A stretch of DNA of 64,000 bases, taken from the NCBI RefSeq assembly GCF_006974105.1, contig NZ_CP036282.1, positions 1,860,001-1,924,000 on the forward strand, read 5' to 3'. Positions 1-64,000 of this stretch are shown piece by piece (the stretch's first letter is position 1; the number at the start of each line of letters is the position of its first letter). A program made the translations under genes and the position numbers. Under the pieces are notes generated by a model. The model did no database searches, was not told the origin of the DNA, and saw only the letters and a program-made list of their open reading frames with translations. The DNA comes from Rhodoferax aquaticus (GTDB lineage Bacteria > Pseudomonadota > Gammaproteobacteria > Burkholderiales > Burkholderiaceae_C).

Positions 1-511
1 GTGCCCTTGAGTTATTTTCTATTGCCGTAGACTTACTACAGACGCGAATTTTGCCCATCAGTGCGGCACCCGTATTCGTCTTTGCCTGACCATCGGGGCC
101 GTAAGAGATATATCGAGTGAGTCCATTTGCACCAATGATTACGATTTGATTTTGGATGGGTGGAAATAGAAAGTTTATGGTGTCACCTGCATCAATGTTG
201 GCAGTAACTCCACTGTGGTTGGGGTCCGAAAAGACAATCCAACCTTGCTCCCATGTGCCCGCGGTGGTGCATTGAATGCCATTTGAACTCACACACATCG
301 TGGCACGTCGACCAGTTTTTGCGGCGGTTGAGCGTGTTTGCGCGAGGCTTGTCACTAAATCGCTCGTTGCACTTCGAACAGCGGAAGACGCCGCTGCACT
401 TCGAAAACTGGGCACAGCGATAGTCAAAAGTATGCTTAAAACCGTCAGCGCAACCATGAGCTCCAGCAGGGTTATTCCGGCCTGACTTGTTCGGGGGCGT
501 TCTTTGGACAT
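1..511 (-). CDS. FimT/GspH-family minor pseudopilin (3' end outside window)
   Basis: The reverse strand reads 170 codons without a stop from the ATG at 511 to the left edge. The N-terminus is a class III prepilin leader: a short basic peptide ending in Ala-Gly at residue 12, then ITLLELMV, so prepilin peptidase would cut after Gly12 and leave Glu at mature position 5. A hydrophobic helix follows (residues 13-35). The segment WEQGWIVFSD near residue 92 is typical of FimT/GspH pseudopilins, minor subunits that help prime type IV pilus or type II secretion pseudopilus assembly in the inner membrane. Ile rather than the usual Phe/Met at mature +1 is tolerated in the family. No clear ribosome binding site is visible. 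In related bacteria such genes open a pilV-pilW-pilX-pilY1 cluster; whether that follows cannot be seen here. Confidence 0.85.
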   Translation of the reverse strand, partial: MSKERPRTSQAGITLLELMVALTVLSILLTIAVPSFRSAAASSAVRSATSDLVTSLAQTRSTAAKTGRRATMCVSSNGIQCTTAGTWEQGWIVFSDPNHSGVTANIDAGDTINFLFPPIQNQIVIIGANGLTRYISYGPDGQAKTNTGAALMGKIRVCSKSTAIENNSRA

Positions 512-712
512 ATATTTATCAAGGTTGTGTTCAACCTTTTATTTCGGCTCAGCTAGGTGGAAACACTGCCAAGTTGGCAGGCGGTTGTTTTTCAACTATC
601 AGTGGCGATGCATGCCATTTTTCGGACGCTTTTCGCTAGCGGTCGACTGTGCTTTTTGTCAATATGATGAAGTACGGCCTTGTTGAGTGGGCACAAATTT
701 TTCTACCTTTCG

Positions 713-1117
713 TTATGCCGACACATTGGCATTTACCTTGCCGCACTTGCTGGACATGTCAGAATTCTTATGTGTGAGGCGGGATTGCTTACCCAAAATA
801 TTGGTAAAGTAGATTTCATCTTGATTCACTTTGTTGTTGAAGCGGTCCAGGTATAGGATCGCGAACTGGTTCATTGCTTCTTTTCAATCTCTATTGGTTC
901 GGCTCCAGTCGCCAGTGATATTGCGCAGCGCTAGCAATATGAGCTGGCTGGCCGCGTCTTCCGAAGAGAAGTGCTCCCGTGAGTTAATGGTCTTGCAAAG
1001 GCTGGCGTTGACGCTCTCAAGGGCATTGGTGGTATGGATGGCCTGCCAGGTGTGCGCCAAGTAGAGATGTGACCACACTGAAACTGTAGCGGTGTTGATG
1101 CGGGTATACAGGTCCAC
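713..1117 (-). pseudogene. IS256-family transposase, C-terminal fragment
   Basis: The reverse strand encodes the C-terminal signature of IS256 (mutator-type) transposases: IHTTNALESVNASL, then a charged segment and LILLALRNITGDW, then RD-stop-KEAMNQFAILYLDRF. The TGA at 884-886 stands where family members have TGG (Trp). The frame continues beyond it to a TAA at 713. The middle of the transposase is missing upstream of 1117. This is a dead remnant. It has the same orientation as the N-terminal IS256 fragment at 2752-3460 and may come from the same insertion, but about 1.6 kb of other sequence, including an IS3 remnant, now separates them. Confidence 0.8.
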
Positions 1118-1737
1118 GGTACATTGCGATGGTATTGAATGAAATCAGGTGTGTCATTGCCGGGAAAACTGAGATCGTATATTCAAGTATTTCGTTATGC
1201 TCCAAGTATGCTCGACATCTAGATGACATTAATTTGCAGTAAATCTATGTAGTATTTTGAAATATACTCACACATACACACGCCACGTGGTTTTGTGAGA
1301 AAATTCCATCATCTGCAATAAGCACCGTGTGAGTTTGCAAATCCATAGGACGCTTATCAACCATTGAAAATGAAAATTTACAATGCGCATATTCGGTTTG
1401 GATTTTTCGTCGGCACAAAACACCCGTCAAAGCACGACAACGACCCAAAAAAAATCTCGATTGCGGGTATTTAGCTGCAAGACAAAACCAGTACCGACAG
1501 CCAAGCCAGTGCAAGTTGCTGCATATGCACAAAGCTCATCTCCGATGAAAAGTCGTCATCGGAGTCGGCAACAAAACCGAACTCCAAGGTACCGACACCC
1601 AGTCCCTTGAGACCAGCTTCGTAAAGACGGACCCGACCAAAGCAGGTGAACTCATCAAGGATCCAGCAAAAACGCCGCCCACATCTCCCAGACCGAGGAC
1701 TCTGAAACAGCAGGCCTAGACCAAGAACAAAAGGGCC
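1118..1737. other. Unassigned sequence between IS remnants
   Basis: No intact gene is visible. A plus-strand reading from 1383 begins MRIFGLDFSSA, which resembles the start of some DUF429-like hypothetical proteins, but the similarity fades within about 15 residues. A second open stretch at roughly 1550-1720 on the plus strand (beginning KVVIGVGNKTELQGTDTQ) has no start codon or recognisable family. Both could be debris carried in with, or broken by, the surrounding insertion sequences. The stretch does not continue the IS256 transposase, which argues for rearrangement rather than a simple insertion. Confidence 0.4.
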
Positions 1738-1776
1738 GGTAATCCCCCCGATAAGCCGAAGTGCCGAGAAGTAGAA
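1738..1776 (+). repeat. Left terminal inverted repeat of the IS3 remnant
   Basis: This 39-base end begins GGTAATCCCCCCG and finishes GAAGTAGAA. It is an imperfect inverted match to 2713-2751, which reads TTCTACTTTT inward and GGTACC at the outer end. The GGTAATCCCCCC outer tip is characteristic of this IS3 branch. Confidence 0.8.
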
Positions 1777-1798
1777 TTTTCTGAGAAGGAAGTTCTGC

Positions 1799-2056
1799 GT
1801 GAAGAAGTCGAGGTTTACGGACAGCCAGATCATGGCTACATTGAGGCGTGTAGAAGCAGGCCTGCCAGTGCCCGAAATCTGTCTGGAACTGGGTATCAGC
1901 AGTGCCACGTTTTACAAGTGGCGTGCGAAGTTTGGCGGTATGGACACCTCCATGATGTCGCGTATTAAGGAACTCGAGGACGATAACCGACGTCTGAAGA
2001 AGATGTACCTCGTAGAGAAGCTCAAGGCTGAGATCGCCAAAGAAGTTGTGCAATAG
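1799..2056 (+). pseudogene. IS3-family OrfA (transposase HTH subunit), degenerate
   Basis: It reads 85 residues starting KKSRFTDSQIMATLRRVEAG, a close match to OrfA of IS3-family elements. It has a helix-turn-helix (ISSATFYKWRAKF, about residues 34-46) followed by a leucine-zipper-like helix (KELEDDNRRLKKMYLVEKL). OrfA binds the element ends and is normally joined to OrfB by programmed -1 frameshifting. The first codon is GTG where relatives have ATG. The C-terminus stops early at EIAKEVVQ, losing the usual tail that overlaps orfB. It is non-functional as part of a broken element. Confidence 0.8.
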
Positions 2057-2709
2057 CGCGGGCTAACCATACGGGTGGCCTTTGGGGTATTCTCGATCAG
2101 CGAGTCCTGCTACCGCTATGAATCCAAGCGAAACGCTGAGAACGCGCTGACTGCCGACTGGCTGGGACAACTCACGGACAACCATCGCAGCTGGGGCTTT
2201 GGCCCGTGCTACTTGTACCGGCGCAACGTCAAAGGCTTCGGCTGGAACCATAAGCGCGTGTACCGCATCACCGAGAGCTGGAATTGAACCTGCGCTTGTT
2301 CAACGTGATTGATGACTTCAACCGCGAGGCATTGCGCATCGAGGTGGACTTCTCACTGCCCTCGGAACGCGTGATACGGGCCTTGAAACAGATCATTTCC
2401 CGGCGAGGTAAAGCACCGGTAACTCGCTGCGATAACGGGCCGAAAAATATCAGCCAAACGATTCAAAACTGGGCCAAGGAATGGGGCATACGGTTTGGAT
2501 ACATTCGGCCTGGCAAGCCCCAACAAAATGCCTATGTCGAACGGTTCAACAGGACCGTTCGCTACGAATGGCTATCCCAGTGTTACTGGTCCAGCATTGA
2601 AGTGGTTCAGGACTTCGCCATCCAGTGGACGTAGTCCTAGAATCACGACTGCCCGAATATGTACCTGGGCGGTTTCATCCCAAAGCAGCATCTGGCCATG
2701 GCTGTATAA
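2057..2709 (+). pseudogene. IS3-family OrfB (DDE transposase), frameshifted and internally deleted
   Basis: The first part (about 2075-2287) reads SISESCYRYESKRNAENA and then WGFGPCYLYRRNVKGF...WNHKRVYRI, typical of the OrfB N-terminal region. At about 2295 the sequence jumps from ELELNLR straight to LFNVIDDFNREA. This removes the stretch that holds the first catalytic Asp (WSMDFM in relatives) and shifts frame. The second Asp (CDNGP) and the Glu (NAYVERFNRTVRYEW) remain. Two in-frame stops (near 2632 and 2638) precede the terminal NMYLGGFIPKQHLAMA motif. With one catalytic residue lost and several stops it cannot encode an active transposase. Confidence 0.85.
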
Positions 2710-2712
2710 CTG

Positions 2713-2751
2713 TTCTACTTTTAGGATCAGTGGAAGTCGGGGGGGGGTACC
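2713..2751 (+). repeat. Right terminal inverted repeat of the IS3 remnant
   Basis: It begins TTCTACTTTTAGG and ends with nine G residues and TACC, the imperfect inverse of 1738-1776. The same end, in a slightly different version, recurs alone at 21196-21247. Confidence 0.8.
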
Positions 2752-3460
2752 TTTTGGGATCGTTAAGCACTTTCATTCAGAACTTGGCTGCCTCGGTGCG
2801 CACGATCCATAAGCCCATAATTTCACGCGTGCCGTCGCTCAGCACACCTAGGGCCAGGTAGACGGCCTTTCTGCGGACCACAGCATTCTCGCGACTCTTC
2901 ATCTGCAAGGCGTCAAAAAAGAGCAGCGGATAGATGGGCTCTAGGGGAGCATGACTGCTAAATTGTCACCTCGGACATCATGGCGTCCGTGACAGAGCTG
3001 ACGAACTCCGGCGAGCCTTGTCTACCTTACTACTCTGCTAGGAAATTTTGTATCTCGCGTATCCTTATGCCGCGTGCGTACATGGGCACGATCTTGTTGT
3101 CAAAGCCTGTGTAGCGGACTTCGTGTTTCGGGAAAAGGTTTGGCTCAAAGCAGTCAGCGCGGACCCGAGTGACTTCGATGCGGAGGATGTCGTCTTAGGT
3201 CAGGCAGGTCTTGGCAGTAGCTCCATTTTGGGGCTGCGGGGGAGGTATACGCTTTTCTGAAGGGGCATAACCCACAGTTGGTGGGTGATTTCAGCGCCCA
3301 GGGGACGCACAATCAGTGCCATGTTGACGGCTATCGAAGCGGTAACGACCAACTCAGCGCTCACGGGGCGATTGATAAACTGGTCAATGAGTTCTTTGGG
3401 TATGGTTGGCAGCGCCTGTGCGGCTAAGCCCTTCCTTGTTTTGCTCGGTCTACATGCTCC
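2752..3460 (-). pseudogene. IS256-family transposase, N-terminal half, frameshifted
   Basis: Reading the reverse strand from about 3455: RKGLAAQALPTIPKELIDQF, then a frameshift, GYAPSEKRIP...NGATAKTCLT, DDILRIEVTRVRADCFEPNL, FPKHEVRYTGFDNKIVPMYARG, IRIREIQNFLAE, two stops, SSVTDAMMSEV, another shift, then PIYPLLFFDALQMKSRENA and KAVYLALGVLSDGTREIMGL. These are the successive blocks of IS256 (mutator) transposases, including the first catalytic Asp region (FFDALQ). The match runs to the edge of the IS3 remnant at 2751. It is clearly a dead copy. Its 5' end lies about 50 bp from the nrdR stop codon. Confidence 0.85.
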
Positions 3461-3511
3461 CTGGTGACATGGTATGCCTCACCCACAAAATTTCCGATAG
3501 GCTCCATTGGC

Positions 3512-3961
3512 TTACCGACTCACCTCGTCTACCAACGTCTTGAACTCGTCAATGTCTTCGAAACTGCGGTAGACGCTTGCAAAGCGAACATATGCCACTT
3601 TGTCCAGTTTCTTGAGCTCGCGCATGACGAGTTCACCGATCTTTGTGGACTGTAGTTCCCTTTGGCCAAGGCTAAGTAGCTTTTCTTCAATCCGTTCGAT
3701 CGCACTGTCAATTTGTTCAATGCTGACTGGGCGCTTGCGCAAGGCAAGGTTCATGGATGCCAAGAGTTTGGGGCGCTCGAAGTTAATCCGTCGCCCATCT
3801 TTCTTTACGATAACGGGGAAGTTGACGTCAGGTCGCTCGTAGGTGGTAAATCGCTTTTCGCAGGACGCGCATTGGCGTCTGCGGCGAATGAAGTCCCCGT
3901 CTTCAGAGATACGCGTCTCTACGACTTGGGTATCTGTATGGCTGCAAAACGGGCACTTCAT
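3512..3961 (-). CDS. nrdR: Transcriptional repressor NrdR
   Basis: This 149-residue protein has the usual NrdR architecture. An N-terminal zinc ribbon is built from CPFC (residues 3-6) and CASCEKRF (about 31-38). An ATP-cone domain follows (about residues 49-139) starting [18 protein letters not shown]. NrdR senses the ATP/dATP state through the ATP cone and represses ribonucleotide reductase operons at NrdR boxes. It starts with ATG 11 bp after the glyA stop, so the two are probably cotranscribed, an arrangement common in betaproteobacteria. The gene is intact. Downstream lies the IS graveyard, which may have separated it from its original neighbours. Confidence 0.95.
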
Positions 3962-3972
3962 TGTTGGGAGGC

Positions 3973-5217
3973 TTAGCCGTAGACAGGGAAGCGGGTCGTC
4001 AACGCGTGTACTTTGGCTCTGACTGCTTCAATGTTGTTGGCATCCCGCGGGTTGTCCAAAACATCCGCTATCAAGTTCGCCGTTGCGCGAGCTTCGGCAT
4101 CTTTGAAGCCACGAGTCGTCATGGCAGGTGTGCCAACGCGAATTCCGCTGGTGACCATGGGTTTCTCAGGGTCGTTGGGGATGGCATTTTTGTTAATGGT
4201 CATATGTGCAGAGCCGAGCACCGCTTCCGCTTCTTTGCCCGTAATGCCCTTGGATCGCAGGTCCACCAACATCAAATGGCTTTCAGTGCGCCCGCTGACA
4301 ATCCGCAGTCCGCGCTCTGTGAGAGTTTCGGCCATGATGCGCGCATTGGTGATGACTTGCTGCTGGTACAGCTTGAATTCTGGGCTGAGTGCTTCTTTGA
4401 ATGCAACTGCTTTAGCTGCAATCACGTGCATCAGTGGACCACCTTGCAAGCCAGGGAAGATGGCGCTGTTGATGGCTTTCTCGTGCTCGGCCTTCATCAA
4501 GATGATGCCGCCACGTGGACCACGCAGGCTCTTGTGGGTTGTTGATGTAACAACGTCCGCATGAGGGACTGGGTTAGGGTATAAGCCCGCTGCAATTAAT
4601 CCCGCGTAGTGCGCCATGTCGACCATGAAGATCGCACCGACTTCTTTGGCTATCTTAGCGAATCGTTCAAAATCAATGGCTAGAGAGTAGGCGCTGGCGC
4701 CCGCGATAATGAGTTTGGGTTTGGATGCGCGCGCAGTTTGTTCCATCGCGTCGTAGTCGATTTCTTCTTTGGAGTTCAAGCCGTAGCTCACGACATTGAA
4801 CCACTTGCCACTCATATTGAGGGCCATACCGTGGGTGAGGTGTCCACCCTCGGCCAAACTCATTCCCATAATGGTGTCGCCGGGCTTGAGAAACGCCAAG
4901 AAAACAGCTTCGTTGGCTGACGCTCCGCAATGCGGCTGAACGTTGGCGGCTTGTGCACCAAAAATTTGCTTGACTCGGTCAATGGCAAGCTGTTCGGCGA
5001 TGTCTACATGTTCGCAACCACCGTAATAACGGCGACCAGGATAGCCTTCGGCATACTTATTCGTGAGCTGACTGCCTTGCGCCGCCATTACCGCTGGAGA
5101 CGCATAGTTTTCGCTAGCAATCAATTCAATATGGTGTTCTTGGCGCGTGTTCTCTTGGAGGATTGCGGCCCAGAGTTCGGGGTCAGTGTGTTCTACGAGG
5201 ATATTGCGTTGGTACAT
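3973..5217 (-). CDS. glyA: Serine hydroxymethyltransferase
   Basis: GlyA converts serine and tetrahydrofolate to glycine and 5,10-methylene-THF using pyridoxal phosphate, in the cytosol. The 414-residue protein is full length. The PLP lysine lies in [15 protein letters not shown] (about residue 229), and family motifs [23 protein letters not shown] and [14 protein letters not shown] are present. I chose the ATG at 5217 ([17 protein letters not shown]) over a TTG six codons upstream because it matches the family N-terminus. An 11-bp perfect hairpin lies 22 bp upstream of the start. It leads a glyA-nrdR operon. Confidence 0.97.
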
Positions 5218-5239
5218 GGCAGTGCCTATTGACAATGAA

Positions 5240-5265
5240 CTTTGACCAGCATCGGCTGGTCAAAG
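5240..5265 (-). promoter_or_regulatory. Perfect hairpin in the glyA leader
   Basis: CTTTGACCAGC and GCTGGTCAAAG form an 11-bp perfect stem with a 4-base ATCG loop, ending 22 bp before the glyA ATG. There is no T run in the glyA direction, so it does not look like an intrinsic terminator of the upstream transglycosylase gene. It could be an RNA element in the glyA 5' leader or a palindromic operator. Which one cannot be decided from sequence alone. Confidence 0.5.
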
Positions 5266-5411
5266 ACTACCCAGGCGAACGGCAAATCACACCAATCACG
5301 TAACCGGTGTGGCACGCTTCCTTGTGGTGTCCCACTTCAGCAGCGTGTGCCGCTGAGTGCGGTCGCTGCCTATCGCCAGTTGCGTGCGAGCGCAAGTTTA
5401 CCCGAGCTTGC

Positions 5412-6227
5412 CTAGGAGTTGGCGATGCTAGCCATTGTTTCTGGTTCTGCGGGCGCCGGTGCTGGGGACTTGTTGCCAGCGGGGATGATTTGAGGTGTAA
5501 ATGTAGGTACCGAGCGTCCTGAAGCTACTTGCTGCAAGCGACCGTGCTCAGCTAGGACCTTCGCCACATATCCGCCGTCGTCCTCCATGTTGGCCGCGCC
5601 TACGTAGTATTTGAGGCCACCTTCGACAGAGCCGGCGCGGGCAATGCATTCTTGCAGTACTTTGACGCCCACCCTCAGGTTGCTAACCGGGTCAAAAGCG
5701 GCAAACTTGCCCCCGAACCCCTCGTACTTGTCGCTGTGCACTTTTGTCATGACTTGCATCAAGCCTTGCGCACCAACCGCGCTTTGGGCAAAGGGATTGA
5801 ACCCTGATTCCACTGCCATAACCGCAAGAATCAGCGTCGGGTCTAGCTTGGTCCGGCTACCGGTTTCATAGGCTTCTGACACCAACGCACTGATGGGCTC
5901 CGGTGCAACGCTGTATTTTCGGCTCAACCAGTAAGCCACCGCAGCTTGTTGCTTGGGCAGGCTTTGAGGGTTGGCGGCTGTTGCGCGTTCGTAGGCCACG
6001 TTGTCACTAATTATCCCGGTCACGGCTTGTTGGCGATCTTGCAACCAGCTAAACAACTGGGTCTCTCCGGCTTGGCGGATCTCTGGCTTGGCAGTGAGGG
6101 CAATTGCCGCAAACATTACGGCTAAACCCAACAGAGCAAAACCACTGTGGGTAATTTCAAAAAAACCTTGGGCGATATCGCTTAGAAATACGCGAGTGCC
6201 TTTGGTGAACTTTTCGGTCGCTGTCAT
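5412..6227 (-). CDS. Membrane-anchored lytic transglycosylase (SLT domain)
   Basis: This 271-residue protein has a short cytoplasmic N-terminus, one transmembrane helix (about residues 24-45, GFALLGLAVMFAAIALTA) and a periplasmic soluble lytic transglycosylase domain. The catalytic Glu sits in LILAVMAVESGFNPFA, followed by GAQGLMQVMTKVH and NLRVGVKVLQECI. Such enzymes cleave peptidoglycan glycan strands non-hydrolytically, forming 1,6-anhydro-muropeptides. The ATG at 6227 has a strong GAAGGAAT ribosome site 6-7 bases upstream, favouring it over an upstream in-frame start. The C-terminal tail is Pro/Ala rich. The exact MltC/Slt subfamily is not assigned. Confidence 0.88.
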   Translation of the reverse strand: MTATEKFTKGTRVFLSDIAQGFFEITHSGFALLGLAVMFAAIALTAKPEIRQAGETQLFSWLQDRQQAVTGIISDNVAYERATAANPQSLPKQQAAVAYWLSRKYSVAPEPISALVSEAYETGSRTKLDPTLILAVMAVESGFNPFAQSAVGAQGLMQVMTKVHSDKYEGFGGKFAAFDPVSNLRVGVKVLQECIARAGSVEGGLKYYVGAANMEDDGGYVAKVLAEHGRLQQVASGRSVPTFTPQIIPAGNKSPAPAPAEPETMASIANS

Positions 6228-6450
6228 AGCTATTCCTTCTTTTGCGTGGGCCATGTACGCAGCACAGGTGGCTGTGCTTATGCTATGGCGCCTCGTTTGG
6301 GTTGGTACGCTATCAATATCCTGCGGCGTCGATACGACATGTGCAGCGATTTGAATATGCCGGGTTCGGCAGCGGATGCGGGTGAACCCGCTAGATTTTT
6401 GGTTGGGCGGATTCTATGGTCATTTGTTATATCGAGTCAACCATAAAGAA

Positions 6451-6479
6451 TTGATTCTTAAGTCTAATCAAGAATAAAT
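6451..6479 (+). promoter_or_regulatory. Possible promoter overlapping a TTGATT/AATCAA dyad
   Basis: TTGATT at 6451-6456 could be a -35 box, with ATAAAT at 6474-6479 as a weak -10 at 17-bp spacing. TTGATT and AATCAA (6465-6470) form an inverted repeat with a 9-bp centre across the promoter, as in repressor operators. Weak evidence only. Confidence 0.3.
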
Positions 6480-6775
6480 TTGCTCTATCCGAGCCGTGAC
6501 AGGCAGTTAGATCGAGATCCTCAAGTCAACAATTATTCCAATCTCCTCATCGGTTTAGATTGAAAGAAGTAGTTGAAAACCGCCTTATGGGTACCTAGAC
6601 TGAAAGCACCTGTTATAGGTATTCTGTCGGCAGTAGCCAGTTGTTTGCCGTGATGGTATTTGCAATAAAGCGGCCCCGATAGGTGTTAATGAGGCAATCC
6701 ATTGCTTCTAGTGCACTGGTGGACGAAACGCTCCACAGTGCCAAGCCCGACGGCTTGGGCCTCAGGCCTGCCGTC

Positions 6776-6822
6776 AAGCCCGGGTACTGGTTGTTCTACC
6801 AGCCCCGGGCTTTCTTGTTTCT
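6776..6822 (+). terminator. Intrinsic terminator-like hairpin
   Basis: AAGCCCGGG (6776-6784) pairs with CCCGGGCTT (6804-6812), extended inside by CTGG/CCAG, and is followed on the plus strand by TTTCTTGTTTCTT. The T-rich tail exists only in the plus direction. It lies about 240 bp upstream of the DUF349 gene, so it would end a transcript starting within the preceding non-coding interval. Confidence 0.55.
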
Positions 6823-7059
6823 TGGAATCCTTGGTGTGGTCGACTATGCATCACCTCCATTCACCAATTTTCTGCCTCAATCAAGCGATTAGGGTTGCAA
6901 TCTGTAGTTCGAAGCAGTCCTTTTGCTCGCGGTGCGTGCCCCATTGCCTTGGTACTAAAGGTCGCAACGCTATGCATTTCGAGCGAAAAACCGGCTTCTT
7001 TCGTGTGAGTGCTCGACTTCACGCGAAAAACGGTCGTTTAGCGGCGAAAATACTAGGTT

Positions 7060-9804
7060 GTGGTTTTTCACTCAACTAACTCCCAACCTATTGTGACGTC
7101 GACTTCTTCCTCTAAAAACAACGATATGGCCCAACTAGACAGCATGACTGGCGGAGCTTTTTCTGCACCCACATCTGGGGAACGCTCTGCGCGCGTGCGC
7201 GACTGGTTACTAGGCAACCCTAGCTATGAACAACTGACGGCAGTCTTCAAAGAACTGTCAGTTAAGGACAAAGGGGCATCCAAGCTGGTTCGTGAACGTT
7301 TGGATGAGGTAAAGCGAACCAAAGGTCAGGAGCTATTGGTTGCGGAGTGGTCGACAAAAGCACAGGCACTTTTGGAGACGGCCAAGATGAATGTCGCTGA
7401 TGCGATGGCGTGGCAGCGAGATGCTGCCAAAGCGGGGGCTCCGCTGAGTAAAGAACCGCTGTTTGCCTTACGTACCCAGCTGTCAGAACGCGTCCGTGTC
7501 ATTGAAGATTTGCAGCACCGTGTACAAGTACAGCGAGAAGCCGCGGTCCTATTGGCTCAGCGCATTGAAGTTTTGTCTACAAAGCCTTGGCGAGACGCCA
7601 ATGCCTCTGTTGAAACGCTTCAGGTGGACGTGACACATTGGCAGTCTCAGGCTGAACAACTCTTAGCTGACCCCAGTTGGGCCAGTGTTGACGTGAAGTT
7701 TCCTCCGCTGCTGGATGCATCAAGGGGCCAGCTATTGGTAGTGTGGGACGCATTTCAAGGCGCCCTCGCGTTGGCCGTTGCTGCGGCAGCTGATGTCGCG
7801 GCGCCTTTGCCACCTGTACCCGTGTGGGCTGATGAGTTACGCGTACTGCGCGGAGTCCCTACTGAAGTTGCGACGCGGCAAGCCAAGCCCAAGATCGATC
7901 CAGAGGTGCGGCAAAAGGCAAATGCGGCTGTGCGCGATGCTTTGGCTGCGCTCGAGCAAGAAGTCGGTGAGGGCCATGGCAAAGCGAGTGCAGGAGCTGC
8001 TGGGGCACTGCGCCAAGCGCTGAAGGAGCACGGCAAGTTCATTGACGACAAGCTGGATAAACAAGTGCATGGCGCATTGGCCGCAGCGGGCGAGCTTGAG
8101 GGGTGGCAGCGCTGGCGTGCAGATCAGTTGCGTGAGGAGCTTGTCGCCAAAGCTGAAGGGCTTCTTGCGCGGCCTGAAGGTCAGGCAATTGGTGGGCGGA
8201 AGATGCAGGAGACGCTGCGCACCCTGCGTGACCAGTGGAAGCAAACCGATCAGGGTGGCGTGCCGAACCATGCAATGTGGAAGCGTTTCGATGAGGCGTG
8301 CAACGAGGCCTACAAGGTCGTAGAGGTATGGCTGGATAAAGTGAAGGCAGAATCCGCCGAGCATAAGGCGCAACGATTGGCACTTATAGAGGAAGTCAAT
8401 GCTTGGGCTTTAGCCAATCGAACAGCCTTGGATGATGACTGGAAAGGCTTTAACCGGATACTGCATCAGTTCGGAGATCGTTGGCGCGATGCCGGGCACT
8501 TAGGTGAAAAGGCCTTTGCCGAATTGCAGGCCTTGTGGAAGTCGGCAATTGCCAACGCCGCCGCTCCCTTAGAAGCCTTGCAAGCGGAAAGTTTGAAGTT
8601 GCGCCACGCCATGATTGATGAGGCCAAAGCGTTGGGGGCCGCTCCTGTGCTGCGCATAGATGCGGTCAAGGCATTGCAACAGCGCTGGCAGGCAGAAGCA
8701 CACGCTGTACCAATTGATCGTAGGCAAGAGCAAAAGCTCTGGGATGCATTCCGAAAACCCATCGACGAAGCATTTAACCGGAAAACAGCAGAGCGCGAGA
8801 AAGCGCAAGTTGCGCTGAGTGCGCGCGATCGAATCGTTCTTGATGCTGCCAAAACTCTAGAAAACGCAAATGCTAGCGGTGACGCACAAGCGATTCGTGC
8901 CGCAATGGCCGCTTTGGATGCGGCGCTGCGAGGGCAAGCGCAGGCGCAAGCTGATATGAGTGCAGCGGACGCACAGGCTAACGCTGCGCAAGGTGCGGCA
9001 GCAGATGTGATTTCTGATGGGGTTGGGGCTTCTGCGCCCATAGATACTGCGCAGAGTGCTATTGAAAATATAGCAATTGATGCGCCTGCAGCTCCCTCAA
9101 AGCCGGCCCCAAAGCCGGTGATCGCGATGCGTGGCGATGACCGCCCTGGCATGAAAAAGGAAGTGCCCGCTGCCCCCGGTCGGGGTGACCGCAAAGACCA
9201 TGGTCGTGGCCCGCGCGACGGCAAACCTGGCATGGGGGCTCGAGGCAGCGAGCGCGGCGCAAGGGGGGATCGGAACGAGGGTGGCGCACGTGAGCAGTCT
9301 AGAGATTGGCAGGATGCTCCGCGTCTGGGGGATGCCGCATTCAGAGCTCAGCGCGATGCGTTGGACAAAGCACAGCAAGCTTTGCGCACGCTGGCGGCGC
9401 AAGCCCATGGTGAAGCATTGACGCAGTTGATGGCTGCGTGGGAGAAGCGCGACGCAAGTGCTGTGCCAAGCGCCCAAGATTTGGGCTCGCGGGCATCGGC
9501 GCCAACACGCGCAGCGTGGTTACAGGCACTAGGGGCTGAGGTCAAGACTCCGGCAAAGTCTAATGGGCGTGCGGTAGATCCTCAAACAGCCTTGCTGCGT
9601 TTGGAAATGGCCGCAGAGGCACCTTCACCAGCGGAGCTGCTGAGCGCCCGTAGAGCATTGCAATTGCAATTGCTTACGCGCCGCAATGATCCCGCGCCTG
9701 CTGAAACTTGGGGGCAAGACGTTGCAGTAGTGCTGGCTTCAGACTACAACGCATCAGATGCTCGTCGAGTTCAGGCGGTCTTAAAGGTGCTGTTAAAGAA
9801 ATAG
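7060..9804 (+). CDS. DUF349 domain-containing protein with RG-rich disordered segment
   Basis: This is a 914-residue predicted cytoplasmic protein of a type common in Burkholderiales but without a known biochemical role. DUF349-type helical repeats recur, for example TLRDQWKQTDQGGVPNHAMW (about residue 387), GFNRILHQFGDRWRDAG and RQEQKLWDAFRKPIDEAFNR. A low-complexity region rich in Gly, Arg and Asp lies between about residues 690 and 750, followed by a conserved C-terminal helical part. The start is uncertain: GTG at 7060 gives an N-terminus of usual length, while ATG at 7126 is the next choice. A strong terminator follows the stop codon. The gene stands alone on the plus strand. Confidence 0.8.
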   Translation: MVFHSTNSQPIVTSTSSSKNNDMAQLDSMTGGAFSAPTSGERSARVRDWLLGNPSYEQLTAVFKELSVKDKGASKLVRERLDEVKRTKGQELLVAEWSTKAQALLETAKMNVADAMAWQRDAAKAGAPLSKEPLFALRTQLSERVRVIEDLQHRVQVQREAAVLLAQRIEVLSTKPWRDANASVETLQVDVTHWQSQAEQLLADPSWASVDVKFPPLLDASRGQLLVVWDAFQGALALAVAAAADVAAPLPPVPVWADELRVLRGVPTEVATRQAKPKIDPEVRQKANAAVRDALAALEQEVGEGHGKASAGAAGALRQALKEHGKFIDDKLDKQVHGALAAAGELEGWQRWRADQLREELVAKAEGLLARPEGQAIGGRKMQETLRTLRDQWKQTDQGGVPNHAMWKRFDEACNEAYKVVEVWLDKVKAESAEHKAQRLALIEEVNAWALANRTALDDDWKGFNRILHQFGDRWRDAGHLGEKAFAELQALWKSAIANAAAPLEALQAESLKLRHAMIDEAKALGAAPVLRIDAVKALQQRWQAEAHAVPIDRRQEQKLWDAFRKPIDEAFNRKTAEREKAQVALSARDRIVLDAAKTLENANASGDAQAIRAAMAALDAALRGQAQAQADMSAADAQANAAQGAAADVISDGVGASAPIDTAQSAIENIAIDAPAAPSKPAPKPVIAMRGDDRPGMKKEVPAAPGRGDRKDHGRGPRDGKPGMGARGSERGARGDRNEGGAREQSRDWQDAPRLGDAAFRAQRDALDKAQQALRTLAAQAHGEALTQLMAAWEKRDASAVPSAQDLGSRASAPTRAAWLQALGAEVKTPAKSNGRAVDPQTALLRLEMAAEAPSPAELLSARRALQLQLLTRRNDPAPAETWGQDVAVVLASDYNASDARRVQAVLKVLLKK

Positions 9805-9846
9805 ATGCAAGATAATTTTTCCCTGCTCTTGGGGAAATAGCACTTG

Positions 9847-9884
9847 GAAGTCGCATTTCGCTATCTGGAGTGCGACTTCTTTTT
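9847..9884 (+). terminator. Intrinsic terminator after the DUF349 gene
   Basis: GAAGTCGCA (9847-9855) and TGCGACTTC (9871-9879) form a 9-bp stem followed by TTTTT. It lies about 45 bp after the DUF349 stop. The T run overlaps the stop codon of the convergent lpxH gene. Confidence 0.85.
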
Positions 9885-10656
9885 ATGGTGTGACTGTGAC
9901 ACGCTCCGCAGCTAAGGCGTGGGGCGTTGAGGTGGCTAGTTGCAAGCGCAGCAATTGCGCGCGTGCAGGAGTTACAGACAAGTCCCAATCACTCAGGACA
10001 ATACGCTGGTGCTCGTGATCTAGTTGGTGTGTTGCAGGTTTGTGTGTATGGCCATGGATCAGCGTTGGGGTGTTCATTTGTACCATGAGGCCTAAGGCGG
10101 CTTCGGTATCAACATCCGCGTAGACTGTTCCTTTTTGCTTCAGAGCTTCGCTTTTTGCCCGCATATTGCTTGCCAACTCAATACGTTGATCGAGCGGCTG
10201 CGACAAAAACGAAGTTTGCCAATCAGGACTACGAACCATGGCTCTGAACTGCATGTACGCGTGGTCGTCAAGGCACAAAGCGTCCCCGTGGCTCAAAGCC
10301 CAGCGCTGCATGCCAAAGACGAGAGTGCAGGGGTCGCTGATTAGCCGCGTGCCTGATGCGTTAGCGAATCCTTGCCCTAATAGGAAATCCCGATTGCCGT
10401 GCATGACGTGAACAACAGAGTTCTGTGTGCAAGACCGGAGTCGCCGCGTGCACATTGCCTCAAAGGATGACGCATTGTCCAAGACATCGTCGCCCACCCA
10501 CACCTCGAAGAGATCCCCAAGAATGAAGATGGCGTCAGCTTGGGTGGTGTTTAGGTAGTGTTCCCAAGCTCTAAACGTCTTGGGCTCACTTGCATGGAGG
10601 TGCAAGTCTGATATGAACTCAACACAGCGCCAGTGGTCTGGCGCATGTATCTCCAT
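9883..10656 (-). CDS. lpxH: UDP-2,3-diacylglucosamine diphosphatase LpxH
   Basis: LpxH hydrolyses UDP-2,3-diacylglucosamine to lipid X and UMP, the fourth step of lipid A synthesis, peripherally at the inner membrane. This 257-residue protein carries the calcineurin-like metallophosphatase motifs in order: SDLHLH, GDLFEVWVGDD, MHGNRDFLLG, LSHGD and HGHTHKP. The ATG at 10656 gives the usual N-terminus. A TTG six codons upstream is less likely. Its start lies 18 bp after the ppiB stop, so it is likely last in a ppiB-lpxH operon, a pairing seen in other proteobacteria. Confidence 0.93.
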   Translation of the reverse strand: MEIHAPDHWRCVEFISDLHLHASEPKTFRAWEHYLNTTQADAIFILGDLFEVWVGDDVLDNASSFEAMCTRRLRSCTQNSVVHVMHGNRDFLLGQGFANASGTRLISDPCTLVFGMQRWALSHGDALCLDDHAYMQFRAMVRSPDWQTSFLSQPLDQRIELASNMRAKSEALKQKGTVYADVDTEAALGLMVQMNTPTLIHGHTHKPATHQLDHEHQRIVLSDWDLSVTPARAQLLRLQLATSTPHALAAERVTVTP

Positions 10657-10674
10657 GGCAGGGGTCGTCAACAA

Positions 10675-11181
10675 TTAAAGCGCAATGGCTTTTTCAATGA
10701 TGACATCTTCTTTTGGAACATCATCGTGAAACCCCTTTCGACCGGTCTTCACGGCTTTGATTTGGTCGACCACTTCCGCCCCTGAGACGACCTTACCAAA
10801 CACTGCATAGCCCCAGCCTTGGGGTGATTTGCTGGTGTGGTTAAGAAAACCATTGTCAGCAACATTGATGAAAAACTGTGCGGTTGCGGAGTGCGGTTCA
10901 CCAGTGCGCGCCATAGCGACCGTGTAGATACTGTTTTTCAAGCCGTTGGAAGCTTCATTTTCAATAGGAGCTGCGCAGTCCTTTTGGGTCATGCCAGGTT
11001 CCAGGCCGCCGCCTTGAATCATGAACCCAGGAATCACGCGGTGAAAAATAGTATTGTTGTAGTGGCCTTTGCCAACGTACTCCAAGAAGTTGGCAACCGA
11101 CTTTGGCGCTTTTTCTTGGTCAAGTTCAAGGGTGATGACGCCATAGTTGCTAACGTGTAGTTCTACTTGGGGGTTGCTCAT
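10675..11181 (-). CDS. ppiB: Peptidyl-prolyl cis-trans isomerase, cytoplasmic cyclophilin
   Basis: This 168-residue cyclophilin has no signal peptide. Motifs [32 protein letters not shown] and [11 protein letters not shown] contain the catalytic Arg and Phe residues of the family. It catalyses proline isomerisation during protein folding in the cytosol. It starts 4 bp after the stop of the periplasmic cyclophilin gene and is followed by lpxH, so all are probably cotranscribed. Confidence 0.93.
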
Positions 11182-11185
11182 AAAT

Positions 11186-11872
11186 TTATTTCACTAAAGT
11201 GGCAGAGGTAATAACAACAGGAGTTTTGGGCACATCGCTAGGAAAGGGCCCCCCGGCACCTGTTGGGGTGGATTTGATTTTAACGACCACATCCATACCG
11301 CTGACAACTTTGCCAAAAACGGTGTAGCCAAAAAGTTGCGGCGCGGTCGTCAAGCGTTCGCGTGGTGTGTTGGTGTAAACCTGACCTTGGTATTCAAACC
11401 TAGGAACTGGGTCACCATCAGGAATCAGCACGGGATCCAAGAATCCATTGTCTTGCACATTGATGAAAAACTGGGCAGTGGCCGATTGCGGGTCGTTTGT
11501 TCTGGCCATTGCTAAAGTCCCACTTAGGTTCTTTGGTCCGCCTTTTGCCAGTGCCTCACGTCCTTCATGTACCACTGGGGGCCGTGTTTTTTTCTCGACA
11601 TAGTTGGAGTCAAAGCCGCCTCCTTGGATCATGAAGTTGCTGATCACACGGTGGAAAACCGTACCGTCATAGTGTTTGTCCCTGACGTACTGCAAAAAAT
11701 TTTCAACGGTTTTGGGCGCTTTATCCGCGTATAGCTCAACAACAATATCACCAGCGGAAGTTTGTAGCCGAACTTTGGGGTATGTCTGTGCTTGGCTAGA
11801 GGTTGAGACAAGTGCGCATAACAAGCTAACGGCCAATAACTGGCCCATAAGTGAACGTTTCGATTGCTGCAC
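11186..11872 (-). CDS. ppiA: Periplasmic cyclophilin-type peptidyl-prolyl isomerase
   Basis: This 228-residue protein has a Sec signal peptide (hydrophobic core about residues 10-24, cleavage near SSQAQT). The cyclophilin domain carries [35 protein letters not shown] and [11 protein letters not shown]. Compared with the neighbouring PpiB it has an extra loop of about 30 residues ([14 protein letters not shown] onward) before the last strand. The GTG start at 11872 overlaps the upstream stop codon by one base and has AAGGAA about 9 bases upstream, pointing to translational coupling with the L,D-transpeptidase gene. Confidence 0.88.
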
Positions 11873-13113
11873 TACAGTGTTCCTTCAAAGAAAATTTTCC
11901 ATTTGTTACCTTCGCGCATCCAATACTGGCGCTTTGTAAGGCCATAGCGAACGCCTTCGGCTACTTCTCCAAAAGTGACGACCATGGTGTCGGAGGTATC
12001 CGTCCATCGCAGATATGAGATGTCTTTGAGTTGTATTGTTCGCCCACGTGCAGTGGCTAGCTCGGATTTTAGAACCGGAGTCCATTGCGCCAAGTTCTTG
12101 CCGTTGCTACTGAAATCAGTGGTGTAAAAGGCCAGCAGCTGTTCTAAATCACCAGCTGTTTTGGCATTGCGCCAAGCGTACAGCACGTCTTCAAACGGTT
12201 TGCCATCTGCCCGTGCGTTGTGGGGGGGCACCCAGTTGAGTTGAGTTGTGATGACGACCGGCGTTGTTCGAACTTCCACAGTCCGAATAATGCGTTCGAG
12301 ATCCGGGTTGGCCAGCACCACGCAGCCATCGGATGCCAAAGGAGGGCGGGAAAATTGGTTAGGTGGCGTGCCATGCAACCAAATACCACTGCCTGTCTTT
12401 CCGCGTTTGGTATCCAAAACATTGGGATAGTTGATGGGCAAAGCGCCCGATCCGTAGAAGTCCTTTAGAGACTTTCTATCTAAATTGCTGGTGATGTAGT
12501 AAACCCCCAGCGGGGTTCTTTGGTCGCCTTCGATGCTTTTGGCTGTACCTGCCTTGCCAACTGATATGTAGTAGTCGGCAACCAAATTTAGGCCAGTAGC
12601 GGTGTTTTCAAACAAGTAAAGGCGCGATTTTGATGCATCCACAGCGATGGCGTGCTTCGATCGCTGGGAAAGTGCAAGAAACTGAGATGGAATACTGCCA
12701 CTCGGTGGGCGCTCTTTCAGCGCTTTGATGCGTCGCAAAGACTCCTCTCTGAGTTCACTCAAACTTTGGCCAGCGGCTGGCGAAAGAGCGTCGGGTATGT
12801 CTCCGATCGCTTTTACAGGTCGGGTCCTTGATGCCAATAAGTCGCCATACACTAACTGCGCGAGTTGAAAACTAGGTAAGTCTGTAACCAGTTGCTCCGC
12901 TTTGCTCAGTGCTTCTCGACTGTGCCCTCGGCCAATGAGCGTGTAGACCTCAATTAGGCGTGCTTCGGCTATACCGTCCGCTTCCTGCACATGAGCTACC
13001 TCTTGACGTGCCGTCTCTTGACGCTTGTTTCCAGATGTATTTGCGGCGAAAGAGGCCATTGGAATGGCAATAACAAATGCCAATGCGACTTGCAGCATAC
13101 GTAGCACTCTCAT
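11872..13113 (-). CDS. L,D-transpeptidase (YkuD) with C-terminal NTF2-like domain
   Basis: This 413-residue exported protein has an N-terminal signal peptide (about residues 1-24), a helical region, and a YkuD catalytic domain starting around residue 140. The catalytic motif HGTPPNQ...SDGCVVL supplies the His and Cys. L,D-transpeptidases make 3-3 peptidoglycan cross-links or attach proteins to peptidoglycan in the periplasm. The last 110 residues (from about LYAWRNAKTAGDLEQLLAFY) look like an NTF2/SnoaL-type domain, a domain shape also found at the end of the next upstream gene product. The shared tail suggests the two proteins work together, perhaps through a common partner. Confidence 0.88.
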   Translation of the reverse strand: MRVLRMLQVALAFVIAIPMASFAANTSGNKRQETARQEVAHVQEADGIAEARLIEVYTLIGRGHSREALSKAEQLVTDLPSFQLAQLVYGDLLASRTRPVKAIGDIPDALSPAAGQSLSELREESLRRIKALKERPPSGSIPSQFLALSQRSKHAIAVDASKSRLYLFENTATGLNLVADYYISVGKAGTAKSIEGDQRTPLGVYYITSNLDRKSLKDFYGSGALPINYPNVLDTKRGKTGSGIWLHGTPPNQFSRPPLASDGCVVLANPDLERIIRTVEVRTTPVVITTQLNWVPPHNARADGKPFEDVLYAWRNAKTAGDLEQLLAFYTTDFSSNGKNLAQWTPVLKSELATARGRTIQLKDISYLRWTDTSDTMVVTFGEVAEGVRYGLTKRQYWMREGNKWKIFFEGTL

Positions 13114-13180
13114 ACTAGCGTTGTGTGCCCGAGTCGTTACATAAATGAATAATCATTAGTCTAGGGTAATAGAAGCTTGC

Positions 13181-14347
13181 TTAGCCGCCTGTTGATTCTT
13201 TAGCGATTTGCCAGTGTTCTCCATTTTTGACTAATTCAAGCGTTTTTCGACTTGAAACGGCCAAACCGCTTGCTTTGTAATCTTGCCTAAACTTGGCAAC
13301 GGCCTTGCTGCCGGATACGGTCACTGTGAGGTTTTCTAGCTTCACGCTGATCTTCGATTTGCTGCTTATACGCTCACGTCGCTCTTCTTCCCAGTCACTG
13401 CGCTTCATTGATCCGGGCGGATCAAAATCACGGCTATAGGCAGCAAGATATCCTTTTACGTCTTTTGATGACCAAGCGCTAGCCCAGGCGCGAACTGCTG
13501 CTTCTGCTTCCTTGGCGTTACTTCCATCGGTGTTGGCAGTCACAGGCCCAGGTTTCGCTGCGGTGGGTGGTGCTGCCGACGGTGACTGTGCTGCGGCGGT
13601 TGTTGGAGTGTTGACTGTAGGTGGTAATGGCGAGGTTGCCGTTGCTGTAACTGCTGGTGCGCCGGTAGGTTGCGCTGGCTTGCTGGGAGCAGGGCCTGGC
13701 AGGGTCGGTGCTGGCTTACTTGCCATGGTCGCAACAGGTGCTTGTGTTGTTGATGGCAATGTCGGCGCTGCAGGTGCCGAGCTCAGACCTTGCGCAGGCA
13801 AACTAGGGCGCTGGGATTTTGCACCTGTCGGGCTAAAGAGCTCACGAATTAGCGCGAGCTTAGGAGCCACAGCTGGGTTTGATGCGTCAAGCTGCAGGGC
13901 TTTGTTGTAGGCTTGGCTTGCTAACTTTGCATACACGTCACCAAGGTTTTCGTGTGCTGTTGCGTAGCTAGGGTTGGTCCTGATCGCCATTTCTAGAGCC
14001 GCGCGAGCCTTGTCGAATTGGCTTTGGCTCGCATACAGTACGGCCAAATTATTGTAGGGTTCTGGTAGTTCGGGGTAGTCCTCAGTCAGCCGCGTAAATG
14101 TGGCAATAGCTTCCACGGTCTTTCCAGAGTCCCGCTGAATTACGCCTTTTAAAAACCTCATCTGCGGATCTTTGGGCTTGGTTGCCAAGTACTGGTCAGC
14201 TTTAGCCATCGCATCGGGCAGCTTGCCATTGCGCATGAGTTGCGAAACGTCTGTGTATTCGTCGGCATGGGCGTTGGCAATGAGCATCAAGGCCGAGAGA
14301 GAGAGTAGTCGAAGCGAAGAGTAAACAGCGGTTCTGGCGTACGTCAT
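13181..14347 (-). CDS. Exported TPR-repeat protein with C-terminal NTF2-like domain
   Basis: This 388-residue protein begins at the ATG at 14347, preceded by AAAAGG; a longer reading would bury the signal peptide (MTYARTAVYSSLRLLSLSAL, cleavage near ANAHA). TPR repeats occupy about residues 30-155 (for example PEPYNNLAVLYASQSQFDKA and ATAHENLGDVYAKLASQAYN). A Pro/Ala/Thr-rich linker spans about 170-275. The final 105 residues (AVRAWASAWSSKDVKGYLAA) resemble an NTF2-like fold. It lies upstream of, and in the same direction as, the L,D-transpeptidase whose C-terminus has a similar domain, so a joint envelope function is likely. The exact role is unknown. Confidence 0.8.
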   Translation of the reverse strand: MTYARTAVYSSLRLLSLSALMLIANAHADEYTDVSQLMRNGKLPDAMAKADQYLATKPKDPQMRFLKGVIQRDSGKTVEAIATFTRLTEDYPELPEPYNNLAVLYASQSQFDKARAALEMAIRTNPSYATAHENLGDVYAKLASQAYNKALQLDASNPAVAPKLALIRELFSPTGAKSQRPSLPAQGLSSAPAAPTLPSTTQAPVATMASKPAPTLPGPAPSKPAQPTGAPAVTATATSPLPPTVNTPTTAAAQSPSAAPPTAAKPGPVTANTDGSNAKEAEAAVRAWASAWSSKDVKGYLAAYSRDFDPPGSMKRSDWEEERRERISSKSKISVKLENLTVTVSGSKAVAKFRQDYKASGLAVSSRKTLELVKNGEHWQIAKESTGG

Positions 14348-14530
14348 AAAGCCTTTTGATTTCTGCGTATTGGAAGTGCCCTGACAGCTGGGCTTTATAC
14401 TGTGCCGCATTGTAGCTGAGGGGGTCTTGCTCCCCGGTTAGCTGCCTACCAAGATTTACCCTAACAAAATTTGCTTCGGCGTTGGTTTTTTTCAGGACAA
14501 TGGCTTCTGAAACACTCGCTTGATTTACCC

Positions 14531-15928
14531 ATGAGTTTGAACATATACAACACGCTTTCGCGTGCCTCCGAGCCATTTACTCCGATCGAACCAGGCCATG
14601 TCCGAATGTATGTTTGCGGCATGACCATCTATGACCTATGCCATATAGGACATGCTCGGATGATGATGGCCTTTGACGTCGTCCATCGCTGGTTGGTGAG
14701 TTCTGGCTTTCGTGTCACATATGTTCGCAACATCACCGACATTGATGACAAGATTATCAAACGTGCTGTTGAACGTGGAATGACTATTCGCGCGTTGACA
14801 GACGAAATGATTGCCGCAATGCACGAGGATATTGGACGCTTGGGAATTCTTGCTCCAACCGTGGAGCCAAGGGCTACCGAGTACGTAACGCCTATGCTGG
14901 AGTTGATCGCGAAGCTCGAAGCAAAGGGTCTAGCTTACAAGTCCAACAGCGGCGATGTCCTTTATGCAGTGCGTAAGTTCGCAGGTTATGGCAAGTTGTC
15001 TGGCAAATCGCTAGATGAGTTGCGCGCAGGAGAGCGCGTTGCGGTCGCTGATGGGAAAGAGGATCCGTTGGACTTTGTGCTTTGGAAGTCGGCCAAGACG
15101 TCTGAACCCGCAGATGCCAAGTGGAATGGGGTAGTGGGAGAGCAAGACTACGGTGTTGGGCGTCCTGGGTGGCACATTGAATGCTCCGCTATGAGCTGCA
15201 AAACCTTGGGAGAGACGTTTGATATCCATGGCGGAGGCGCAGATTTACAGTTCCCCCATCATGAAAATGAGATAGCGCAGAGTGAGGGAGCCAACGACAG
15301 GCCTTTGGCCCAGTTTTGGCTGCACAACGGTTTTGTGCGCGTTGACAATGAAAAAATGTCCAAGAGCTTGGGCAATTTCTTCACTATTCGAGAAGTCCTC
15401 GCAAAGTTCGATGCGGAGACAGTTCGTTTCTTTCTTGTGAGAACGCATTACCGGACTGCACTCAACTACAGCGATGTTCATCTGAATGATGCACGCCAAG
15501 CGCTCAAGCGGCTATACACGGCGCTTGATGCGGTGCCCCCATGCCAGCAAGCTCAGGCAATTGAGTGGAGCAACCCTTATGCGGCCAAGTTTCGCGCTGC
15601 GATGGATGAAGATTTCGGTACTCCAGAAGCTATTGCTGTGTTGTTTGATTTGGCTACTGAAGTCAATAAGACTAAGTCGCCTGACCTGTCGTGGATACTC
15701 AAATCACTTGGCAACTGTCTAGGGCTTTTGCAAGGAAATCCTGGCGAATTCTTGCAAACGGGCGCAGCGGTAGATGCATCTGTGATTCAAGCTCAGATCG
15801 AGATGCGAAATTCCGCCAAACTGGCAAAGGATTTTGCAGCTGCTGATGCGATCCGGCGTGAGCTTTTACTAAAAGGTATTGTGCTGAAAGACACCGCGGC
15901 TGGGACAAGTTGGGAAGTTGCTGCGTGA
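14531..15928 (+). CDS. cysS: Cysteinyl-tRNA synthetase
   Basis: CysS charges tRNA-Cys in the cytosol. The 465-residue class I synthetase starts at ATG 14531 ([16 protein letters not shown]). The zinc-site cysteine is in [10 protein letters not shown], the HIGH motif in CHIGHAR, further zinc ligands in GWHIECSAM and FPHHENE, and KMSKS in [13 protein letters not shown]. Its length is normal. The stop codon overlaps the start of the DNA glycosylase gene by one base, so the two are translationally coupled. Confidence 0.96.
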
Positions 15929-16578
15929 TGGGCATCCCCAAGAAAGCCGTTACGCAGCCAATTACGCCATCGTATTGGGCCGATGCCTGCAAGCATTTGG
16001 TAAAAAAAGACCGCGTAATGAAACGACTCATTCCCATGTTTGGTGATGCTTGTTTGCAAACGCGTGGTGATGCCTTTGTAACCCTGGCCCGCAGCATCGT
16101 AGGGCAGCAAGTTTCGGTCAAGGCCGCACAGACTGTCTGGGAGCGTTTCGCTGCCTTGCCGCCGGTGCTAACGCCAGCAAATGTTCTAAAGCTTAAAATA
16201 GACGACATGCGCTCGGCGGGGCTCAGTGTTAGAAAAGTCGAATACTTGGTTGACTTGGCTTTGCACTTTGACAACGGGTCTTTGCATGTGAACGCTTGGG
16301 AGGCGATGCCAGATGAGGAAATCATTGCTGAGCTGGTATCGATTCGGGGAATAGGTCGCTGGACAGCCGAGATGTTCTTGATCTTCCACTTTATGCGACC
16401 CAATGTTTTGCCGTTAGACGATGTGGGATTGATTGATGGCATCAGCAAAAACTACTTTTCAGGCGAGCAGGTGAGTCGCAGCGATGCGCGGGAAGTTGCG
16501 GCTGCGTGGGCCCCTTATTGCAGCGTTGCAACTTGGTATATTTGGCGTTCCCTCGATCCGCAGCCGGTCGGGTACTAA
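15928..16578 (+). CDS. DNA-3-methyladenine glycosylase II (AlkA-like, HhH-GPD)
   Basis: This 216-residue HhH-GPD DNA glycosylase contains ARSIVGQQVSVKAAQTVW, a helix-hairpin-helix at about residues 136-155 (LVSIRGIGRWTAEMFLIF) and the catalytic-Asp region VLPLDDVGLIDGI. Such enzymes remove alkylated bases such as 3-methyladenine in base excision repair. The ATG at 15928 overlaps the cysS stop (TGATG), which fixes the start. It lacks the N-terminal beta domain of E. coli AlkA, as do many bacterial short forms. accA follows after 51 bp. Confidence 0.88.
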   Translation: MGIPKKAVTQPITPSYWADACKHLVKKDRVMKRLIPMFGDACLQTRGDAFVTLARSIVGQQVSVKAAQTVWERFAALPPVLTPANVLKLKIDDMRSAGLSVRKVEYLVDLALHFDNGSLHVNAWEAMPDEEIIAELVSIRGIGRWTAEMFLIFHFMRPNVLPLDDVGLIDGISKNYFSGEQVSRSDAREVAAAWAPYCSVATWYIWRSLDPQPVGY

Positions 16579-16629
16579 TTTTCATGCGTGCCCAACAGCG
16601 GCTCTGCAATCGTTTGATGGAGATACACA

Positions 16630-17607
16630 ATGGCAAAGAAAGTATTTTTGGATTTTGAGCAGCCAGTTGCCGAGCTCGAGAACAAGATCGAAGAACTGCG
16701 GTATGTGCAAAACGAATCCGCTGTGGATATTTCTGCCGAGATTGATCAGCTTGCTAAAAAAAGCTTGCAGCTTACGAAAGACATCTACAGTGATTTGTCG
16801 CCGTGGCAGATCACCAAAATCGCTCGGCACGCAGAGCGTCCTTACACCTTAGACTACGTGGGAGAGCTATTCACCCATTTCGTTGAATTACATGGCGACC
16901 GGCATTTTGCAGATGACCTCAGCATAGTCGGAGGGTTGGCACGATTCAACGGCACGCCGTGTATGGTCATAGGCCAGCAAAAAGGCCGAGATACGAAAGA
17001 GCGAGGCCTGCGAAATTTCGGGATGAGCAAGCCTGAGGGATATCGCAAGGCTTTGCGCTTGATGAAGCTCGCGGAGAAGTTTAAGCTGCCTGTTTTTACG
17101 TTTGTAGATACCCCTGGGGCCTACCCAGGCATTGATGCTGAAGAGCGTGGCCAATCAGAAGCCATTGGGCGAAATATTTTTGAAATGGCTCAGCTTGAGG
17201 TACCTATCATCACCACCATTATTGGTGAGGGCGGCTCTGGTGGAGCGCTAGCGATCTCCGTTGCAGACCAAGTGTTGATGTTGCAATACTCGGTGTACTC
17301 GGTCATCAGCCCTGAGGGATGTGCATCCATTCTCTGGAAAACATCAGAGCGGGCGCAAGACGCCGCAGATGCTTTGGGCATCACAGCACATAGGCTGAAA
17401 GCACTTGGGCTGGTCGACAAGATTGTGAGTGAGCCTGTTGGCGGAGCCCATCGCGATCACAAGCAGATGGCTGCATTCCTGAAACGCGCCTTAAGCGATG
17501 CCTATCGTCAAGTCAGTGATTTGAGCGTGTCTGCTTTGGTAGACCGGCGTTACGAACGACTGCAAAGCTATGGCCGCTTTGTAGATACCAAAACTGCTAC
17601 GAAGTAG
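16630..17607 (+). CDS. accA: Acetyl-CoA carboxylase carboxyltransferase, alpha subunit
   Basis: AccA forms, with AccD, the carboxyltransferase that makes malonyl-CoA for fatty acid synthesis. The 325-residue protein has the hallmark segments [50 protein letters not shown] and [20 protein letters not shown]. It starts at ATG 16630 with GGAG upstream. accD is not in the window. The gene sits between the glycosylase gene and tilS in one direction; accA-tilS neighbours are common in proteobacteria. Confidence 0.97.
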
Positions 17608-17625
17608 GGAATAGGTGATTGCCGT

Positions 17626-18600
17626 ATGACGGTCTCATTTGAGACGGCCATCGCGCAATTTGAGCCTGAATTGCCGCTAGCTGTCGGATTCAGTGGCGGA
17701 GCCGACTCGACTGCTTTGCTGGTTGCGTGCGCTAGGAAGTGGCCTAGGGAGGTTGTCGCTGTTCATGTGAACCATGGATTGCAGGCAATGGCCTCTGTTT
17801 TTGAGCAGCACTGTCAATTGGTGTGCGCAGAATTGTCTGTAGAGTTGTTTGTGTGCAAAGTAGATGCAAAGCATCGGCCGGGCCAGAGCCCCGAAGACGC
17901 TGCGCGAAGAGCCCGCTATGCTGCTTTTGATGAAGTGATTCGGTCAGGCAGGATAACGCATTCGATTAAGTCCATCGCGCTTGCACAGCATGCCGATGAC
18001 CAAATTGAAACAATTCTTTTAGCCCTGAGTCGTGGCTCTGGGGTCGCGGGTGTAAGTGGCATGCCGGCCAAGTGGACGAGAAACGGGCACGTATTCTTCA
18101 GACCGTTGTTGCAGGTTTCCTCGATTGATGTGCGAGCTTGGTTACGCAGCTGTGGCGTAGAGCATATTGAAGATCCTAGCAATGCCGACGTAAGATTCAC
18201 ACGCAATTACATTCGTGGCACGTTGACACCCGTTCTTGAAACTGTCTTCCCACAATTTCGAGATACCTTTGCCCGCAGTGCCATGCACGCGGCGCAAGCC
18301 AATGATTTATTAGATGAGCTGGCCGAAATCGATGCCCAGACTGTTTGTGGTGGTGCTTTTCAAGATCCGGCCATACGTCTAATTCAGCAGTTGTCTCCAG
18401 CGCGGCAATCAAATTTCTTAAGGCATTGGCTTAAAAGACGTTACGGCGTTGTACCTACTACTGCACAGTTAAATGAGCTGAGAAGACTTGTGCAAGCCTG
18501 CACGACGCGTGGACACAACATCCATCTAAAAGTTGGGCATGGCCACGTCATGCGAAACGGTATGGTTTTGGCTTGGCACCATCCGAATGATTTGTGTTGA
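17626..18600 (+). CDS. tilS: tRNA(Ile)-lysidine synthetase
   Basis: TilS attaches lysine to C34 of tRNA-Ile(CAU), switching its identity to isoleucine; it is essential. The 324-residue protein begins with the PP-loop ATP motif GFSGGADSTALL (about residues 23-34), followed by VHVNHGLQ, ALAQHADDQIETILLALSRGSG and the conserved NADVRFTRNYIRGTL. It is shorter than the 432-residue E. coli enzyme and appears to lack most of the C-terminal domain, as in many betaproteobacteria. It starts 18 bp after accA, probably in the same operon, and ends 140 bp before tRNA-Ser. Confidence 0.94.
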   Translation: MTVSFETAIAQFEPELPLAVGFSGGADSTALLVACARKWPREVVAVHVNHGLQAMASVFEQHCQLVCAELSVELFVCKVDAKHRPGQSPEDAARRARYAAFDEVIRSGRITHSIKSIALAQHADDQIETILLALSRGSGVAGVSGMPAKWTRNGHVFFRPLLQVSSIDVRAWLRSCGVEHIEDPSNADVRFTRNYIRGTLTPVLETVFPQFRDTFARSAMHAAQANDLLDELAEIDAQTVCGGAFQDPAIRLIQQLSPARQSNFLRHWLKRRYGVVPTTAQLNELRRLVQACTTRGHNIHLKVGHGHVMRNGMVLAWHHPNDLC

Positions 18601-18700
18601 CTCTTCATGTCGTCAATGTCGACATGGCTCACTCACTGAGCGCTTTATGGTCTGCGGGAGGTTCGGTGCACCGGACGTTCAACCTAGAACGGACCTTGAG

Positions 18701-18729
18701 TCTAAAAGGCTTGTTTTTCATGCGATAAT
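18701..18729 (+). promoter_or_regulatory. Possible promoter of tRNA-Ser
   Basis: GATAAT (18724-18729) is a good -10 box 11 bp before the tRNA 5' end. At 17-bp spacing the -35 position reads TCTAAA, a poor match. Only the -10 is convincing; the tRNA could also be processed from an upstream transcript. Confidence 0.35.
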
Positions 18730-18740
18730 ACGTGCTGTCT

Positions 18741-18833
18741 GGAAACGTGACCGAGTGGCCGAAGGTGCTCCCCTGCTAAGGGAGTATGGGGTGTAGAGCC
18801 TCATCGAGGGTTCGAATCCCTCCGTTTCCGCCA
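18741..18833 (+). tRNA. tRNA-Ser (anticodon GCU)
   Basis: This is a full cloverleaf of class II size. The acceptor stem GGAAACG pairs with CGTTTCC, with G discriminator (18830) and encoded CCA (18831-18833). The anticodon stem CTCCC/GGGAG (18768-18772, 18780-18784) holds the loop CTGCTAA with anticodon GCT at 18775-18777, reading AGC/AGU. A long variable arm and a T arm (GAGGGTTCGAATCCCTC) follow. An intrinsic terminator lies 8 bp downstream. Confidence 0.97.
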
Positions 18834-18840
18834 GAAAACA

Positions 18841-18873
18841 AAAAAAGCCCGTGATTTTCATGGGCTTTTTTTT
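18841..18873 (+). terminator. Intrinsic terminator after tRNA-Ser
   Basis: The hairpin AAAAAAGCCCGTGA/TCATGGGCTTTTTT has a T run through 18873. The A run on the other side could make it work in both directions. Confidence 0.9.
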
Positions 18874-19106
18874 GTCTTGTTGTTTTGACTATCAAATCAA
18901 CTATCAAATGAAGTGCCGGTTGTTTGGCTGCTTTGGGCGACTTGCGGAAGATGGTCAGTGATTGCTTTCTGAAAGATAATCGCTTCCACTTGTCGCACCG
19001 AAGGATACGCAGTCGCTTAGTTGTGCCAACAGAAGCGTCTAAGGCTGGTAAAACACTTCCTATTCAGTACCTGCCCTCCCGCTTTTCCAGATGCCTACTT
19101 TTGATC

Positions 19107-19589
19107 ATGGATAAATCCTTGCTGCAGCAGCAGGTGCTGGAGCGGCTCTCCGAAGATCTGCTGCAAACCGAACAGGCAGCGCGTGCTGCCCATGAAACGG
19201 CGACTCACGAAGAAAACATTGCCGAAAACAAATACGACACATTGGGACTCGAAGCCGCCTACCTGGCCACCGGCCAGGCTCGGCGCGCCGAAGGCATCCG
19301 CCAGTCGATAGTTTATTGGCGCCAATTTCGCCCGTGCCCCTACGACGCCAGCAAAGGGATACAGCTTGGCGCGCTGGTCTGCCTAGTCGATTCCGACGAC
19401 AAGCAGCAACAGCTTTTTCTCGGGCCGGATGGGGGCAGTATGAAGTTGGTCAGCGGCGCTCAGCTCGTTCAGGTCATCAGCAGCGAAGCCCCTTTGGGCA
19501 AGGCCATACTGGGTAAATGTGAGGGTGATGAGGTGTGGATACAGGTCGCTCCAATGCGACAGCAATTTGAGGTACTGTGGGTTTGTTAA
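19107..19589 (+). CDS. GreA/GreB-like transcript cleavage/elongation factor family protein
   Basis: This 160-residue protein has a predicted coiled coil at about residues 1-70 (LLQQQVLERLSEDLLQTEQA onward) and a GreA/B C-terminal FKBP-like domain (about 85-155) ending VISSEAPLGKAILGKCEGDE. That is the conserved SPLGRALLGKxxGDEV motif of Gre factors, which enter the RNA polymerase secondary channel. The ATG at 19107 is chosen because upstream codons read through intergenic sequence. It differs from canonical GreA and GreB in length and coiled-coil sequence, so it may modulate polymerase rather than stimulate cleavage. The function is inferred from the domain only. Confidence 0.75.
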   Translation: MDKSLLQQQVLERLSEDLLQTEQAARAAHETATHEENIAENKYDTLGLEAAYLATGQARRAEGIRQSIVYWRQFRPCPYDASKGIQLGALVCLVDSDDKQQQLFLGPDGGSMKLVSGAQLVQVISSEAPLGKAILGKCEGDEVWIQVAPMRQQFEVLWVC

Positions 19590-19765
19590 GCCGCAAGCAA
19601 GCCCACGTCAAATTGGCTGAGGTTAGCAGACGTGCCTGGAGGCTAGACTTCGGCTGTGGGCAACTTGCGGGTATTCATGAATAACCAGTAACTGGAAGCC
19701 AAATTTGGTTGTTGCCACCGACCGAAAATGTGCCTATCAGAGACAAAGGGGCATAGGCCATTTAT

Positions 19766-20899
19766 CTATGGGCGATCAGCAAACTGCAGCTGAATGCGGG
19801 CACGCTCAGCAGTTGCCTCCATCAGCACGCGTACGCACTCGCCATCGAGCCGTCCGCTGGCCACTTCTTGGTCCAACTCTTGGATAATGTGCGCTTCAGT
19901 CCAGGCTGGCTTATAGGGCCGAACATTGGAAAGCGCGTCATACACATCCGCCACAGCGACTATACGGGCCTCCAGCGGAATCTGGTCCATCAGCAGCCCA
20001 TGCGGGTAGCCAGAGCCATCACCACGTTCATGGTGGCAGGTGACGATATTGCGCATAACATCAAAGGCCAAACCATTCTCCATCTGCAAATCGCACCCCA
20101 TCTGCACAACAATGGATTCACCGATCGCTACATGGCGGCGCATGATCACCCACTCATCTCCGTCCAGCTTGCCAGGTTTGAGCAAAACCCTGTCGGGGAT
20201 GCCCACCTTGCCCACATCATGAAGCGGAGCGAACAGAAATACGTACTCAATGAATTCGTCAGTCAGCGAGTGACTTTCTGCCAGCTTGAGCGCCATCAAA
20301 TGCGAGTACGCGGCCATGCGCTCCAGATGTTGGCCGGTTTCAAGATCGCGAATGCGCGACAGGCCACTTGCCATTTGTACCGTGCCCACCATGCCGCTGA
20401 CTACCTGCAGCTGCAGCAAATACAGCTGCGCGATCAGGTGCGAAAACATCTCCAAAAACTCGGTCATGTCCGCACTAAAAAAATGCGGCTGCTTGGAATC
20501 AAAAAACAAAAAACCTGCCAGCTGATTCCCCTTAAAAATCGGCACTGTCAAGCTGGAGCGGTAGGCATGCCGCTTGAGCCAGTCGGTGTGTTGAGTTGAG
20601 GCCGCTAGGCTCGTATCAATGTCATCCACTACCCGACTCATTCGCCCGTCCGCCAGCACCTTTAAAGAAGGCACATTTTGCAACTTGGCCTCGTAATGGT
20701 CCAGGTGCATGCCATCGCGGTTGCTGCTGACGAAGGTCTTGAGTGCATCGGTGCGCGGGTCGTAAGCGGCCAGAGCCACCCTGTCGATACCTGGGTAGCG
20801 AGAGCTAATGGCACCGTGGACGGTTTTTAGCTGGGACTCCAGATTGGCTGAGGCCGGAGTCGCAGCACCGCCTAGGGCATGGTAGGTCGTGCTAGTCAT
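19766..20899 (-). CDS. GAF - HD-GYP domain protein (putative c-di-GMP phosphodiesterase)
   Basis: This 377-residue protein has a GAF-like sensor at about residues 25-165 (SRYPGIDRVALAAYDPRTDA; SSLTVPIFKGNQLAGFLFFD) and an HD-GYP domain at about 175-370. Metal and catalytic motifs are ETGQHLERMAAYS, FAPLHDVGKVGIPD, HHERGDGSGYPHGL and ARIVAVADVYDALS. HD-GYP proteins hydrolyse cyclic di-GMP, mostly to GMP, and control motility, biofilm and virulence. No transmembrane segment is seen, so it is cytosolic. Its ATG overlaps the stop codon of a small upstream gene (ATGA), so the two are translated together. Confidence 0.9.
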   Translation of the reverse strand: MTSTTYHALGGAATPASANLESQLKTVHGAISSRYPGIDRVALAAYDPRTDALKTFVSSNRDGMHLDHYEAKLQNVPSLKVLADGRMSRVVDDIDTSLAASTQHTDWLKRHAYRSSLTVPIFKGNQLAGFLFFDSKQPHFFSADMTEFLEMFSHLIAQLYLLQLQVVSGMVGTVQMASGLSRIRDLETGQHLERMAAYSHLMALKLAESHSLTDEFIEYVFLFAPLHDVGKVGIPDRVLLKPGKLDGDEWVIMRRHVAIGESIVVQMGCDLQMENGLAFDVMRNIVTCHHERGDGSGYPHGLLMDQIPLEARIVAVADVYDALSNVRPYKPAWTEAHIIQELDQEVASGRLDGECVRVLMEATAERARIQLQFADRP

Positions 20900-21120
20900 G
20901 AAAACGCTAGCTGCGGCGTATTGGAACGAAGCATCTCGTCGACTGCATCGAGAAGCCCAGAGGTGGATTCGCCATCCTTGAAGTGAAACAGGTACATGGA
21001 GTGATCACCCCAACCACCTGCTGTGACAACGCGCTGGAGGTGGCGGTCTGCACTGAGCTTGAGCTTAGTTTTCACGCCGTTGGCATCGCGATCAGCGTCG
21101 GAAACGGTCAGCACTTCCAC
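20896..21120 (-). CDS. Small protein of unknown function, coupled to the HD-GYP gene
   Basis: This 74-residue reading starts at GTG 21120 (an exact start is uncertain; the frame is open about 15 codons further up) and ends in an ATGA overlap with the HD-GYP start. The sequence is polar with motifs TVSDADRDANGVKTKLKLSA and SMYLFHFKDGESTSGLLDAV. I do not recognise a family. The overlap supports real translation. A solo IS3 end lies about 75 bp upstream, so this could be the 3' remnant of a longer gene that lost its 5' part. Confidence 0.5.
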   Translation of the reverse strand: MEVLTVSDADRDANGVKTKLKLSADRHLQRVVTAGGWGDHSMYLFHFKDGESTSGLLDAVDEMLRSNTPQLAFS

Positions 21121-21195
21121 TCGCTCTGCCAGTTGGTTGCTTAATGCATCGTTTTCGTTGACTGGACTTCACCCGCTTTAACAGACACCTGTAAA

Positions 21196-21247
21196 GGTCT
21201 GCATAACAGTTCTGCTTCTTAGTTCAGCGGAAATTGGGGGGATTACC
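21196..21247 (+). mobile_element. Solo right end of an IS3-family element
   Basis: The 52 bases align with the right end of the IS3 remnant at 2699-2751: both read GCATAAC/GTATAAC, TTCTGCTTCTTAG/TTCTACTTTTAGG, CAGCGGAA/CAGTGGAA, then a G run and ATTACC/TACC. No transposase sequence adjoins it. It marks a former insertion, or a recombination point, between the HD-GYP pair and serB. Confidence 0.7.
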
Positions 21248-21392
21248 GTCTGAATAGCACGCTGTTGAATTGCACTGAAACCTGACCCAGTGGGTCAGTT
21301 TTAGATGCAAATCAACAAAGGACGTAAGCACAGAGTATTTTTGAAAGCTGGTGCTGCTCGTTTTTTGTCGCTCCAGCATTACACTGGTAGGC

Positions 21393-22460
21393 ATGACACA
21401 GATTACAGAACTATCTCCCGGTTTGGTGTTGCAAAACACGTTGTCACAGTCCTCCCTCAAGGACTACAAGTTGATAGCTTTTGATATGGACTCAACGCTG
21501 ATCAACATAGAGTGTGTTGATGAAATTGCGGACGTGGTCGGGCGCAAAGCAGAGGTTGCTGCCATCACGGATGCAGCGATGCGTGGGGAAATCACCGATT
21601 ACAAGGACAGCCTTCGCCGACGTGTCGCTTTGCTAAAAGGCGTTACTGTTGCTTCAATGCAAGAAGTGTATGAAACCCGGTTAAAGCTTAATCCTGGCGC
21701 GGTAGAGCTGGTTCTTGCTTGTAAGGAAGCAGGATTAAAAATTCTTTTGGTCAGTGGTGGTTTTTCTTTCTTTACAGATAGGATTCGCGATCGCCTAGGT
21801 ATTGACTTCACGCGTTCAAACGTTCTAGGAGTGGTTGATGGAGTGTTGACAGGGGCCTTGATTGACCAGCCATGGGGAGACATATGCGACGGTGAAGAGA
21901 AACGGAAAATGCTCCTGTGGACCTGCGGAGAGCTTGGAATTTCTCCCAGTCAAGTGATTGCCGTAGGTGATGGCGCAAACGATTTGCCCATGATGTCTAC
22001 AGGCTGCCTGTCCGTCGCTTATCACGCAAAACCTGCTGTACGAGAGCGGGCAAACATCGCGATTAATGAAGGTGGTTTAGATCGCTTGCTCGAGGTTGTA
22101 CGCCCTTATGCGCAGGCAAAACCAAAATCGCTGGACTTATCCGTATTAGATGATTTGGTGGGTGGGGATCCGGCCAAGTTTCGCAAGTTCGCTATGCTGT
22201 TTATCAGCTCCTTGGGCGATGTGCTTTCGCAGGTAGATGCTGCGGTCGCTGCAAGCGACTTGGCGACTCTGGCCGCTATGGGGCACCGCGCAAAATCTAC
22301 TGCCATGAACATCGGTGCTGCTGAGTTCTCTGAACAATGTCTTTTGCTTGAGCAAAGCGCAAAAGCCAACCAAGTCGATAGTGCTCTTAGGATTGCACAT
22401 GGGTTGCGACCGTTGTTCGACGGTATCAAAGCGGAAATCGATCTCCGACTTGCTAGTTAG
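21393..22460 (+). CDS. serB: Phosphoserine phosphatase SerB fused to a C-terminal HPt domain
   Basis: Residues 1-237 are a complete SerB of the HAD superfamily: nucleophile motif FDMDSTLINIECVDEIA, motif II SGGFSFFTDRIRDRLG and motif III/IV VIAVGDGANDLPMM, ending DRLLEVVR where the ordinary enzyme stops. It dephosphorylates phosphoserine, the last step of serine synthesis. The frame then runs on through a short Ala/Pro/Lys linker into an HPt domain (about 248-350): LDLSVLDDLVGGDPAKFRKF, a helical pair, and MGHRAKSTAMNIGA, where His298 fits the phospho-accepting HPt histidine. The total is 355 residues against the usual roughly 236. ATG 21393 is used. It converges on a receiver gene 18 bp away. 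The fusion is seen directly; a signalling role is inference. Confidence 0.92.
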   Translation: MTQITELSPGLVLQNTLSQSSLKDYKLIAFDMDSTLINIECVDEIADVVGRKAEVAAITDAAMRGEITDYKDSLRRRVALLKGVTVASMQEVYETRLKLNPGAVELVLACKEAGLKILLVSGGFSFFTDRIRDRLGIDFTRSNVLGVVDGVLTGALIDQPWGDICDGEEKRKMLLWTCGELGISPSQVIAVGDGANDLPMMSTGCLSVAYHAKPAVRERANIAINEGGLDRLLEVVRPYAQAKPKSLDLSVLDDLVGGDPAKFRKFAMLFISSLGDVLSQVDAAVAASDLATLAAMGHRAKSTAMNIGAAEFSEQCLLLEQSAKANQVDSALRIAHGLRPLFDGIKAEIDLRLAS

Positions 22461-22478
22461 TCCTAGGAGTGCTGGGCA

Positions 22479-22913
22479 CTAGGCTAGCTTATTGATAAGT
22501 TGCAGTAGAGCTGTTTTATCTACCGGTTTGGATAAAGTGCCCAATAACGTAAAGCGACGTAGTTGGGCTACTAGTGACGCCGAGTGCATGACGTCACTTG
22601 CTTGGCCAGAAACAATGATCAACGCACCAGCAAAACCGCCTTTAGCGACGGCGGCCATGAACTCAAACCCATCCATTCCCGGCATGTGCAAATCACTCAA
22701 CATCAAGTGAAAAGGTGCGTTTGCCTTTGCCTTGGACAGAGCGCTCAGCGCTTGCTCCCCACTAGCTGCTGCAACGATATCTAGTATCCCCAGTCCTTTG
22801 AGGGCTTCAGCAATAACTTCCAACTGAAATGGGTCATCGTCTACTACCAAGACTCTGAGAGCCTCGCGCGTTTTGGGGAGGTCGCCAACTGGCTTTGCGT
22901 TGAGTGTGTTCAT
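22479..22913 (-). CDS. Stand-alone CheY-like response regulator
   Basis: This 144-residue single receiver domain has the acidic pair in RVLVVDDDPFQLEV, phospho-acceptor Asp74 in LMLSDLHMPGMDGFEF, the Ser/Thr position in ALIIVSGQA and Lys in GTLSKPVD. There is no output domain, so it should act by protein contact or as a relay intermediate. It lies 12 bp downstream of the chemoreceptor-like gene in the same direction and ends 18 bp from the convergent serB-HPt gene. It closely resembles the lone receiver at 43743-44180, including the MPGMDGF and SKP segments. Confidence 0.92.
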   Translation of the reverse strand: MNTLNAKPVGDLPKTREALRVLVVDDDPFQLEVIAEALKGLGILDIVAAASGEQALSALSKAKANAPFHLMLSDLHMPGMDGFEFMAAVAKGGFAGALIIVSGQASDVMHSASLVAQLRRFTLLGTLSKPVDKTALLQLINKLA

Positions 22914-22925
22914 TTGTGATTAGGC

Positions 22926-24053
22926 TCACCGGCGGGTGCGCACGTGGTTCTGATCTTCCATGGTGTACGTCTTGCTCAAACTTCCCATCCATTCTTCCAC
23001 GGTTGGTAGGGGTTCGTCTAGGTTGTCCTGCATCCGCTTCATATCGGCTTCTACACCGCTAAGAATTTGCGACACACGATCCTGAAACTGCATGGCCATC
23101 AGCAGGTTTTCCACTTCGTGCCGCACCGTAAGCCCATGGCTTCGCATGGAGTCTGCGGAGGCGCCCAACTTTCGTACATGGTTAAGGACATCTTCCACAA
23201 TGGAGCCGGACATAGAGACGGCATGTTGGTCTTGCGCGTTGGACTCTTCGGCGGATGCCATGGTTTGTGCCATGACGGACACTACCTGATCCACCCTAGT
23301 GCCAATTTTCTTGCCGGTTTCAGCTGAACGTTGCGATAGCTTTCTTACTTCTGCGGCTACCACGGCAAAACCTCGCCCTGATTCACCTGCTCTAGCTGCT
23401 TCAATAGCGGCATTAATTGCCAGCAAGTTGGTTTGGGCGGCGATGCTGCTAACGTCGGCCGCCATGGCCCGAAGTTCATTCGTTTCATTGGCGAGGTGGC
23501 GAATGTTTGAAATCATAGTGTCCTTACCCTCAATGACCGAGGTTAAGGAACCTACCACTGGTTGCAGCTGACGCTCGCACAGAGTTAGCAGGCCAATGGT
23601 GCTGTTGCTAGAGTCGGGGCTTAAGCCGGGGCCTGAGCCAATGCCAGCAAGGTCAAATTGCTGGAGTACCGTGGCAAAGCTGGTGGTCAGTTGCACCACT
23701 GCTCCCTCCGTCTGGGACTTGACGGCGCTAACGTGGTGTTGCCACGCCGGCAGCACCTGCTTGAGCAGGTCACTGAGATCATCTGCAGAGTAGGGTGGGG
23801 CAGAGTCTTGTGACGATGCGCTGCCTAGTGCATATCTTTCCTCGATAGTAGATCCGCGTTGCCATTGCAACATGACGATGACCACAACGACAAAGACTCC
23901 GACCAAGCTCAGCCAGCGTAGCCACATGGCGTCATCCACAAGTGCAGGGATTGTTACCAATCCAGTGGCAACTAGCACTAGCACCCAAGTTAGCGCTGTG
24001 GGCGGGGCCATGCGATTGCTTTGATCGCCTTGGGCCTCGTTGATTTGCGACAT
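22926..24053 (-). CDS. Methyl-accepting chemotaxis-like protein without a periplasmic sensor domain
   Basis: This 375-residue protein has two closely spaced transmembrane helices (about residues 20-39 and 43-62), leaving no room for a periplasmic ligand-binding domain. A cytoplasmic region follows, with the chemoreceptor hairpin [21 protein letters not shown] (about 205-225) and [18 protein letters not shown]. The C-terminus has [15 protein letters not shown] 24053 has AAGGGA upstream. It probably senses a membrane or cytosolic signal and controls a CheA-type kinase or the neighbouring receiver. The receiver gene follows at 12 bp, so the two form an operon. No cheA, cheW or cheR lies in the window. 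Confidence 0.87.
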
Positions 24054-24177
24054 AAGTGGCGGTCCCTTAAAAAATTTCAACACCGCGTGTACGTGGCACG
24101 CTCTGAGTAAAACTTTCGGCCCTTTTCATTCCCCTGTGGCCAACGAGGAGGGCTCTTAAAACAATAGTACCTAGTTT

Positions 24178-26559
24178 CTACAAGATTGGGAATACCGGTG
24201 AGCTCAGCCATTTCAACAAAGCGCTGTACAACTCGCCGGGGTCTACGGGCTTAGAAACAAAATCATTCATCCCTGCATCGATACATGCTCTGCGATCTTC
24301 TACAAAAACATTGGCAGATAAGGCCAAAATTGGCGTGTGTTCTTTGCCCGGTAGTTGGCGTATGTGCTTGGTCGCTTCCAGCCCGTTCATGATAGGCATC
24401 TGCACATCCATCAAAATCAGGTCATAGTGGCTTTGGATCACCTGCGCCACTGCATCTTTCCCATTGGCCGCAGTGTCCACTGCAAAGCTGATCTCCTTGA
24501 GGTAGTCTGCCGCGATCTCCCGGTTGAACGGATCATCGTCTACGACGAGAATGCGGGCGCTCGGAAATTTGCACTGCAGCAGTAATTCAGCGTCCTCCTG
24601 GGCGTCTGTTGTCGCAGGCGTACTATGGCCTTGGATTTGCCTCAAATGGGCGGTGAACCAAAACGTACTGCCCACCCCGAATTCGCTTTGCACGCCGGCA
24701 TCACCTCCCATTAAGTGAGCAAGCCTATGGGTAATTGCTAACCCTAGCCCTGTGCCACCGTACTTGCGGGTTGTGGACGCGTCGGCTTGTTCAAAAGCCT
24801 GGAACAGTCTGGTGACATCGTGGGATTGAATGCCAATGCCCGTGTCAGAAACATCAAACCGAACCACGAGATTGCCATCCTGTGCGTCAACCAAGCGGGC
24901 TGCCAAGTTGACCTGGCCGCGCTCCGTGAACTTGACTGCGTTGCCAGCGTAGTTCAGCAACGCTTGTCTAAGGCGGGTGGGGTCCCCACGCACGGTGGGC
25001 GGGAGGTCTATGCTTGTGGTGTGGACGGAGAGGCCCTTTTCGCGGGCGGATGGCGTGATGATGGTCGCAACGCTGTCTACCAATGCCTGAATCGAGAACT
25101 CTGTGTCTTCAAGCTCTAGACGACCCGCTTCGATTTTGGATATATCCAAAACGTCGCTGATGATGGAGAGTAGATGCTGCCCCGCACTGTTGATTTTGTT
25201 GAGTCGTTCAATTTGTTGTGCGGTGGGGCTCTCCCTGCGCAGCAGGTTGGAGAAGCCCAAAATTGCATTCATCGGCGTTCTGATTTCATGGCTCATGTTG
25301 GCCAAAAACTCGCTTTTTGCGAGGTTGGCGGCATCAGCTTGCTGACGTGCTGCAATCAGTTCTGTGGTTCTTTGCACCACCATTTCTTCCAAGTGATGGC
25401 GGTGTCGGTCTAGCTCTTCGCCGAGTCGTTTGCGTTCTGTGATGTCTTCGTTGACAGCTACATAGTGGCTGATCGAACCGTCTGGCTGTCGTAAGGGAGC
25501 AATGATCGCGAATGAGATGTACTCAGAACCATCTTTGCGACGGTTGTGAAACTGACCTTGCCAAGTTTTTCCGTCGCGCAAGCTTTCCCAAAGACTGATG
25601 TAGGTCTCCGCAGGTGTGTTTCCGGACTGTAGTAGCTTTGGATTCTGTCCGATGACCTCGTTCAGGGCATAGCCATTGTTATGAATAAAGGACTCGTTTA
25701 CATACTCGATGCGCCCAAGCGTGTCCGTGATAACGATCATTTCGGGGCTTTGGGCAACAGCCTGAGAGAGTTTTCGCAACTGGTTCTGCGCTGCATGCTG
25801 CTCTGTCAAATCACGCACCACACCAATGAAAGTGGTTTGACCGCCCCGAATGCTTTCTGACACGGACAAACTCATGGGGAAGTGCTCTTTGTTTTTACGC
25901 ACTCCAATCACTTCGCGGGATCGACCTAAGACATAGGCTTTGCCTGAGCTACTGTAAGACAGCAAAGCCGCATCGTGTTCGGCTAGGTCTTGGGGGGACA
26001 TCAAAATGGAGACGTTTTGCCCCACAATTTCCTCTTGGCCGTAGCCAAAGATTCGATTGGCCGCTTTGTTGAATGACTCTATGACACCGGTGGCATTGAT
26101 GGTGATCAGTCCGTCCACCATGTTGTCCAAAATGGCTTGCGTATGTAATGCGGACTCACGCAACTTGGTTTCTGCCTGGTGCTTGTACAGCGCCATCTCC
26201 AGTACGGTGCGTAGCTCTTGTTTGGCACAAGGCTTGACGATGAATCCAAAAGGCTCAGCGAGCTTGGCTCTGGCAAGCACATCTTCATCCGCCGTAGCGG
26301 TTATGAAAATGACGGGCACCGCAAATTGGTTCCGTATAGCCACCGCGGCAGCAATGCCGTCCATCGCCCCGGCAAGTTGGATGTCCATCAAAACCAAGTT
26401 TGGCTTCAAGGTGCCTACAAGGTCTACAGACTCTTCGCCCAATGCTGATTGGCCAATGTGGTCATAACCTAGGTCAAGCAGTTGGCGCTTGATAAAAAGC
26501 GCGCTGATAGGCTCATCCTCGACGACCAATATCCTCGGCTTGTTACCCGCAGAATCCAT
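24178..26559 (-). CDS. Hybrid histidine kinase (REC-PAS-PAS-HisKA-HATPase-REC)
   Basis: In this 793-residue cytosolic protein an N-terminal receiver (Asp59, LVLMDIQLAGAMDG) precedes two PAS domains (about 137-250 and 265-385, with FNKAANRIFGYGQEEIVGQN and YVNESFIHNNGYALNEVIGQ). The HisKA box carries His424 in NMSHEIRTPMNAILGF. The HATPase has N box QALLNYAGNAVKFT and G boxes DTGIGI and GGTGLGLAI. A second receiver (Asp718, LILMDVQMPIMNG) ends the protein. ATG 26559 follows a strong AGGGGGCGG site. No transmembrane helix and no HPt domain are present. Hybrid kinases of this type normally pass phosphate from the C-terminal receiver to a separate HPt; the only nearby candidate is the SerB fusion. 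Confidence 0.93.
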   Translation of the reverse strand: MDSAGNKPRILVVEDEPISALFIKRQLLDLGYDHIGQSALGEESVDLVGTLKPNLVLMDIQLAGAMDGIAAAVAIRNQFAVPVIFITATADEDVLARAKLAEPFGFIVKPCAKQELRTVLEMALYKHQAETKLRESALHTQAILDNMVDGLITINATGVIESFNKAANRIFGYGQEEIVGQNVSILMSPQDLAEHDAALLSYSSSGKAYVLGRSREVIGVRKNKEHFPMSLSVSESIRGGQTTFIGVVRDLTEQHAAQNQLRKLSQAVAQSPEMIVITDTLGRIEYVNESFIHNNGYALNEVIGQNPKLLQSGNTPAETYISLWESLRDGKTWQGQFHNRRKDGSEYISFAIIAPLRQPDGSISHYVAVNEDITERKRLGEELDRHRHHLEEMVVQRTTELIAARQQADAANLAKSEFLANMSHEIRTPMNAILGFSNLLRRESPTAQQIERLNKINSAGQHLLSIISDVLDISKIEAGRLELEDTEFSIQALVDSVATIITPSAREKGLSVHTTSIDLPPTVRGDPTRLRQALLNYAGNAVKFTERGQVNLAARLVDAQDGNLVVRFDVSDTGIGIQSHDVTRLFQAFEQADASTTRKYGGTGLGLAITHRLAHLMGGDAGVQSEFGVGSTFWFTAHLRQIQGHSTPATTDAQEDAELLLQCKFPSARILVVDDDPFNREIAADYLKEISFAVDTAANGKDAVAQVIQSHYDLILMDVQMPIMNGLEATKHIRQLPGKEHTPILALSANVFVEDRRACIDAGMNDFVSKPVDPGELYSALLKWLSSPVFPIL

Positions 26560-26722
26560 CCACCGCCCCCTGATCAAGACATACAGTGATATTTGTCACG
26601 GAAATCAGCGGCCAATGTAACCGAACTTCAGTGCGCAAGGGGGCAAAAAAAGACCCGTAAGCGCAGCCTATCGTGCCTGGTATGGATGTCTGCACACTTT
26701 GGTGGCGTCAGTACTTGAAGCA

Positions 26723-29700
26723 TTACGCCGTTGCATCCTCTTTCGGTTGCCCAAGGGACTTGAGAACATCCCTGACCATTTGGGTACGGTCTGTGGTTTT
26801 GGGGAGTTCGCGTTCGATGCGTAGCTTTTCATTGCCCGCCAGCTTGATGTGTTTGTTTTTCTGAATCAGCTCAATGATGCGCATCGGGTCCACGGGCGGA
26901 TTCTTCTTAAACGTAATGGTGATGACCCCGGGCGCGGCATCCACCTTCACAACGCCATAGGGTTTGGCAATCACCCGCAAGCGGTGCACATCAATCAGTG
27001 TCTGCGCTTGGGCGGGGAGCTTGCCAAAGCGGTCTACGATTTCTTCCAGCAGCGCGTCAATTTGGTTGGAGTTTTTGGCAGTTGCCAGCTTTTTGTAGAA
27101 GCTCAGGCGCAGGTGCACATCACCACAGTAGTCATCCGGCAGCAGGGCCGGCGCGTGCAAATTAATGTCGGTGGTGACATTCAAGGGACTTAGCAAATCC
27201 GGCTCAATGCCCGCTTTGAGACAGCGCACGGCTTCACTCAGCATTTCGTTGTAAAGCTGAAAGCCTACTTCCAGCATGTTGCCGCTTTGGCTTTCGCCCA
27301 ACACCTCGCCCGCACCACGAATTTCCAGATCGTGCATGGCCAGGTAAAAGCCGCTGCCCAGTTCTTCCATGGCTTGAATAGCGTCTAAGCGCTGGGTCGC
27401 TTGTTTGGTCAAGCCTTCGAGGTCAGGCACCATCAAGTACGCATAGGCTTGGTGGTGGCTGCGGCCCACACGGCCCCGCAACTGGTGCAACTGTGCCAAG
27501 CCAAATTTATCGGCCCGACTCATCACAATGGTGTTGGCGGTAGGGACGTCAATCCCGGTTTCGATGATGGTGGAGCACAGCAGCAAGTTGCTGCGCTGTG
27601 CCACGAAGTCGCGCATCACAGCTTCAAGTTGGCGCTCCGGCATTTGGCCATGCGCAACCGCAATGCGCGCTTCAGGCAACAGTTCTTCTAACTTCGCGCG
27701 GCGGTTTTCGATGGTTTCCACTTCGTTGTGCAAGAAATACACTTGCCCGCCGCGCTTGAGCTCACGCAGCACGGCTTCGCGGATCACGCCGTTACCTTCG
27801 GTGCGCACAAAGGTTTTGATGGCCAAACGGCGTTGTGGTGCGGTGGCAATCACACTCAAGTCGCGCAGGCCTTCCAAGGCCATTCCTAAGGTTCGGGGAA
27901 TAGGGGTGGCTGTCAGCGTGAGCACATCCACCTCGGCACGCAAAGCCTTCATTTGCTCCTTGTGGCGCACGCCAAAGCGGTGCTCCTCGTCGATGATCAA
28001 TAGCCCCAAATTCTTGAATTTGGTGGACTCGCTCAACAGTTTGTGGGTGCCCACCACGATATCGACCGTACCGTCGGCCACACCCTTGAGTGCCGCCGTG
28101 ATTTCTTTGCCTGAGCGAAAGCGGCTCATCTCAGCCACTTTCACCGGCCACTTGCTAAAGCGATCTGACAGGGTTTGGAAGTGCTGCTCAGCCAGCAGCG
28201 TGGTGGGCGCCAACAGCGCCACTTGCTTGCCACCGGTGACCGCCACAAAGGCGGCACGCAGCGCGACCTCCGTTTTGCCAAAGCCCACATCACCGCAGAC
28301 CAGCCGGTCCATGGGGCGGGGGCTGATCATGTCTTGGATGACGGCGTGGATGGCGGCCGCTTGGTCTGGTGTTTCGTCAAAACCAAAGTCATTGGCAAAG
28401 GTTTCGTAGTCCGACGGCGAATAGCGGAAAGCGTGCCCTTCGCGGGCGGCGCGCCGCGCATAAATGTTGAGCAATTCCGCCGCGCTGTCGCGCACCTGCT
28501 CAGCGGCTTTGCGTTTTGCTTTTTCCCATTGGCCAGACCCGAGCTTGTGCAAGGGGGCTTCGTCCGCACTCACGCCGGTGTAGCGGCTGATGAGCTGCAG
28601 CTGGCTCACGGGCACATACAGTGTGGCTTGGTCGGCGTATTCCAAATGCAAGAACTCTTGCAGCTCCGGCTCGCCTTGTGCGTTGCGCTGGCCTAGGTCC
28701 AGATTGATCAAGCCACGGTAGCGCCCGATGCCGTGGGCCGAATGCACCACCGGGTCACCCAGGTTGAGTTCACTCAGGTCTTTGATGAGCGCTTCTACAT
28801 CGCTCACCTGCTCTTGTTTTTTGCGACGGCGGGTGCTTGGGCCTGCCGCAAACAGCTCAGTCTCCGTAATCAGGTCAATGCCAACTTCCAGCCAGCTAAA
28901 GCCAGTGGTGAGCGCCGCTGTGGCAATGCCGGTTTTCTCGTCGCTGGCCAAGAATTCGTCGAGCGAATCAAACGCTGGCGGGCTCACGTTAGAGGCGCGC
29001 AAAAAGTCCAACAGGCTTTCACGCCGCCCCGCGCTTTCCGCCAGGATCAGCACACGGTGCTGGGTATTGGCCGCGTGGGCTTTCAAGCGCGCCAGCGGGT
29101 CTTCTGTGCCGCGCAGTACCGTGAGTTCTGGCAGGGGAGCGAACTCGGCGAACACATCTTCGCTCTGGGCTTTGATGGCCAGCTGGGCATGCGCGTTGGC
29201 GCGCCCGTAAAACTGCTCGATGGTCAAAAACAGAGATTCGGGCGGCAGCACCGGGCGCTCTGGGTCCGTTTGCACCAAGCGGTAGCGGTCTTTGGTGTCT
29301 TGCCAAAAGTGCTGGAAGGCAGGCTCCAGCTCCCCATGCAAGACCACGGTGGCGTCTGCACCCACATAGTCAAAGACGGTGGCTGTATCGTCAAAGAACA
29401 ATGGCAGGTAGTACTCAATGCCTGCCGTGGCCACGCCATTGCCCATGTCTTTGTAGATGCGACTGCGCGTAGGGTCTCCATCCAATAGTTCGCGCCAGCG
29501 GCTGCGGAACTTGGCCCTGGCATCGTCGTCCATGGGGAATTCTCGGCCCGGTAACAGCCGCACTTCGGGCACTGGGTACAAGCTGCGCTGGCTGTCGGGG
29601 TCAAAGGTGCGGATGCTGTCGATCTCGTCGTCAAACAAATCAACCCGGTAAGGTACCAAGCTCCCCATGGGGAAGAGGTCTATCAACCCCCCGCGCACCG

Positions 29701-30196
29701 CATACTCGCCAGGGCTCACCACCTGGGTGACATGGCTGTAGCCTGCCAAAGTGAGTTGGCCTTTGAGTTTGGCTTCGTCCAGCTTTTGCTTGACCTTGAA
29801 CTGGAAGGTGTAGCCCGCCAAAAAGCTTGGGGGCGCCACCCGGTACAGCGCGGTGGTCGCAGGCACGATGACCACGTCTGCTCCATTTTCCTTGTCGCGC
29901 TGGCTGATGCGCCACAGGGTGGCCAAGCGCTCACTGATCAGGTCTTGGTGTGGGGAAAACGTGTCGTAGGGCAGGGTCTCCCAGTCGGGGAACAGGGCAC
30001 AACGCAGGTCGGGGGCAAAAAACGCGATTTCATCCAGCAAACGCTGCGCATCCAGAGCATTGGCCGTGACAACCGCCATGGGTTTGCCCGCTGCCTTTTC
30101 ACGTTGGCCCAAGCGCGCAAGCAGCAATGCGTCTGCAGAGCCACTGGGTTTGGGAAGGGTGAAGCGCTTGCTTTGCTGTAGTTTGGGTAAATCCAT
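26723..30196 (-). CDS. mfd: Transcription-repair coupling factor Mfd
   Basis: Mfd removes RNA polymerase stalled at DNA damage and recruits UvrA. The 1157-residue protein starts at ATG 30196 (MDLPKLQQSKRFTLPKPSGS); a longer reading would overlap the divergent ispD start. The UvrB-like N-terminal module, the polymerase-interacting domain (around VVHSAHGIGRYRGLINLDLG), the Walker A motif CGDVGFGKTEVA (about 632-643), the DEEH box LLIIDEEHRFGVRHKEQ (about 735) and the translocase motif VGRSHHQAYAYLM are all present. The C-terminal TRCF domain completes it. The gene is intact and full length, divergent from ispD with 95 bp between. Confidence 0.97.
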   Translation of the reverse strand: MDLPKLQQSKRFTLPKPSGSADALLLARLGQREKAAGKPMAVVTANALDAQRLLDEIAFFAPDLRCALFPDWETLPYDTFSPHQDLISERLATLWRISQRDKENGADVVIVPATTALYRVAPPSFLAGYTFQFKVKQKLDEAKLKGQLTLAGYSHVTQVVSPGEYAVRGGLIDLFPMGSLVPYRVDLFDDEIDSIRTFDPDSQRSLYPVPEVRLLPGREFPMDDDARAKFRSRWRELLDGDPTRSRIYKDMGNGVATAGIEYYLPLFFDDTATVFDYVGADATVVLHGELEPAFQHFWQDTKDRYRLVQTDPERPVLPPESLFLTIEQFYGRANAHAQLAIKAQSEDVFAEFAPLPELTVLRGTEDPLARLKAHAANTQHRVLILAESAGRRESLLDFLRASNVSPPAFDSLDEFLASDEKTGIATAALTTGFSWLEVGIDLITETELFAAGPSTRRRKKQEQVSDVEALIKDLSELNLGDPVVHSAHGIGRYRGLINLDLGQRNAQGEPELQEFLHLEYADQATLYVPVSQLQLISRYTGVSADEAPLHKLGSGQWEKAKRKAAEQVRDSAAELLNIYARRAAREGHAFRYSPSDYETFANDFGFDETPDQAAAIHAVIQDMISPRPMDRLVCGDVGFGKTEVALRAAFVAVTGGKQVALLAPTTLLAEQHFQTLSDRFSKWPVKVAEMSRFRSGKEITAALKGVADGTVDIVVGTHKLLSESTKFKNLGLLIIDEEHRFGVRHKEQMKALRAEVDVLTLTATPIPRTLGMALEGLRDLSVIATAPQRRLAIKTFVRTEGNGVIREAVLRELKRGGQVYFLHNEVETIENRRAKLEELLPEARIAVAHGQMPERQLEAVMRDFVAQRSNLLLCSTIIETGIDVPTANTIVMSRADKFGLAQLHQLRGRVGRSHHQAYAYLMVPDLEGLTKQATQRLDAIQAMEELGSGFYLAMHDLEIRGAGEVLGESQSGNMLEVGFQLYNEMLSEAVRCLKAGIEPDLLSPLNVTTDINLHAPALLPDDYCGDVHLRLSFYKKLATAKNSNQIDALLEEIVDRFGKLPAQAQTLIDVHRLRVIAKPYGVVKVDAAPGVITITFKKNPPVDPMRIIELIQKNKHIKLAGNEKLRIERELPKTTDRTQMVRDVLKSLGQPKEDATA

Positions 30197-30291
30197 GGAT
30201 GGCTTTGGCGCAGTGCAAGCAACCATTGGCGTTGCTTGGGTGCAGGTTTTAGTTGGCTTGGTGCGTTCGATTTTAGAATGGCACGCGCACC

Positions 30292-31023
30292 ATGACTGAC
30301 ACAACTCCCATATCCTTGAAAAACACCCCGCCTCCCGCGCGCCTTTGGGCGCTAATTCCTTGTGCAGGCACCGGCTCCCGCTCCGGCGCTAGTGGCCCCA
30401 AGCAGTACCAAAGCGTTGCGGGCAAGCCCATGGTGTTGCACACCTTGCAAGCGTTCGCGGATGTGCCCCGCTTGGCGGGTGTGCTGGTGGTGGTGTCTGC
30501 GGGCGATACGTTTTTTGAATCAGTAAATGCTCCTGTATTGGTAGCGGCTTGTGGCGGTTCTACAAGGGCTGCAAGCGTTTTTAATGGTTTGCAGGCCTTG
30601 CTAGACCAAGGCGCCGACGCCCAAGACTGGGTACTGGTACACGATGCCGCACGCTGCTTGCTCACTCAGCAACAGGTTGATCATTTGATCGACCAGTGCT
30701 TACCTGATGCCGTGGGTGGACTCTTGGCACTCAAGCTGCCCGACACCTTGAAGCGCGAAGAAGGCGGGCGCGTGGCGGGCACGGTAGACCGTGCAGACAA
30801 ATGGTTGGCCCAAACGCCACAAATGTTTCGCTTAGGTGCCTTGCAAAGCGCATTGCTAGCCGCGGGAGACGCAGTAACCGACGAGTCCAGCGCCATGGAG
30901 TGGGTGGGTCAGCGGCCCTTGCTGGTGGAGGGCAGTGCCCAAAATTTCAAGGTGACCTACCGCCAAGACTTCGCGCTGGCTGAAGCCATTTTGCGAGCCC
31001 GCACACTGTCGGCCACCAGCTAG
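30292..31023 (+). CDS. ispD: 2-C-methyl-D-erythritol 4-phosphate cytidylyltransferase
   Basis: IspD adds CMP to MEP in the non-mevalonate isoprenoid pathway. The 243-residue protein has the nucleotide-binding motif ALIPCAGTGSRSGASGPKQY (about residues 20-39), VLVHDAARCLL and TVDRADKWLAQTPQMFRLG. It begins with ATG 30292 and is divergent from mfd. ispF follows 219 bp downstream, giving the usual ispDF pairing but with a spacer that contains a dispersed repeat. Confidence 0.95.
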   Translation: MTDTTPISLKNTPPPARLWALIPCAGTGSRSGASGPKQYQSVAGKPMVLHTLQAFADVPRLAGVLVVVSAGDTFFESVNAPVLVAACGGSTRAASVFNGLQALLDQGADAQDWVLVHDAARCLLTQQQVDHLIDQCLPDAVGGLLALKLPDTLKREEGGRVAGTVDRADKWLAQTPQMFRLGALQSALLAAGDAVTDESSAMEWVGQRPLLVEGSAQNFKVTYRQDFALAEAILRARTLSATS

Positions 31024-31074
31024 AGCCGATTCGGTCTAGATTAATAGACAGGCGCAACTAGAGTTTGCTGCATT

Positions 31075-31125
31075 ATTGATAGCTGCTTGCGCAGTATCCA
31101 TGAGCGAAAGCGGCATATTTTCCCG
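31075..31125 (+). repeat. Dispersed repeat unit between ispD and ispF
   Basis: The unit reads ATTGATAGCTGCTTGCGCAG, then TATCCATGAGCGAAAGCGGC. Its core TAGCTGCTTGCGC recurs at 36568 (inside a coding region) and, with single changes, at 43693 and 60182. It appears to be a short interspersed repeat of this genome. Confidence 0.5.
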
Positions 31126-31242
31126 TATTGGCGTGGGAAAACCCTAGGCGATTTGTGGGCGCTGGCGTCGTCTTGCCCTAGCCAAAGCCTCTACCATGCT
31201 GCTTGGTAACCCATTGGTATTGAAATAGGACAGAAGAAAAGC

Positions 31243-31716
31243 ATGAAACTGCGTATTGGTGAGGGCTGGGATGTGCACGCTTTGGTCGAGGGGCGCAAGC
31301 TCATCTTGGGTGGCATAGAGATTCCACACAGCAAGGGCTTGTTAGGCCATTCCGATGCGGACGCTTTGCTGCACGCCATTACCGATGCACTCTTGGGCGC
31401 TGCCGCGCTGGGCGACATCGGTACCCATTTTCCCGACACAGCCGCCCAGTTCAAAGGCGCAGATTCGAGCGTGTTGTTGGCCGAGGCGGCCCGACTAGTG
31501 CGTGCCAAGGGCTACAACATTGGCAATGTGGACAGCACGGTCATTGCGCAAGCCCCTAAGCTGGCACCGCATATTGGCGCGATGCGGGCACGTATTGCCC
31601 AAGTTCTAGGCGTAGAGCTTGACCAAGTTAACGTGAAAGCCAAAACTGCAGAAAAAATGGGTCCTGTGGGCCTAGGGCAGGCCATGGAGGCCCGTGCCGT
31701 TGTGCTACTGCATTGA
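31243..31716 (+). CDS. ispF: 2-C-methyl-D-erythritol 2,4-cyclodiphosphate synthase
   Basis: IspF cyclises CDP-ME-2-phosphate to MEcPP with release of CMP. The 157-residue protein shows the metal-binding GWDVHAL (Asp and His, about residues 9-15), [30 protein letters not shown] and [15 protein letters not shown]. It starts at ATG 31243 after AGAAGAAAAGC. The size is standard for the trimeric enzyme, and it works directly after IspD/IspE in the pathway. Confidence 0.96.
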
Positions 31717-31780
31717 TGCCGCGACGTGCTCCCGTTGAGCGTCGTACGTCACTTTGAGAGTTTTTAGTTTTAGCCTGTAA

Positions 31781-33895
<2,115 letters not shown>

Positions 33896-33896
33896 T

Positions 33897-35324
33897 CTAG
33901 ACCTTGGGGGCTTGTTGCAGCTTGAAGTTGGCCGACAGCCCCCCCATGCTGGAAATTGCCAAAGAAAACCCACCGCCCATGCGCTGAAGGGTCTTCTCCA
34001 CAATGGCGAGTCCAAGGCCTGCGCCGTTGGCTGCCGTGCGGGCAGTTTCCCCGCGGAAAAACGGTTTGCTGAGGTTGGCGAGTTGGTCTGGCGCCACGCC
34101 AATGCCGTGGTCACGGATTTTGACAAGCACCCAGTTGTTGCTGGCGACTGCAGCGATGTCGATGTTAGCGATGCCTGAGTCGGATGACTTGCCATAGCGC
34201 CGCGCATTTTCCAAAAGGTTGCTGATGATGCGGCCCAATTCCACTTCATCGGCCATGACCATCAGGTTACGGTCTACCTTGACGCTGATATTGACGTCGG
34301 GTTGATTGCGCAAGGAGTAGACGCAGGAGTCCACCACACTGATGAGCGATACGCGCGCCAGTTCTACCCTGTCGGGGCGGGCATAGTCCAAAAACTTGTC
34401 GATGATGGCGTCCAGTTGCGCAATGTCCGCCGCCATGTGCGCGCGCGCAGTCAGATCACTCACACTGAGTTCTGTTTCCAGTCGCAACCGTGCCAGAGGG
34501 GTACGTAAATCATGAGATATACCCGCCAACATAAGGGCCCGGTCGTGCTCTACCTTGGCTAAGCTTTGGGCCATGCGGTTAAAGCCAATGTTGACATCCC
34601 TGATCTCGGCCGTTTGAACAGTTTCGTCCAAGCGGCTTGCGCCAAAGTCGCCTTCACGCATGCGGCTGGCTGCAAATGACAGTTTTTTGAGCGGCCGGTT
34701 AATCAGCCTCGCGATCAGTGCCGCGCCACACAGCGACAGTGCCCCTGCGACAGCCAGCCAAATAATCCAAGTCTTGCCAGTGGTTGGGCCAAAGCGCGCC
34801 AAGTCCGTTAACAGCCAATACGGATCTCCCGCAATGTCAAAACCAATCCACAGGCCCGGCTGTTGGTTGACGCGGCTGGCGATGACGGTGCTTTTGCCCA
34901 AGCGCTTGATGAGCTCTTGGGTAACCTCTTTGCTTAAAGTGTCTCCAGAGAACGGGACATACTGGTCGTTGGCCTCGCGTGGGATGATGCGCAGACCTTC
35001 TTCTGTATTCATGGTCTTGAGCAAGGCGACCCGTCCAATGCTGTCGGCGTAGACCAAAGCAGCGCGGCTGAGGTTCACCTGGGAAGCCAGCTGCTGCGCG
35101 GTTTGCACGGCCCGAGGTTCAAACTCCAAGGCCCGCAAGGTTTGCAGCCAAGCCGCTATGCTGCCCAAAAGCAGCAATGCGAGCAAAAAGAAAGTGCGCC
35201 AAAACAGACTGAGGCTCGTGAGCCGATGGCTCGCAGATGCGACTGGTGGCACCTCCAGAGGAGAGACCGCACTGCCCTCGAACTCAGTGAATCGCGACTC
35301 CAGCAGCTGAGATTTTCTGGCCAT
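33897..35324 (-). CDS. EnvZ-type sensor histidine kinase
   Basis: This 475-residue inner-membrane kinase has a first transmembrane helix near residues 39-60 (TFFLLALLLLGSIAAWL), a periplasmic region, a second helix near 165-185 (WIIWLAVAGALSLCGAALIA), HAMP, HisKA with AGISHDLRTPLARLR, and HATPase with IISNLLENARRYG, IRDHGIGVAPDQ and GAGLGLAIVEKT. ATG 35324 overlaps the regulator stop by one base (TGATG), so the pair is coupled. The layout is that of EnvZ; the signal is unknown, osmolarity being the classical one. Confidence 0.9.
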   Translation of the reverse strand: MARKSQLLESRFTEFEGSAVSPLEVPPVASASHRLTSLSLFWRTFFLLALLLLGSIAAWLQTLRALEFEPRAVQTAQQLASQVNLSRAALVYADSIGRVALLKTMNTEEGLRIIPREANDQYVPFSGDTLSKEVTQELIKRLGKSTVIASRVNQQPGLWIGFDIAGDPYWLLTDLARFGPTTGKTWIIWLAVAGALSLCGAALIARLINRPLKKLSFAASRMREGDFGASRLDETVQTAEIRDVNIGFNRMAQSLAKVEHDRALMLAGISHDLRTPLARLRLETELSVSDLTARAHMAADIAQLDAIIDKFLDYARPDRVELARVSLISVVDSCVYSLRNQPDVNISVKVDRNLMVMADEVELGRIISNLLENARRYGKSSDSGIANIDIAAVASNNWVLVKIRDHGIGVAPDQLANLSKPFFRGETARTAANGAGLGLAIVEKTLQRMGGGFSLAISSMGGLSANFKLQQAPKV

Positions 35325-36055
35325 CAAGTCGGCTCATCGGGAATGAATACATAGCCTACGCCCCAGACGGTTTGAATAAACCGGGGCGCGGCTGGATCGG
35401 TTTCTATCAGCTTGCGCAGGCGAGACACCTGCACGTCCAAGCTGCGGTCAAAGGGTTCGAACTCACGGCCGCGGGACAGTTGGGCCAGCTTTTCACGCGA
35501 CAAGGCGGCGCGGGGGTGGCGTACCAGAACTTTCAGCATCGCAAACTCACCGCTGGTGAGCATGAGCTGTTCACCGTTCCTATGCAAAGTACGCGCGCCC
35601 AAATCGAATACGAATGGGCCAAAACGCGCGACCTCGTTGTCAGGCGAAGGTGCACCTGGCGCTTCCAATACCGGGCGGCGGCGCAGCACAGCATGGATGC
35701 GGGCAAGCAGCTCACGGGGGTTAAACGGTTTTGCCAAGTAATCGTCGGCACCTACTTCCAGCCCCACAATTCGGTCTACATCTTCCCCTTTGGCTGTCAG
35801 CATGATGATGGGCGTGAGGTCGTTAGCAGCCCGCAAGCGCCGGCAAATAGACAGGCCATCTTCGCCCGGCATCATCAAGTCCAGCACGATCAGGTCGGCG
35901 GTGTCGCGGGTCATGGTGCGAGTGAGTGCACGCCCGTCTTCGGCCAAGAGGACTTCAAATCCTTCTTGGGTGAGGTAGCGCTTCAAGAGTTCACGGATGC
36001 GGGTGTCATCGTCAACCACAAGAATCTTGTTGGTGCGGGGCGTGGTGTTCTGCAT
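35324..36055 (-). CDS. ompR: OmpR-family response regulator
   Basis: This 243-residue protein has a receiver with KILVVDDDTRIRELL, phospho-acceptor Asp in LIVLDLMMPGEDG and KPFNPRELLARI, followed by a winged-helix DNA-binding domain (LMLTSGEFAMLKVLV...RSLDVQVSRLRKLIE...VWGVGYVFIP). ATG 36055 gives the family N-terminus. It controls genes in partnership with the coupled downstream kinase. The similarity is to OmpR rather than PhoB, so a role in porin or envelope regulation is likely but inferred. Confidence 0.92.
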   Translation of the reverse strand: MQNTTPRTNKILVVDDDTRIRELLKRYLTQEGFEVLLAEDGRALTRTMTRDTADLIVLDLMMPGEDGLSICRRLRAANDLTPIIMLTAKGEDVDRIVGLEVGADDYLAKPFNPRELLARIHAVLRRRPVLEAPGAPSPDNEVARFGPFVFDLGARTLHRNGEQLMLTSGEFAMLKVLVRHPRAALSREKLAQLSRGREFEPFDRSLDVQVSRLRKLIETDPAAPRFIQTVWGVGYVFIPDEPT

Positions 36056-36216
36056 AGTGCTTTTTAATTTGTAACAAACGCGATTTTCGTAGGCTGTGGA
36101 AGAAACAGCTGTGTGAAATGGTGAGTTTGACAAAGTGTTACACGTTTCTGAGGCTTAATTGCCTCTAATTCGCGTGTTTGTGTGCACTTCGTCTCACTCC
36201 ATTACGTTGCATTCAC

Positions 36217-36486
36217 ATGTTCAAAAAGCACTTGATTTTTCTCCTTTTGGGCGGTGGCGTTGGGCTGGCGCATGCCCATCATGATGGAACTTTTCACTCC
36301 GAGGGCTACTCCGACACCTTGGACGTCAGTGTTGAAAGCGCAACAGTGCGACTACGGCGTGCCGACGTTCGCGAAGCCGCGCAAAGCACTTTGCGTGCAA
36401 CGCCGCAGGCAGAGACTGCTTCCAAGCCAGCCTTGTCTGCGCATGCCAAGGGTGCCCTGCGCGAGCAGCTGAGTAAGTTGCGCTGA
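36217..36486 (+). CDS. Small secreted protein of unknown function
   Basis: This 89-residue reading begins at ATG 36217 (MFKKHLIFLLLGGGVGLAHA). The signal peptide predicts a mature chain starting HHDGTFHSEGYSDT. The rest is Ala/Arg/Ser rich with no Cys and no recognised domain. It lies divergent to ompR and 59 bp before the SIMPL-domain gene. It could be an envelope protein regulated with its neighbours; no function can be assigned. Confidence 0.6.
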   Translation: MFKKHLIFLLLGGGVGLAHAHHDGTFHSEGYSDTLDVSVESATVRLRRADVREAAQSTLRATPQAETASKPALSAHAKGALREQLSKLR

Positions 36487-36545
36487 TCGCTGGCTGTAGT
36501 GGCTGGTGCATTCCATAGTGAGTTGTTTTTATTGGGAGATTGGGT

Positions 36546-37256
36546 TTGAAAAGTGCTATTAAAGTGGTAGCTGCTTGCGCAGCATTGGTGAGCGCTAACG
36601 CTGTGTTTGCGCAAAATTCAACAACCCCAGAGCCGCGTAACGTGGTGCAGCTCAGTGCAATGGCCACGGTGGAGCTTCAGCAAGACTTGCTCACCTTGAC
36701 CTTGTCCAGCACCAAAGAGGGGGTGGACGCCAATGCGGTCCAAGCTAGTTTGCGCCAGGCGGTAGACGCTGCCCTGGCGGAGGCCAAAAAGGCAGCGCTG
36801 CCCACCGGCATGGAGGTGCGTACGGGTGCATTTGGGCTACAAGCGCGCTATGGCCGCGACGGCAAGATCAACGGCTGGCAAGGCAGTGCCGAACTGGTCT
36901 TGGAAGGCCGTGACTTTGGGCGCATTGCAAGCACAGCAGGCAAGGTTCAGACAATGACGGTGCGCAACCTGGGCTTTAGCCTGAGTCGCGAATCGCGCGC
37001 CAAAGCCGAGTCTGAAGCGCAAGACATAGCCATTGATAGCTTTAAGGCCAAGGCGACGGAGGTCGCGCGACGCTTTGGATTTGCCGCCTATTCCTTGCGC
37101 GAAGTTGCGGTGAACGCCAATGACCAAGGCTACCCCCCCGCACCTCGCATGCAAGCCATGGAGTTCAAAGCCACGGCGGCTGATGCGCCGGTTCCCATGG
37201 AGGCTGGCAAGTCGGCTGTGGTCGTGAACGTCTCCGGGACCATACAACTTAAGTAG
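36546..37256 (+). CDS. Periplasmic SIMPL-domain (DUF541) protein
   Basis: This 236-residue exported protein starts at TTG 36546, chosen because GGGAG lies 7 bases upstream. A signal peptide (residues 1-23, ending NAVFA) precedes a SIMPL/DUF541 fold (VVQLSAMATVELQQDLLTLTL; SAELVLEGRDFGRIASTAG; VRNLGFSLSRESRAKAESEA). Relatives are periplasmic or outer-membrane proteins linked to oxidative stress, without a defined reaction. A curious detail: codons of the signal peptide coincide with a copy of a dispersed repeat (36555-36600). Confidence 0.82.
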   Translation: MKSAIKVVAACAALVSANAVFAQNSTTPEPRNVVQLSAMATVELQQDLLTLTLSSTKEGVDANAVQASLRQAVDAALAEAKKAALPTGMEVRTGAFGLQARYGRDGKINGWQGSAELVLEGRDFGRIASTAGKVQTMTVRNLGFSLSRESRAKAESEAQDIAIDSFKAKATEVARRFGFAAYSLREVAVNANDQGYPPAPRMQAMEFKATAADAPVPMEAGKSAVVVNVSGTIQLK

Positions 37257-37337
37257 CTGGTCTTGAGTGTGGGCAAGTTCTGTTAGACCTTGCCCACAAT
37301 GTGCGCTACATTGGGCTAATGCAAGGAGACTCTTGAC

Positions 37338-38684
37338 ATGCCCTCACCAGCGCCCGACATGCAACCCAAGACCCCCTTGGCCGAAATGCACGGTCGCCGT
37401 ATCCGCCTCATGTTGTGGATTTCTTCGGCACTGTTGGTGCTCTTGGGGGGACTTTGGGGTGTCTACTTTTCGCTCAAGCATGACTGGATCATCGTAGGCC
37501 TAGACATTTTTATGGTGGGTCTGGGTTTAGCTAGTGCTGCTCTGACGCACTACAAACATACCCGCGCGGCTTTCTTTTTGATGTTTGCTAGCTTGCTGGT
37601 CTTGTTGATAGGTTTGGCTTTGGTCTTTGATGTTCCTAGCCCTGACGCCCCGAGATCGGTGCATAACTTTCTCTTGGTGTTGGCGGTGGCGTCACTGATG
37701 GTCTTGCGGGACGAACCTGCAGTTTTGCGCTTCTCAACCACGGGTGCATGTCTCGCTGTTTTTGTGATGTTGGCGAGCACGCAGTTTGGTGTAGCGCCCA
37801 GTTATGTGTTGCCAGATAGTGTGCGCGTCGGTGGCACTTGGTTCAACAACATCGGCGCAGCTGTGGGCGTCTACGCGCTGATCCACGTCATGATGGCTGA
37901 TGTGGAAGAAATCTCCTCGCTTGAAGCGGACTTGCGCAAGAGTTTGGATCGTGACGATTTTTACTTGGTCTACCAACCGCAGGTTACCTCCAGTGGGCAG
38001 GTGATAGGTGCTGAAGCCCTGATTCGTTGGCTGCACCCTAAGCTGGGGGTAGTGCCTCCGGGCGAGTTCATTCCGTTGGCGGAGCGCACAGGCGTCATTG
38101 TTCCTTTGGGCATGTGGGTGCTCGAACGTGCGTGTGAGCAGTTGGCCATTTGGGCCCAAAATCCTCACACGGCCAAGCTGACTCTCTCCGTCAATGTGAG
38201 TGCATTGCAGTTTCGTCAGGCCGGTTTTTTGACAGATACGAAAATTTTGGTATCGGAAACAGGAGTGGACCCGTCACGTCTCAAGCTTGAGCTCACCGAA
38301 AGCGCTTTGGTCAAGGACATGGACGACATCGTGCACAAGATGGATGCGCTGAAGTCTGTTGGCATCGGTTTTTCCCTGGACGACTTTGGCACTGGCTATT
38401 CCTCACTCAACTACCTCAAACGGCTCCCGCTAGACCAACTCAAAATTGACCAGTCTTTTGTGCGTGATGTGCTCACCGTGCCCAGCGATGCCTCGATTGC
38501 ACGCATGGTGATTTCATTGGGCAAGAGCATGGGCTTTACCGTGATTGCCGAGGGCGTTGAGACGCAAGGGCAACGTGAGTTTTTGATGCAAAACGGTTGC
38601 CACATTTTTCAAGGCTACTTGTTTAGCAAGCCCTTGCAAATCACCCAGTTCGACGCCTATGTCGCCGAGCGCACTGTGGCCTAG
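37338..38684 (+). CDS. Membrane-bound EAL-domain cyclic di-GMP phosphodiesterase
   Basis: This 448-residue protein has a hydrophobic N-terminal region of about six helices (residues 24-185; for example LWISSALLVLLGGLWGVYF) and a cytosolic EAL domain (about 198-445). Active-site motifs are intact: GAEALIRW, LSVNVSALQF, LKLELTESAL, SLDDFGTGYSSLNYL, LKIDQSFVRDV and VIAEGVETQGQ. No GGDEF domain is present, so it should degrade c-di-GMP to pGpG. ATG 37338 has a clear AGGAG site. With the HD-GYP protein it gives two c-di-GMP hydrolases in this window. Confidence 0.93.
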   Translation: MPSPAPDMQPKTPLAEMHGRRIRLMLWISSALLVLLGGLWGVYFSLKHDWIIVGLDIFMVGLGLASAALTHYKHTRAAFFLMFASLLVLLIGLALVFDVPSPDAPRSVHNFLLVLAVASLMVLRDEPAVLRFSTTGACLAVFVMLASTQFGVAPSYVLPDSVRVGGTWFNNIGAAVGVYALIHVMMADVEEISSLEADLRKSLDRDDFYLVYQPQVTSSGQVIGAEALIRWLHPKLGVVPPGEFIPLAERTGVIVPLGMWVLERACEQLAIWAQNPHTAKLTLSVNVSALQFRQAGFLTDTKILVSETGVDPSRLKLELTESALVKDMDDIVHKMDALKSVGIGFSLDDFGTGYSSLNYLKRLPLDQLKIDQSFVRDVLTVPSDASIARMVISLGKSMGFTVIAEGVETQGQREFLMQNGCHIFQGYLFSKPLQITQFDAYVAERTVA

Positions 38685-38698
38685 TTCCTACTCGTAAA

Positions 38699-38719
38699 AC
38701 GCTATATTTTGTATAGCGT
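38699..38719. repeat. Perfect hairpin between convergent EAL and hbdH genes
   Basis: ACGCTATA and TATAGCGT form an 8-bp perfect stem around TTTTG, lying 15 bp past the EAL stop. The minus direction is followed by TTT only, so termination is possible but weak. It may be part of a dispersed palindromic repeat. Confidence 0.45.
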
Positions 38720-38756
38720 AGTATGTTGGCGGGACGAGCGTTAGTGGCAGTTTGGC

Positions 38757-39527
38757 TTACTGGGCGGTCCAGCCACCGTCCATATTCCACGCCACACCAC
38801 GCACGTTGTTCGCAGCGGATGAACACAAAAACACGGCGAGGGCGCCCAACTCCTCAGGCGTGGTGAATTGGAGTGATGGCTCCTTTTCACCCAGGAGCAG
38901 CTTCGTAGCTTGCTCGTTGCTCACGCCCAAGGCGGCCGCTTTCGCGTCCACTTGCTTTTGCACCAAGGGTGTCAGCACCCAGCCGGGGCAGATCGCATTG
39001 CAGGTCACACCGGTGGTGGCATTTTCCAGCGCGGTCACTTTGGTGAGACCAACCACACCATGTTTTGCTGCCACATAGGCTGATTTTTCGGCCGAGGCAA
39101 CCAGGCCATGCACCGACGCCACATTGATGATGCGGCCCCAGTTCTTGGCCAGCATGGTGGGCAAAGCGGCACGCGTGGCATGGAACGCACTGGAGAGGTT
39201 GATCGCCAAAATCGCGTCCCAACGGTCTACTGGGAAATTCTCAATCCGCGCCACATGCTGAATGCCCGCGTTGTTCACCAAGATGTCCAGGCTGCCAAAG
39301 GTGGTGTGCGCGTGTTGCACCATGTCGGCAATCTCGGTGGGCTTGCTCATGTCGGCGCCGTGGTAGCTCACTTGCACGCCCAAAGCCTTGATCTCAGCCA
39401 GTGGCCCCTCCACATCTCCAAAGCCATTGAGCACGATGTTGGCGCCTTGTGCTGCGAGCGATTTTGCAATGCCTAAACCAATGCCGCTGGTGGAGCCGGT
39501 GACCAACGCTGTCTTGCCTTTTAACAT
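38757..39527 (-). CDS. hbdH: 3-hydroxybutyrate dehydrogenase
   Basis: This 256-residue short-chain dehydrogenase starts at ATG 39527 (MLKGKTALVTGSTSGIGLG) with AAAGG upstream; a longer reading would run into the divergent neighbour. The NAD motif TGSTSGIG, NNAG, the Ser in INVASVHG, active-site YVAAKHG and the typical VTCNAICPGWVLTPLV are present. It oxidises D-3-hydroxybutyrate to acetoacetate in poly-hydroxybutyrate turnover or ketone body use. It is divergent from an alpha/beta hydrolase across 68 bp. Confidence 0.92.
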   Translation of the reverse strand: MLKGKTALVTGSTSGIGLGIAKSLAAQGANIVLNGFGDVEGPLAEIKALGVQVSYHGADMSKPTEIADMVQHAHTTFGSLDILVNNAGIQHVARIENFPVDRWDAILAINLSSAFHATRAALPTMLAKNWGRIINVASVHGLVASAEKSAYVAAKHGVVGLTKVTALENATTGVTCNAICPGWVLTPLVQKQVDAKAAALGVSNEQATKLLLGEKEPSLQFTTPEELGALAVFLCSSAANNVRGVAWNMDGGWTAQ

Positions 39528-39595
39528 GCTGAGCCTTTCAAAGTGGTGGGGTGTTTCAATTACGATGTGTGCATTATCAAACCACGCTGAAAACC

Positions 39596-40513
39596 ATGGC
39601 TGACCCCAAGCTGAACTACCTGCAATGCGCCGACGCCAGCGCAGGGCATCGCATGGCCTATTGGGACTGGGGCGACCCGCAAGCCCAGCATGTAGTGGTG
39701 TGTGTGCATGGGCTTGCGCGCCAAGCGCGTGACTTTGATGTTTTGGCCCAAAGCCTGCTGCGTCAAGCCACCGAGCCATTGCGCGTAATTTGCCCAGACG
39801 TGGTGGGGCGCGGCCAAAGCGACTGGCTGGCTGACCCCATGGCCTATCAAATCCCTACCTATGTTGGCGACATGCTGGCCCTGTTGGCAGAGCTCAAGCT
39901 CACGCAGGTCGATTGGGTGGGCACTAGCATGGGCGGCTTGATTGGCTTGGTGCTGGCGGCGCATGCGGCGTCGGTAGGCGCACGTGTGAACAAGCTGGTA
40001 CTCAACGATGTGGGGCCGGTCGTGCAGTGGGCGGCGATTACCCGCATAGCGGCTTACCTAGGCAAAGGCGCGCAGTACAGTTCATTGGAAGAAGCTGCGC
40101 AGGCTTTGTTGCTGCGTTCTGCGAGTTTTGGCCCGCACACGCCCGAGCAGTGGCTGGAACTGTCGCGCGCCATGGTGAAGCCCGTGGCCGGTCAGGCAGG
40201 CATGCTGCAACTGCATTACGACCCCGCCATTGCTATCCCGGTTGCCGCCGTAACGCCTGAGGCTGCAGCCCAAGGTGAGGCGCTGATGTGGCAGATCTAC
40301 GATAGTTTGACCATGCCCACCTTGCTGTTGCGTGGTGCGGATTCGGATCTGCTGAGTGTGGAGACCGCGCACGCCATGGCACAGCGTGGCCCCAAGGCAA
40401 AGGTGGTGGAGTTTGCTGGTGTGGGCCACGCGCCTACGCTAGTAGCCCCAGACCAAGTGGCTGCAGTGGCTGGCTTCTTGCTTGACAGTGAGGAGGCTAG
40501 GCGCGCTGCCTAG
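39596..40513 (+). CDS. Alpha/beta-fold hydrolase
   Basis: This 305-residue hydrolase has oxyanion motif CVHGLARQARDF, nucleophile elbow VGTSMGGLIG (Ser) and catalytic His in FAGVGHAPTL; the acid is probably in RGADSDLLS. No signal peptide is found, so it is cytosolic. It shares a short divergent promoter region with hbdH, so an esterase acting on hydroxybutyrate oligomers or other acyl esters is possible but unproven. relA starts 40 bp downstream. Confidence 0.85.
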   Translation: MADPKLNYLQCADASAGHRMAYWDWGDPQAQHVVVCVHGLARQARDFDVLAQSLLRQATEPLRVICPDVVGRGQSDWLADPMAYQIPTYVGDMLALLAELKLTQVDWVGTSMGGLIGLVLAAHAASVGARVNKLVLNDVGPVVQWAAITRIAAYLGKGAQYSSLEEAAQALLLRSASFGPHTPEQWLELSRAMVKPVAGQAGMLQLHYDPAIAIPVAAVTPEAAAQGEALMWQIYDSLTMPTLLLRGADSDLLSVETAHAMAQRGPKAKVVEFAGVGHAPTLVAPDQVAAVAGFLLDSEEARRAA

Positions 40514-40553
40514 AAGCCTGCGCCCACCCCATTCGCCACCCCGTGAGAAGTGC

Positions 40554-42776
40554 ATGAAAAGTTTATACGCCGATCAGTCTGTGCAGGCCACGCCGCCAGT
40601 GATCGCTGCCACCGCTGATAGTCTGCCTGAGCAGGCGGGTGCGCTGGCCCGTGCGCGGGCCTTTGCTGAGCCTCTGCTTGCGTGTGAGTCCTTGGACACC
40701 GGTGAAAACATCTTGGCCCATGCCGATGCAGTTGCCACCATTTTGAAGTCCATCGGTGGCTCCGAGGCCATGCAAGCGGCCAGCTACTTGGTCTATGCCT
40801 GTGACCATCTGAACAAGCCACACGAGGTGATATCGAAGGGCTTTGGTGCCAATTTTGCAGACCTGGCGCTGGAGACCACCAAGCTGGTGCGCGTGCAACG
40901 CATGGCGCGCATTGCGCAGAACTCCGCCAGCCGCACGAACGTGCCCATGGCGCAAACCGCCGCCACGCAAACCGAGAGCGTGCGCAAGATGCTCTTGGCC
41001 TTTTCCCGCGACCTGCGGGTGGTCATGCTGCGTTTGGCCTCGCGCTTGCAAACCTTGCGCTACTACGCGCACACCAAGCTGCCTGTGCCCCAAGGCGTAG
41101 CCAGCGAAGCCTTGCAAGTCTTCGCCCCCTTGGCCAATCGCCTGGGTATCTGGGAAATCAAGTGGGAGATGGAAGACCTGTCCTTCCGCTTTCTGGAGCC
41201 CGATACGTACAAGCAAGTGGCCAAGCTCTTGGATGAAAAGCGCACCGAGCGTGAAACCTCGGTGGAAAACCTGCGCCAACAGGTCGCTGCTGAGCTTGCG
41301 AAGCAAGGCATCCATGCCACAGTGCAGGGGCGGCCCAAGCACATCTACAGCATTGTCAAAAAGATGCGGGGCAAGTCACTCGGTTTTGAGCAGGTGTACG
41401 ACATTCGGGCCCTGCGCGTGGTGGTACCTAGCGTGCCAGATTGCTACGCCGCGCTGAGTTGGGTACACAGCCAGTTTGTGCCGGTCACCGACGAGTTTGA
41501 CGACTACATTGCCCGGCCCAAGGCCAATGGCTACCAGTCTTTGCATACCGTGGTGCGCGACACCAGTGGCAAGCCGATTGAGATCCAGCTGCGCACGCAG
41601 GCCATGCACGACCACGCGGAGCACGGTGTTGCCGCCCACTGGGCCTACAAGGAGGCGGGCGCTAAGGGGTATGGCGGTGGGGTTTCGGCCACGGGCGCCT
41701 ACGACGCCAAGATTGCAGTGCTGCGCCAGTTGCTGGCGTGGGAGCGCGACCTCAGTGGTGAGCAAGGCGCAGGTGTGTTTGATGACCGCATTTACGTGCT
41801 CACGCCCGACGCCGCCGTGGTGGAGTTGCCCCAAGGCGCCACCGCCGTAGACTTTGCCTACAGTGTGCACACCAACTTGGGCCACCGCTGCCGTGGTGCG
41901 CGGGTAGACGGCGCCATGGTGCCCCTGAATACTCCTTTGAAGAACGGGCAAACCGTTGAGGTGACAGCAGCCAAAGAAGGCGGCCCCTCGCGAGACTGGC
42001 TGAACCCCGAGCTGGGATTTTTGGCCAGCCACCGCGCGCGCGCCAAGGTGCGCGCCTGGTTCAACGCCTTGGCCATGGGGGAGACGGTGGCCAAAGGGCG
42101 CGAGGCGGTAGAACGGCTGTTGCAGCGCGAAGGCAAAACCTCCGTCAAGTTAGAAGACTTGGCCTCCCAGCTGGGCTTTAACTCAGCCGATGACTTGTTT
42201 GAAGTGGTGGGCAAAGACGAGTTCTCTTTGCGCAACATCGAAATCGTGTTGCGCCCGCCCGAGCCCGTGCAAACGCAAGACGAGGTCATGCAGCTGAAAA
42301 AGCCGCGTGCGAGCCACAACTCTGGCAAGGGCGGTGTGCTGGTGGTGGGGGTGGACTCGCTCATGACTCAGCTGGCCAACTGCTGCAAGCCTGCACCTCC
42401 CGACCTGATCAGCGGCTTTGTCACCCGGGGCAAGGGCGTGAGTGTGCACCGCGCGGACTGTTCCAACCTGCGCAATATGGTTACGCGCAGTGGGGATAGG
42501 GTGATTGACGTGGCCTGGGGGACCGAGCCCAACCGCAGCACTGCGGTTTACCCGGTGGATGTGGCGGTCGAGGCCGTAGACCGTCAAGGCCTGCTGCGCG
42601 ACATTTCTGAAGTGTTTGCCAAAGAAAAAATGAACGTCATTGGTGTCCAAACCCAATCCGTCAAAGGCACGGCGTGGATGACGTTCACGGTGGAAGTCTC
42701 AGAGTCTGGGCGCTTGACCAAGGTACTGAGCATCGTGGGTGAGCTGCATGGCGTGCGCAGCGCTCGCAGGCGCTAA
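40554..42776 (+). CDS. relA: (p)ppGpp synthetase RelA
   Basis: This 740-residue long RSH protein has an N-terminal pseudo-hydrolase region without the HDxxED signature (YLVYACDHLNKP at the expected place), so it is RelA rather than the bifunctional SpoT. The synthetase domain has RPKHIYSIVKKMRGK, VYDIRALRVVV, RPKANGYQSLHTVV and AMHDHAEHGVAAHWAYKE. TGS (PQGATAVDFAYSVHTNLGHR), a Cys-containing region (QLANCCKPAPPD) and an ACT domain complete it. Uncharged tRNA on stalled ribosomes activates it to make the stringent-response alarmone. ATG 40554 is chosen with GAGAAG upstream. Confidence 0.94.
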   Translation: MKSLYADQSVQATPPVIAATADSLPEQAGALARARAFAEPLLACESLDTGENILAHADAVATILKSIGGSEAMQAASYLVYACDHLNKPHEVISKGFGANFADLALETTKLVRVQRMARIAQNSASRTNVPMAQTAATQTESVRKMLLAFSRDLRVVMLRLASRLQTLRYYAHTKLPVPQGVASEALQVFAPLANRLGIWEIKWEMEDLSFRFLEPDTYKQVAKLLDEKRTERETSVENLRQQVAAELAKQGIHATVQGRPKHIYSIVKKMRGKSLGFEQVYDIRALRVVVPSVPDCYAALSWVHSQFVPVTDEFDDYIARPKANGYQSLHTVVRDTSGKPIEIQLRTQAMHDHAEHGVAAHWAYKEAGAKGYGGGVSATGAYDAKIAVLRQLLAWERDLSGEQGAGVFDDRIYVLTPDAAVVELPQGATAVDFAYSVHTNLGHRCRGARVDGAMVPLNTPLKNGQTVEVTAAKEGGPSRDWLNPELGFLASHRARAKVRAWFNALAMGETVAKGREAVERLLQREGKTSVKLEDLASQLGFNSADDLFEVVGKDEFSLRNIEIVLRPPEPVQTQDEVMQLKKPRASHNSGKGGVLVVGVDSLMTQLANCCKPAPPDLISGFVTRGKGVSVHRADCSNLRNMVTRSGDRVIDVAWGTEPNRSTAVYPVDVAVEAVDRQGLLRDISEVFAKEKMNVIGVQTQSVKGTAWMTFTVEVSESGRLTKVLSIVGELHGVRSARRR

Positions 42777-42782
42777 TGCGGC

Positions 42783-43583
42783 TTAGACCGCAAGCACCTC
42801 TCCCGACCAACTTCCTCCATTGGTAGGCGCAGCTTTGCGCGCGATCACTAGGTAAGCACCTGGGCCAGGGGCTTTGGCAACGCATTCGCCGGTGGGAGCC
42901 CAAAAGGCGCTTTGCCCCGCCGTGACATAGCCCCCAGAGTTGCCTCCGTGGTTGGCCATAAGGGTGCCCATACGGTGGCGTATGGCATAGCTTTGCATGG
43001 CAGGCGCATTAGCCGCATAGCCATTGGTGGACTCCAGTACACCCGCTAAATACAGCGTGGCACCAGCTTGTGCGGCCAGCGCAGGGTGTTGGGCATGGGT
43101 AATGTCGGCACACACGCCTTGGCCAATGCGCTCACCCAGGTAAGCAAAGGTTTGGCTGGGCGTCGGCTTGGCGATGGTAGGCGCGTGGGGGCAAGGGGAC
43201 GCAAAAGCGTCCTCACCAGGGTGCAGATGCTGCTTGCGGTAGACACTGTGGGTTCCGTCTGGAAAGAAAGTAATGGCTCCAATGGCCGGCTTCAACGTGT
43301 CGTTAGGCACTGGCGCGCCCACGATGACTACCATGCCCGTGGCGCGCACCTTGTCACGCAAGGGCGCTAAGCGGGCATCTTGTGGTGTGACTGTGCAAGT
43401 GGCCACATGGGTCGGTTCATAGCCCGACAAAGATAGCTCTGGAAACAGCAGCACCTGCACGCCTGCGGAGTGGGCCACATCGACAAAGCGCAAATGGGTC
43501 GCCAAGTTGGCAAGGATGTCACCAGGAGCAGACGCAGTTTGGGCGGCCGCGAGCGTGATAGAAAAAGCTGAGGTGGAGGGCAT
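42783..43583 (-). CDS. Carbon-nitrogen hydrolase (nitrilase superfamily)
   Basis: This 266-residue protein has the Glu-Lys-Cys triad: LLFPELSLSGYEP, YRKQHLHPGE and GVCADITHAQHP. Such enzymes hydrolyse non-peptide C-N bonds such as amides, nitriles or carbamoyl groups. The substrate cannot be read from sequence. ATG 43583 gives a normal N-terminus (ITLAAAQTASAPGDI). It converges on relA with 6 bp between stop codons. Confidence 0.87.
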   Translation of the reverse strand: MPSTSAFSITLAAAQTASAPGDILANLATHLRFVDVAHSAGVQVLLFPELSLSGYEPTHVATCTVTPQDARLAPLRDKVRATGMVVIVGAPVPNDTLKPAIGAITFFPDGTHSVYRKQHLHPGEDAFASPCPHAPTIAKPTPSQTFAYLGERIGQGVCADITHAQHPALAAQAGATLYLAGVLESTNGYAANAPAMQSYAIRHRMGTLMANHGGNSGGYVTAGQSAFWAPTGECVAKAPGPGAYLVIARKAAPTNGGSWSGEVLAV

Positions 43584-43686
43584 AAGGATGGGGGTGACGC
43601 ATTTCTGCGTGCAGGGCAACAGGGGGCGTGGTGGCTAGGGACAATGCCTACTTGCAGGAAATCATAGCGGTGTTCTAATGCTACGC

Positions 43687-43730
43687 TATTGATAGCTGCT
43701 TGTGCGGCTACTGCGGCGGCTAACCACACA
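43687..43730 (+). repeat. Dispersed repeat unit upstream of a receiver gene
   Basis: TATTGATAGCTGCTTGTGCG matches the unit at 31075 with one change (TGCGC to TGTGC). It sits just before the lone receiver gene, where its codons could also be read as the start of a longer N-terminus. Confidence 0.45.
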
Positions 43731-43742
43731 CTGCATGAACCC

Positions 43743-44180
43743 ATGATCCAAGACGACGCGATTCCCATGCTTGAACCCGTGCGCTTGCCGGCGCATATCA
43801 AAGCATTGGTGGTTGATGACGATGGCTTTCAGCAAGCACTGGTGTCTGATGTGCTGCATAGCTTGCAGATTGACGATGTCACCGTCGCGTCCAGTGGTGC
43901 GAGCGCAGTGACTCTGCTGAATACGGCTAGTCCACCGTTTAACCTCTTGGTGTTAGACCTGTGTATGCCGGGCATGGACGGGTTTCAGTTCATGGACACA
44001 GTTGCTAAGCTGGGCTACATGGGCGCCCTGCTGATTGTGTCGGGCCAAAAGGCGGAAGTGGTGCGTGCCGCATCAATGGTTGCGCAGTGGCGCTGCTTCC
44101 ATTTTTTAGGCGCTTTGTCCAAGCCGTTGATCAAGCAAGACTTGGAACGCGTCATTGCACAGGCCCAAGCGGCTCGGTAG
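43743..44180 (+). CDS. Stand-alone CheY-like response regulator (paralogue)
   Basis: This 145-residue single receiver has VVDDDGFQQALVSD, Asp72 in LLVLDLCMPGMDGFQF, ALLIVSGQKA and GALSKPL. It has no output domain. It is clearly related to the receiver at 22479-22913, sharing VSGQ, MPGMDGF, VAQ and the C-terminal SKP layout, so the two probably arose by duplication. No kinase gene adjoins it. ATG 43743 is one of several possible starts (the next is 43767); no strong ribosome site is seen. Confidence 0.88.
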   Translation: MIQDDAIPMLEPVRLPAHIKALVVDDDGFQQALVSDVLHSLQIDDVTVASSGASAVTLLNTASPPFNLLVLDLCMPGMDGFQFMDTVAKLGYMGALLIVSGQKAEVVRAASMVAQWRCFHFLGALSKPLIKQDLERVIAQAQAAR

Positions 44181-44202
44181 GGCTGGCCTTTCGTAGCTTC
44201 GG

Positions 44203-45429
44203 CTAGTGTGAAAACACAAGCATGGACGCACTGCCCACCGCTATGTACTGACCAGTGAAGTGAAGGCGGTGGCCATCCACTGCAAAGACGGTCACGTTGT
44301 CTCCTTGCTTGTTGTGGCACACGTATAAATAGCGTCCACTGGGGTCTAGCGTGCAGCTGCGGGGAAAGCTGCCCCGCGTCCATTCCTCGCCCAAGCAGCT
44401 GGGTGCTCCTGTGGAAGCGTCCAGCTCAAAGATGGCGATGGAGTCATGCAAGCGGTTTAACACCACAAAGTGCGAACCACTCGGCAGCATTTGAATGTTA
44501 GACGCAAAGCTAGTCCCCTTAAAGCCAGCTGGCAAGGTGCTGGTTTCGCTGACCCAAGTCAACTGCCCAGTGCCGGGGTCAAAAGTGAAAAATGCAACGG
44601 TGGACGCTTCCTCGTTCACGACGTACAGCCAACGCCCGTTCGCGTGAAAAATAAAGTGCCGCGCACCTGAACTCTCCGTCACGCAGGCGGATGTGGGGGC
44701 ACTTAAAGCCCCTGTGTCACGGTCAAAGCGGTAGGCGATCACGCGGTCTAAGCCCAGGTCGGTTACCAGTACAAAGTTGCCGCTAGGGTCGGCCTGCACC
44801 ATATGGGCGTGGGGGCCGTCATGGTCGCTCAATGCAAAGCCCTCATGGTCCAAAGCGGCTTGCGGCACCACATTGGCGCCGGGCGCGCAGGGAGTCGCGC
44901 CACAACAGAGTGCGTTGGGGTACACCCTAGCGGGGCGATGGCTGTCAAAGTGACCATCGGCCCGCAGGGCGATCACACTGACATCGCCGCTCACGTAATT
45001 GGCGGTGAACAAGTAGCGACCTTCGGGGTGCACGCTGATATAGGCGGGGTTCTTGCCACCGCAATCCACCTCGGCCAAAAACTGCAAAGCGCCATTCGGA
45101 CCCATGGCATAAGCGCTGACAGAACCACTGGTGTTGGGCCCCGTCAACCCGTCAAACTCATTGGCCACATACAGCACTGCAAGTGCCGTATTGGGGTGCC
45201 GCGCCAGAGTGGCTGGGTTGCGGTCGGCGTAGGCAGGCGCATTGCTGTTGTCATGCAATGCGGCGACTGGGGCATTGGGCAATCGTTGCAGGGCGCCTGT
45301 GTCTGGGTCTACGGCAAATTGGTGCACGCCAGAGCCGACGCCTCCGCGCCACGGCTTGCCTCCGTCTGTGTAGGTGCCGACATAGGCAAACAAGGGTCTC
45401 GTTGGAGTCGGAGAGATGGCGTTAGGCAT
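44203..45429 (-). CDS. Seven-bladed beta-propeller lactonase (6-phosphogluconolactonase family)
   Basis: This protein of about 408 residues shows repeated propeller blades (for example FAYVGTYTDGG, NPAYISVHPEGRYLFTANYV, GPHAHMVQADPSGNFVLVTD, GARHFIFHANGRWLYVVNEE and PRSCTLDPSGRYLYVCHNKQ). It belongs to the YbhE/Pgl lactonase family, which hydrolyses 6-phosphogluconolactone or other lactones. Several bacterial relatives are annotated only by fold. The start is uncertain: ATG 45429 is used, though ATG 45480 is in frame and would add 17 residues. No export signal is evident. Confidence 0.83.
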   Translation of the reverse strand: MPNAISPTPTRPLFAYVGTYTDGGKPWRGGVGSGVHQFAVDPDTGALQRLPNAPVAALHDNSNAPAYADRNPATLARHPNTALAVLYVANEFDGLTGPNTSGSVSAYAMGPNGALQFLAEVDCGGKNPAYISVHPEGRYLFTANYVSGDVSVIALRADGHFDSHRPARVYPNALCCGATPCAPGANVVPQAALDHEGFALSDHDGPHAHMVQADPSGNFVLVTDLGLDRVIAYRFDRDTGALSAPTSACVTESSGARHFIFHANGRWLYVVNEEASTVAFFTFDPGTGQLTWVSETSTLPAGFKGTSFASNIQMLPSGSHFVVLNRLHDSIAIFELDASTGAPSCLGEEWTRGSFPRSCTLDPSGRYLYVCHNKQGDNVTVFAVDGHRLHFTGQYIAVGSASMLVFSH

Positions 45430-45508
45430 GCAAGACACAGATGGGTAGGTAGAAAATCCCTTCAATGCTACCAATTGCATAGCTGGTATCGCTTTGCTGG
45501 TGAGCGCA

Positions 45509-45538
45509 AGGGGCCTATTCGCCGTATTTTAGGCCCCT
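45509..45538. repeat. Stem-loop between exoD and the lactonase gene
   Basis: AGGGGCCTA (45509-45517) and TAGGCCCCT (45530-45538) form a perfect 9-bp stem with a 12-base loop. No T run follows in either direction. It could be an RNA processing site or a dispersed palindrome within the exoD-to-lactonase spacer. Confidence 0.45.
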
Positions 45539-45564
45539 GCCAGCAGAAGCAAACCGTCGCTACC

Positions 45565-46227
45565 CTAGAGCCCTAACCAGCTGCGTGCCAAGGTGAAGCC
45601 TTGCACGCCCATTGCCCATACCAGTTGGCCAAATGCAGCGGTGTAGGCGATGGCCGCAAGCCCCACGATCAGCGAACCCAAGCATGCCAAACCGTCTTTG
45701 AACATCCAAGCCAAGCAAAGAAACACCAAGCTCAGACTCGGTAGAACATTGCCCAAGGGCAGTGGTAGAAAAATAATGGCCGCCATGGCGGCTATCCAGA
45801 AGGCCCACCCCATGGCCCACCGAGAATGAAACACGCTAGGCCAGCGTGGGTGCAGCCAGCGGTCCGCCCGCGTATACAGGGTAGCCATAAACCGCAAGAC
45901 ACGTTCGCTCCACTGGGGGCTCAGCGCAATATGGTTGAGTGATTTTTCGAAGGGCAGGCCGGGACGGTGCAGGCCACCGATGGCCCAGCGCCATGCAATG
46001 GCAAAGATGGCAAAGCTCAAGATAGTGCCTACCCCAGCCACGGGGACCACGGTGAGCACCGATAGCACCAGAAGCACCACGACCAAAGAAGCGTCGCCGT
46101 GCAAACGCAAAAGCGCCTGGAGGGTCACCGGGTCCGGGGTGTAGCCCTGCAGCCGCGCGCGGCGGCGACGTGCCAACGCGCGCAGGAACGACACACTCAA
46201 CGTGGATTGGGTGCTTGACATGGGCAT
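45565..46227 (-). CDS. ExoD-family exopolysaccharide synthesis protein
   Basis: This 220-residue membrane protein has several hydrophobic helices in the second half (GWAFWIAAMAAIIFLPLPLG; LACLGSLIVGLAAIAYTAAF) and the ExoD-type region LVVVLLVLSVLTVVPVAGVG. ExoD family members affect exopolysaccharide production and alkaline tolerance in rhizobia; the biochemical role is unknown. ATG 46227 overlaps the stop of the upstream gene by one base (TGATG), so the two are coupled. Confidence 0.82.
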   Translation of the reverse strand: MPMSSTQSTLSVSFLRALARRRRARLQGYTPDPVTLQALLRLHGDASLVVVLLVLSVLTVVPVAGVGTILSFAIFAIAWRWAIGGLHRPGLPFEKSLNHIALSPQWSERVLRFMATLYTRADRWLHPRWPSVFHSRWAMGWAFWIAAMAAIIFLPLPLGNVLPSLSLVFLCLAWMFKDGLACLGSLIVGLAAIAYTAAFGQLVWAMGVQGFTLARSWLGL

Positions 46228-46616
46228 CAACCGTAGCGTGGTCTGGGGGAGCGTCGGCGCAGTCTTCCCAGAAGGAAAACACCAAGGCCAGCCAGCACCA
46301 GCAGTGCCACCAGGCCCAAGCCCCAAATGACCCACAGCACAGGTGCTACCCACGCGAGCAGCGGCAAAATCCAGGGCATCAGTGCGGCCGCTAGGTCCAG
46401 GGCCCAGACCACGCTTGCGCGCAAGGTTTCTGCCAAGGCCGGGTCTATCCACAAGGCCACCCACGGTGGCATAGGCCACTGGCCCAAAGCGTATAGCCCA
46501 CCTGGCAATTGCCCGCCTTGGCTGGCCAACCAATCGGCGACTGCGGCTGACAGTGCGATGAATGCCGTCCACACAAGCGCTAACAAACCCGTACCGATGA
46601 GAATTACGATTTTCAT
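46227..46616 (-). CDS. Small inner-membrane protein of unknown function
   Basis: This 129-residue protein starts at ATG 46616 (MKIVILIGTGLLALVWTAFI). It has about three hydrophobic segments (residues 1-25, near 67-85, and 88-115), with a C-terminal Arg-rich tail (GRLRRRSPRPRYG). No family is recognised. Coupled to exoD by overlap, it may be a partner of that protein in the membrane. Confidence 0.65.
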   Translation of the reverse strand: MKIVILIGTGLLALVWTAFIALSAAVADWLASQGGQLPGGLYALGQWPMPPWVALWIDPALAETLRASVVWALDLAAALMPWILPLLAWVAPVLWVIWGLGLVALLVLAGLGVFLLGRLRRRSPRPRYG

Positions 46617-46720
46617 GGGCCGATTATCTGTGTGGCCCACTGCGGGGTGTTTTTTAAGGCGCCAAAGGGCTCACCTTGCATGAGGCCATGTTGTGTGGAT
46701 AGCCAGCTGGCGCATGCGCC

Positions 46721-47302
46721 TTAGGCGCTGAGTCTTTGCGAGGCCCACAGCACTTGTTCCACCACGGCTTGCACACCCTTGCGTTGAGCTTCTACTTGCA
46801 AGTTGCCACTGGCGTCGAAAGCCTCGCCAGCCCGACCCAGCGCATACTGTTTGGGGCAGACCCAGCATTCCAAGCCTTGAAGCAATGGATTCAAATGGCT
46901 GAGTGAACGCAGTCCACCCAAGGCGCCGGGTGATGCGCTCAGCAGCCCCAGCACTTTGCCCGCAAACGGCAGTTGGCTGTTGCCCCAGACGGGGTGGCCT
47001 TTGACGGGGCTGGACGCCCAGTCCAATGTGTTTTTCATGAGGCCGGTGTAGCTGCCGTTGTACTCGGGGGAGCACACAATCCAAGCGGGGTGCGCGTGCA
47101 TGATTTCCTTGAGGCGAATTACATCAGCAGGTGTCCCGCTGGCTTCTAGGTCTGCGTTGTAGAGTGGGATGTCCAGCGACGACAGCTCCAATTCGGTGAC
47201 CTCTGCACCCAAGGTCTGCGCTATCGCGGCGCTGGCATGGGCCAAGCGGCGGTTCAAGGAATGTTGGCGTGTGCTGCCTGCAAAAACGAGTAATTTGGTC
47301 AT
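46721..47302 (-). CDS. NAD(P)H-dependent FMN reductase
   Basis: This 193-residue flavodoxin-fold protein has the FMN phosphate loop FAGSTRQHSLNRRL (about residues 7-20), the active-site segment SPEYNGSYTGLMKNTLDW and the end-of-fold LLSASPGALGG. Family members (ArsH/ChrR-like) reduce FMN, quinones or azo compounds and protect against oxidative stress. No partner monooxygenase gene lies nearby. Start ATG 47302. Confidence 0.88.
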   Translation of the reverse strand: MTKLLVFAGSTRQHSLNRRLAHASAAIAQTLGAEVTELELSSLDIPLYNADLEASGTPADVIRLKEIMHAHPAWIVCSPEYNGSYTGLMKNTLDWASSPVKGHPVWGNSQLPFAGKVLGLLSASPGALGGLRSLSHLNPLLQGLECWVCPKQYALGRAGEAFDASGNLQVEAQRKGVQAVVEQVLWASQRLSA

Positions 47303-47537
47303 GGTGTTGTTGGTGCTGCGCCCGTGGGGAGGCCAGTAGTGACGGGTTGATAAATGGGAGTGCCCTGTCGAACAGGGGGCGAATCATAGCTTTGTTGGGC
47401 TTTTTCAAACGCATGCGTAGCCCCACTCCTGAACACCGCTTTTCACGCTGTTTTGGCTTTTCACAAAGACGCCAACATGCGATACTGAAATGTGATTGTG
47501 TGTACGCGTGCGTGCTCTAACCAGACCCAACACCTCC

Positions 47538-48314
47538 ATGAATTCTGATTTTGAATTGCTTTTGGCCGAGTTAATGGCCGAGTTTTTGGACGAGCTTCCC
47601 AGCCGATGCAATGACCTTGAGCAAGCAGTGTTTGCTCTGGAAACGCAGCAAGCGGGAGCATTTGACGAGTTGTTTCGGCAAGTGCACAGCTTGAAAGGTA
47701 CGGGGGGCGGTGTGGGCATCCCCATCATCACGACGGTTTGCCACCAGTTAGAGAGCTTTATTGCTGAATGCAAGCAGCACTTTGACCACGCGGCGGCCAG
47801 CACTGCGTTGGCTTTCGTGGACCTTTTGCGCAAAACCCATGCGCCTGAGGGGCGCGAGCCCACTGCCGTGGCTGAGATTGAGCAAGCCTTGGACCAACTG
47901 CGCGTCAAAAGTCTGCGGGGGCGCACCAGTGTGCTGCTGGTGGAGCCCTCTCAGACGCTGCGCAATTTGTACGAAAAAGAGTTGGCAAGCGCTGCAACCC
48001 AAGTCAAAGTCTTGAAGGGTGGCTTGGATGCGCTGCAACGCTTGCTTCAGGAACCCTTTGACTTGTTGGTCATCTCGCGGGAGCTGCCAGATCTCAACGC
48101 CTTAGCGGTCGTGGCTGCCTTGCGGGAGGCCCGCTGCCGCAACAGTGAAATTCCGGTGGTTCTGGTCAGCAGCAACGCCGCGCCGGTCGCGGCCAGTTTC
48201 GGATTTAGGGCGACGTTGGGGCGCAATGTAAATCTGATCCCAGAGTTGAATCGGCACATTGCCAGTTTGGAGCCCAAACCTGCCGCCAAGACCCACAAGC
48301 GCGGGAGTCATTAG
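47538..48314 (+). CDS. HPt domain fused to a degenerate receiver domain
   Basis: This 258-residue cytosolic protein has an HPt domain (about residues 5-110) with His50 in FRQVHSLKGTGGGVG. A receiver-like domain (about 133-240) follows, but its acidic pair reads VLLVEPSQTL instead of DD, and the phospho-acceptor position is Ser180 (LLVISRELP). The receiver therefore cannot be phosphorylated in the usual way and may be a regulatory or docking module. Such HPt-pseudoreceiver proteins are uncommon. It sits alone between the FMN reductase and AraC genes. ATG 47538. Confidence 0.85.
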   Translation: MNSDFELLLAELMAEFLDELPSRCNDLEQAVFALETQQAGAFDELFRQVHSLKGTGGGVGIPIITTVCHQLESFIAECKQHFDHAAASTALAFVDLLRKTHAPEGREPTAVAEIEQALDQLRVKSLRGRTSVLLVEPSQTLRNLYEKELASAATQVKVLKGGLDALQRLLQEPFDLLVISRELPDLNALAVVAALREARCRNSEIPVVLVSSNAAPVAASFGFRATLGRNVNLIPELNRHIASLEPKPAAKTHKRGSH

Positions 48315-48316
48315 CC

Positions 48317-49315
48317 CTAGACCCATGCCGCAGCGCGGAACTGCCCGGGCGTGGTGCCCGTCCAGTTTCTAAAAGCGCGGATGAAAGAGTTGCCGTCTTG
48401 AAAGCCCAGTAGCCATGACACCTCGCCCGGGGTAATGGTGCTTTGGCGCAGGTAGTGCTCGGCCAAGCGCTGGCGGGTGTTACTCAGCACCTCTTGGAAA
48501 CTGCTGCCTTCGTCGCTGAGTTGGCGCTGCAGCGTGCGGCGGCTGGTCAACAGTTTGTCGGCCACCTCTTCAACGCTGCTGCGCCCGCTAGGCAAGAGCT
48601 CCAAGAGTGCGCTGTGCACCCGCTCCACGGTAGTGGCTTGCGCGTCCAGAGCGGCGAGTCGCTTGCGCAGCGTGGGCTCAAAACTTTCCCACATGCCACT
48701 GTCTTCTGTCAAAAATGGGTGCTTGGCATCTTCTGCGCTGAAGGTGATGCGGTTGTGCGTGCTTGGCTGCGGCGAGCAGCCAAAGAAAGCTTCTAAAGGA
48801 ACAAGGTTGCTTGGTAGCTGCGTGATTTCGACGCGCAAGGGTGTAATGTGTTTGCGCGTGGCCAAGCGTGCTAGCTGGGTAAAGAACACCATCTCGGTGA
48901 TCGCCAAGCTGCGCGGAAGGGCGCCTGTGTGGCCATAGCAGTCCAGCGCCACACTGGTGCATGCCGGGGTGCTTTGCACGTCCAAAATCATGGGGCCTAT
49001 GAGCCGCTTGAAGTCGGACAGGCGCACCAAGGCAGTGGCCAGGTTGGGGGCGCACAAGCTGGCGAAAATGGGCGGGTCAAAGGCTTCCACCGAAATGGCC
49101 TGCCCAAACTTCAAAGGCAGCTCTTCCCCCCCAGCCACTTGCTCCATGCCCGTCCACAGCCTGAAGAAATCTTCGGGGCTTAGTGTCGCACCGGGCCTTG
49201 TAAACAAGTCAGCAGGCAGCTGCGCCCATGCCAACACTTCGGCCAAATTCAGACCCATGTCGGCCATCAGCAGCTTCCAGCCGCGCAGGACGACGAATTT
49301 GCTGGCGTGTTTCAA
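48317..49315 (-). CDS. AraC-family transcriptional regulator (arabinose-binding-like N-terminus)
   Basis: This 332-residue regulator has an N-terminal ligand-binding region of the Arabinose_bd/OruR type (about residues 20-200) and a C-terminal double HTH: SVEEVADKLLTSRRTLQRQL and SWLLGFQDGNSFIRAFRNWT. Start TTG 49315 has GGAG eight bases upstream; an internal ATG is possible. It lies 30 bp after an SDR gene in the same direction, so it may form an operon with that gene or autoregulate it. The inducer is unknown. Confidence 0.86.
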   Translation of the reverse strand: MKHASKFVVLRGWKLLMADMGLNLAEVLAWAQLPADLFTRPGATLSPEDFFRLWTGMEQVAGGEELPLKFGQAISVEAFDPPIFASLCAPNLATALVRLSDFKRLIGPMILDVQSTPACTSVALDCYGHTGALPRSLAITEMVFFTQLARLATRKHITPLRVEITQLPSNLVPLEAFFGCSPQPSTHNRITFSAEDAKHPFLTEDSGMWESFEPTLRKRLAALDAQATTVERVHSALLELLPSGRSSVEEVADKLLTSRRTLQRQLSDEGSSFQEVLSNTRQRLAEHYLRQSTITPGEVSWLLGFQDGNSFIRAFRNWTGTTPGQFRAAAWV

Positions 49316-49345
49316 GGTGTACTCCGTTTGGGTAGGTGCAGGGCC

Positions 49346-50137
49346 TTATTTGACTTGGCTCATCAGCGCCATGTCAAACAGGCGATCGCCGAACCATTTG
49401 CGCATGAACATCAAGGGTTTGGCCATTTTGCCTGCCACATATCGCGTCTTGGGCCGTGGCGAGGCTATCGCCTGAGAAATCACTTGCGAAATCACGGATG
49501 CGGGGGACGATGCATGGGGCTTGCTGTAGGCGTCACGCGTGGCTTGGGCCATGCTTCGGGCCAGCTTGGCATAGGGGCCGCTGCCAGAGCGCTTGAGCAT
49601 GGGGTCCACCGCTACGTCACCAAACTCGGTAGCAATCACGCCGGGCTCGATGATGACTACCTGAATACCATGCGGGGCCAACTCTAGGCGCAGGCAATCG
49701 CTCCAGCCCTCCAGCGCGTGTTTGGTCGCGTGGTACCAGCTGCCCAAAGGCGTGTACATCTTGCCGCCCATGGAGGAGATGTTGATGACCTTGCCGGCTT
49801 TCTGACTGCGCATATAGGGCAATACCAGCTGTGTCATGCGGGCCAGGCCAAAGAGGTTGACCTCAAACTGGTAGCGGGCATCTTGCAAGCTGGTGTCTTC
49901 CATGGCGCCGTACATGCCAAAGCCAGCGTTGTTGACCAAAACGTCTACACCGCCGTGGGCCGCCGCGATGGTGGCAATGGCCGCTTGCATTTGCGCTTCG
50001 TCAGTCACGTCCATTTTGAGCGGGTGAGCGCCCAAGGACTTGAGGTCTTGCATGAGCTCTAGCCGCCGGGCTGCGGTGTAAACCACGTGGCCTTGCGTAA
50101 GTAGGTGCTTGGCTTGGGGTTTGCGGGTGTTGGACAT
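49346..50137 (-). CDS. Short-chain dehydrogenase missing the nucleotide-binding glycine motif
   Basis: This 263-residue SDR has LVNNAGFGMYG, a catalytic Ser in VINISSMGG and WYHATKHALEG (Tyr/Lys). The N-terminus is abnormal: after MSNTRKPQ it jumps to AKHLLTQGHVVYTAARRLE, skipping the strand and TGxxxGIG loop that bind the cofactor. It looks like an in-frame deletion of roughly 18 codons, and without the loop NAD(P) binding should fail. It may be a recent loss-of-function allele, a pseudo-enzyme or an assembly fault. The AraC gene follows at 30 bp. Confidence 0.75.
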   Translation of the reverse strand: MSNTRKPQAKHLLTQGHVVYTAARRLELMQDLKSLGAHPLKMDVTDEAQMQAAIATIAAAHGGVDVLVNNAGFGMYGAMEDTSLQDARYQFEVNLFGLARMTQLVLPYMRSQKAGKVINISSMGGKMYTPLGSWYHATKHALEGWSDCLRLELAPHGIQVVIIEPGVIATEFGDVAVDPMLKRSGSGPYAKLARSMAQATRDAYSKPHASSPASVISQVISQAIASPRPKTRYVAGKMAKPLMFMRKWFGDRLFDMALMSQVK

Positions 50138-50262
50138 GGCGGCGATCTTTCTGAAGGGCAGTTGATGTTGCGATGGGATGAATCGTAGGAGGTCACCGCC
50201 CTGGAGTCACTCGCAAAGCGTGCCAAGCTGCATGCAAACTGCGCCTAAGCCTGACGCATGGA

Positions 50263-52161
50263 TCAAGGCGTCGCAGGTTTGAACTCCACGCGCACAAAGC
50301 CCTCGCTCGCCGCCTGTACCAAGCGCACTGCCACGCGGGTGAAGGTCAGGCCCTCTTCGGTCACGGTTTCACTCGTCAAAACAAATGGTTGCGACGCTGT
50401 GACGGTAGCCATCAGGTGTTCGCGCTTTTGCCCAAAGTCGATGGTGTTGTCGGGAAGCAGCTTGACTTGGCCCGTGCTGATGATGGCTGTCTCAAATGTT
50501 TGCGGGGATTGGAAGCGAAATGCATCCTCAATGGCAATTTTGGCCTCTGGCGCCCGTGTATGTTGCGCAGTGCGCTCTAGTTTTTGTAGCATGGGAAGCG
50601 TGTAGGCGGGTTTCATGTCAATGCGCACCATGCTGCCCTGCGCATCCAGGTGCTGCGCCAACATGGGCGCTTGTACCTTGGTGGATTCTTGCTGTAACTG
50701 CCCACCGACAACGGGCACGGGGTGCCCCCAGGAGTTGATGCCGCGAATGGTGAAGCGCTCTTTGCTAAAGGTTTTGGACGAATACACCGTGGCACCTGCA
50801 TCGCCCACCGGTTGCTCGGCGCCTAGGGCGATGGAGTAGGACCCCACGTCGTTATGGCTGTGGTTGCCATTGCCCCCTGCTTTGATCGCAAAACCTAGTG
50901 ACTCCCCCGGCCCGGGGCGCGAGACCAAAACGCCCACCGAAGTGAATAAGGTGTGCAGCCCCATGGACTCCCTGCTTAAAGCCGAGGTGGATGGCACCAG
51001 CGCGGGCTGGGCAAAAAGCTTCAAAGAGGCCAGCACCAAGGGGCTGGAGTTGGCCGGTGCACTTGCGCCAATGGGCTGAGTGGCCAGCGTTTGGGGCTGG
51101 CCCAGTTGCAATGCTTGGTTGGCGTAAGCGCGGGTGAAGTCGTCCATGCGGGTGCTGCGCCCCGCGTCGCCAAACAAGGCCACCTGGCCGGGCGCCATCT
51201 CGTAGCGGTAGCCATACAAGGCAATCTCGCGCACCTTGTCGGGGGCAAACAAATCCAGCTGGCCTTGCGTCGCTTGCATTAACAACTCGCGCAATTCCAC
51301 AAAGTGCGAGAAGCCATAGTTCCAATACCCCGGCCCCTCTAGCGCATAGCCATCGGACGGAAACCCAGACAGGTAGCGCTGGATGTAGTGCTCGGCCCCA
51401 GCCACAAACACCGCGCGGTCTTCCTTGCCTGCCAGCACAGCCAAGGCTGCACCGGTCACGCCTTTGAGGCAGACCGCATTCCAGTTGTGGTCGGCCTGCA
51501 ACCACCAATGGTCTTTGCCACCCTTCACATAGCTGCGCCGCACAGGGTCCAGCACACGTTGTACGATGGCTTGGCGCACCGCAGCCTGCGTTGTAGCGTC
51601 TAACTTGCTGCCCAGCATGTACAAGGCTTGGCCCAGTTCGTGGGCCGTATCAGCAGCCATCAGGTCCACCTCGTAGTGGTGGTCGCGAAAGCTGCGCAGG
51701 GTTTTGTCATGCGCCGCCCAGGTCCACGTAGGCTGGCTTGTGAGCGCTTGTAGCAAGCGTGTGATCGCGGGCAAAAACCGTCCCTGCCATTGGGCGCATT
51801 CGGCCAGCACCAGCACATGCAGGCCTGCCTTGCGTGCATTCATCATGCGCTCGCCGTTTCCGCGCACGCCATTGCGGGAGTATTCCAAGTACGCGGCGTC
51901 GTCCCATGCGGGCACGGGCTGGTCGGCAAGCTTGGGCGCTGCTTTTGTGATCTCTTGCAAACGCGCCTGCACGTCGGCACGCTCCCACGCCGAGCGGTCT
52001 GCACAGGTGGGGCCGGTGCCTGAAGGGGTGTCTGCGAGCCAAGGAGTCAGCGCTTTAACGCGCTCAGGCTTGATCTCAGGAAATTCAGCAGCGGATGCAC
52101 CTATAACGTAAGAGCAGGCAAGCACCCAAGCGAAGACGCGCAGCCTAACTGTTGTGCCCAT
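50263..52161 (-). CDS. Exported heparinase II/III-like polysaccharide lyase family protein
   Basis: This 632-residue protein has a signal peptide (about residues 1-25, ASAAEF), an alpha/alpha toroid domain (about 60-360; HWWLQADHNWNAVCLKGVTG and GFPSDGYALEGPGYWNYGFS) and a beta-sandwich resembling heparinase II/III C-terminal domains (GGNGNHSHNDVGSYSIAL). Such proteins cleave acidic polysaccharides by beta-elimination. The target glycan cannot be told. The ATG at 52161 is 9 bp after the EVE gene stop, so the two are probably cotranscribed. Confidence 0.8.
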   Translation of the reverse strand: MGTTVRLRVFAWVLACSYVIGASAAEFPEIKPERVKALTPWLADTPSGTGPTCADRSAWERADVQARLQEITKAAPKLADQPVPAWDDAAYLEYSRNGVRGNGERMMNARKAGLHVLVLAECAQWQGRFLPAITRLLQALTSQPTWTWAAHDKTLRSFRDHHYEVDLMAADTAHELGQALYMLGSKLDATTQAAVRQAIVQRVLDPVRRSYVKGGKDHWWLQADHNWNAVCLKGVTGAALAVLAGKEDRAVFVAGAEHYIQRYLSGFPSDGYALEGPGYWNYGFSHFVELRELLMQATQGQLDLFAPDKVREIALYGYRYEMAPGQVALFGDAGRSTRMDDFTRAYANQALQLGQPQTLATQPIGASAPANSSPLVLASLKLFAQPALVPSTSALSRESMGLHTLFTSVGVLVSRPGPGESLGFAIKAGGNGNHSHNDVGSYSIALGAEQPVGDAGATVYSSKTFSKERFTIRGINSWGHPVPVVGGQLQQESTKVQAPMLAQHLDAQGSMVRIDMKPAYTLPMLQKLERTAQHTRAPEAKIAIEDAFRFQSPQTFETAIISTGQVKLLPDNTIDFGQKREHLMATVTASQPFVLTSETVTEEGLTFTRVAVRLVQAASEGFVRVEFKPATP

Positions 52162-52170
52162 AGCTGGCTC

Positions 52171-52644
52171 CTAGGACACGCTGATGCCAAGTGTTCGCAG
52201 GATGTGCGCCCAATGCTGTGGCTCCACGGGCGTGATGGACAGCCGGCTGCCTTTCTTCAAAACCAGCATGTCACTCAGCGCCGCGTCGGCACGCATTTGG
52301 GGCAGGGTGAAGTTGCGGGTTTTGTGCAGCACTTGCACATCGACCAGCAGCCAGCGCGGGGCGTCGGGTTTGCTGGCCGCGTCAAAGTAGGTTGATGCGG
52401 GGTCAAATTGCGTGGGGTCCACTGTGACGCCGCTGGCCACCCGCGCAATGCCGACGATGCCCGGCTCCGCGCAGCTGGAGTGGTAGAACAGCACACCGTC
52501 GCCCAGCTGCATGCCGTCTCGCATGAAGTTGCGGGCCTGGTAGTTGCGAACACCGGTCCACCCCACGGTGGCATTGGGCATGGCCAACACATCGTCAATG
52601 GAGGCCTCTGCGGGCTCGGCTTTCATTAGCCAGTAGTTGGTCAT
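52171..52644 (-). CDS. EVE domain-containing protein
   Basis: This 157-residue PUA-like EVE domain protein starts at ATG 52644 (MTNYWLMKAEPAEASIDDVL), with WTGVRNYQARNFMRDGMQLG, VLFYHSSCAEPGIVGIARVA and PRWLLVDVQVL. EVE domains bind modified bases in RNA or DNA; in other genomes some sit next to restriction genes, but none is near here. The stop is 9 bp before the heparinase-like gene. Confidence 0.92.
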   Translation of the reverse strand: MTNYWLMKAEPAEASIDDVLAMPNATVGWTGVRNYQARNFMRDGMQLGDGVLFYHSSCAEPGIVGIARVASGVTVDPTQFDPASTYFDAASKPDAPRWLLVDVQVLHKTRNFTLPQMRADAALSDMLVLKKGSRLSITPVEPQHWAHILRTLGISVS

Positions 52645-52897
52645 GGGGCAAGGCGGGTATGGTTGACACGAGTCAAGCGCTACGCGTTCCCGAGCGCCTG
52701 ATTCCGATGGAACGCGATAGGATTTAGCAATAGGCTTAAAACTCAAAAGGTGACAATGTAGTCCTATATCGAGGTTGGAGTACTGTCGATCCCAATGCCG
52801 ATTTGGCTGCATTAGCCTCTTAGTCGAGAGGATTCAATGAATCTTGTGCAGTATGCTGCGTTGCCATATTCAACGTGAGAATTAATTACTTCTCTTT

Positions 52898-53620
52898 ATG
52901 ATTTTCTTTTCTCAATTTATTCGAACACTTCTAATCGCTTGCTTGTTTTTTACAGTATCAGCTTTTGCGACTGATCCCTCTTTGATTTACCGCGGTGTTA
53001 CTCTTGGGGATGAGCTTGATAAAGTTCAAATGCTAATAGCCAGTGAGTTTCCTCGCATAAATGTGATTGATCGCAATTACCTAGTCAAAGCCGGGGACGA
53101 CGAGGGTATGCAGCGTGATTCTTGTGCTTATGCAGCAACATCCAATCGACAGAAAAACTGCATATTAGCGAACTTCGGTTTCTCAAGGCAGCTCCAGTTG
53201 AATAATGTTTATGTTGAGCAGAGCTTCATGCCTGCAATATCACTTGAGTCTCTTATGGGCAAGCTCTCAAAGTCCTATGGAAGTCCCAGACTCACTTTTC
53301 GCGAGATTATTTCTGCAAGCCCGCCTTCCAACACAGCATTCGTGAGCCCTGCATCTGAACTTACTTCGCTGGTGTGGGGAGGCAGTAAAACTCCATCTGG
53401 TTCTTATCGTAATAGTTCATTTCCCTTTGAAGCCCTAGAAAGAATTGGGGGAAAATTTGTATCTGTTTCAATTTTCCATCAGGGCAATTTGGTCAACGGC
53501 TACTCACTTCGCATTCTTGACGAAGTCCGCGCCAAAAGTAATGCCGTTGAAATGATGCAGGAAATAGAACAACAAGAGGCCGCCGGGCGCGCAAAAAGCG
53601 ACGGATCGGTCAAGTTTTGA
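52898..53620 (+). CDS. Secreted protein of unknown function, AT-rich
   Basis: This 240-residue protein has a signal peptide (MIFFSQFIRTLLIACLFFTV, cleavage near AFA-TDPS). The mature part has two likely disulfide cysteines (RDSCAYAA and QKNCILAN), a central hydrophilic domain and an acidic, Gln-rich tail (EMMQEIEQQEAAGRAKSDG). I do not recognise a family. The codon usage and composition are clearly more AT-rich than neighbouring genes, pointing to recent transfer. It lies on the opposite strand to both neighbours, beside a broken upp gene. Confidence 0.7.
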   Translation: MIFFSQFIRTLLIACLFFTVSAFATDPSLIYRGVTLGDELDKVQMLIASEFPRINVIDRNYLVKAGDDEGMQRDSCAYAATSNRQKNCILANFGFSRQLQLNNVYVEQSFMPAISLESLMGKLSKSYGSPRLTFREIISASPPSNTAFVSPASELTSLVWGGSKTPSGSYRNSSFPFEALERIGGKFVSVSIFHQGNLVNGYSLRILDEVRAKSNAVEMMQEIEQQEAAGRAKSDGSVKF

Positions 53621-53886
53621 GGATTGTCGTGACTGGCGGTTCCGCAACGTTGATCGCCCGCGCCGGACAATGCTTGGGATGCATTCCGCGTCCACACGGA
53701 GGTGATGATCCCGGAGAATCCCCCAAACGTCTCAATGCACCTAAGCGACCGGGTGCGCCGTCGGCAGGCGCGTTGTGGATGAGCAGTCGAGCATGGTTCC
53801 CGCAATTTGAGGAAACCAAACCTAGCGCCGCGCAACGACGCCCAAGGCCAATTTGCTGCAGGCTTATTTCCGAGCGCGCCGCATCG
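53621..53886. other. Unassigned sequence abutting truncated upp
   Basis: No gene is visible in these 266 bp. The sequence is unrelated to the missing end of upp and to the secreted-protein gene. It holds GC-rich text without clear coding periodicity. It is probably part of the insertion or deletion that removed the upp tail. Confidence 0.4.
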
Positions 53887-54468
53887 CTAGCGTATGCGTG
53901 GTCGTTCACCGGTCGATGCGGCGACCCGCAGGGGTGTTCCTGGACAGGGTGTTGATGCAGTGGGCAGGTCAAAGGCACAGGAATTTGATGGTGTGCAGGC
54001 TTTCAGGCGTGTCACTGCGGCGGCGGCTGAGTTGCCGGTGGCCAGCATGGGGTCCACGACCACCACATCACGCTCTTCCATGTTGCTGGGCATCTTGAAG
54101 TAGTACTCCACGGCTTGCAGTGTTTTGGGGTCGCGGTACAGACCCACATGGCCCACGCGGGCACCGGGCACTACGCTGAGCACCCCATCCAGAATGCCGT
54201 TGCCGGCACGCAGTACGCTGGCGAATACCAGCTTTTTCCCGTCAATGACTTTGCCGGTCGTCTTCTCCAGTGGGGTTTCAATCTCTAGGTCTTGCAGCGG
54301 CATGTCGCGGCAGACTTCGTAAATCATCAGGCCGGCTAGCTCGTTGAGCAGGCGGCGGAAGCTGCTGGTGCTGGCTTCTTTTTTACGCATCAGGGTGAGC
54401 TTGTGCTGCACCAAGGGGTGGTCGATGAGGGTGACGTTGGCGCGGGCTTCTGGGTTTAAGGTAACCAT
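53887..54468 (-). pseudogene. upp: Uracil phosphoribosyltransferase, 3' end frameshifted and lost
   Basis: The first 155 residues are a good Upp: [57 protein letters not shown] and the PRPP loop [18 protein letters not shown]. After KACTP the frame breaks. Continuing sequence in other frames spells TIKFLCL, then LTCP, QEHP and VNDHAYA, as in normal Upp, so there are at least two small indels. The sequence then leaves homology before the conserved uracil-binding GLGDAGDR segment. The gene reads 193 codons but the last 40 residues are nonsense. Start ATG 54468 has AGGAA upstream. The enzyme should be inactive for uracil salvage unless another copy exists. Confidence 0.85.
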
Positions 54469-54534
54469 GTTTTTATTCCTTATCAGGTGACGTTGGGAGT
54501 GGCTTGGAGTATCGGCGATGGCGACTTGGTTTTG

Positions 54535-56109
54535 CTAGCGTCTAGAGTTGCCCATCAAACCACCCAGCACCCCGCGAATCAGCTGGCGGCCCACCTCACG
54601 GCCAATTTGGCTGGCTGCACTTTTGATGAGCTGCTCACCCACGCTGGCCCGGGTGCGCCTAGGGCCGCCACTCAGGAGGTCGCCCAGTCCGTCGAGCAGT
54701 CCACGTGGGGCTGGGGCCTCGGACGCGGAGCCAATAGGCGTGCGGCTTGTCCCGCTTGGGGCCGGGTTGGCATTGGGGGCGCTGTTGCCTGTGACTGCGG
54801 TCGCGCTTGCTGCTTGGCCGCGCAAGGCCTCATAGGCGGAGGCGCGGTCCACTGCTTTTTCATACACACCCGCCACGATGGATTCGGCCAGCAGCGTTTG
54901 CCGCTGCGCGGGGCTGATGGGGCCAATTTGGCTGGCTGGCGGCAGCACATACACGCGCTCGGTGGGGGCAGGGCGGCCTTTTTCATCCAAAAAGCTAACC
55001 AAAGCTTCACCCACTGCCAGCTCCGTAATCGCCGTGGCAATGTCCAAGCCGGGGTTGCTGCGCATGGTGTCTGCTGCGCTTTTGACGGCTTTTTGGTCAC
55101 GCGGCGTAAAGGCGCGCAAAGCGTGTTGCACCCGGTTGCCCAGTTGGGCCAGCACAGTGTCTGGAATGTCCAGCGGGTTTTGGGTGACAAAAAACACGCC
55201 TACACCTTTGGACCGGACCAAGCGCACGACCAGCTCAATGCGTTCGATCAAAACCTTGGGCGCATCAGCAAACAGCAGATGCGCTTCGTCAAAGAAAAAC
55301 ACGATCTTGGGCTTGTCCAAGTCGCCCACCTCGGGCAGGGTTTCAAACAGCTCCGACAACATCCACAGCAAGAAGGTGGCGTACAGCCGGGGTGCATTCA
55401 TCAGCTTGTCGGCGGCCAAAATGTTGACCACGCCTTTGCCGCTGGTGTCGGTTTGCATGAAGTCGGCAATGTTGAGCATGGGCTCACCAAAGAACTGCTC
55501 GCCGCCTTGGGATTCGATTTGCATGAGTCCGCGCAGAATGGCGCCCACGCTGGCTGCGCTGATGTTGCCGTACTCGGTGGTGTACTCACTGGCGTGTTCG
55601 CCCACGTGCTGGCACATGGCGCGCAGGTCTTTCATGTCCAAGAGCATGAGCCCATCGTCATCTGCGATTTTGAAGACTAGTTGCAGCACGCCGGCCTGGG
55701 TCTCATTCAGGTTCAACATGCGGGCCAAGAGCAGGGGGCCCAAGTCGCTCACCGTGGCGCGGGCCGGGTGACCTTGCTGGCCAAACACATCCCACAAAGT
55801 GGCGGGGTATGCTTCAAATTCAGGAGCGGCCAGCGCACGTTCTGTAAGCACCGCGGCCAGTTTTTCACCTAACTTGCCTGTTTGCGAGATGCCGGTGAGG
55901 TCGCCTTTGATGTCGGCCATGAACACAGGCACGCCCAGCTTGGAGAAGCCTTCGGCCAGCGTTTGCAGCGTGATGGTTTTGCCGGTACCTGTGGCACCGG
56001 TGATCAAGCCGTGTCGATTGGCTTTATCTGGGCGCAAAAAACACTGCACCTGTGTGCCTTGGTGGTGGCGCTGGGCCATCAAGATACCCGCATCGGTTAT
56101 GGAAGCCAT
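54535..56109 (-). CDS. HerA-like ATPase (DUF853)
   Basis: This 524-residue protein has Walker A GLITGATGTGKTITLQTL (about residues 34-51), VFMADIKGDLTGI, the Walker B region KIVFFFDEAHLLF (about 271) and the Arg/Gln sensor segment VFFVTQNPLDIP. This is the HerA/DUF853 helicase-translocase family. The role in proteobacteria is undefined; DNA translocation or repair is inferred. The C-terminus has an Ala/Pro-rich linker and a helical tail. It lies 66 bp from upp and is divergent to yebC. Confidence 0.88.
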   Translation of the reverse strand: MASITDAGILMAQRHHQGTQVQCFLRPDKANRHGLITGATGTGKTITLQTLAEGFSKLGVPVFMADIKGDLTGISQTGKLGEKLAAVLTERALAAPEFEAYPATLWDVFGQQGHPARATVSDLGPLLLARMLNLNETQAGVLQLVFKIADDDGLMLLDMKDLRAMCQHVGEHASEYTTEYGNISAASVGAILRGLMQIESQGGEQFFGEPMLNIADFMQTDTSGKGVVNILAADKLMNAPRLYATFLLWMLSELFETLPEVGDLDKPKIVFFFDEAHLLFADAPKVLIERIELVVRLVRSKGVGVFFVTQNPLDIPDTVLAQLGNRVQHALRAFTPRDQKAVKSAADTMRSNPGLDIATAITELAVGEALVSFLDEKGRPAPTERVYVLPPASQIGPISPAQRQTLLAESIVAGVYEKAVDRASAYEALRGQAASATAVTGNSAPNANPAPSGTSRTPIGSASEAPAPRGLLDGLGDLLSGGPRRTRASVGEQLIKSAASQIGREVGRQLIRGVLGGLMGNSRR

Positions 56110-56167
56110 GAATCTCTCAAAAAGTACAATCTGTGACGTAGCGTAACGAATTTTTGAAGGGCATCAA

Positions 56168-56887
56168 GTGGCAGGACACAGTAAATGGGCCAATATTCAG
56201 CACCGTAAAGGTCGACAGGACGAGAAGCGAGGCAAGATCTGGACCCGCATCGTTCGCGAAATCACGGTGGCGGCCCGCTCTGGTGGTGGAGACCCCGCCA
56301 CGAACCCCCGGCTGCGCTTGGCGATTGACAAGGCTAGGGCCGCCAATATGCCCGCCGACCGCGTGAAATACAACGTAGACAAGGCTACGGGTTCGCTAGA
56401 CGGCATCAGCTACGAAGAAATTCGCTACGAAGGCTATGGCATTGGTGGCGCGGCCATCATCATTGACACCATGACCGATAACAAGGTACGCACAGTGGCC
56501 GAAGTGCGCCACGCCTTCAGCAAGAACGGCGGCAATATGGGCACAGAGGGCTCTGTGGCGTTTCAGTTCAAGCACTGTGGGCAATTGATTTTCGCACCAG
56601 GCACCAGCGAAGACACAGTCATGGAGGTGGCCTTGGAGGCGGGTGCGGATGACGTTGTAGTTGATGACGATGGCGCTATCGAAGTGCTGACCAGTCCTGC
56701 AGAGTTTGAAGCTGTGAAGGCCGCTTTGGAGGCCGCGGGCTTAGTGGCCGAAATTGCGGGAGTGACCATGCGCGCCGAGAACACCATTGAACTCAGTGGC
56801 GAAGACGCGCAACGCATGCAAAAGCTTCTAGACGTTCTAGAAGATCTGGACGATACCCAAGACATTTTTCACAACGCTGCTCTGTAA
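56168..56887 (+). CDS. yebC: YebC/TACO1-family protein
   Basis: This 239-residue protein starts at GTG 56168 with GAAGGG upstream. The family signature [20 protein letters not shown] opens the protein, with [27 protein letters not shown] and [15 protein letters not shown]. YebC proteins act as translation factors relieving polyproline stalls, and were earlier annotated as transcriptional regulators. It heads the plus-strand run; purD starts 8 bp later. Confidence 0.96.
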
Positions 56888-56895
56888 AGTTACTT

Positions 56896-58203
56896 ATGAA
56901 CATCCTTGTAATCGGTGGCGGTGGCCGTGAACACGCATTGGCTTGGAAACTGGCCCAGTCGTCCAAAGTGCAAATGGTGTACGTGGCTCCGGGCAATGGT
57001 GGAACCGCTACAGACCAGCGCTTGAAAAACCTGAACATCACTGGGGTCAAAGAGCTTCGTGAATGGGCCATCTCCCACAAAATTGATCTCACCGTGGTCG
57101 GCCCTGAGGGCCCATTGGCCGCAGGCGTTGTAGACGAGTTTAGGGCGCATGGCCTGCGTATTTTTGGGCCAACCAAGGCGGCAGCGCAGTTGGAAAGCTC
57201 CAAAGCGTTTTCCAAGGCGTTTATGCGTCGCCACTCCATTCCTACCGCCGAGTACGCCACGTTTTCAGACCCCGTGGCGGCCCACGCGTATGTGGACAAA
57301 ATGGGCGCACCCTGCGTGGTCAAGGCCGATGGCTTGGCTGCCGGCAAGGGCGTAGTGGTGGCCATGAGTTTGGCCGAGGCCCACGAGGCCATTGAATTCA
57401 TGCTGGTGGGCAATGCTTTGGGGGTGGTGCACAACGATGGCGACGACGGCAAGGCGGTGCCACGCGTGGTCATTGAAGAGTTCTTGGAAGGCGAGGAAGC
57501 GAGCTTTATCGTCATGTGCGATGGAAAAAATGTGTTGCCCTTGGCAACCAGCCAAGACCACAAACGGTTGCAAGATGGTGATCAAGGCCCTAACACGGGT
57601 GGTATGGGGGCTTACTCACCAGCGCCCGTAGTGACGCCTAGCGTGCATGCAAAGGCCATGCGGGAAGTGATACTGCCAACCATCAAAGGAATGGAAAAAG
57701 ACGGCATACCTTTTAGTGGCTTTTTGTACGCCGGGCTGATGATTGATGCCAACGGTCAGCCCAAGACACTGGAGTTCAACTGCCGCATGGGTGACCCTGA
57801 AACCCAACCGATCATGATGCGCCTGAAATCCGATTTGGTGGACGTGCTGATGGCGGCCACGGAGCCGCATGGCGCTGGCAAACTGGATGAGATGGAGTTG
57901 CAGTGGGATAGGCGCACGGCCCTGGGCGTTGTGTTGGCAGCCCCCGGCTATCCCTTGCAGCCAAAGACTGGTGGCGTGATCCGTGGCCTGCCCAAAGACA
58001 GCGATGATGCAGCGGTTTTCCATGCAGGCACTCAGCTGGTAGAGGGGCAAGTACTTTCTTCAGGCGGGCGCGTACTGTGCGCCACAGTACTCGCGGACAG
58101 CGTGCGCCAAGCGCAGCAGCGTGCGTACCAAGTTATCAGTGATATTCACTTCGATGGTATGCAGTACCGCACCGACATCGGACACCGCGCCGTCAAGGCT
58201 TGA
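56896..58203 (+). CDS. purD: Phosphoribosylamine-glycine ligase
   Basis: PurD joins phosphoribosylamine and glycine in the second step of purine synthesis. The 435-residue ATP-grasp enzyme has MNILVIGGGGREHALAWKLA, DLTVVGPEGPLAAGVVDEF, VVKADGLAAGKGVVVA and ATP-grasp/metal residues in LEFNCRMGDPETQ. Full length. It is followed by an acyltransferase gene almost without a gap (TTGAGCATG), so they are cotranscribed. Confidence 0.97.
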   Translation: MNILVIGGGGREHALAWKLAQSSKVQMVYVAPGNGGTATDQRLKNLNITGVKELREWAISHKIDLTVVGPEGPLAAGVVDEFRAHGLRIFGPTKAAAQLESSKAFSKAFMRRHSIPTAEYATFSDPVAAHAYVDKMGAPCVVKADGLAAGKGVVVAMSLAEAHEAIEFMLVGNALGVVHNDGDDGKAVPRVVIEEFLEGEEASFIVMCDGKNVLPLATSQDHKRLQDGDQGPNTGGMGAYSPAPVVTPSVHAKAMREVILPTIKGMEKDGIPFSGFLYAGLMIDANGQPKTLEFNCRMGDPETQPIMMRLKSDLVDVLMAATEPHGAGKLDEMELQWDRRTALGVVLAAPGYPLQPKTGGVIRGLPKDSDDAAVFHAGTQLVEGQVLSSGGRVLCATVLADSVRQAQQRAYQVISDIHFDGMQYRTDIGHRAVKA

Positions 58204-58205
58204 GC

Positions 58206-58835
58206 ATGCAACTGCGGATGGGAAATGCCCACCAGCCCGCTGGCAAAGGCAGTGCGCTTGCCCGTTGGCTATTGGGCTTGTTTGGGTGGCAGGTTCGCTT
58301 TAACGGATTACCTGCTCTGCAGGGCGTGATCATCATTTATCCGCACACGAGCAATTGGGACTTTGTTGTTTTGATCTTGGCCAAATGGGCTGTCGGTTTG
58401 GATGTGAGTTTTTGGGGCAAAGACAGTTTGTTCAAGATTCCTTTGTTTGGCTACTGGCTCCGCTGGATTGGTGGCGTGCCTGTTGTTCGTAACGCCCCCC
58501 AAGGGGTGGTGGGGCAGGCCGTTGGCAGCCTGAGTCAGGCGCGGGCGGAGCAGCGTTTGTTTTGGCTGGGTTTGTCGCCTGAGGGGACCCGCAAGTTGAC
58601 GGCGGGGTGGCGCAGCGGGTTTTATCGGACCGCCGTGGTGGCCCAAGTTCCCCTAGGTTTTGTAAGTCTGGACTATGGCCAGCGCGTCGTAGATGCCAGC
58701 CAGTTCGTAGATTTGAGCGGCGACGAGACGGCAGACTTTGCGCGGATTCGCCACGTATTTGCGCATGTGAAAGGCTTGCATCCGCAGCTTGCGGCACCTA
58801 TAGAACCTTTGCCTGGACGAAGTGCCGGCACTTAA
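58206..58835 (+). CDS. PlsC-like lysophospholipid acyltransferase
   Basis: This 209-residue protein carries the acyltransferase motif block [11 protein letters not shown] (HxxxxD) and block III SPEGTRK. It has hydrophobic stretches near the N-terminus ([11 protein letters not shown]) and fits 1-acylglycerol-3-phosphate acyltransferase-like enzymes. The ATG at 58206 is used; a TTG two codons upstream overlaps the purD stop. It sits between purD and hemF. The substrate is unknown; it could be a phospholipid or lipid A related acceptor. Confidence 0.82.
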
Positions 58836-58846
58836 GCGAATCAAGC

Positions 58847-59779
58847 ATGACCATTTTGAATACCCCCGCGGTGGACCCTCAAGCGGTACGCGACTACCTC
58901 ATGGGCTTGCAGGCCCGTATTTGTGCAGCGATCAGTGCGTTGGATGGGGCTGAGTTTGTGTCGGACCCTTGGGAGAAAGCCTCGCATGAGCCCTTGCAGG
59001 GCAACGGTATTACCAAGATTCTGGAAGAGGGTGCCGTATTTGAGCGGGCTGGATGTGGTTTTTCACATGTGCGTGGCCCACGGTTACCACCCAGTGCAAC
59101 CCAGCATCGGCCTGAGCTCTCAGGTGCGCCTTTTGAGGCCATGGGCGTCTCTCTTGTTTTCCACCCGCGCAATCCCTACGTACCTACGGTGCATATGAAC
59201 GTGCGCATGCTGGCTGCCAAGAACCCACAAGGTGACGATGTGTGTTGGTTTGGCGGCGGGATGGATTTGACCCCTTTTTACGGCTTTGATGCTGATGTGA
59301 AGCACTTTCACCTAGCCTGCAAGAGTGCCTTGCAAGCCTACGGTGATGATAAATATCCGCGCTTTAAAGCTTGGTGCGATGACTACTTTTTCTTGAAGCA
59401 CCGCAATGAACCCCGAGGGGTGGGCGGCGTTTTCTTTGATGATTTCTCTGAGCTCGGGCCCAAACGAAGTTTTGAGATGCTGCAGTCAGTGGGCGATGCT
59501 TTTCTGGGAGCCTATTTGCCTATCGTTGCGCGTCGTAAAGACACGGAGTACGGTGAGCGTGAGCGTGCCTTTCAGCTCTACCGGCGTGGCCGGTATGTTG
59601 AGTTCAACTTGGTGTGGGACCGGGGCACCCATTTTGGCCTGCAGTCTGGCGGGCGCACGGAGTCCATTCTTTTGTCTATGCCGCCGCATGCTGCTTGGTC
59701 TTACCAAAACGTGCCCGCGCCTGGAACTGCCGAAGACGCGCTCTATCAGCAGTATTTGGTGCGTAAGGACTGGATTTGA
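58847..59779 (+). CDS. hemF: Oxygen-dependent coproporphyrinogen III oxidase
   Basis: HemF converts coproporphyrinogen III to protoporphyrinogen IX using O2 in heme synthesis. The 310-residue protein starts at ATG 58847 ([19 protein letters not shown]). Conserved segments are [54 protein letters not shown] and [19 protein letters not shown]. The nadD gene follows immediately. Use of HemF implies aerobic or microaerobic life. Confidence 0.96.
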
Positions 59780-59799
59780 GCGCCAGTATTGCGCCCGTG

Positions 59800-60396
59800 A
59801 TGCGCGTAGGCCTTTACGGGGGCGCCTTTGATCCGCCACATCGGGGGCATGTGGCGCTTGCGCAAGCAGCAGTGTCTGGCCTGCATTTGGACGTCTTGCA
59901 TGTGGTGCCCACAGGGCAGGCATGGCACAAAACACGCGATTTATCGGATGCCAAACATCGGTTGGCGATGGCGCGCCTCGCCTTTGAAGGTGTGGCTGGC
60001 GTAGTCGTGGACCCGCGAGAAATAGAGAGGCACGGTCCGAGCTACACGCTGGTCACTTTGGATGAACTAAAGCGTCGGTATCCAGAGGCTCAGCTTTTTT
60101 TGATATTGGGTCAGGACCAAGCGCAAGCCTTTGCGAGTTGGTGGCGTGCGGATCAAATTTCGCAACTTGCTATAATTTGTGTAGCTGCTCGCGCTGGATT
60201 TATGGGCGAAACCCCCTTGATTGACTCTATTCAAGAGCCAAATGGACCCTTCCAGCCCCTCGAAATGCCCTTGGTGCCTGTGAGCGCCACCGAAATTCGC
60301 CACGCCGTGGCGGCTCGCCAAAACGTTGCCCCTCTGGTTTTTGAACCCGTTGCGCGTTATATTGATCAACATCACCTCTACCAAACTGCCCGATGA
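59800..60396 (+). CDS. nadD: Nicotinate-nucleotide adenylyltransferase
   Basis: NadD makes deamido-NAD from nicotinate mononucleotide and ATP. The 198-residue protein opens with GLYGGAFDPPHRGHVALA (HxGH motif) and ends with PVSATEIRHAVA (SxTxxR type). ATG 59800 is used; TTG 59776 overlapping the hemF stop is an alternative. Bases 60158-60206 within the gene resemble a dispersed repeat (TAGCTGCTCGCGC). It overlaps rsfS by 4 bp (ATGA). Confidence 0.94.
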   Translation: MRVGLYGGAFDPPHRGHVALAQAAVSGLHLDVLHVVPTGQAWHKTRDLSDAKHRLAMARLAFEGVAGVVVDPREIERHGPSYTLVTLDELKRRYPEAQLFLILGQDQAQAFASWWRADQISQLAIICVAARAGFMGETPLIDSIQEPNGPFQPLEMPLVPVSATEIRHAVAARQNVAPLVFEPVARYIDQHHLYQTAR

Positions 60397-61178
60397 CCAC
60401 TTCAACCGTTGCAAAAAAAGACATACAAAAACTCCAACGCGCCATCGTCGATGGGCTGGAGGACGTGAAGGCGCAAGACATCCAAGTGTTTGACACAGAG
60501 ATGCAGTCCGCATTGTTTGAGCGTGTGATCGTGGCGTCTGGTACATCGAACCGCCAAACCAAGGCCTTGGCTGCCAGTGTGCGTGACGCGGTGCGTGAAG
60601 CCGGTTTTCCTAAACCCCGCGTGGAAGGGGAGGCCAACGGCGAGTGGATCATTGTGGACTGCGGCCAAGCTGTGGTGCACATCATGCAACCTAGTTTTCG
60701 CACCTATTACAACTTGGAAGAGTTATGGGGTGACCATCCGGTGCGCTTGAAGCTGGGGGCAAGCAAGCCTGCTGCTTCAGCCAAGGCTGCTGAGTCGATA
60801 AAACCTGAGGGCACTTTGAAGCGCTCTAGTGCAGCGAAGAAAGGTGTGGCTGAAGCGTTTCCTTCGAAAGCGCAGCTGAAAAAAGCACAGACCGAAAAAG
60901 CTACGCCAGCAAGAGCGGCTGCAAAGAAATCAGCCGCTAAGCCCGCCCCGGAGGCACCTGTGTCAGTGGCGAAACCTGCAGCGCGCAAAACCGCTGCGGC
61001 TAAATCGGCACCTGCCAAGGTTGCGGCAGCCAAGTCGCCCGCAGCAAAGAAAGTGGCTCCTAAAGTAGCTGTCAAGGTTGCGAAAAAGGTGCTCGTAGTC
61101 AATGCACCAGCGAAAACAGTCGCTAAAGTCGCTGCGAAAAAGGCTGCCGTGAAGAAGCCGCCGGCTCGTAAGGCGTAA
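60393..61178 (+). CDS. rsfS: Ribosome silencing factor RsfS with histone H1-like C-terminal tail
   Basis: The protein has 261 residues, whereas RsfS is usually 105-130. Residues 1-115 are a standard RsfS fold ([47 protein letters not shown]), which binds L14 of the large subunit and blocks subunit joining in starvation. From about residue 125 onward the chain is Ala, Lys and Pro repeats ([33 protein letters not shown]), very like histone H1 or the C-terminal tails of AlgP-type proteins. Overlap with nadD (ATGA) supports the start. The tail probably binds nucleic acid; whether it adds a function is unknown. Confidence 0.93.
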
Positions 61179-61185
61179 GTCGATA

Positions 61186-61653
61186 GTGCGCTTGGTGATT
61201 GTTGCCGTAGGGCAAAAAGTACCGGATTGGGCGCAAACCGCGTGGGACGACTACGCAAAGCGCTTTCCTCATGAGCTCAAGATCGAGCTCAAAGCCGTAA
61301 AGACTGAGCCCCGGGGTTCGAAGACCCTTGAGACTTTGTACGCCGCCGAGCGAGCACGCATTGAAGCGGCTATTCCCAAGGGTGCGCGTATCGTTGCCTT
61401 GGACGAGCGCGGAACCCAACTGACAACCAATGCGTTGGCGGGTCGACTGACTGACTGGCAGATGTCTGGTGGCGATGTGGCGCTGGTCATTGGGGGGCCT
61501 GACGGTATTGACCCCGCATTTAGGCAGCTCGCACATGAGCGGATTCGTTTGTCTGACATGACGTTGCCGCATGCATTTGCCCGTGTTCTGCTGATAGAGC
61601 AGTTGTACCGTGCTTGGTCAATCAACGCCAACCATCCTTACCACCGGGAGTGA
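61186..61653 (+). CDS. rlmH: 23S rRNA pseudouridine-1915 N3-methyltransferase RlmH
   Basis: RlmH methylates pseudouridine 1915 in helix 69 of 23S rRNA on the 70S ribosome. The 155-residue SPOUT methyltransferase starts at GTG 61186 ([20 protein letters not shown]). Hallmarks are [32 protein letters not shown] and [23 protein letters not shown]. It follows rsfS by 7 bp, an almost universal neighbour pair. Confidence 0.97.
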
Positions 61654-61657
61654 TTGC

Positions 61658-62251
61658 ATGCCTGATTTCATTTACCTTGCATCACAAAGCCCGCGCCGTA
61701 GCCAGTTGCTCACGCAGCTGGGCGTTCGCCATCAGCTCTTGCTGGCAGACGCGCAAGAAGATGCTGAGGCTTTAGAGTCCGTGCTGGGCAATGAATCACC
61801 TAAGGCTTACGTTCAACGCGTAACGATGCTGAAGTTAGGCGCTGCTCTGGAACGCAGAATCAAGCGCGATCTGCCTGCGGCCCCAGTACTTTGCGCTGAC
61901 ACAACCGTGGCCCTGGGGCGCGAGATACTGGGTAAACCTGTGGATGCAGACGATGCAGTACGGATGTTGACTGCACTTTCAGGTAAAACCCATCGCGTCA
62001 TGACCGCTGTCGCGCTAGGCTTGGGCGCAAAAAAAATACTTACTTTGAGTGAATCACTTGTGACGTTTGCAGAGATGTCTCACGCTGAAATTCTTGCCTA
62101 CGTGGCTTCGGGCGAACCTATGGGAAAAGCCGGAGCCTATGCGGTGCAAGGAGCAGCCGCGGCATATATAGCGCGCATTAGTGGTAGCTATACCGGTATC
62201 GTGGGCTTGCCTTTGTTTGAAACCGCGCGCTTGCTCAAAACAGTAAGCTAG
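61658..62251 (+). CDS. Maf-family nucleotide pyrophosphatase
   Basis: This 197-residue protein starts at ATG 61658 with GGGAG upstream. Maf motifs LASQSPRRSQLL, LCADTTVALGREILGKP, SGKTHRVMTAVAL and GAYAVQGAAAAYIARISGSY are present. Maf proteins hydrolyse non-canonical nucleoside triphosphates such as dTTP/UTP or m7GTP, depending on subtype. It sits between rlmH and rng, 4 bp after rlmH. Confidence 0.94.
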   Translation: MPDFIYLASQSPRRSQLLTQLGVRHQLLLADAQEDAEALESVLGNESPKAYVQRVTMLKLGAALERRIKRDLPAAPVLCADTTVALGREILGKPVDADDAVRMLTALSGKTHRVMTAVALGLGAKKILTLSESLVTFAEMSHAEILAYVASGEPMGKAGAYAVQGAAAAYIARISGSYTGIVGLPLFETARLLKTVS

Positions 62252-62255
62252 GGCT

Positions 62256-63731
62256 ATGCATCAAGATATTCTCATCAACTGGTCCCCGCAGGAAACACGG
62301 GTCGCGATTGTGGAGCATGGGGCTGTGCAGGAGCTGCATGTTGAGCGTACCTTAGAGCGTGGTCTTGTTGGTAACGTGTACCTCGGAAAAGTTGCGCGGG
62401 TATTGCCAGGGATGCAATCAGCCTTTATTGATATTGGTTTAGAACGCGCCGCTTTTTTGCATGTGGCAGACGTTTGGCACCCACCGGCCGAAGGCGAGTC
62501 GTTGAGCGCCGCGCGCGCTTCCCAACCCCAAATACCCATTGAAAAACAGGTCTTTGAAGGGCAAGCGCTGATGGTGCAAGTGATCAAAGATCCGATTGGC
62601 ACCAAAGGCGCCCGCCTCTCCACGCAGATCAGCATCGCCGGCCGTCTTCTTGTGTTTTTGCCGCAGGATGATCACATCGGTGTTTCACAAAAAATACCAC
62701 CAACCCAGAGGGATGACTTGCGCAGTCGGCTGCAGACCTTGGCAGGCGCACAGGGTGGTGGTTTCATTCTGCGTACCAATGGCGAAGATGCTAATGACGC
62801 TGAGTTGGCTGAGGACATTGCTTATCTGCGTAAGGCTTGGGCGCGGGTGAAGGACGCAGCACTGCGATTGCCCCCAAAGAGCTTACTGCACCAAGACCTG
62901 AACTTGCTGCAGCGTGTGCTGCGTGATTTGGTGGGTGAGTCGACACAGACGATCCGTGTGGACTCTCGCGAACAGTATGAATTGCTTCGGACATTTGGCG
63001 CGGAGTTTATGCCCGCGGCAAGCGAGAAGTTGCAGCACTACAAAGGTGAGCGTCCCATTTTTGACCTGTATTCGATTGATGAGGAAATTGCCAAGGCGCT
63101 GGCCCGCAGGGTGGATTTAAAGTCGGGCGGGTATTTAATCGTTGACCAGACAGAGGCGCTAACCACAGTGGACGTGAACACGGGGGGCTTTGTCGGGGCA
63201 CGTAATTTTGACGACACGATTTTCAAGACCAACTTAGAAGCCGCTCAAGCCATTGCCCGACAGTTGCGCTTACGTAACTTGGGCGGGATCATTATTGTGG
63301 ACTTCATTGACATGGTGAGAGAAGACCACCGTGATGCGGTTCTTGGCGAGTTTCGCAAGCAGTTGGCCCGCGACAGGGTGAAGACCATGGCGGGCGGATT
63401 TTCTCAACTGGGTTTGGTTGAAATGACCCGTAAGCGCACCCGCGAGTCTTTGGCACACATGCTTTGCGAGCCATGCCCCACATGTGAGGGCAAGGGTATT
63501 GTGAAAACGGCGCGTAGTGTTACATACGACATCTTCCGGGAAATCCTGAGGGAGGCACGCCAGTTCAACCCCAGAGAATTTCGCGTAGTAGCGTCGCCTA
63601 AAGTCATTGAGTTATTCCTCGATGAAGAAAGTCAACACTTGGCAGGACTCTCTGAATTCATCGGCAAGCCGGTGTCGCTACAAAGCGAGGCCGCTATGGC
63701 GCAGGAACAATACGACATTGTTTTGTTGTGA
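62256..63731 (+). CDS. rng: Ribonuclease G
   Basis: Rng is a single-strand endoribonuclease that matures the 5' end of 16S rRNA and degrades mRNA. The 491-residue protein has an N-terminal S1 domain (GLVGNVYLGKVARVLPGMQS), an RNase H-like domain, metal-binding Asp residues in VDVNTGGFVGARN and IIIVDFIDM, and the zinc-link CEPCPTCEGKG near residue 405. It is the short RNase G type, without the long RNase E tail. It starts at ATG 62256, 4 bp after maf. The size is normal. Confidence 0.95.
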   Translation: MHQDILINWSPQETRVAIVEHGAVQELHVERTLERGLVGNVYLGKVARVLPGMQSAFIDIGLERAAFLHVADVWHPPAEGESLSAARASQPQIPIEKQVFEGQALMVQVIKDPIGTKGARLSTQISIAGRLLVFLPQDDHIGVSQKIPPTQRDDLRSRLQTLAGAQGGGFILRTNGEDANDAELAEDIAYLRKAWARVKDAALRLPPKSLLHQDLNLLQRVLRDLVGESTQTIRVDSREQYELLRTFGAEFMPAASEKLQHYKGERPIFDLYSIDEEIAKALARRVDLKSGGYLIVDQTEALTTVDVNTGGFVGARNFDDTIFKTNLEAAQAIARQLRLRNLGGIIIVDFIDMVREDHRDAVLGEFRKQLARDRVKTMAGGFSQLGLVEMTRKRTRESLAHMLCEPCPTCEGKGIVKTARSVTYDIFREILREARQFNPREFRVVASPKVIELFLDEESQHLAGLSEFIGKPVSLQSEAAMAQEQYDIVLL

Positions 63732-63740
63732 TGGTGGCTT

Positions 63741-64000
63741 GTGACTGAGCGTTTGCGTATTGCGGTTCTGAGCCGTAATTTTTCAGTGACCGGCGGCGGG
63801 GCAGAGCGCTACTCCATCTCAGTGGTGGAGCAACTCGCCAAACAGCATGAAGTGCATGTGTTTGCACAGACTATTTCGCATGATTTTCCAGGCGTGACGT
63901 ACCACCAGGTGCCCATGCCGATGGAGCGCCCGCGCTGGATCAACCAACTTTACTTTGCATGGAAGACTTGGCGTGCCACACGCTCGGGTTTTGACATCGT
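63741..64000 (+). CDS. Glycosyltransferase family 4 (WaaG-like), 5' part only
   Basis: The open frame runs from GTG 63741 to the right edge (86 codons). It begins TERLRIAVLSRNFSVTGGGA and continues ERYSISVVEQLAKQHEVHVF, the glycine-rich N-terminal fold of GT-B glycosyltransferases such as the LPS core enzyme WaaG. GGGAERY is a close family signature. It starts 9 bp after rng, so it extends the operon. The donor sugar and acceptor cannot be told. Confidence 0.8.
   Translation, partial: MTERLRIAVLSRNFSVTGGGAERYSISVVEQLAKQHEVHVFAQTISHDFPGVTYHQVPMPMERPRWINQLYFAWKTWRATRSGFDI

Follow-up and report, generated by a model that had tools for sequence, protein, structure and literature searches.

A fused serB gene beside a phosphorelay cassette

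The window, by which we mean the whole 64,000-nucleotide stretch of Rhodoferax aquaticus DNA analyzed here, contains a single open reading frame at 21393–22460 on the forward strand that runs from ATG to TAG with no stop inside and encodes a protein of 355 amino acids, in which a complete phosphoserine phosphatase (SerB) and a histidine phosphotransfer (HPt) domain are joined in frame in one chain. Residues 1–236 constitute the SerB part (21393–22100, +), as assigned from its match to TIGR00338, its catalytic residues, and its structural model. A linker of 10 residues (22101–22130, +) then leads into the HPt domain (22131–22460, +), which extends to the stop codon and is a predicted four-helix bundle carrying His298, as assigned by a Pfam match, the model, and alignment. 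The TIGR00338 profile matches residues 20–235 with 215.6 bits (curated cut-off 144.15), and PF01627 (Hpt) matches residues 269–341 with 30.6 bits (gathering threshold 24.6). The motifs FDMDST, VSGGF, GDGAND, and MGHRAKST begin at residues 30, 120, 192, and 296, respectively, the last of these placing its histidine at position 298. A sequence-only reading of this DNA had described an in-frame fusion without stop or frameshift, a SerB with the DMDST, SGGF, and GDGAND motifs, and an HPt domain with His298, and all of these features are borne out. An assembly error or frameshift as the source of the architecture is ruled out, since the same length and the same junction are found in the independent genome G343 and in the database protein P0001, both described below.

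The catalytic residues D31, D33, E40, R77, S121, K170, D193, and D197 are all present in the 3 full fusions that we found. The phosphoacceptor His298 and the lysine 3 residues on (K301) are likewise present in all 3, as well as in all 31 members of a related branch with a shortened SerB. One residue sets the window copy apart: position 205 (22005–22007 of the window) is cysteine here, whereas it is glycine in all 185 stand-alone SerBs and in both other full fusions, so SerB activity of the window copy is not certain. Cys205 could be the start of decay, or it could be a benign change.

An AlphaFold2 model of the 355-amino acid protein has a mean pLDDT of 93.9 and a pTM of 0.74, and the expected HPt fold appears in it as a four-helix bundle (helices 260–286, 290–305, 310–324, and 328–354) with the conserved histidine present. 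By sequence, the closest solved relatives of the SerB part are the SerB proteins 3n28 and 7qpl. NF008350, which describes SerB with PRK11133 at full length, missed its cut-off (210 vs. 413 bits), with profile positions 104–313 of 324 matched best. A Pfam scan (E up to 0.01) for a histidine-phosphatase domain of the SixA type gave HAD-type families and Hpt only.

Convergent with the fusion, across 18 bp of intergenic sequence, lies a gene for a stand-alone receiver (response regulator) protein (22479–22913, −). This is followed in the same cassette by a methyl-accepting chemotaxis (MCP)-like protein (22926–24083, −), as assigned by Pfam and by comparison of loci, and then by a hybrid histidine kinase with the Pfam architecture REC-PAS-PAS-HisKA-HATPase-REC (24178–26577, −). 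Pfam found no HPt domain in this kinase, so that phosphate would have to travel through an HPt elsewhere to get from the kinase to the receiver protein. The fusion is the HPt next door, but with 21 Hpt matches in the window genome (G000), one of them in a frame of 123 amino acids, another HPt could serve the hybrid kinase. G000 is rich in phosphorelay parts in this respect, G343 having 8 such matches, and a second HPt protein lies in the window itself at 47496–48314, where a 272-amino acid frame matches Hpt and, judged by eye, also includes a stretch resembling a receiver.

On its other side, the fusion has as its divergent neighbor a gene with GAF and HD domains by Pfam, of HD-GYP type by eye (19766–20899, −), which we regard only as a candidate member of the cassette. 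Directly upstream of the fusion in G343, and in the same direction, is a gene for a 318-amino acid protein that by eye is a receiver-GGDEF (L066, 105–1058), so that an output through c-di-GMP is possible. A promoter scan gave none, against 1.5 expected by chance, and terminator-like sites numbered 4 against 2.4 expected. Base composition was considered as a mark of insertion and dropped: G+C is 0.49–0.56 at 19–27 kb of the window and 0.56–0.61 at 27–34 kb, but it is also 0.49–0.53 at 14–19 kb, and the low value at 19–27 kb therefore marks no insertion.

Rarity of the full fusion and absence of a second SerB

The same 355-amino acid fusion is present in Rhodoferax sp. MAG_33 (G343, locus L066), which belongs to another GTDB genus, with the SerB part 75% and the HPt part 66% identical to those of the window. 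Locus L066 was located in G461, in which the coordinates of the SerB match are those in G343. A database protein known from one contig, P0001, has the same fusion with 78% identity over 355 amino acids, and another, P0002, differs by eye from the G343 protein in one residue. Between the window and G343, nonsynonymous differences are 0.17 in SerB and 0.24 in the linker plus HPt; since synonymous sites are saturated (0.77–0.78), dN/dS offers no reading of selection and the nonsynonymous level alone was used.

The combination is rare, in keeping with its earlier description as unusual. Within the window’s own genus, only 1 of 103 genomes, G000 itself, aligns across both domains, with 80 having any match and 23 having none. 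The second genus has the full fusion in 1 of 89 genomes (G343) and any match in 76. Family samples of 399, 397, and 398 genomes, which are overlapping draws from a larger group with up to 11 (399 sample) or 6 (397 and 398 samples) candidates scored per genome, gave the full fusion only in G000 and G343. A third strong match in the 399 and 398 samples, G441, is a stand-alone HPt. Together the genome searches covered 1468 genomes, counting repeats.

The sequence-only reading had held that the fusion would be called into question if close relatives encoded SerB as a protein of its own, with no HPt in the vicinity. This is literally what the relatives have, in all 29 same-genus SerB loci, which were examined for matches to this HPt with flanks of about 1.5 kb, or less at contig ends. 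The fusion itself stands nonetheless, and we read the separate SerB of the relatives as the ancestral state rather than as evidence against it. In 17 of these 29 loci, serB follows mfd on the same strand within about 1.5 kb, and among 8 larger loci picked by hand mfd is upstream of serB on the same strand in 7, directly adjoining it in L141, L142, L147, L149, and L150. In the window, the kinase-MCP-receiver cassette occupies the place downstream of mfd, which lies beyond the kinase (26723–30304, −), and the fused serB is inverted relative to mfd. The mfd locus of G343 (L143) gave no serB match. This spot is variable among relatives; in G478, for example, short ORFs that by eye resemble toxin-antitoxin genes lie between mfd and serB (L148, 5783–6994).

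G000 and G343 each have one match to TIGR00338 above the cut-off, and in each it is the fusion. The search for other phosphoserine phosphatases covered HAD families; TIGR02137 (ThrH) had no match in either genome, which is a weak control in that none of 14 control genomes had a ThrH score over the cut-off either. As no stand-alone serB was found in G000 or G343, the fused SerB must presumably stay active in both. In G343, which is a MAG, serC_1 did not pass its curated cut-off, for which either a different SerC family or incompleteness of the MAG might account; G000 has serC_1 above the cut-off.

A branch with a shortened SerB that has lost its active site

A second form of the fusion came from 31 protein clusters, database proteins without visible genome context, in which a shrunken SerB precedes the same HPt. 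This is the commoner form, with 31 examples against 3 of the full fusion. In this pseudo-SerB the cap and motif II are deleted and the nucleophile D31 has become glycine in 31/31, so that the catalytic residues of motifs I–IV together with the cap are partly gone from every member, while K170, D197, and His298 are kept in every one. Mean pairwise identity over 29 rows is 59% in the pseudo-SerB part and 65% in the HPt part, with 36% in the linker. (A3 used 12 of the 31 members and A4 used 29.) A model of one member, P0127, has a mean pLDDT of 89.8 and consists of an HAD-like core and an HPt bundle. No host genome for this form was found among the genus and family genome samples, GTDB contigs, plasmids, or viral contigs. 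Two further proteins, P0153 and P0158, came up as short HPts although their sequences start within the pseudo-SerB part, as read from the sequence for P0153 and judged from a 26-residue extension and the position in the tree for P0158; they were treated as pseudo-SerB members in the AU tests on the HPt tree, stand outside the 31, and are inside the count of stand-alone HPt extensions.

Since all 31 members have lost the nucleophile yet kept the HPt histidine, SerB catalysis cannot be what the fusion is generally for. The SerB fold was conserved after loss of the active site, which suggests that it provides the HPt with a non-catalytic service, probably docking, dimerization, or ligand binding.

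These proteins bear on the idea that the fusion was a chance event in which SerB has no signaling role and which persists because the stand-alone serB was lost, tying an essential gene to the HPt. The rarity of the full fusion (only G000 of 103 and G343 of 89 genomes in their respective genera), the fused copy being the only SerB over the cut-off in both, and the poorly conserved linker (36%) would all be expected of such an accident. A useless passenger, however, should have been deleted in the pseudo-SerB branch, and its 31 clusters instead keep a folded, conserved N-terminal domain after catalysis was lost, which leads us to consider a chance fusion unlikely.

The same proteins count against the possibility that SerB acts on the HPt, either by hydrolyzing phospho-His298 or by being switched through phosphorylation of His298, which would couple serine synthesis to a signal. 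Dephosphorylation of the HPt histidine by the SerB part had been proposed in the sequence-only reading, and as a general reason for the fusion it fails, the 31 shrunken relatives having dispensed with the nucleophile and motif II and retained the histidine. The full fusions do carry both domains intact within one chain in 3/3 cases, but they also have the cap, which in SerB closes over small substrates. A precedent for a phosphatase acting on an HPt would be SixA, a phosphohistidine phosphatase of another enzyme family and phosphatase fold than HAD. SixA was suggested earlier to act on the HPt of ArcB, as related in PMC6282199. We regard an action of SerB on the HPt as quite improbable.

Which part joined, and how often

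Stand-alone HPts of the same family indicate which of the two domains was the newcomer. In L067 (G441), L068 (G496), and L069 (G471), the HPt gene is convergent with a receiver gene, beyond which lie an MCP in 2 of the 3 loci and a hybrid kinase in all 3. In L138, L139, and L140, stand-alone HPts with 43–48% identity to that of the window are convergent with receiver-like stretches. In all 6 loci the HPt thus holds the position that the fusion holds in the window and in L066. A separate serB above the cut-off was found in 3 of the 4 genomes with a stand-alone HPt that were searched (G441, G012, and G460, the last for L069), the search of G459 (for L068) giving none. Because stand-alone HPts share the convergent place and 3/4 such genomes have a separate serB, SerB is the probable newcomer, and the HPt is probably native to the cassette. 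The reverse course, in which the HPt moved to a resident serB, is disfavored by the stand-alone HPts in the same convergent place in the 6 other loci.

The linker is the main ground for inferring one fusion event. Between the end of SerB and the start of HPt there are 10 residues in every one of the 34 fused proteins, full and shortened alike, whereas the N-terminal extensions of stand-alone HPts range from 4 to 39 residues and 96 of 118 stand-alone SerBs have tails of 1–3 residues (another 12 of the 118 stood outside the tail pattern used for the linker comparison). On this sequence evidence, the SerB-HPt fusion probably arose once.

The trees are less straightforward. A full SerB tree of 91 rows, with 67 of 67 genome SerBs and 21 of 118 database SerBs, places the 3 full fusions together with a support of 73. 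In the HPt tree (65 rows, 111 columns), the pseudo-SerB members form one group (87/85) and the full fusions stand in 2 places, with the HPt of G343 grouping with the stand-alone P0154/P0162 (94/77) and the 3 full fusions uniting in 0% of 200 bootstrap trees. A reduced SerB tree (71 rows, 134 columns) was built from 17 of the 31 pseudo-SerB members, a random draw of 30 of the 67 genome SerBs, and 21 of the 118 database SerBs. There again the pseudo-SerB members form one group (100/100) and the full fusions stand in 2 places, G343 with the stand-alone P0033/P0109 (100/80); its starred branches force 2 changes, and the fusions come together in 0% of 200 bootstrap trees. AU tests rejected neither a single clade of full fusions (p = 0.304) nor a single clade of fusions and pseudo-SerB members (p = 0.393 on the HPt tree and 0.167 on the SerB tree). 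The trees, then, lean against the full fusions as one group, and the AU tests do not reject one.

On another reading, SerB would have been recruited repeatedly to this HPt, with separate fusions for G000/P0001, for G343, and for the pseudo-SerB types. The ungrouped full fusions in the HPt tree and in the reduced SerB tree, where 2 changes are forced, argue for this, 0% of 200 bootstrap trees uniting the fusions in each. Repeated recruitment would, however, have to arrive at the same 10-residue linker in every case despite the variable extensions and tails of the stand-alone proteins, the full SerB tree joins the 3 fusions, and the AU tests allow one origin. We therefore hold several independent fusions to be quite improbable.

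A probable phosphatase and phosphocarrier in one chain

The explanation we favor, with a confidence only somewhat above even, is that the full fusion is one protein with two jobs, the sole SerB found in its genome and a phosphocarrier of the relay, and that the SerB fold later became non-catalytic in the pseudo-SerB branch. The SerB half would catalyze the last step of serine synthesis, which is its predicted activity. The HPt half, before the fusion, would have been the free phosphocarrier of the neighboring relay, in which the hybrid kinase would donate phosphate to His298 from the receiver at its C-terminus, and the stand-alone receiver encoded at 22479–22913 would take it over from His298. 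SerB would then have been joined to the HPt of the cassette, probably once. In the branch without an active site, the SerB half would have been shortened with its fold kept, possibly as a docking surface, a dimer surface, or, given that K170 and D197 are retained, a site for a phosphorylated ligand. The fusion, its residues, the genes around it, the number of SerB copies above the family cut-off, and the lost active site of the pseudo-SerB branch were observed directly. Phosphotransfer, SerB activity, a single origin, and the role of the SerB fold are what we infer, and a link of serine synthesis to signaling is possible.

In a more far-reaching account, the phosphorelay captured SerB, a biosynthetic enzyme, as a regulatory domain. 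If SerB in the intact fusions still makes serine and, when bound to substrate, gates His298, then the output of the relay would follow serine flux, and the pseudo-SerB would be a dedicated non-catalytic module for sensing or docking. We consider this account a tentative one, with a modest chance of being correct.

Both domains are of known kinds. The SerB part is like other SerB proteins (TIGR00338; PDB 3n28, 7qpl, and 1f5s) in having the whole catalytic HAD-IB domain, the cap, and all motifs, but here an HPt follows the catalytic domain and a related branch has no active site. Known long SerBs carry ACT domains ahead of the catalytic domain. An ACT domain is named in the title of PDB entry 5jlp. 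Compared with the stand-alone HPts HptB of Pseudomonas aeruginosa (7c1i) and LuxU (1y6d), the proteins here carry an additional N-terminal domain, either SerB or pseudo-SerB. In hybrid kinases such as TorS, ArcB, and BarA, the HPt is the same domain and the relay logic would be alike, but here the HPt lies outside the kinase, in one chain with a metabolic enzyme. Among NCBIfam profiles, TorS matches the HPt part best, its 23.9 bits falling far short of the cut-off of 676.5. SixA and ArcB (PMC6282199) resemble this system in having a phosphatase and an HPt in one proposed circuit, but they are separate proteins, and of the 34 fused proteins described here 31 lack the phosphatase active site.

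Among the literature matches listed, no title or abstract start describes a SerB-HPt fusion, and the available portions of PMC4558063, PMC6282199, PMC7311316, and PMC10542144, among them an HPt survey and a paper on CheA architecture (PMC4558063, PMC10542144), do not mention SerB joined to HPt. Within the literature searched, the combination and the pseudoenzyme branch thus appear new. What they provide is a series on one HPt family, from a free HPt, to an HPt with an active-looking SerB that is the only one found, to an HPt with a shortened SerB that has no active site. With this series, one could test how a metabolic enzyme turns into a regulatory pseudoenzyme and whether a phosphorelay can be tied to amino acid synthesis in one chain. 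It is also a caution that part of a relay may go unnoticed in a protein annotated as SerB.

Elsewhere in the window, an ORF at 53887–54468, which we take to resemble a uracil phosphoribosyltransferase, has a last part unlike the rest of its family and may be frameshifted.
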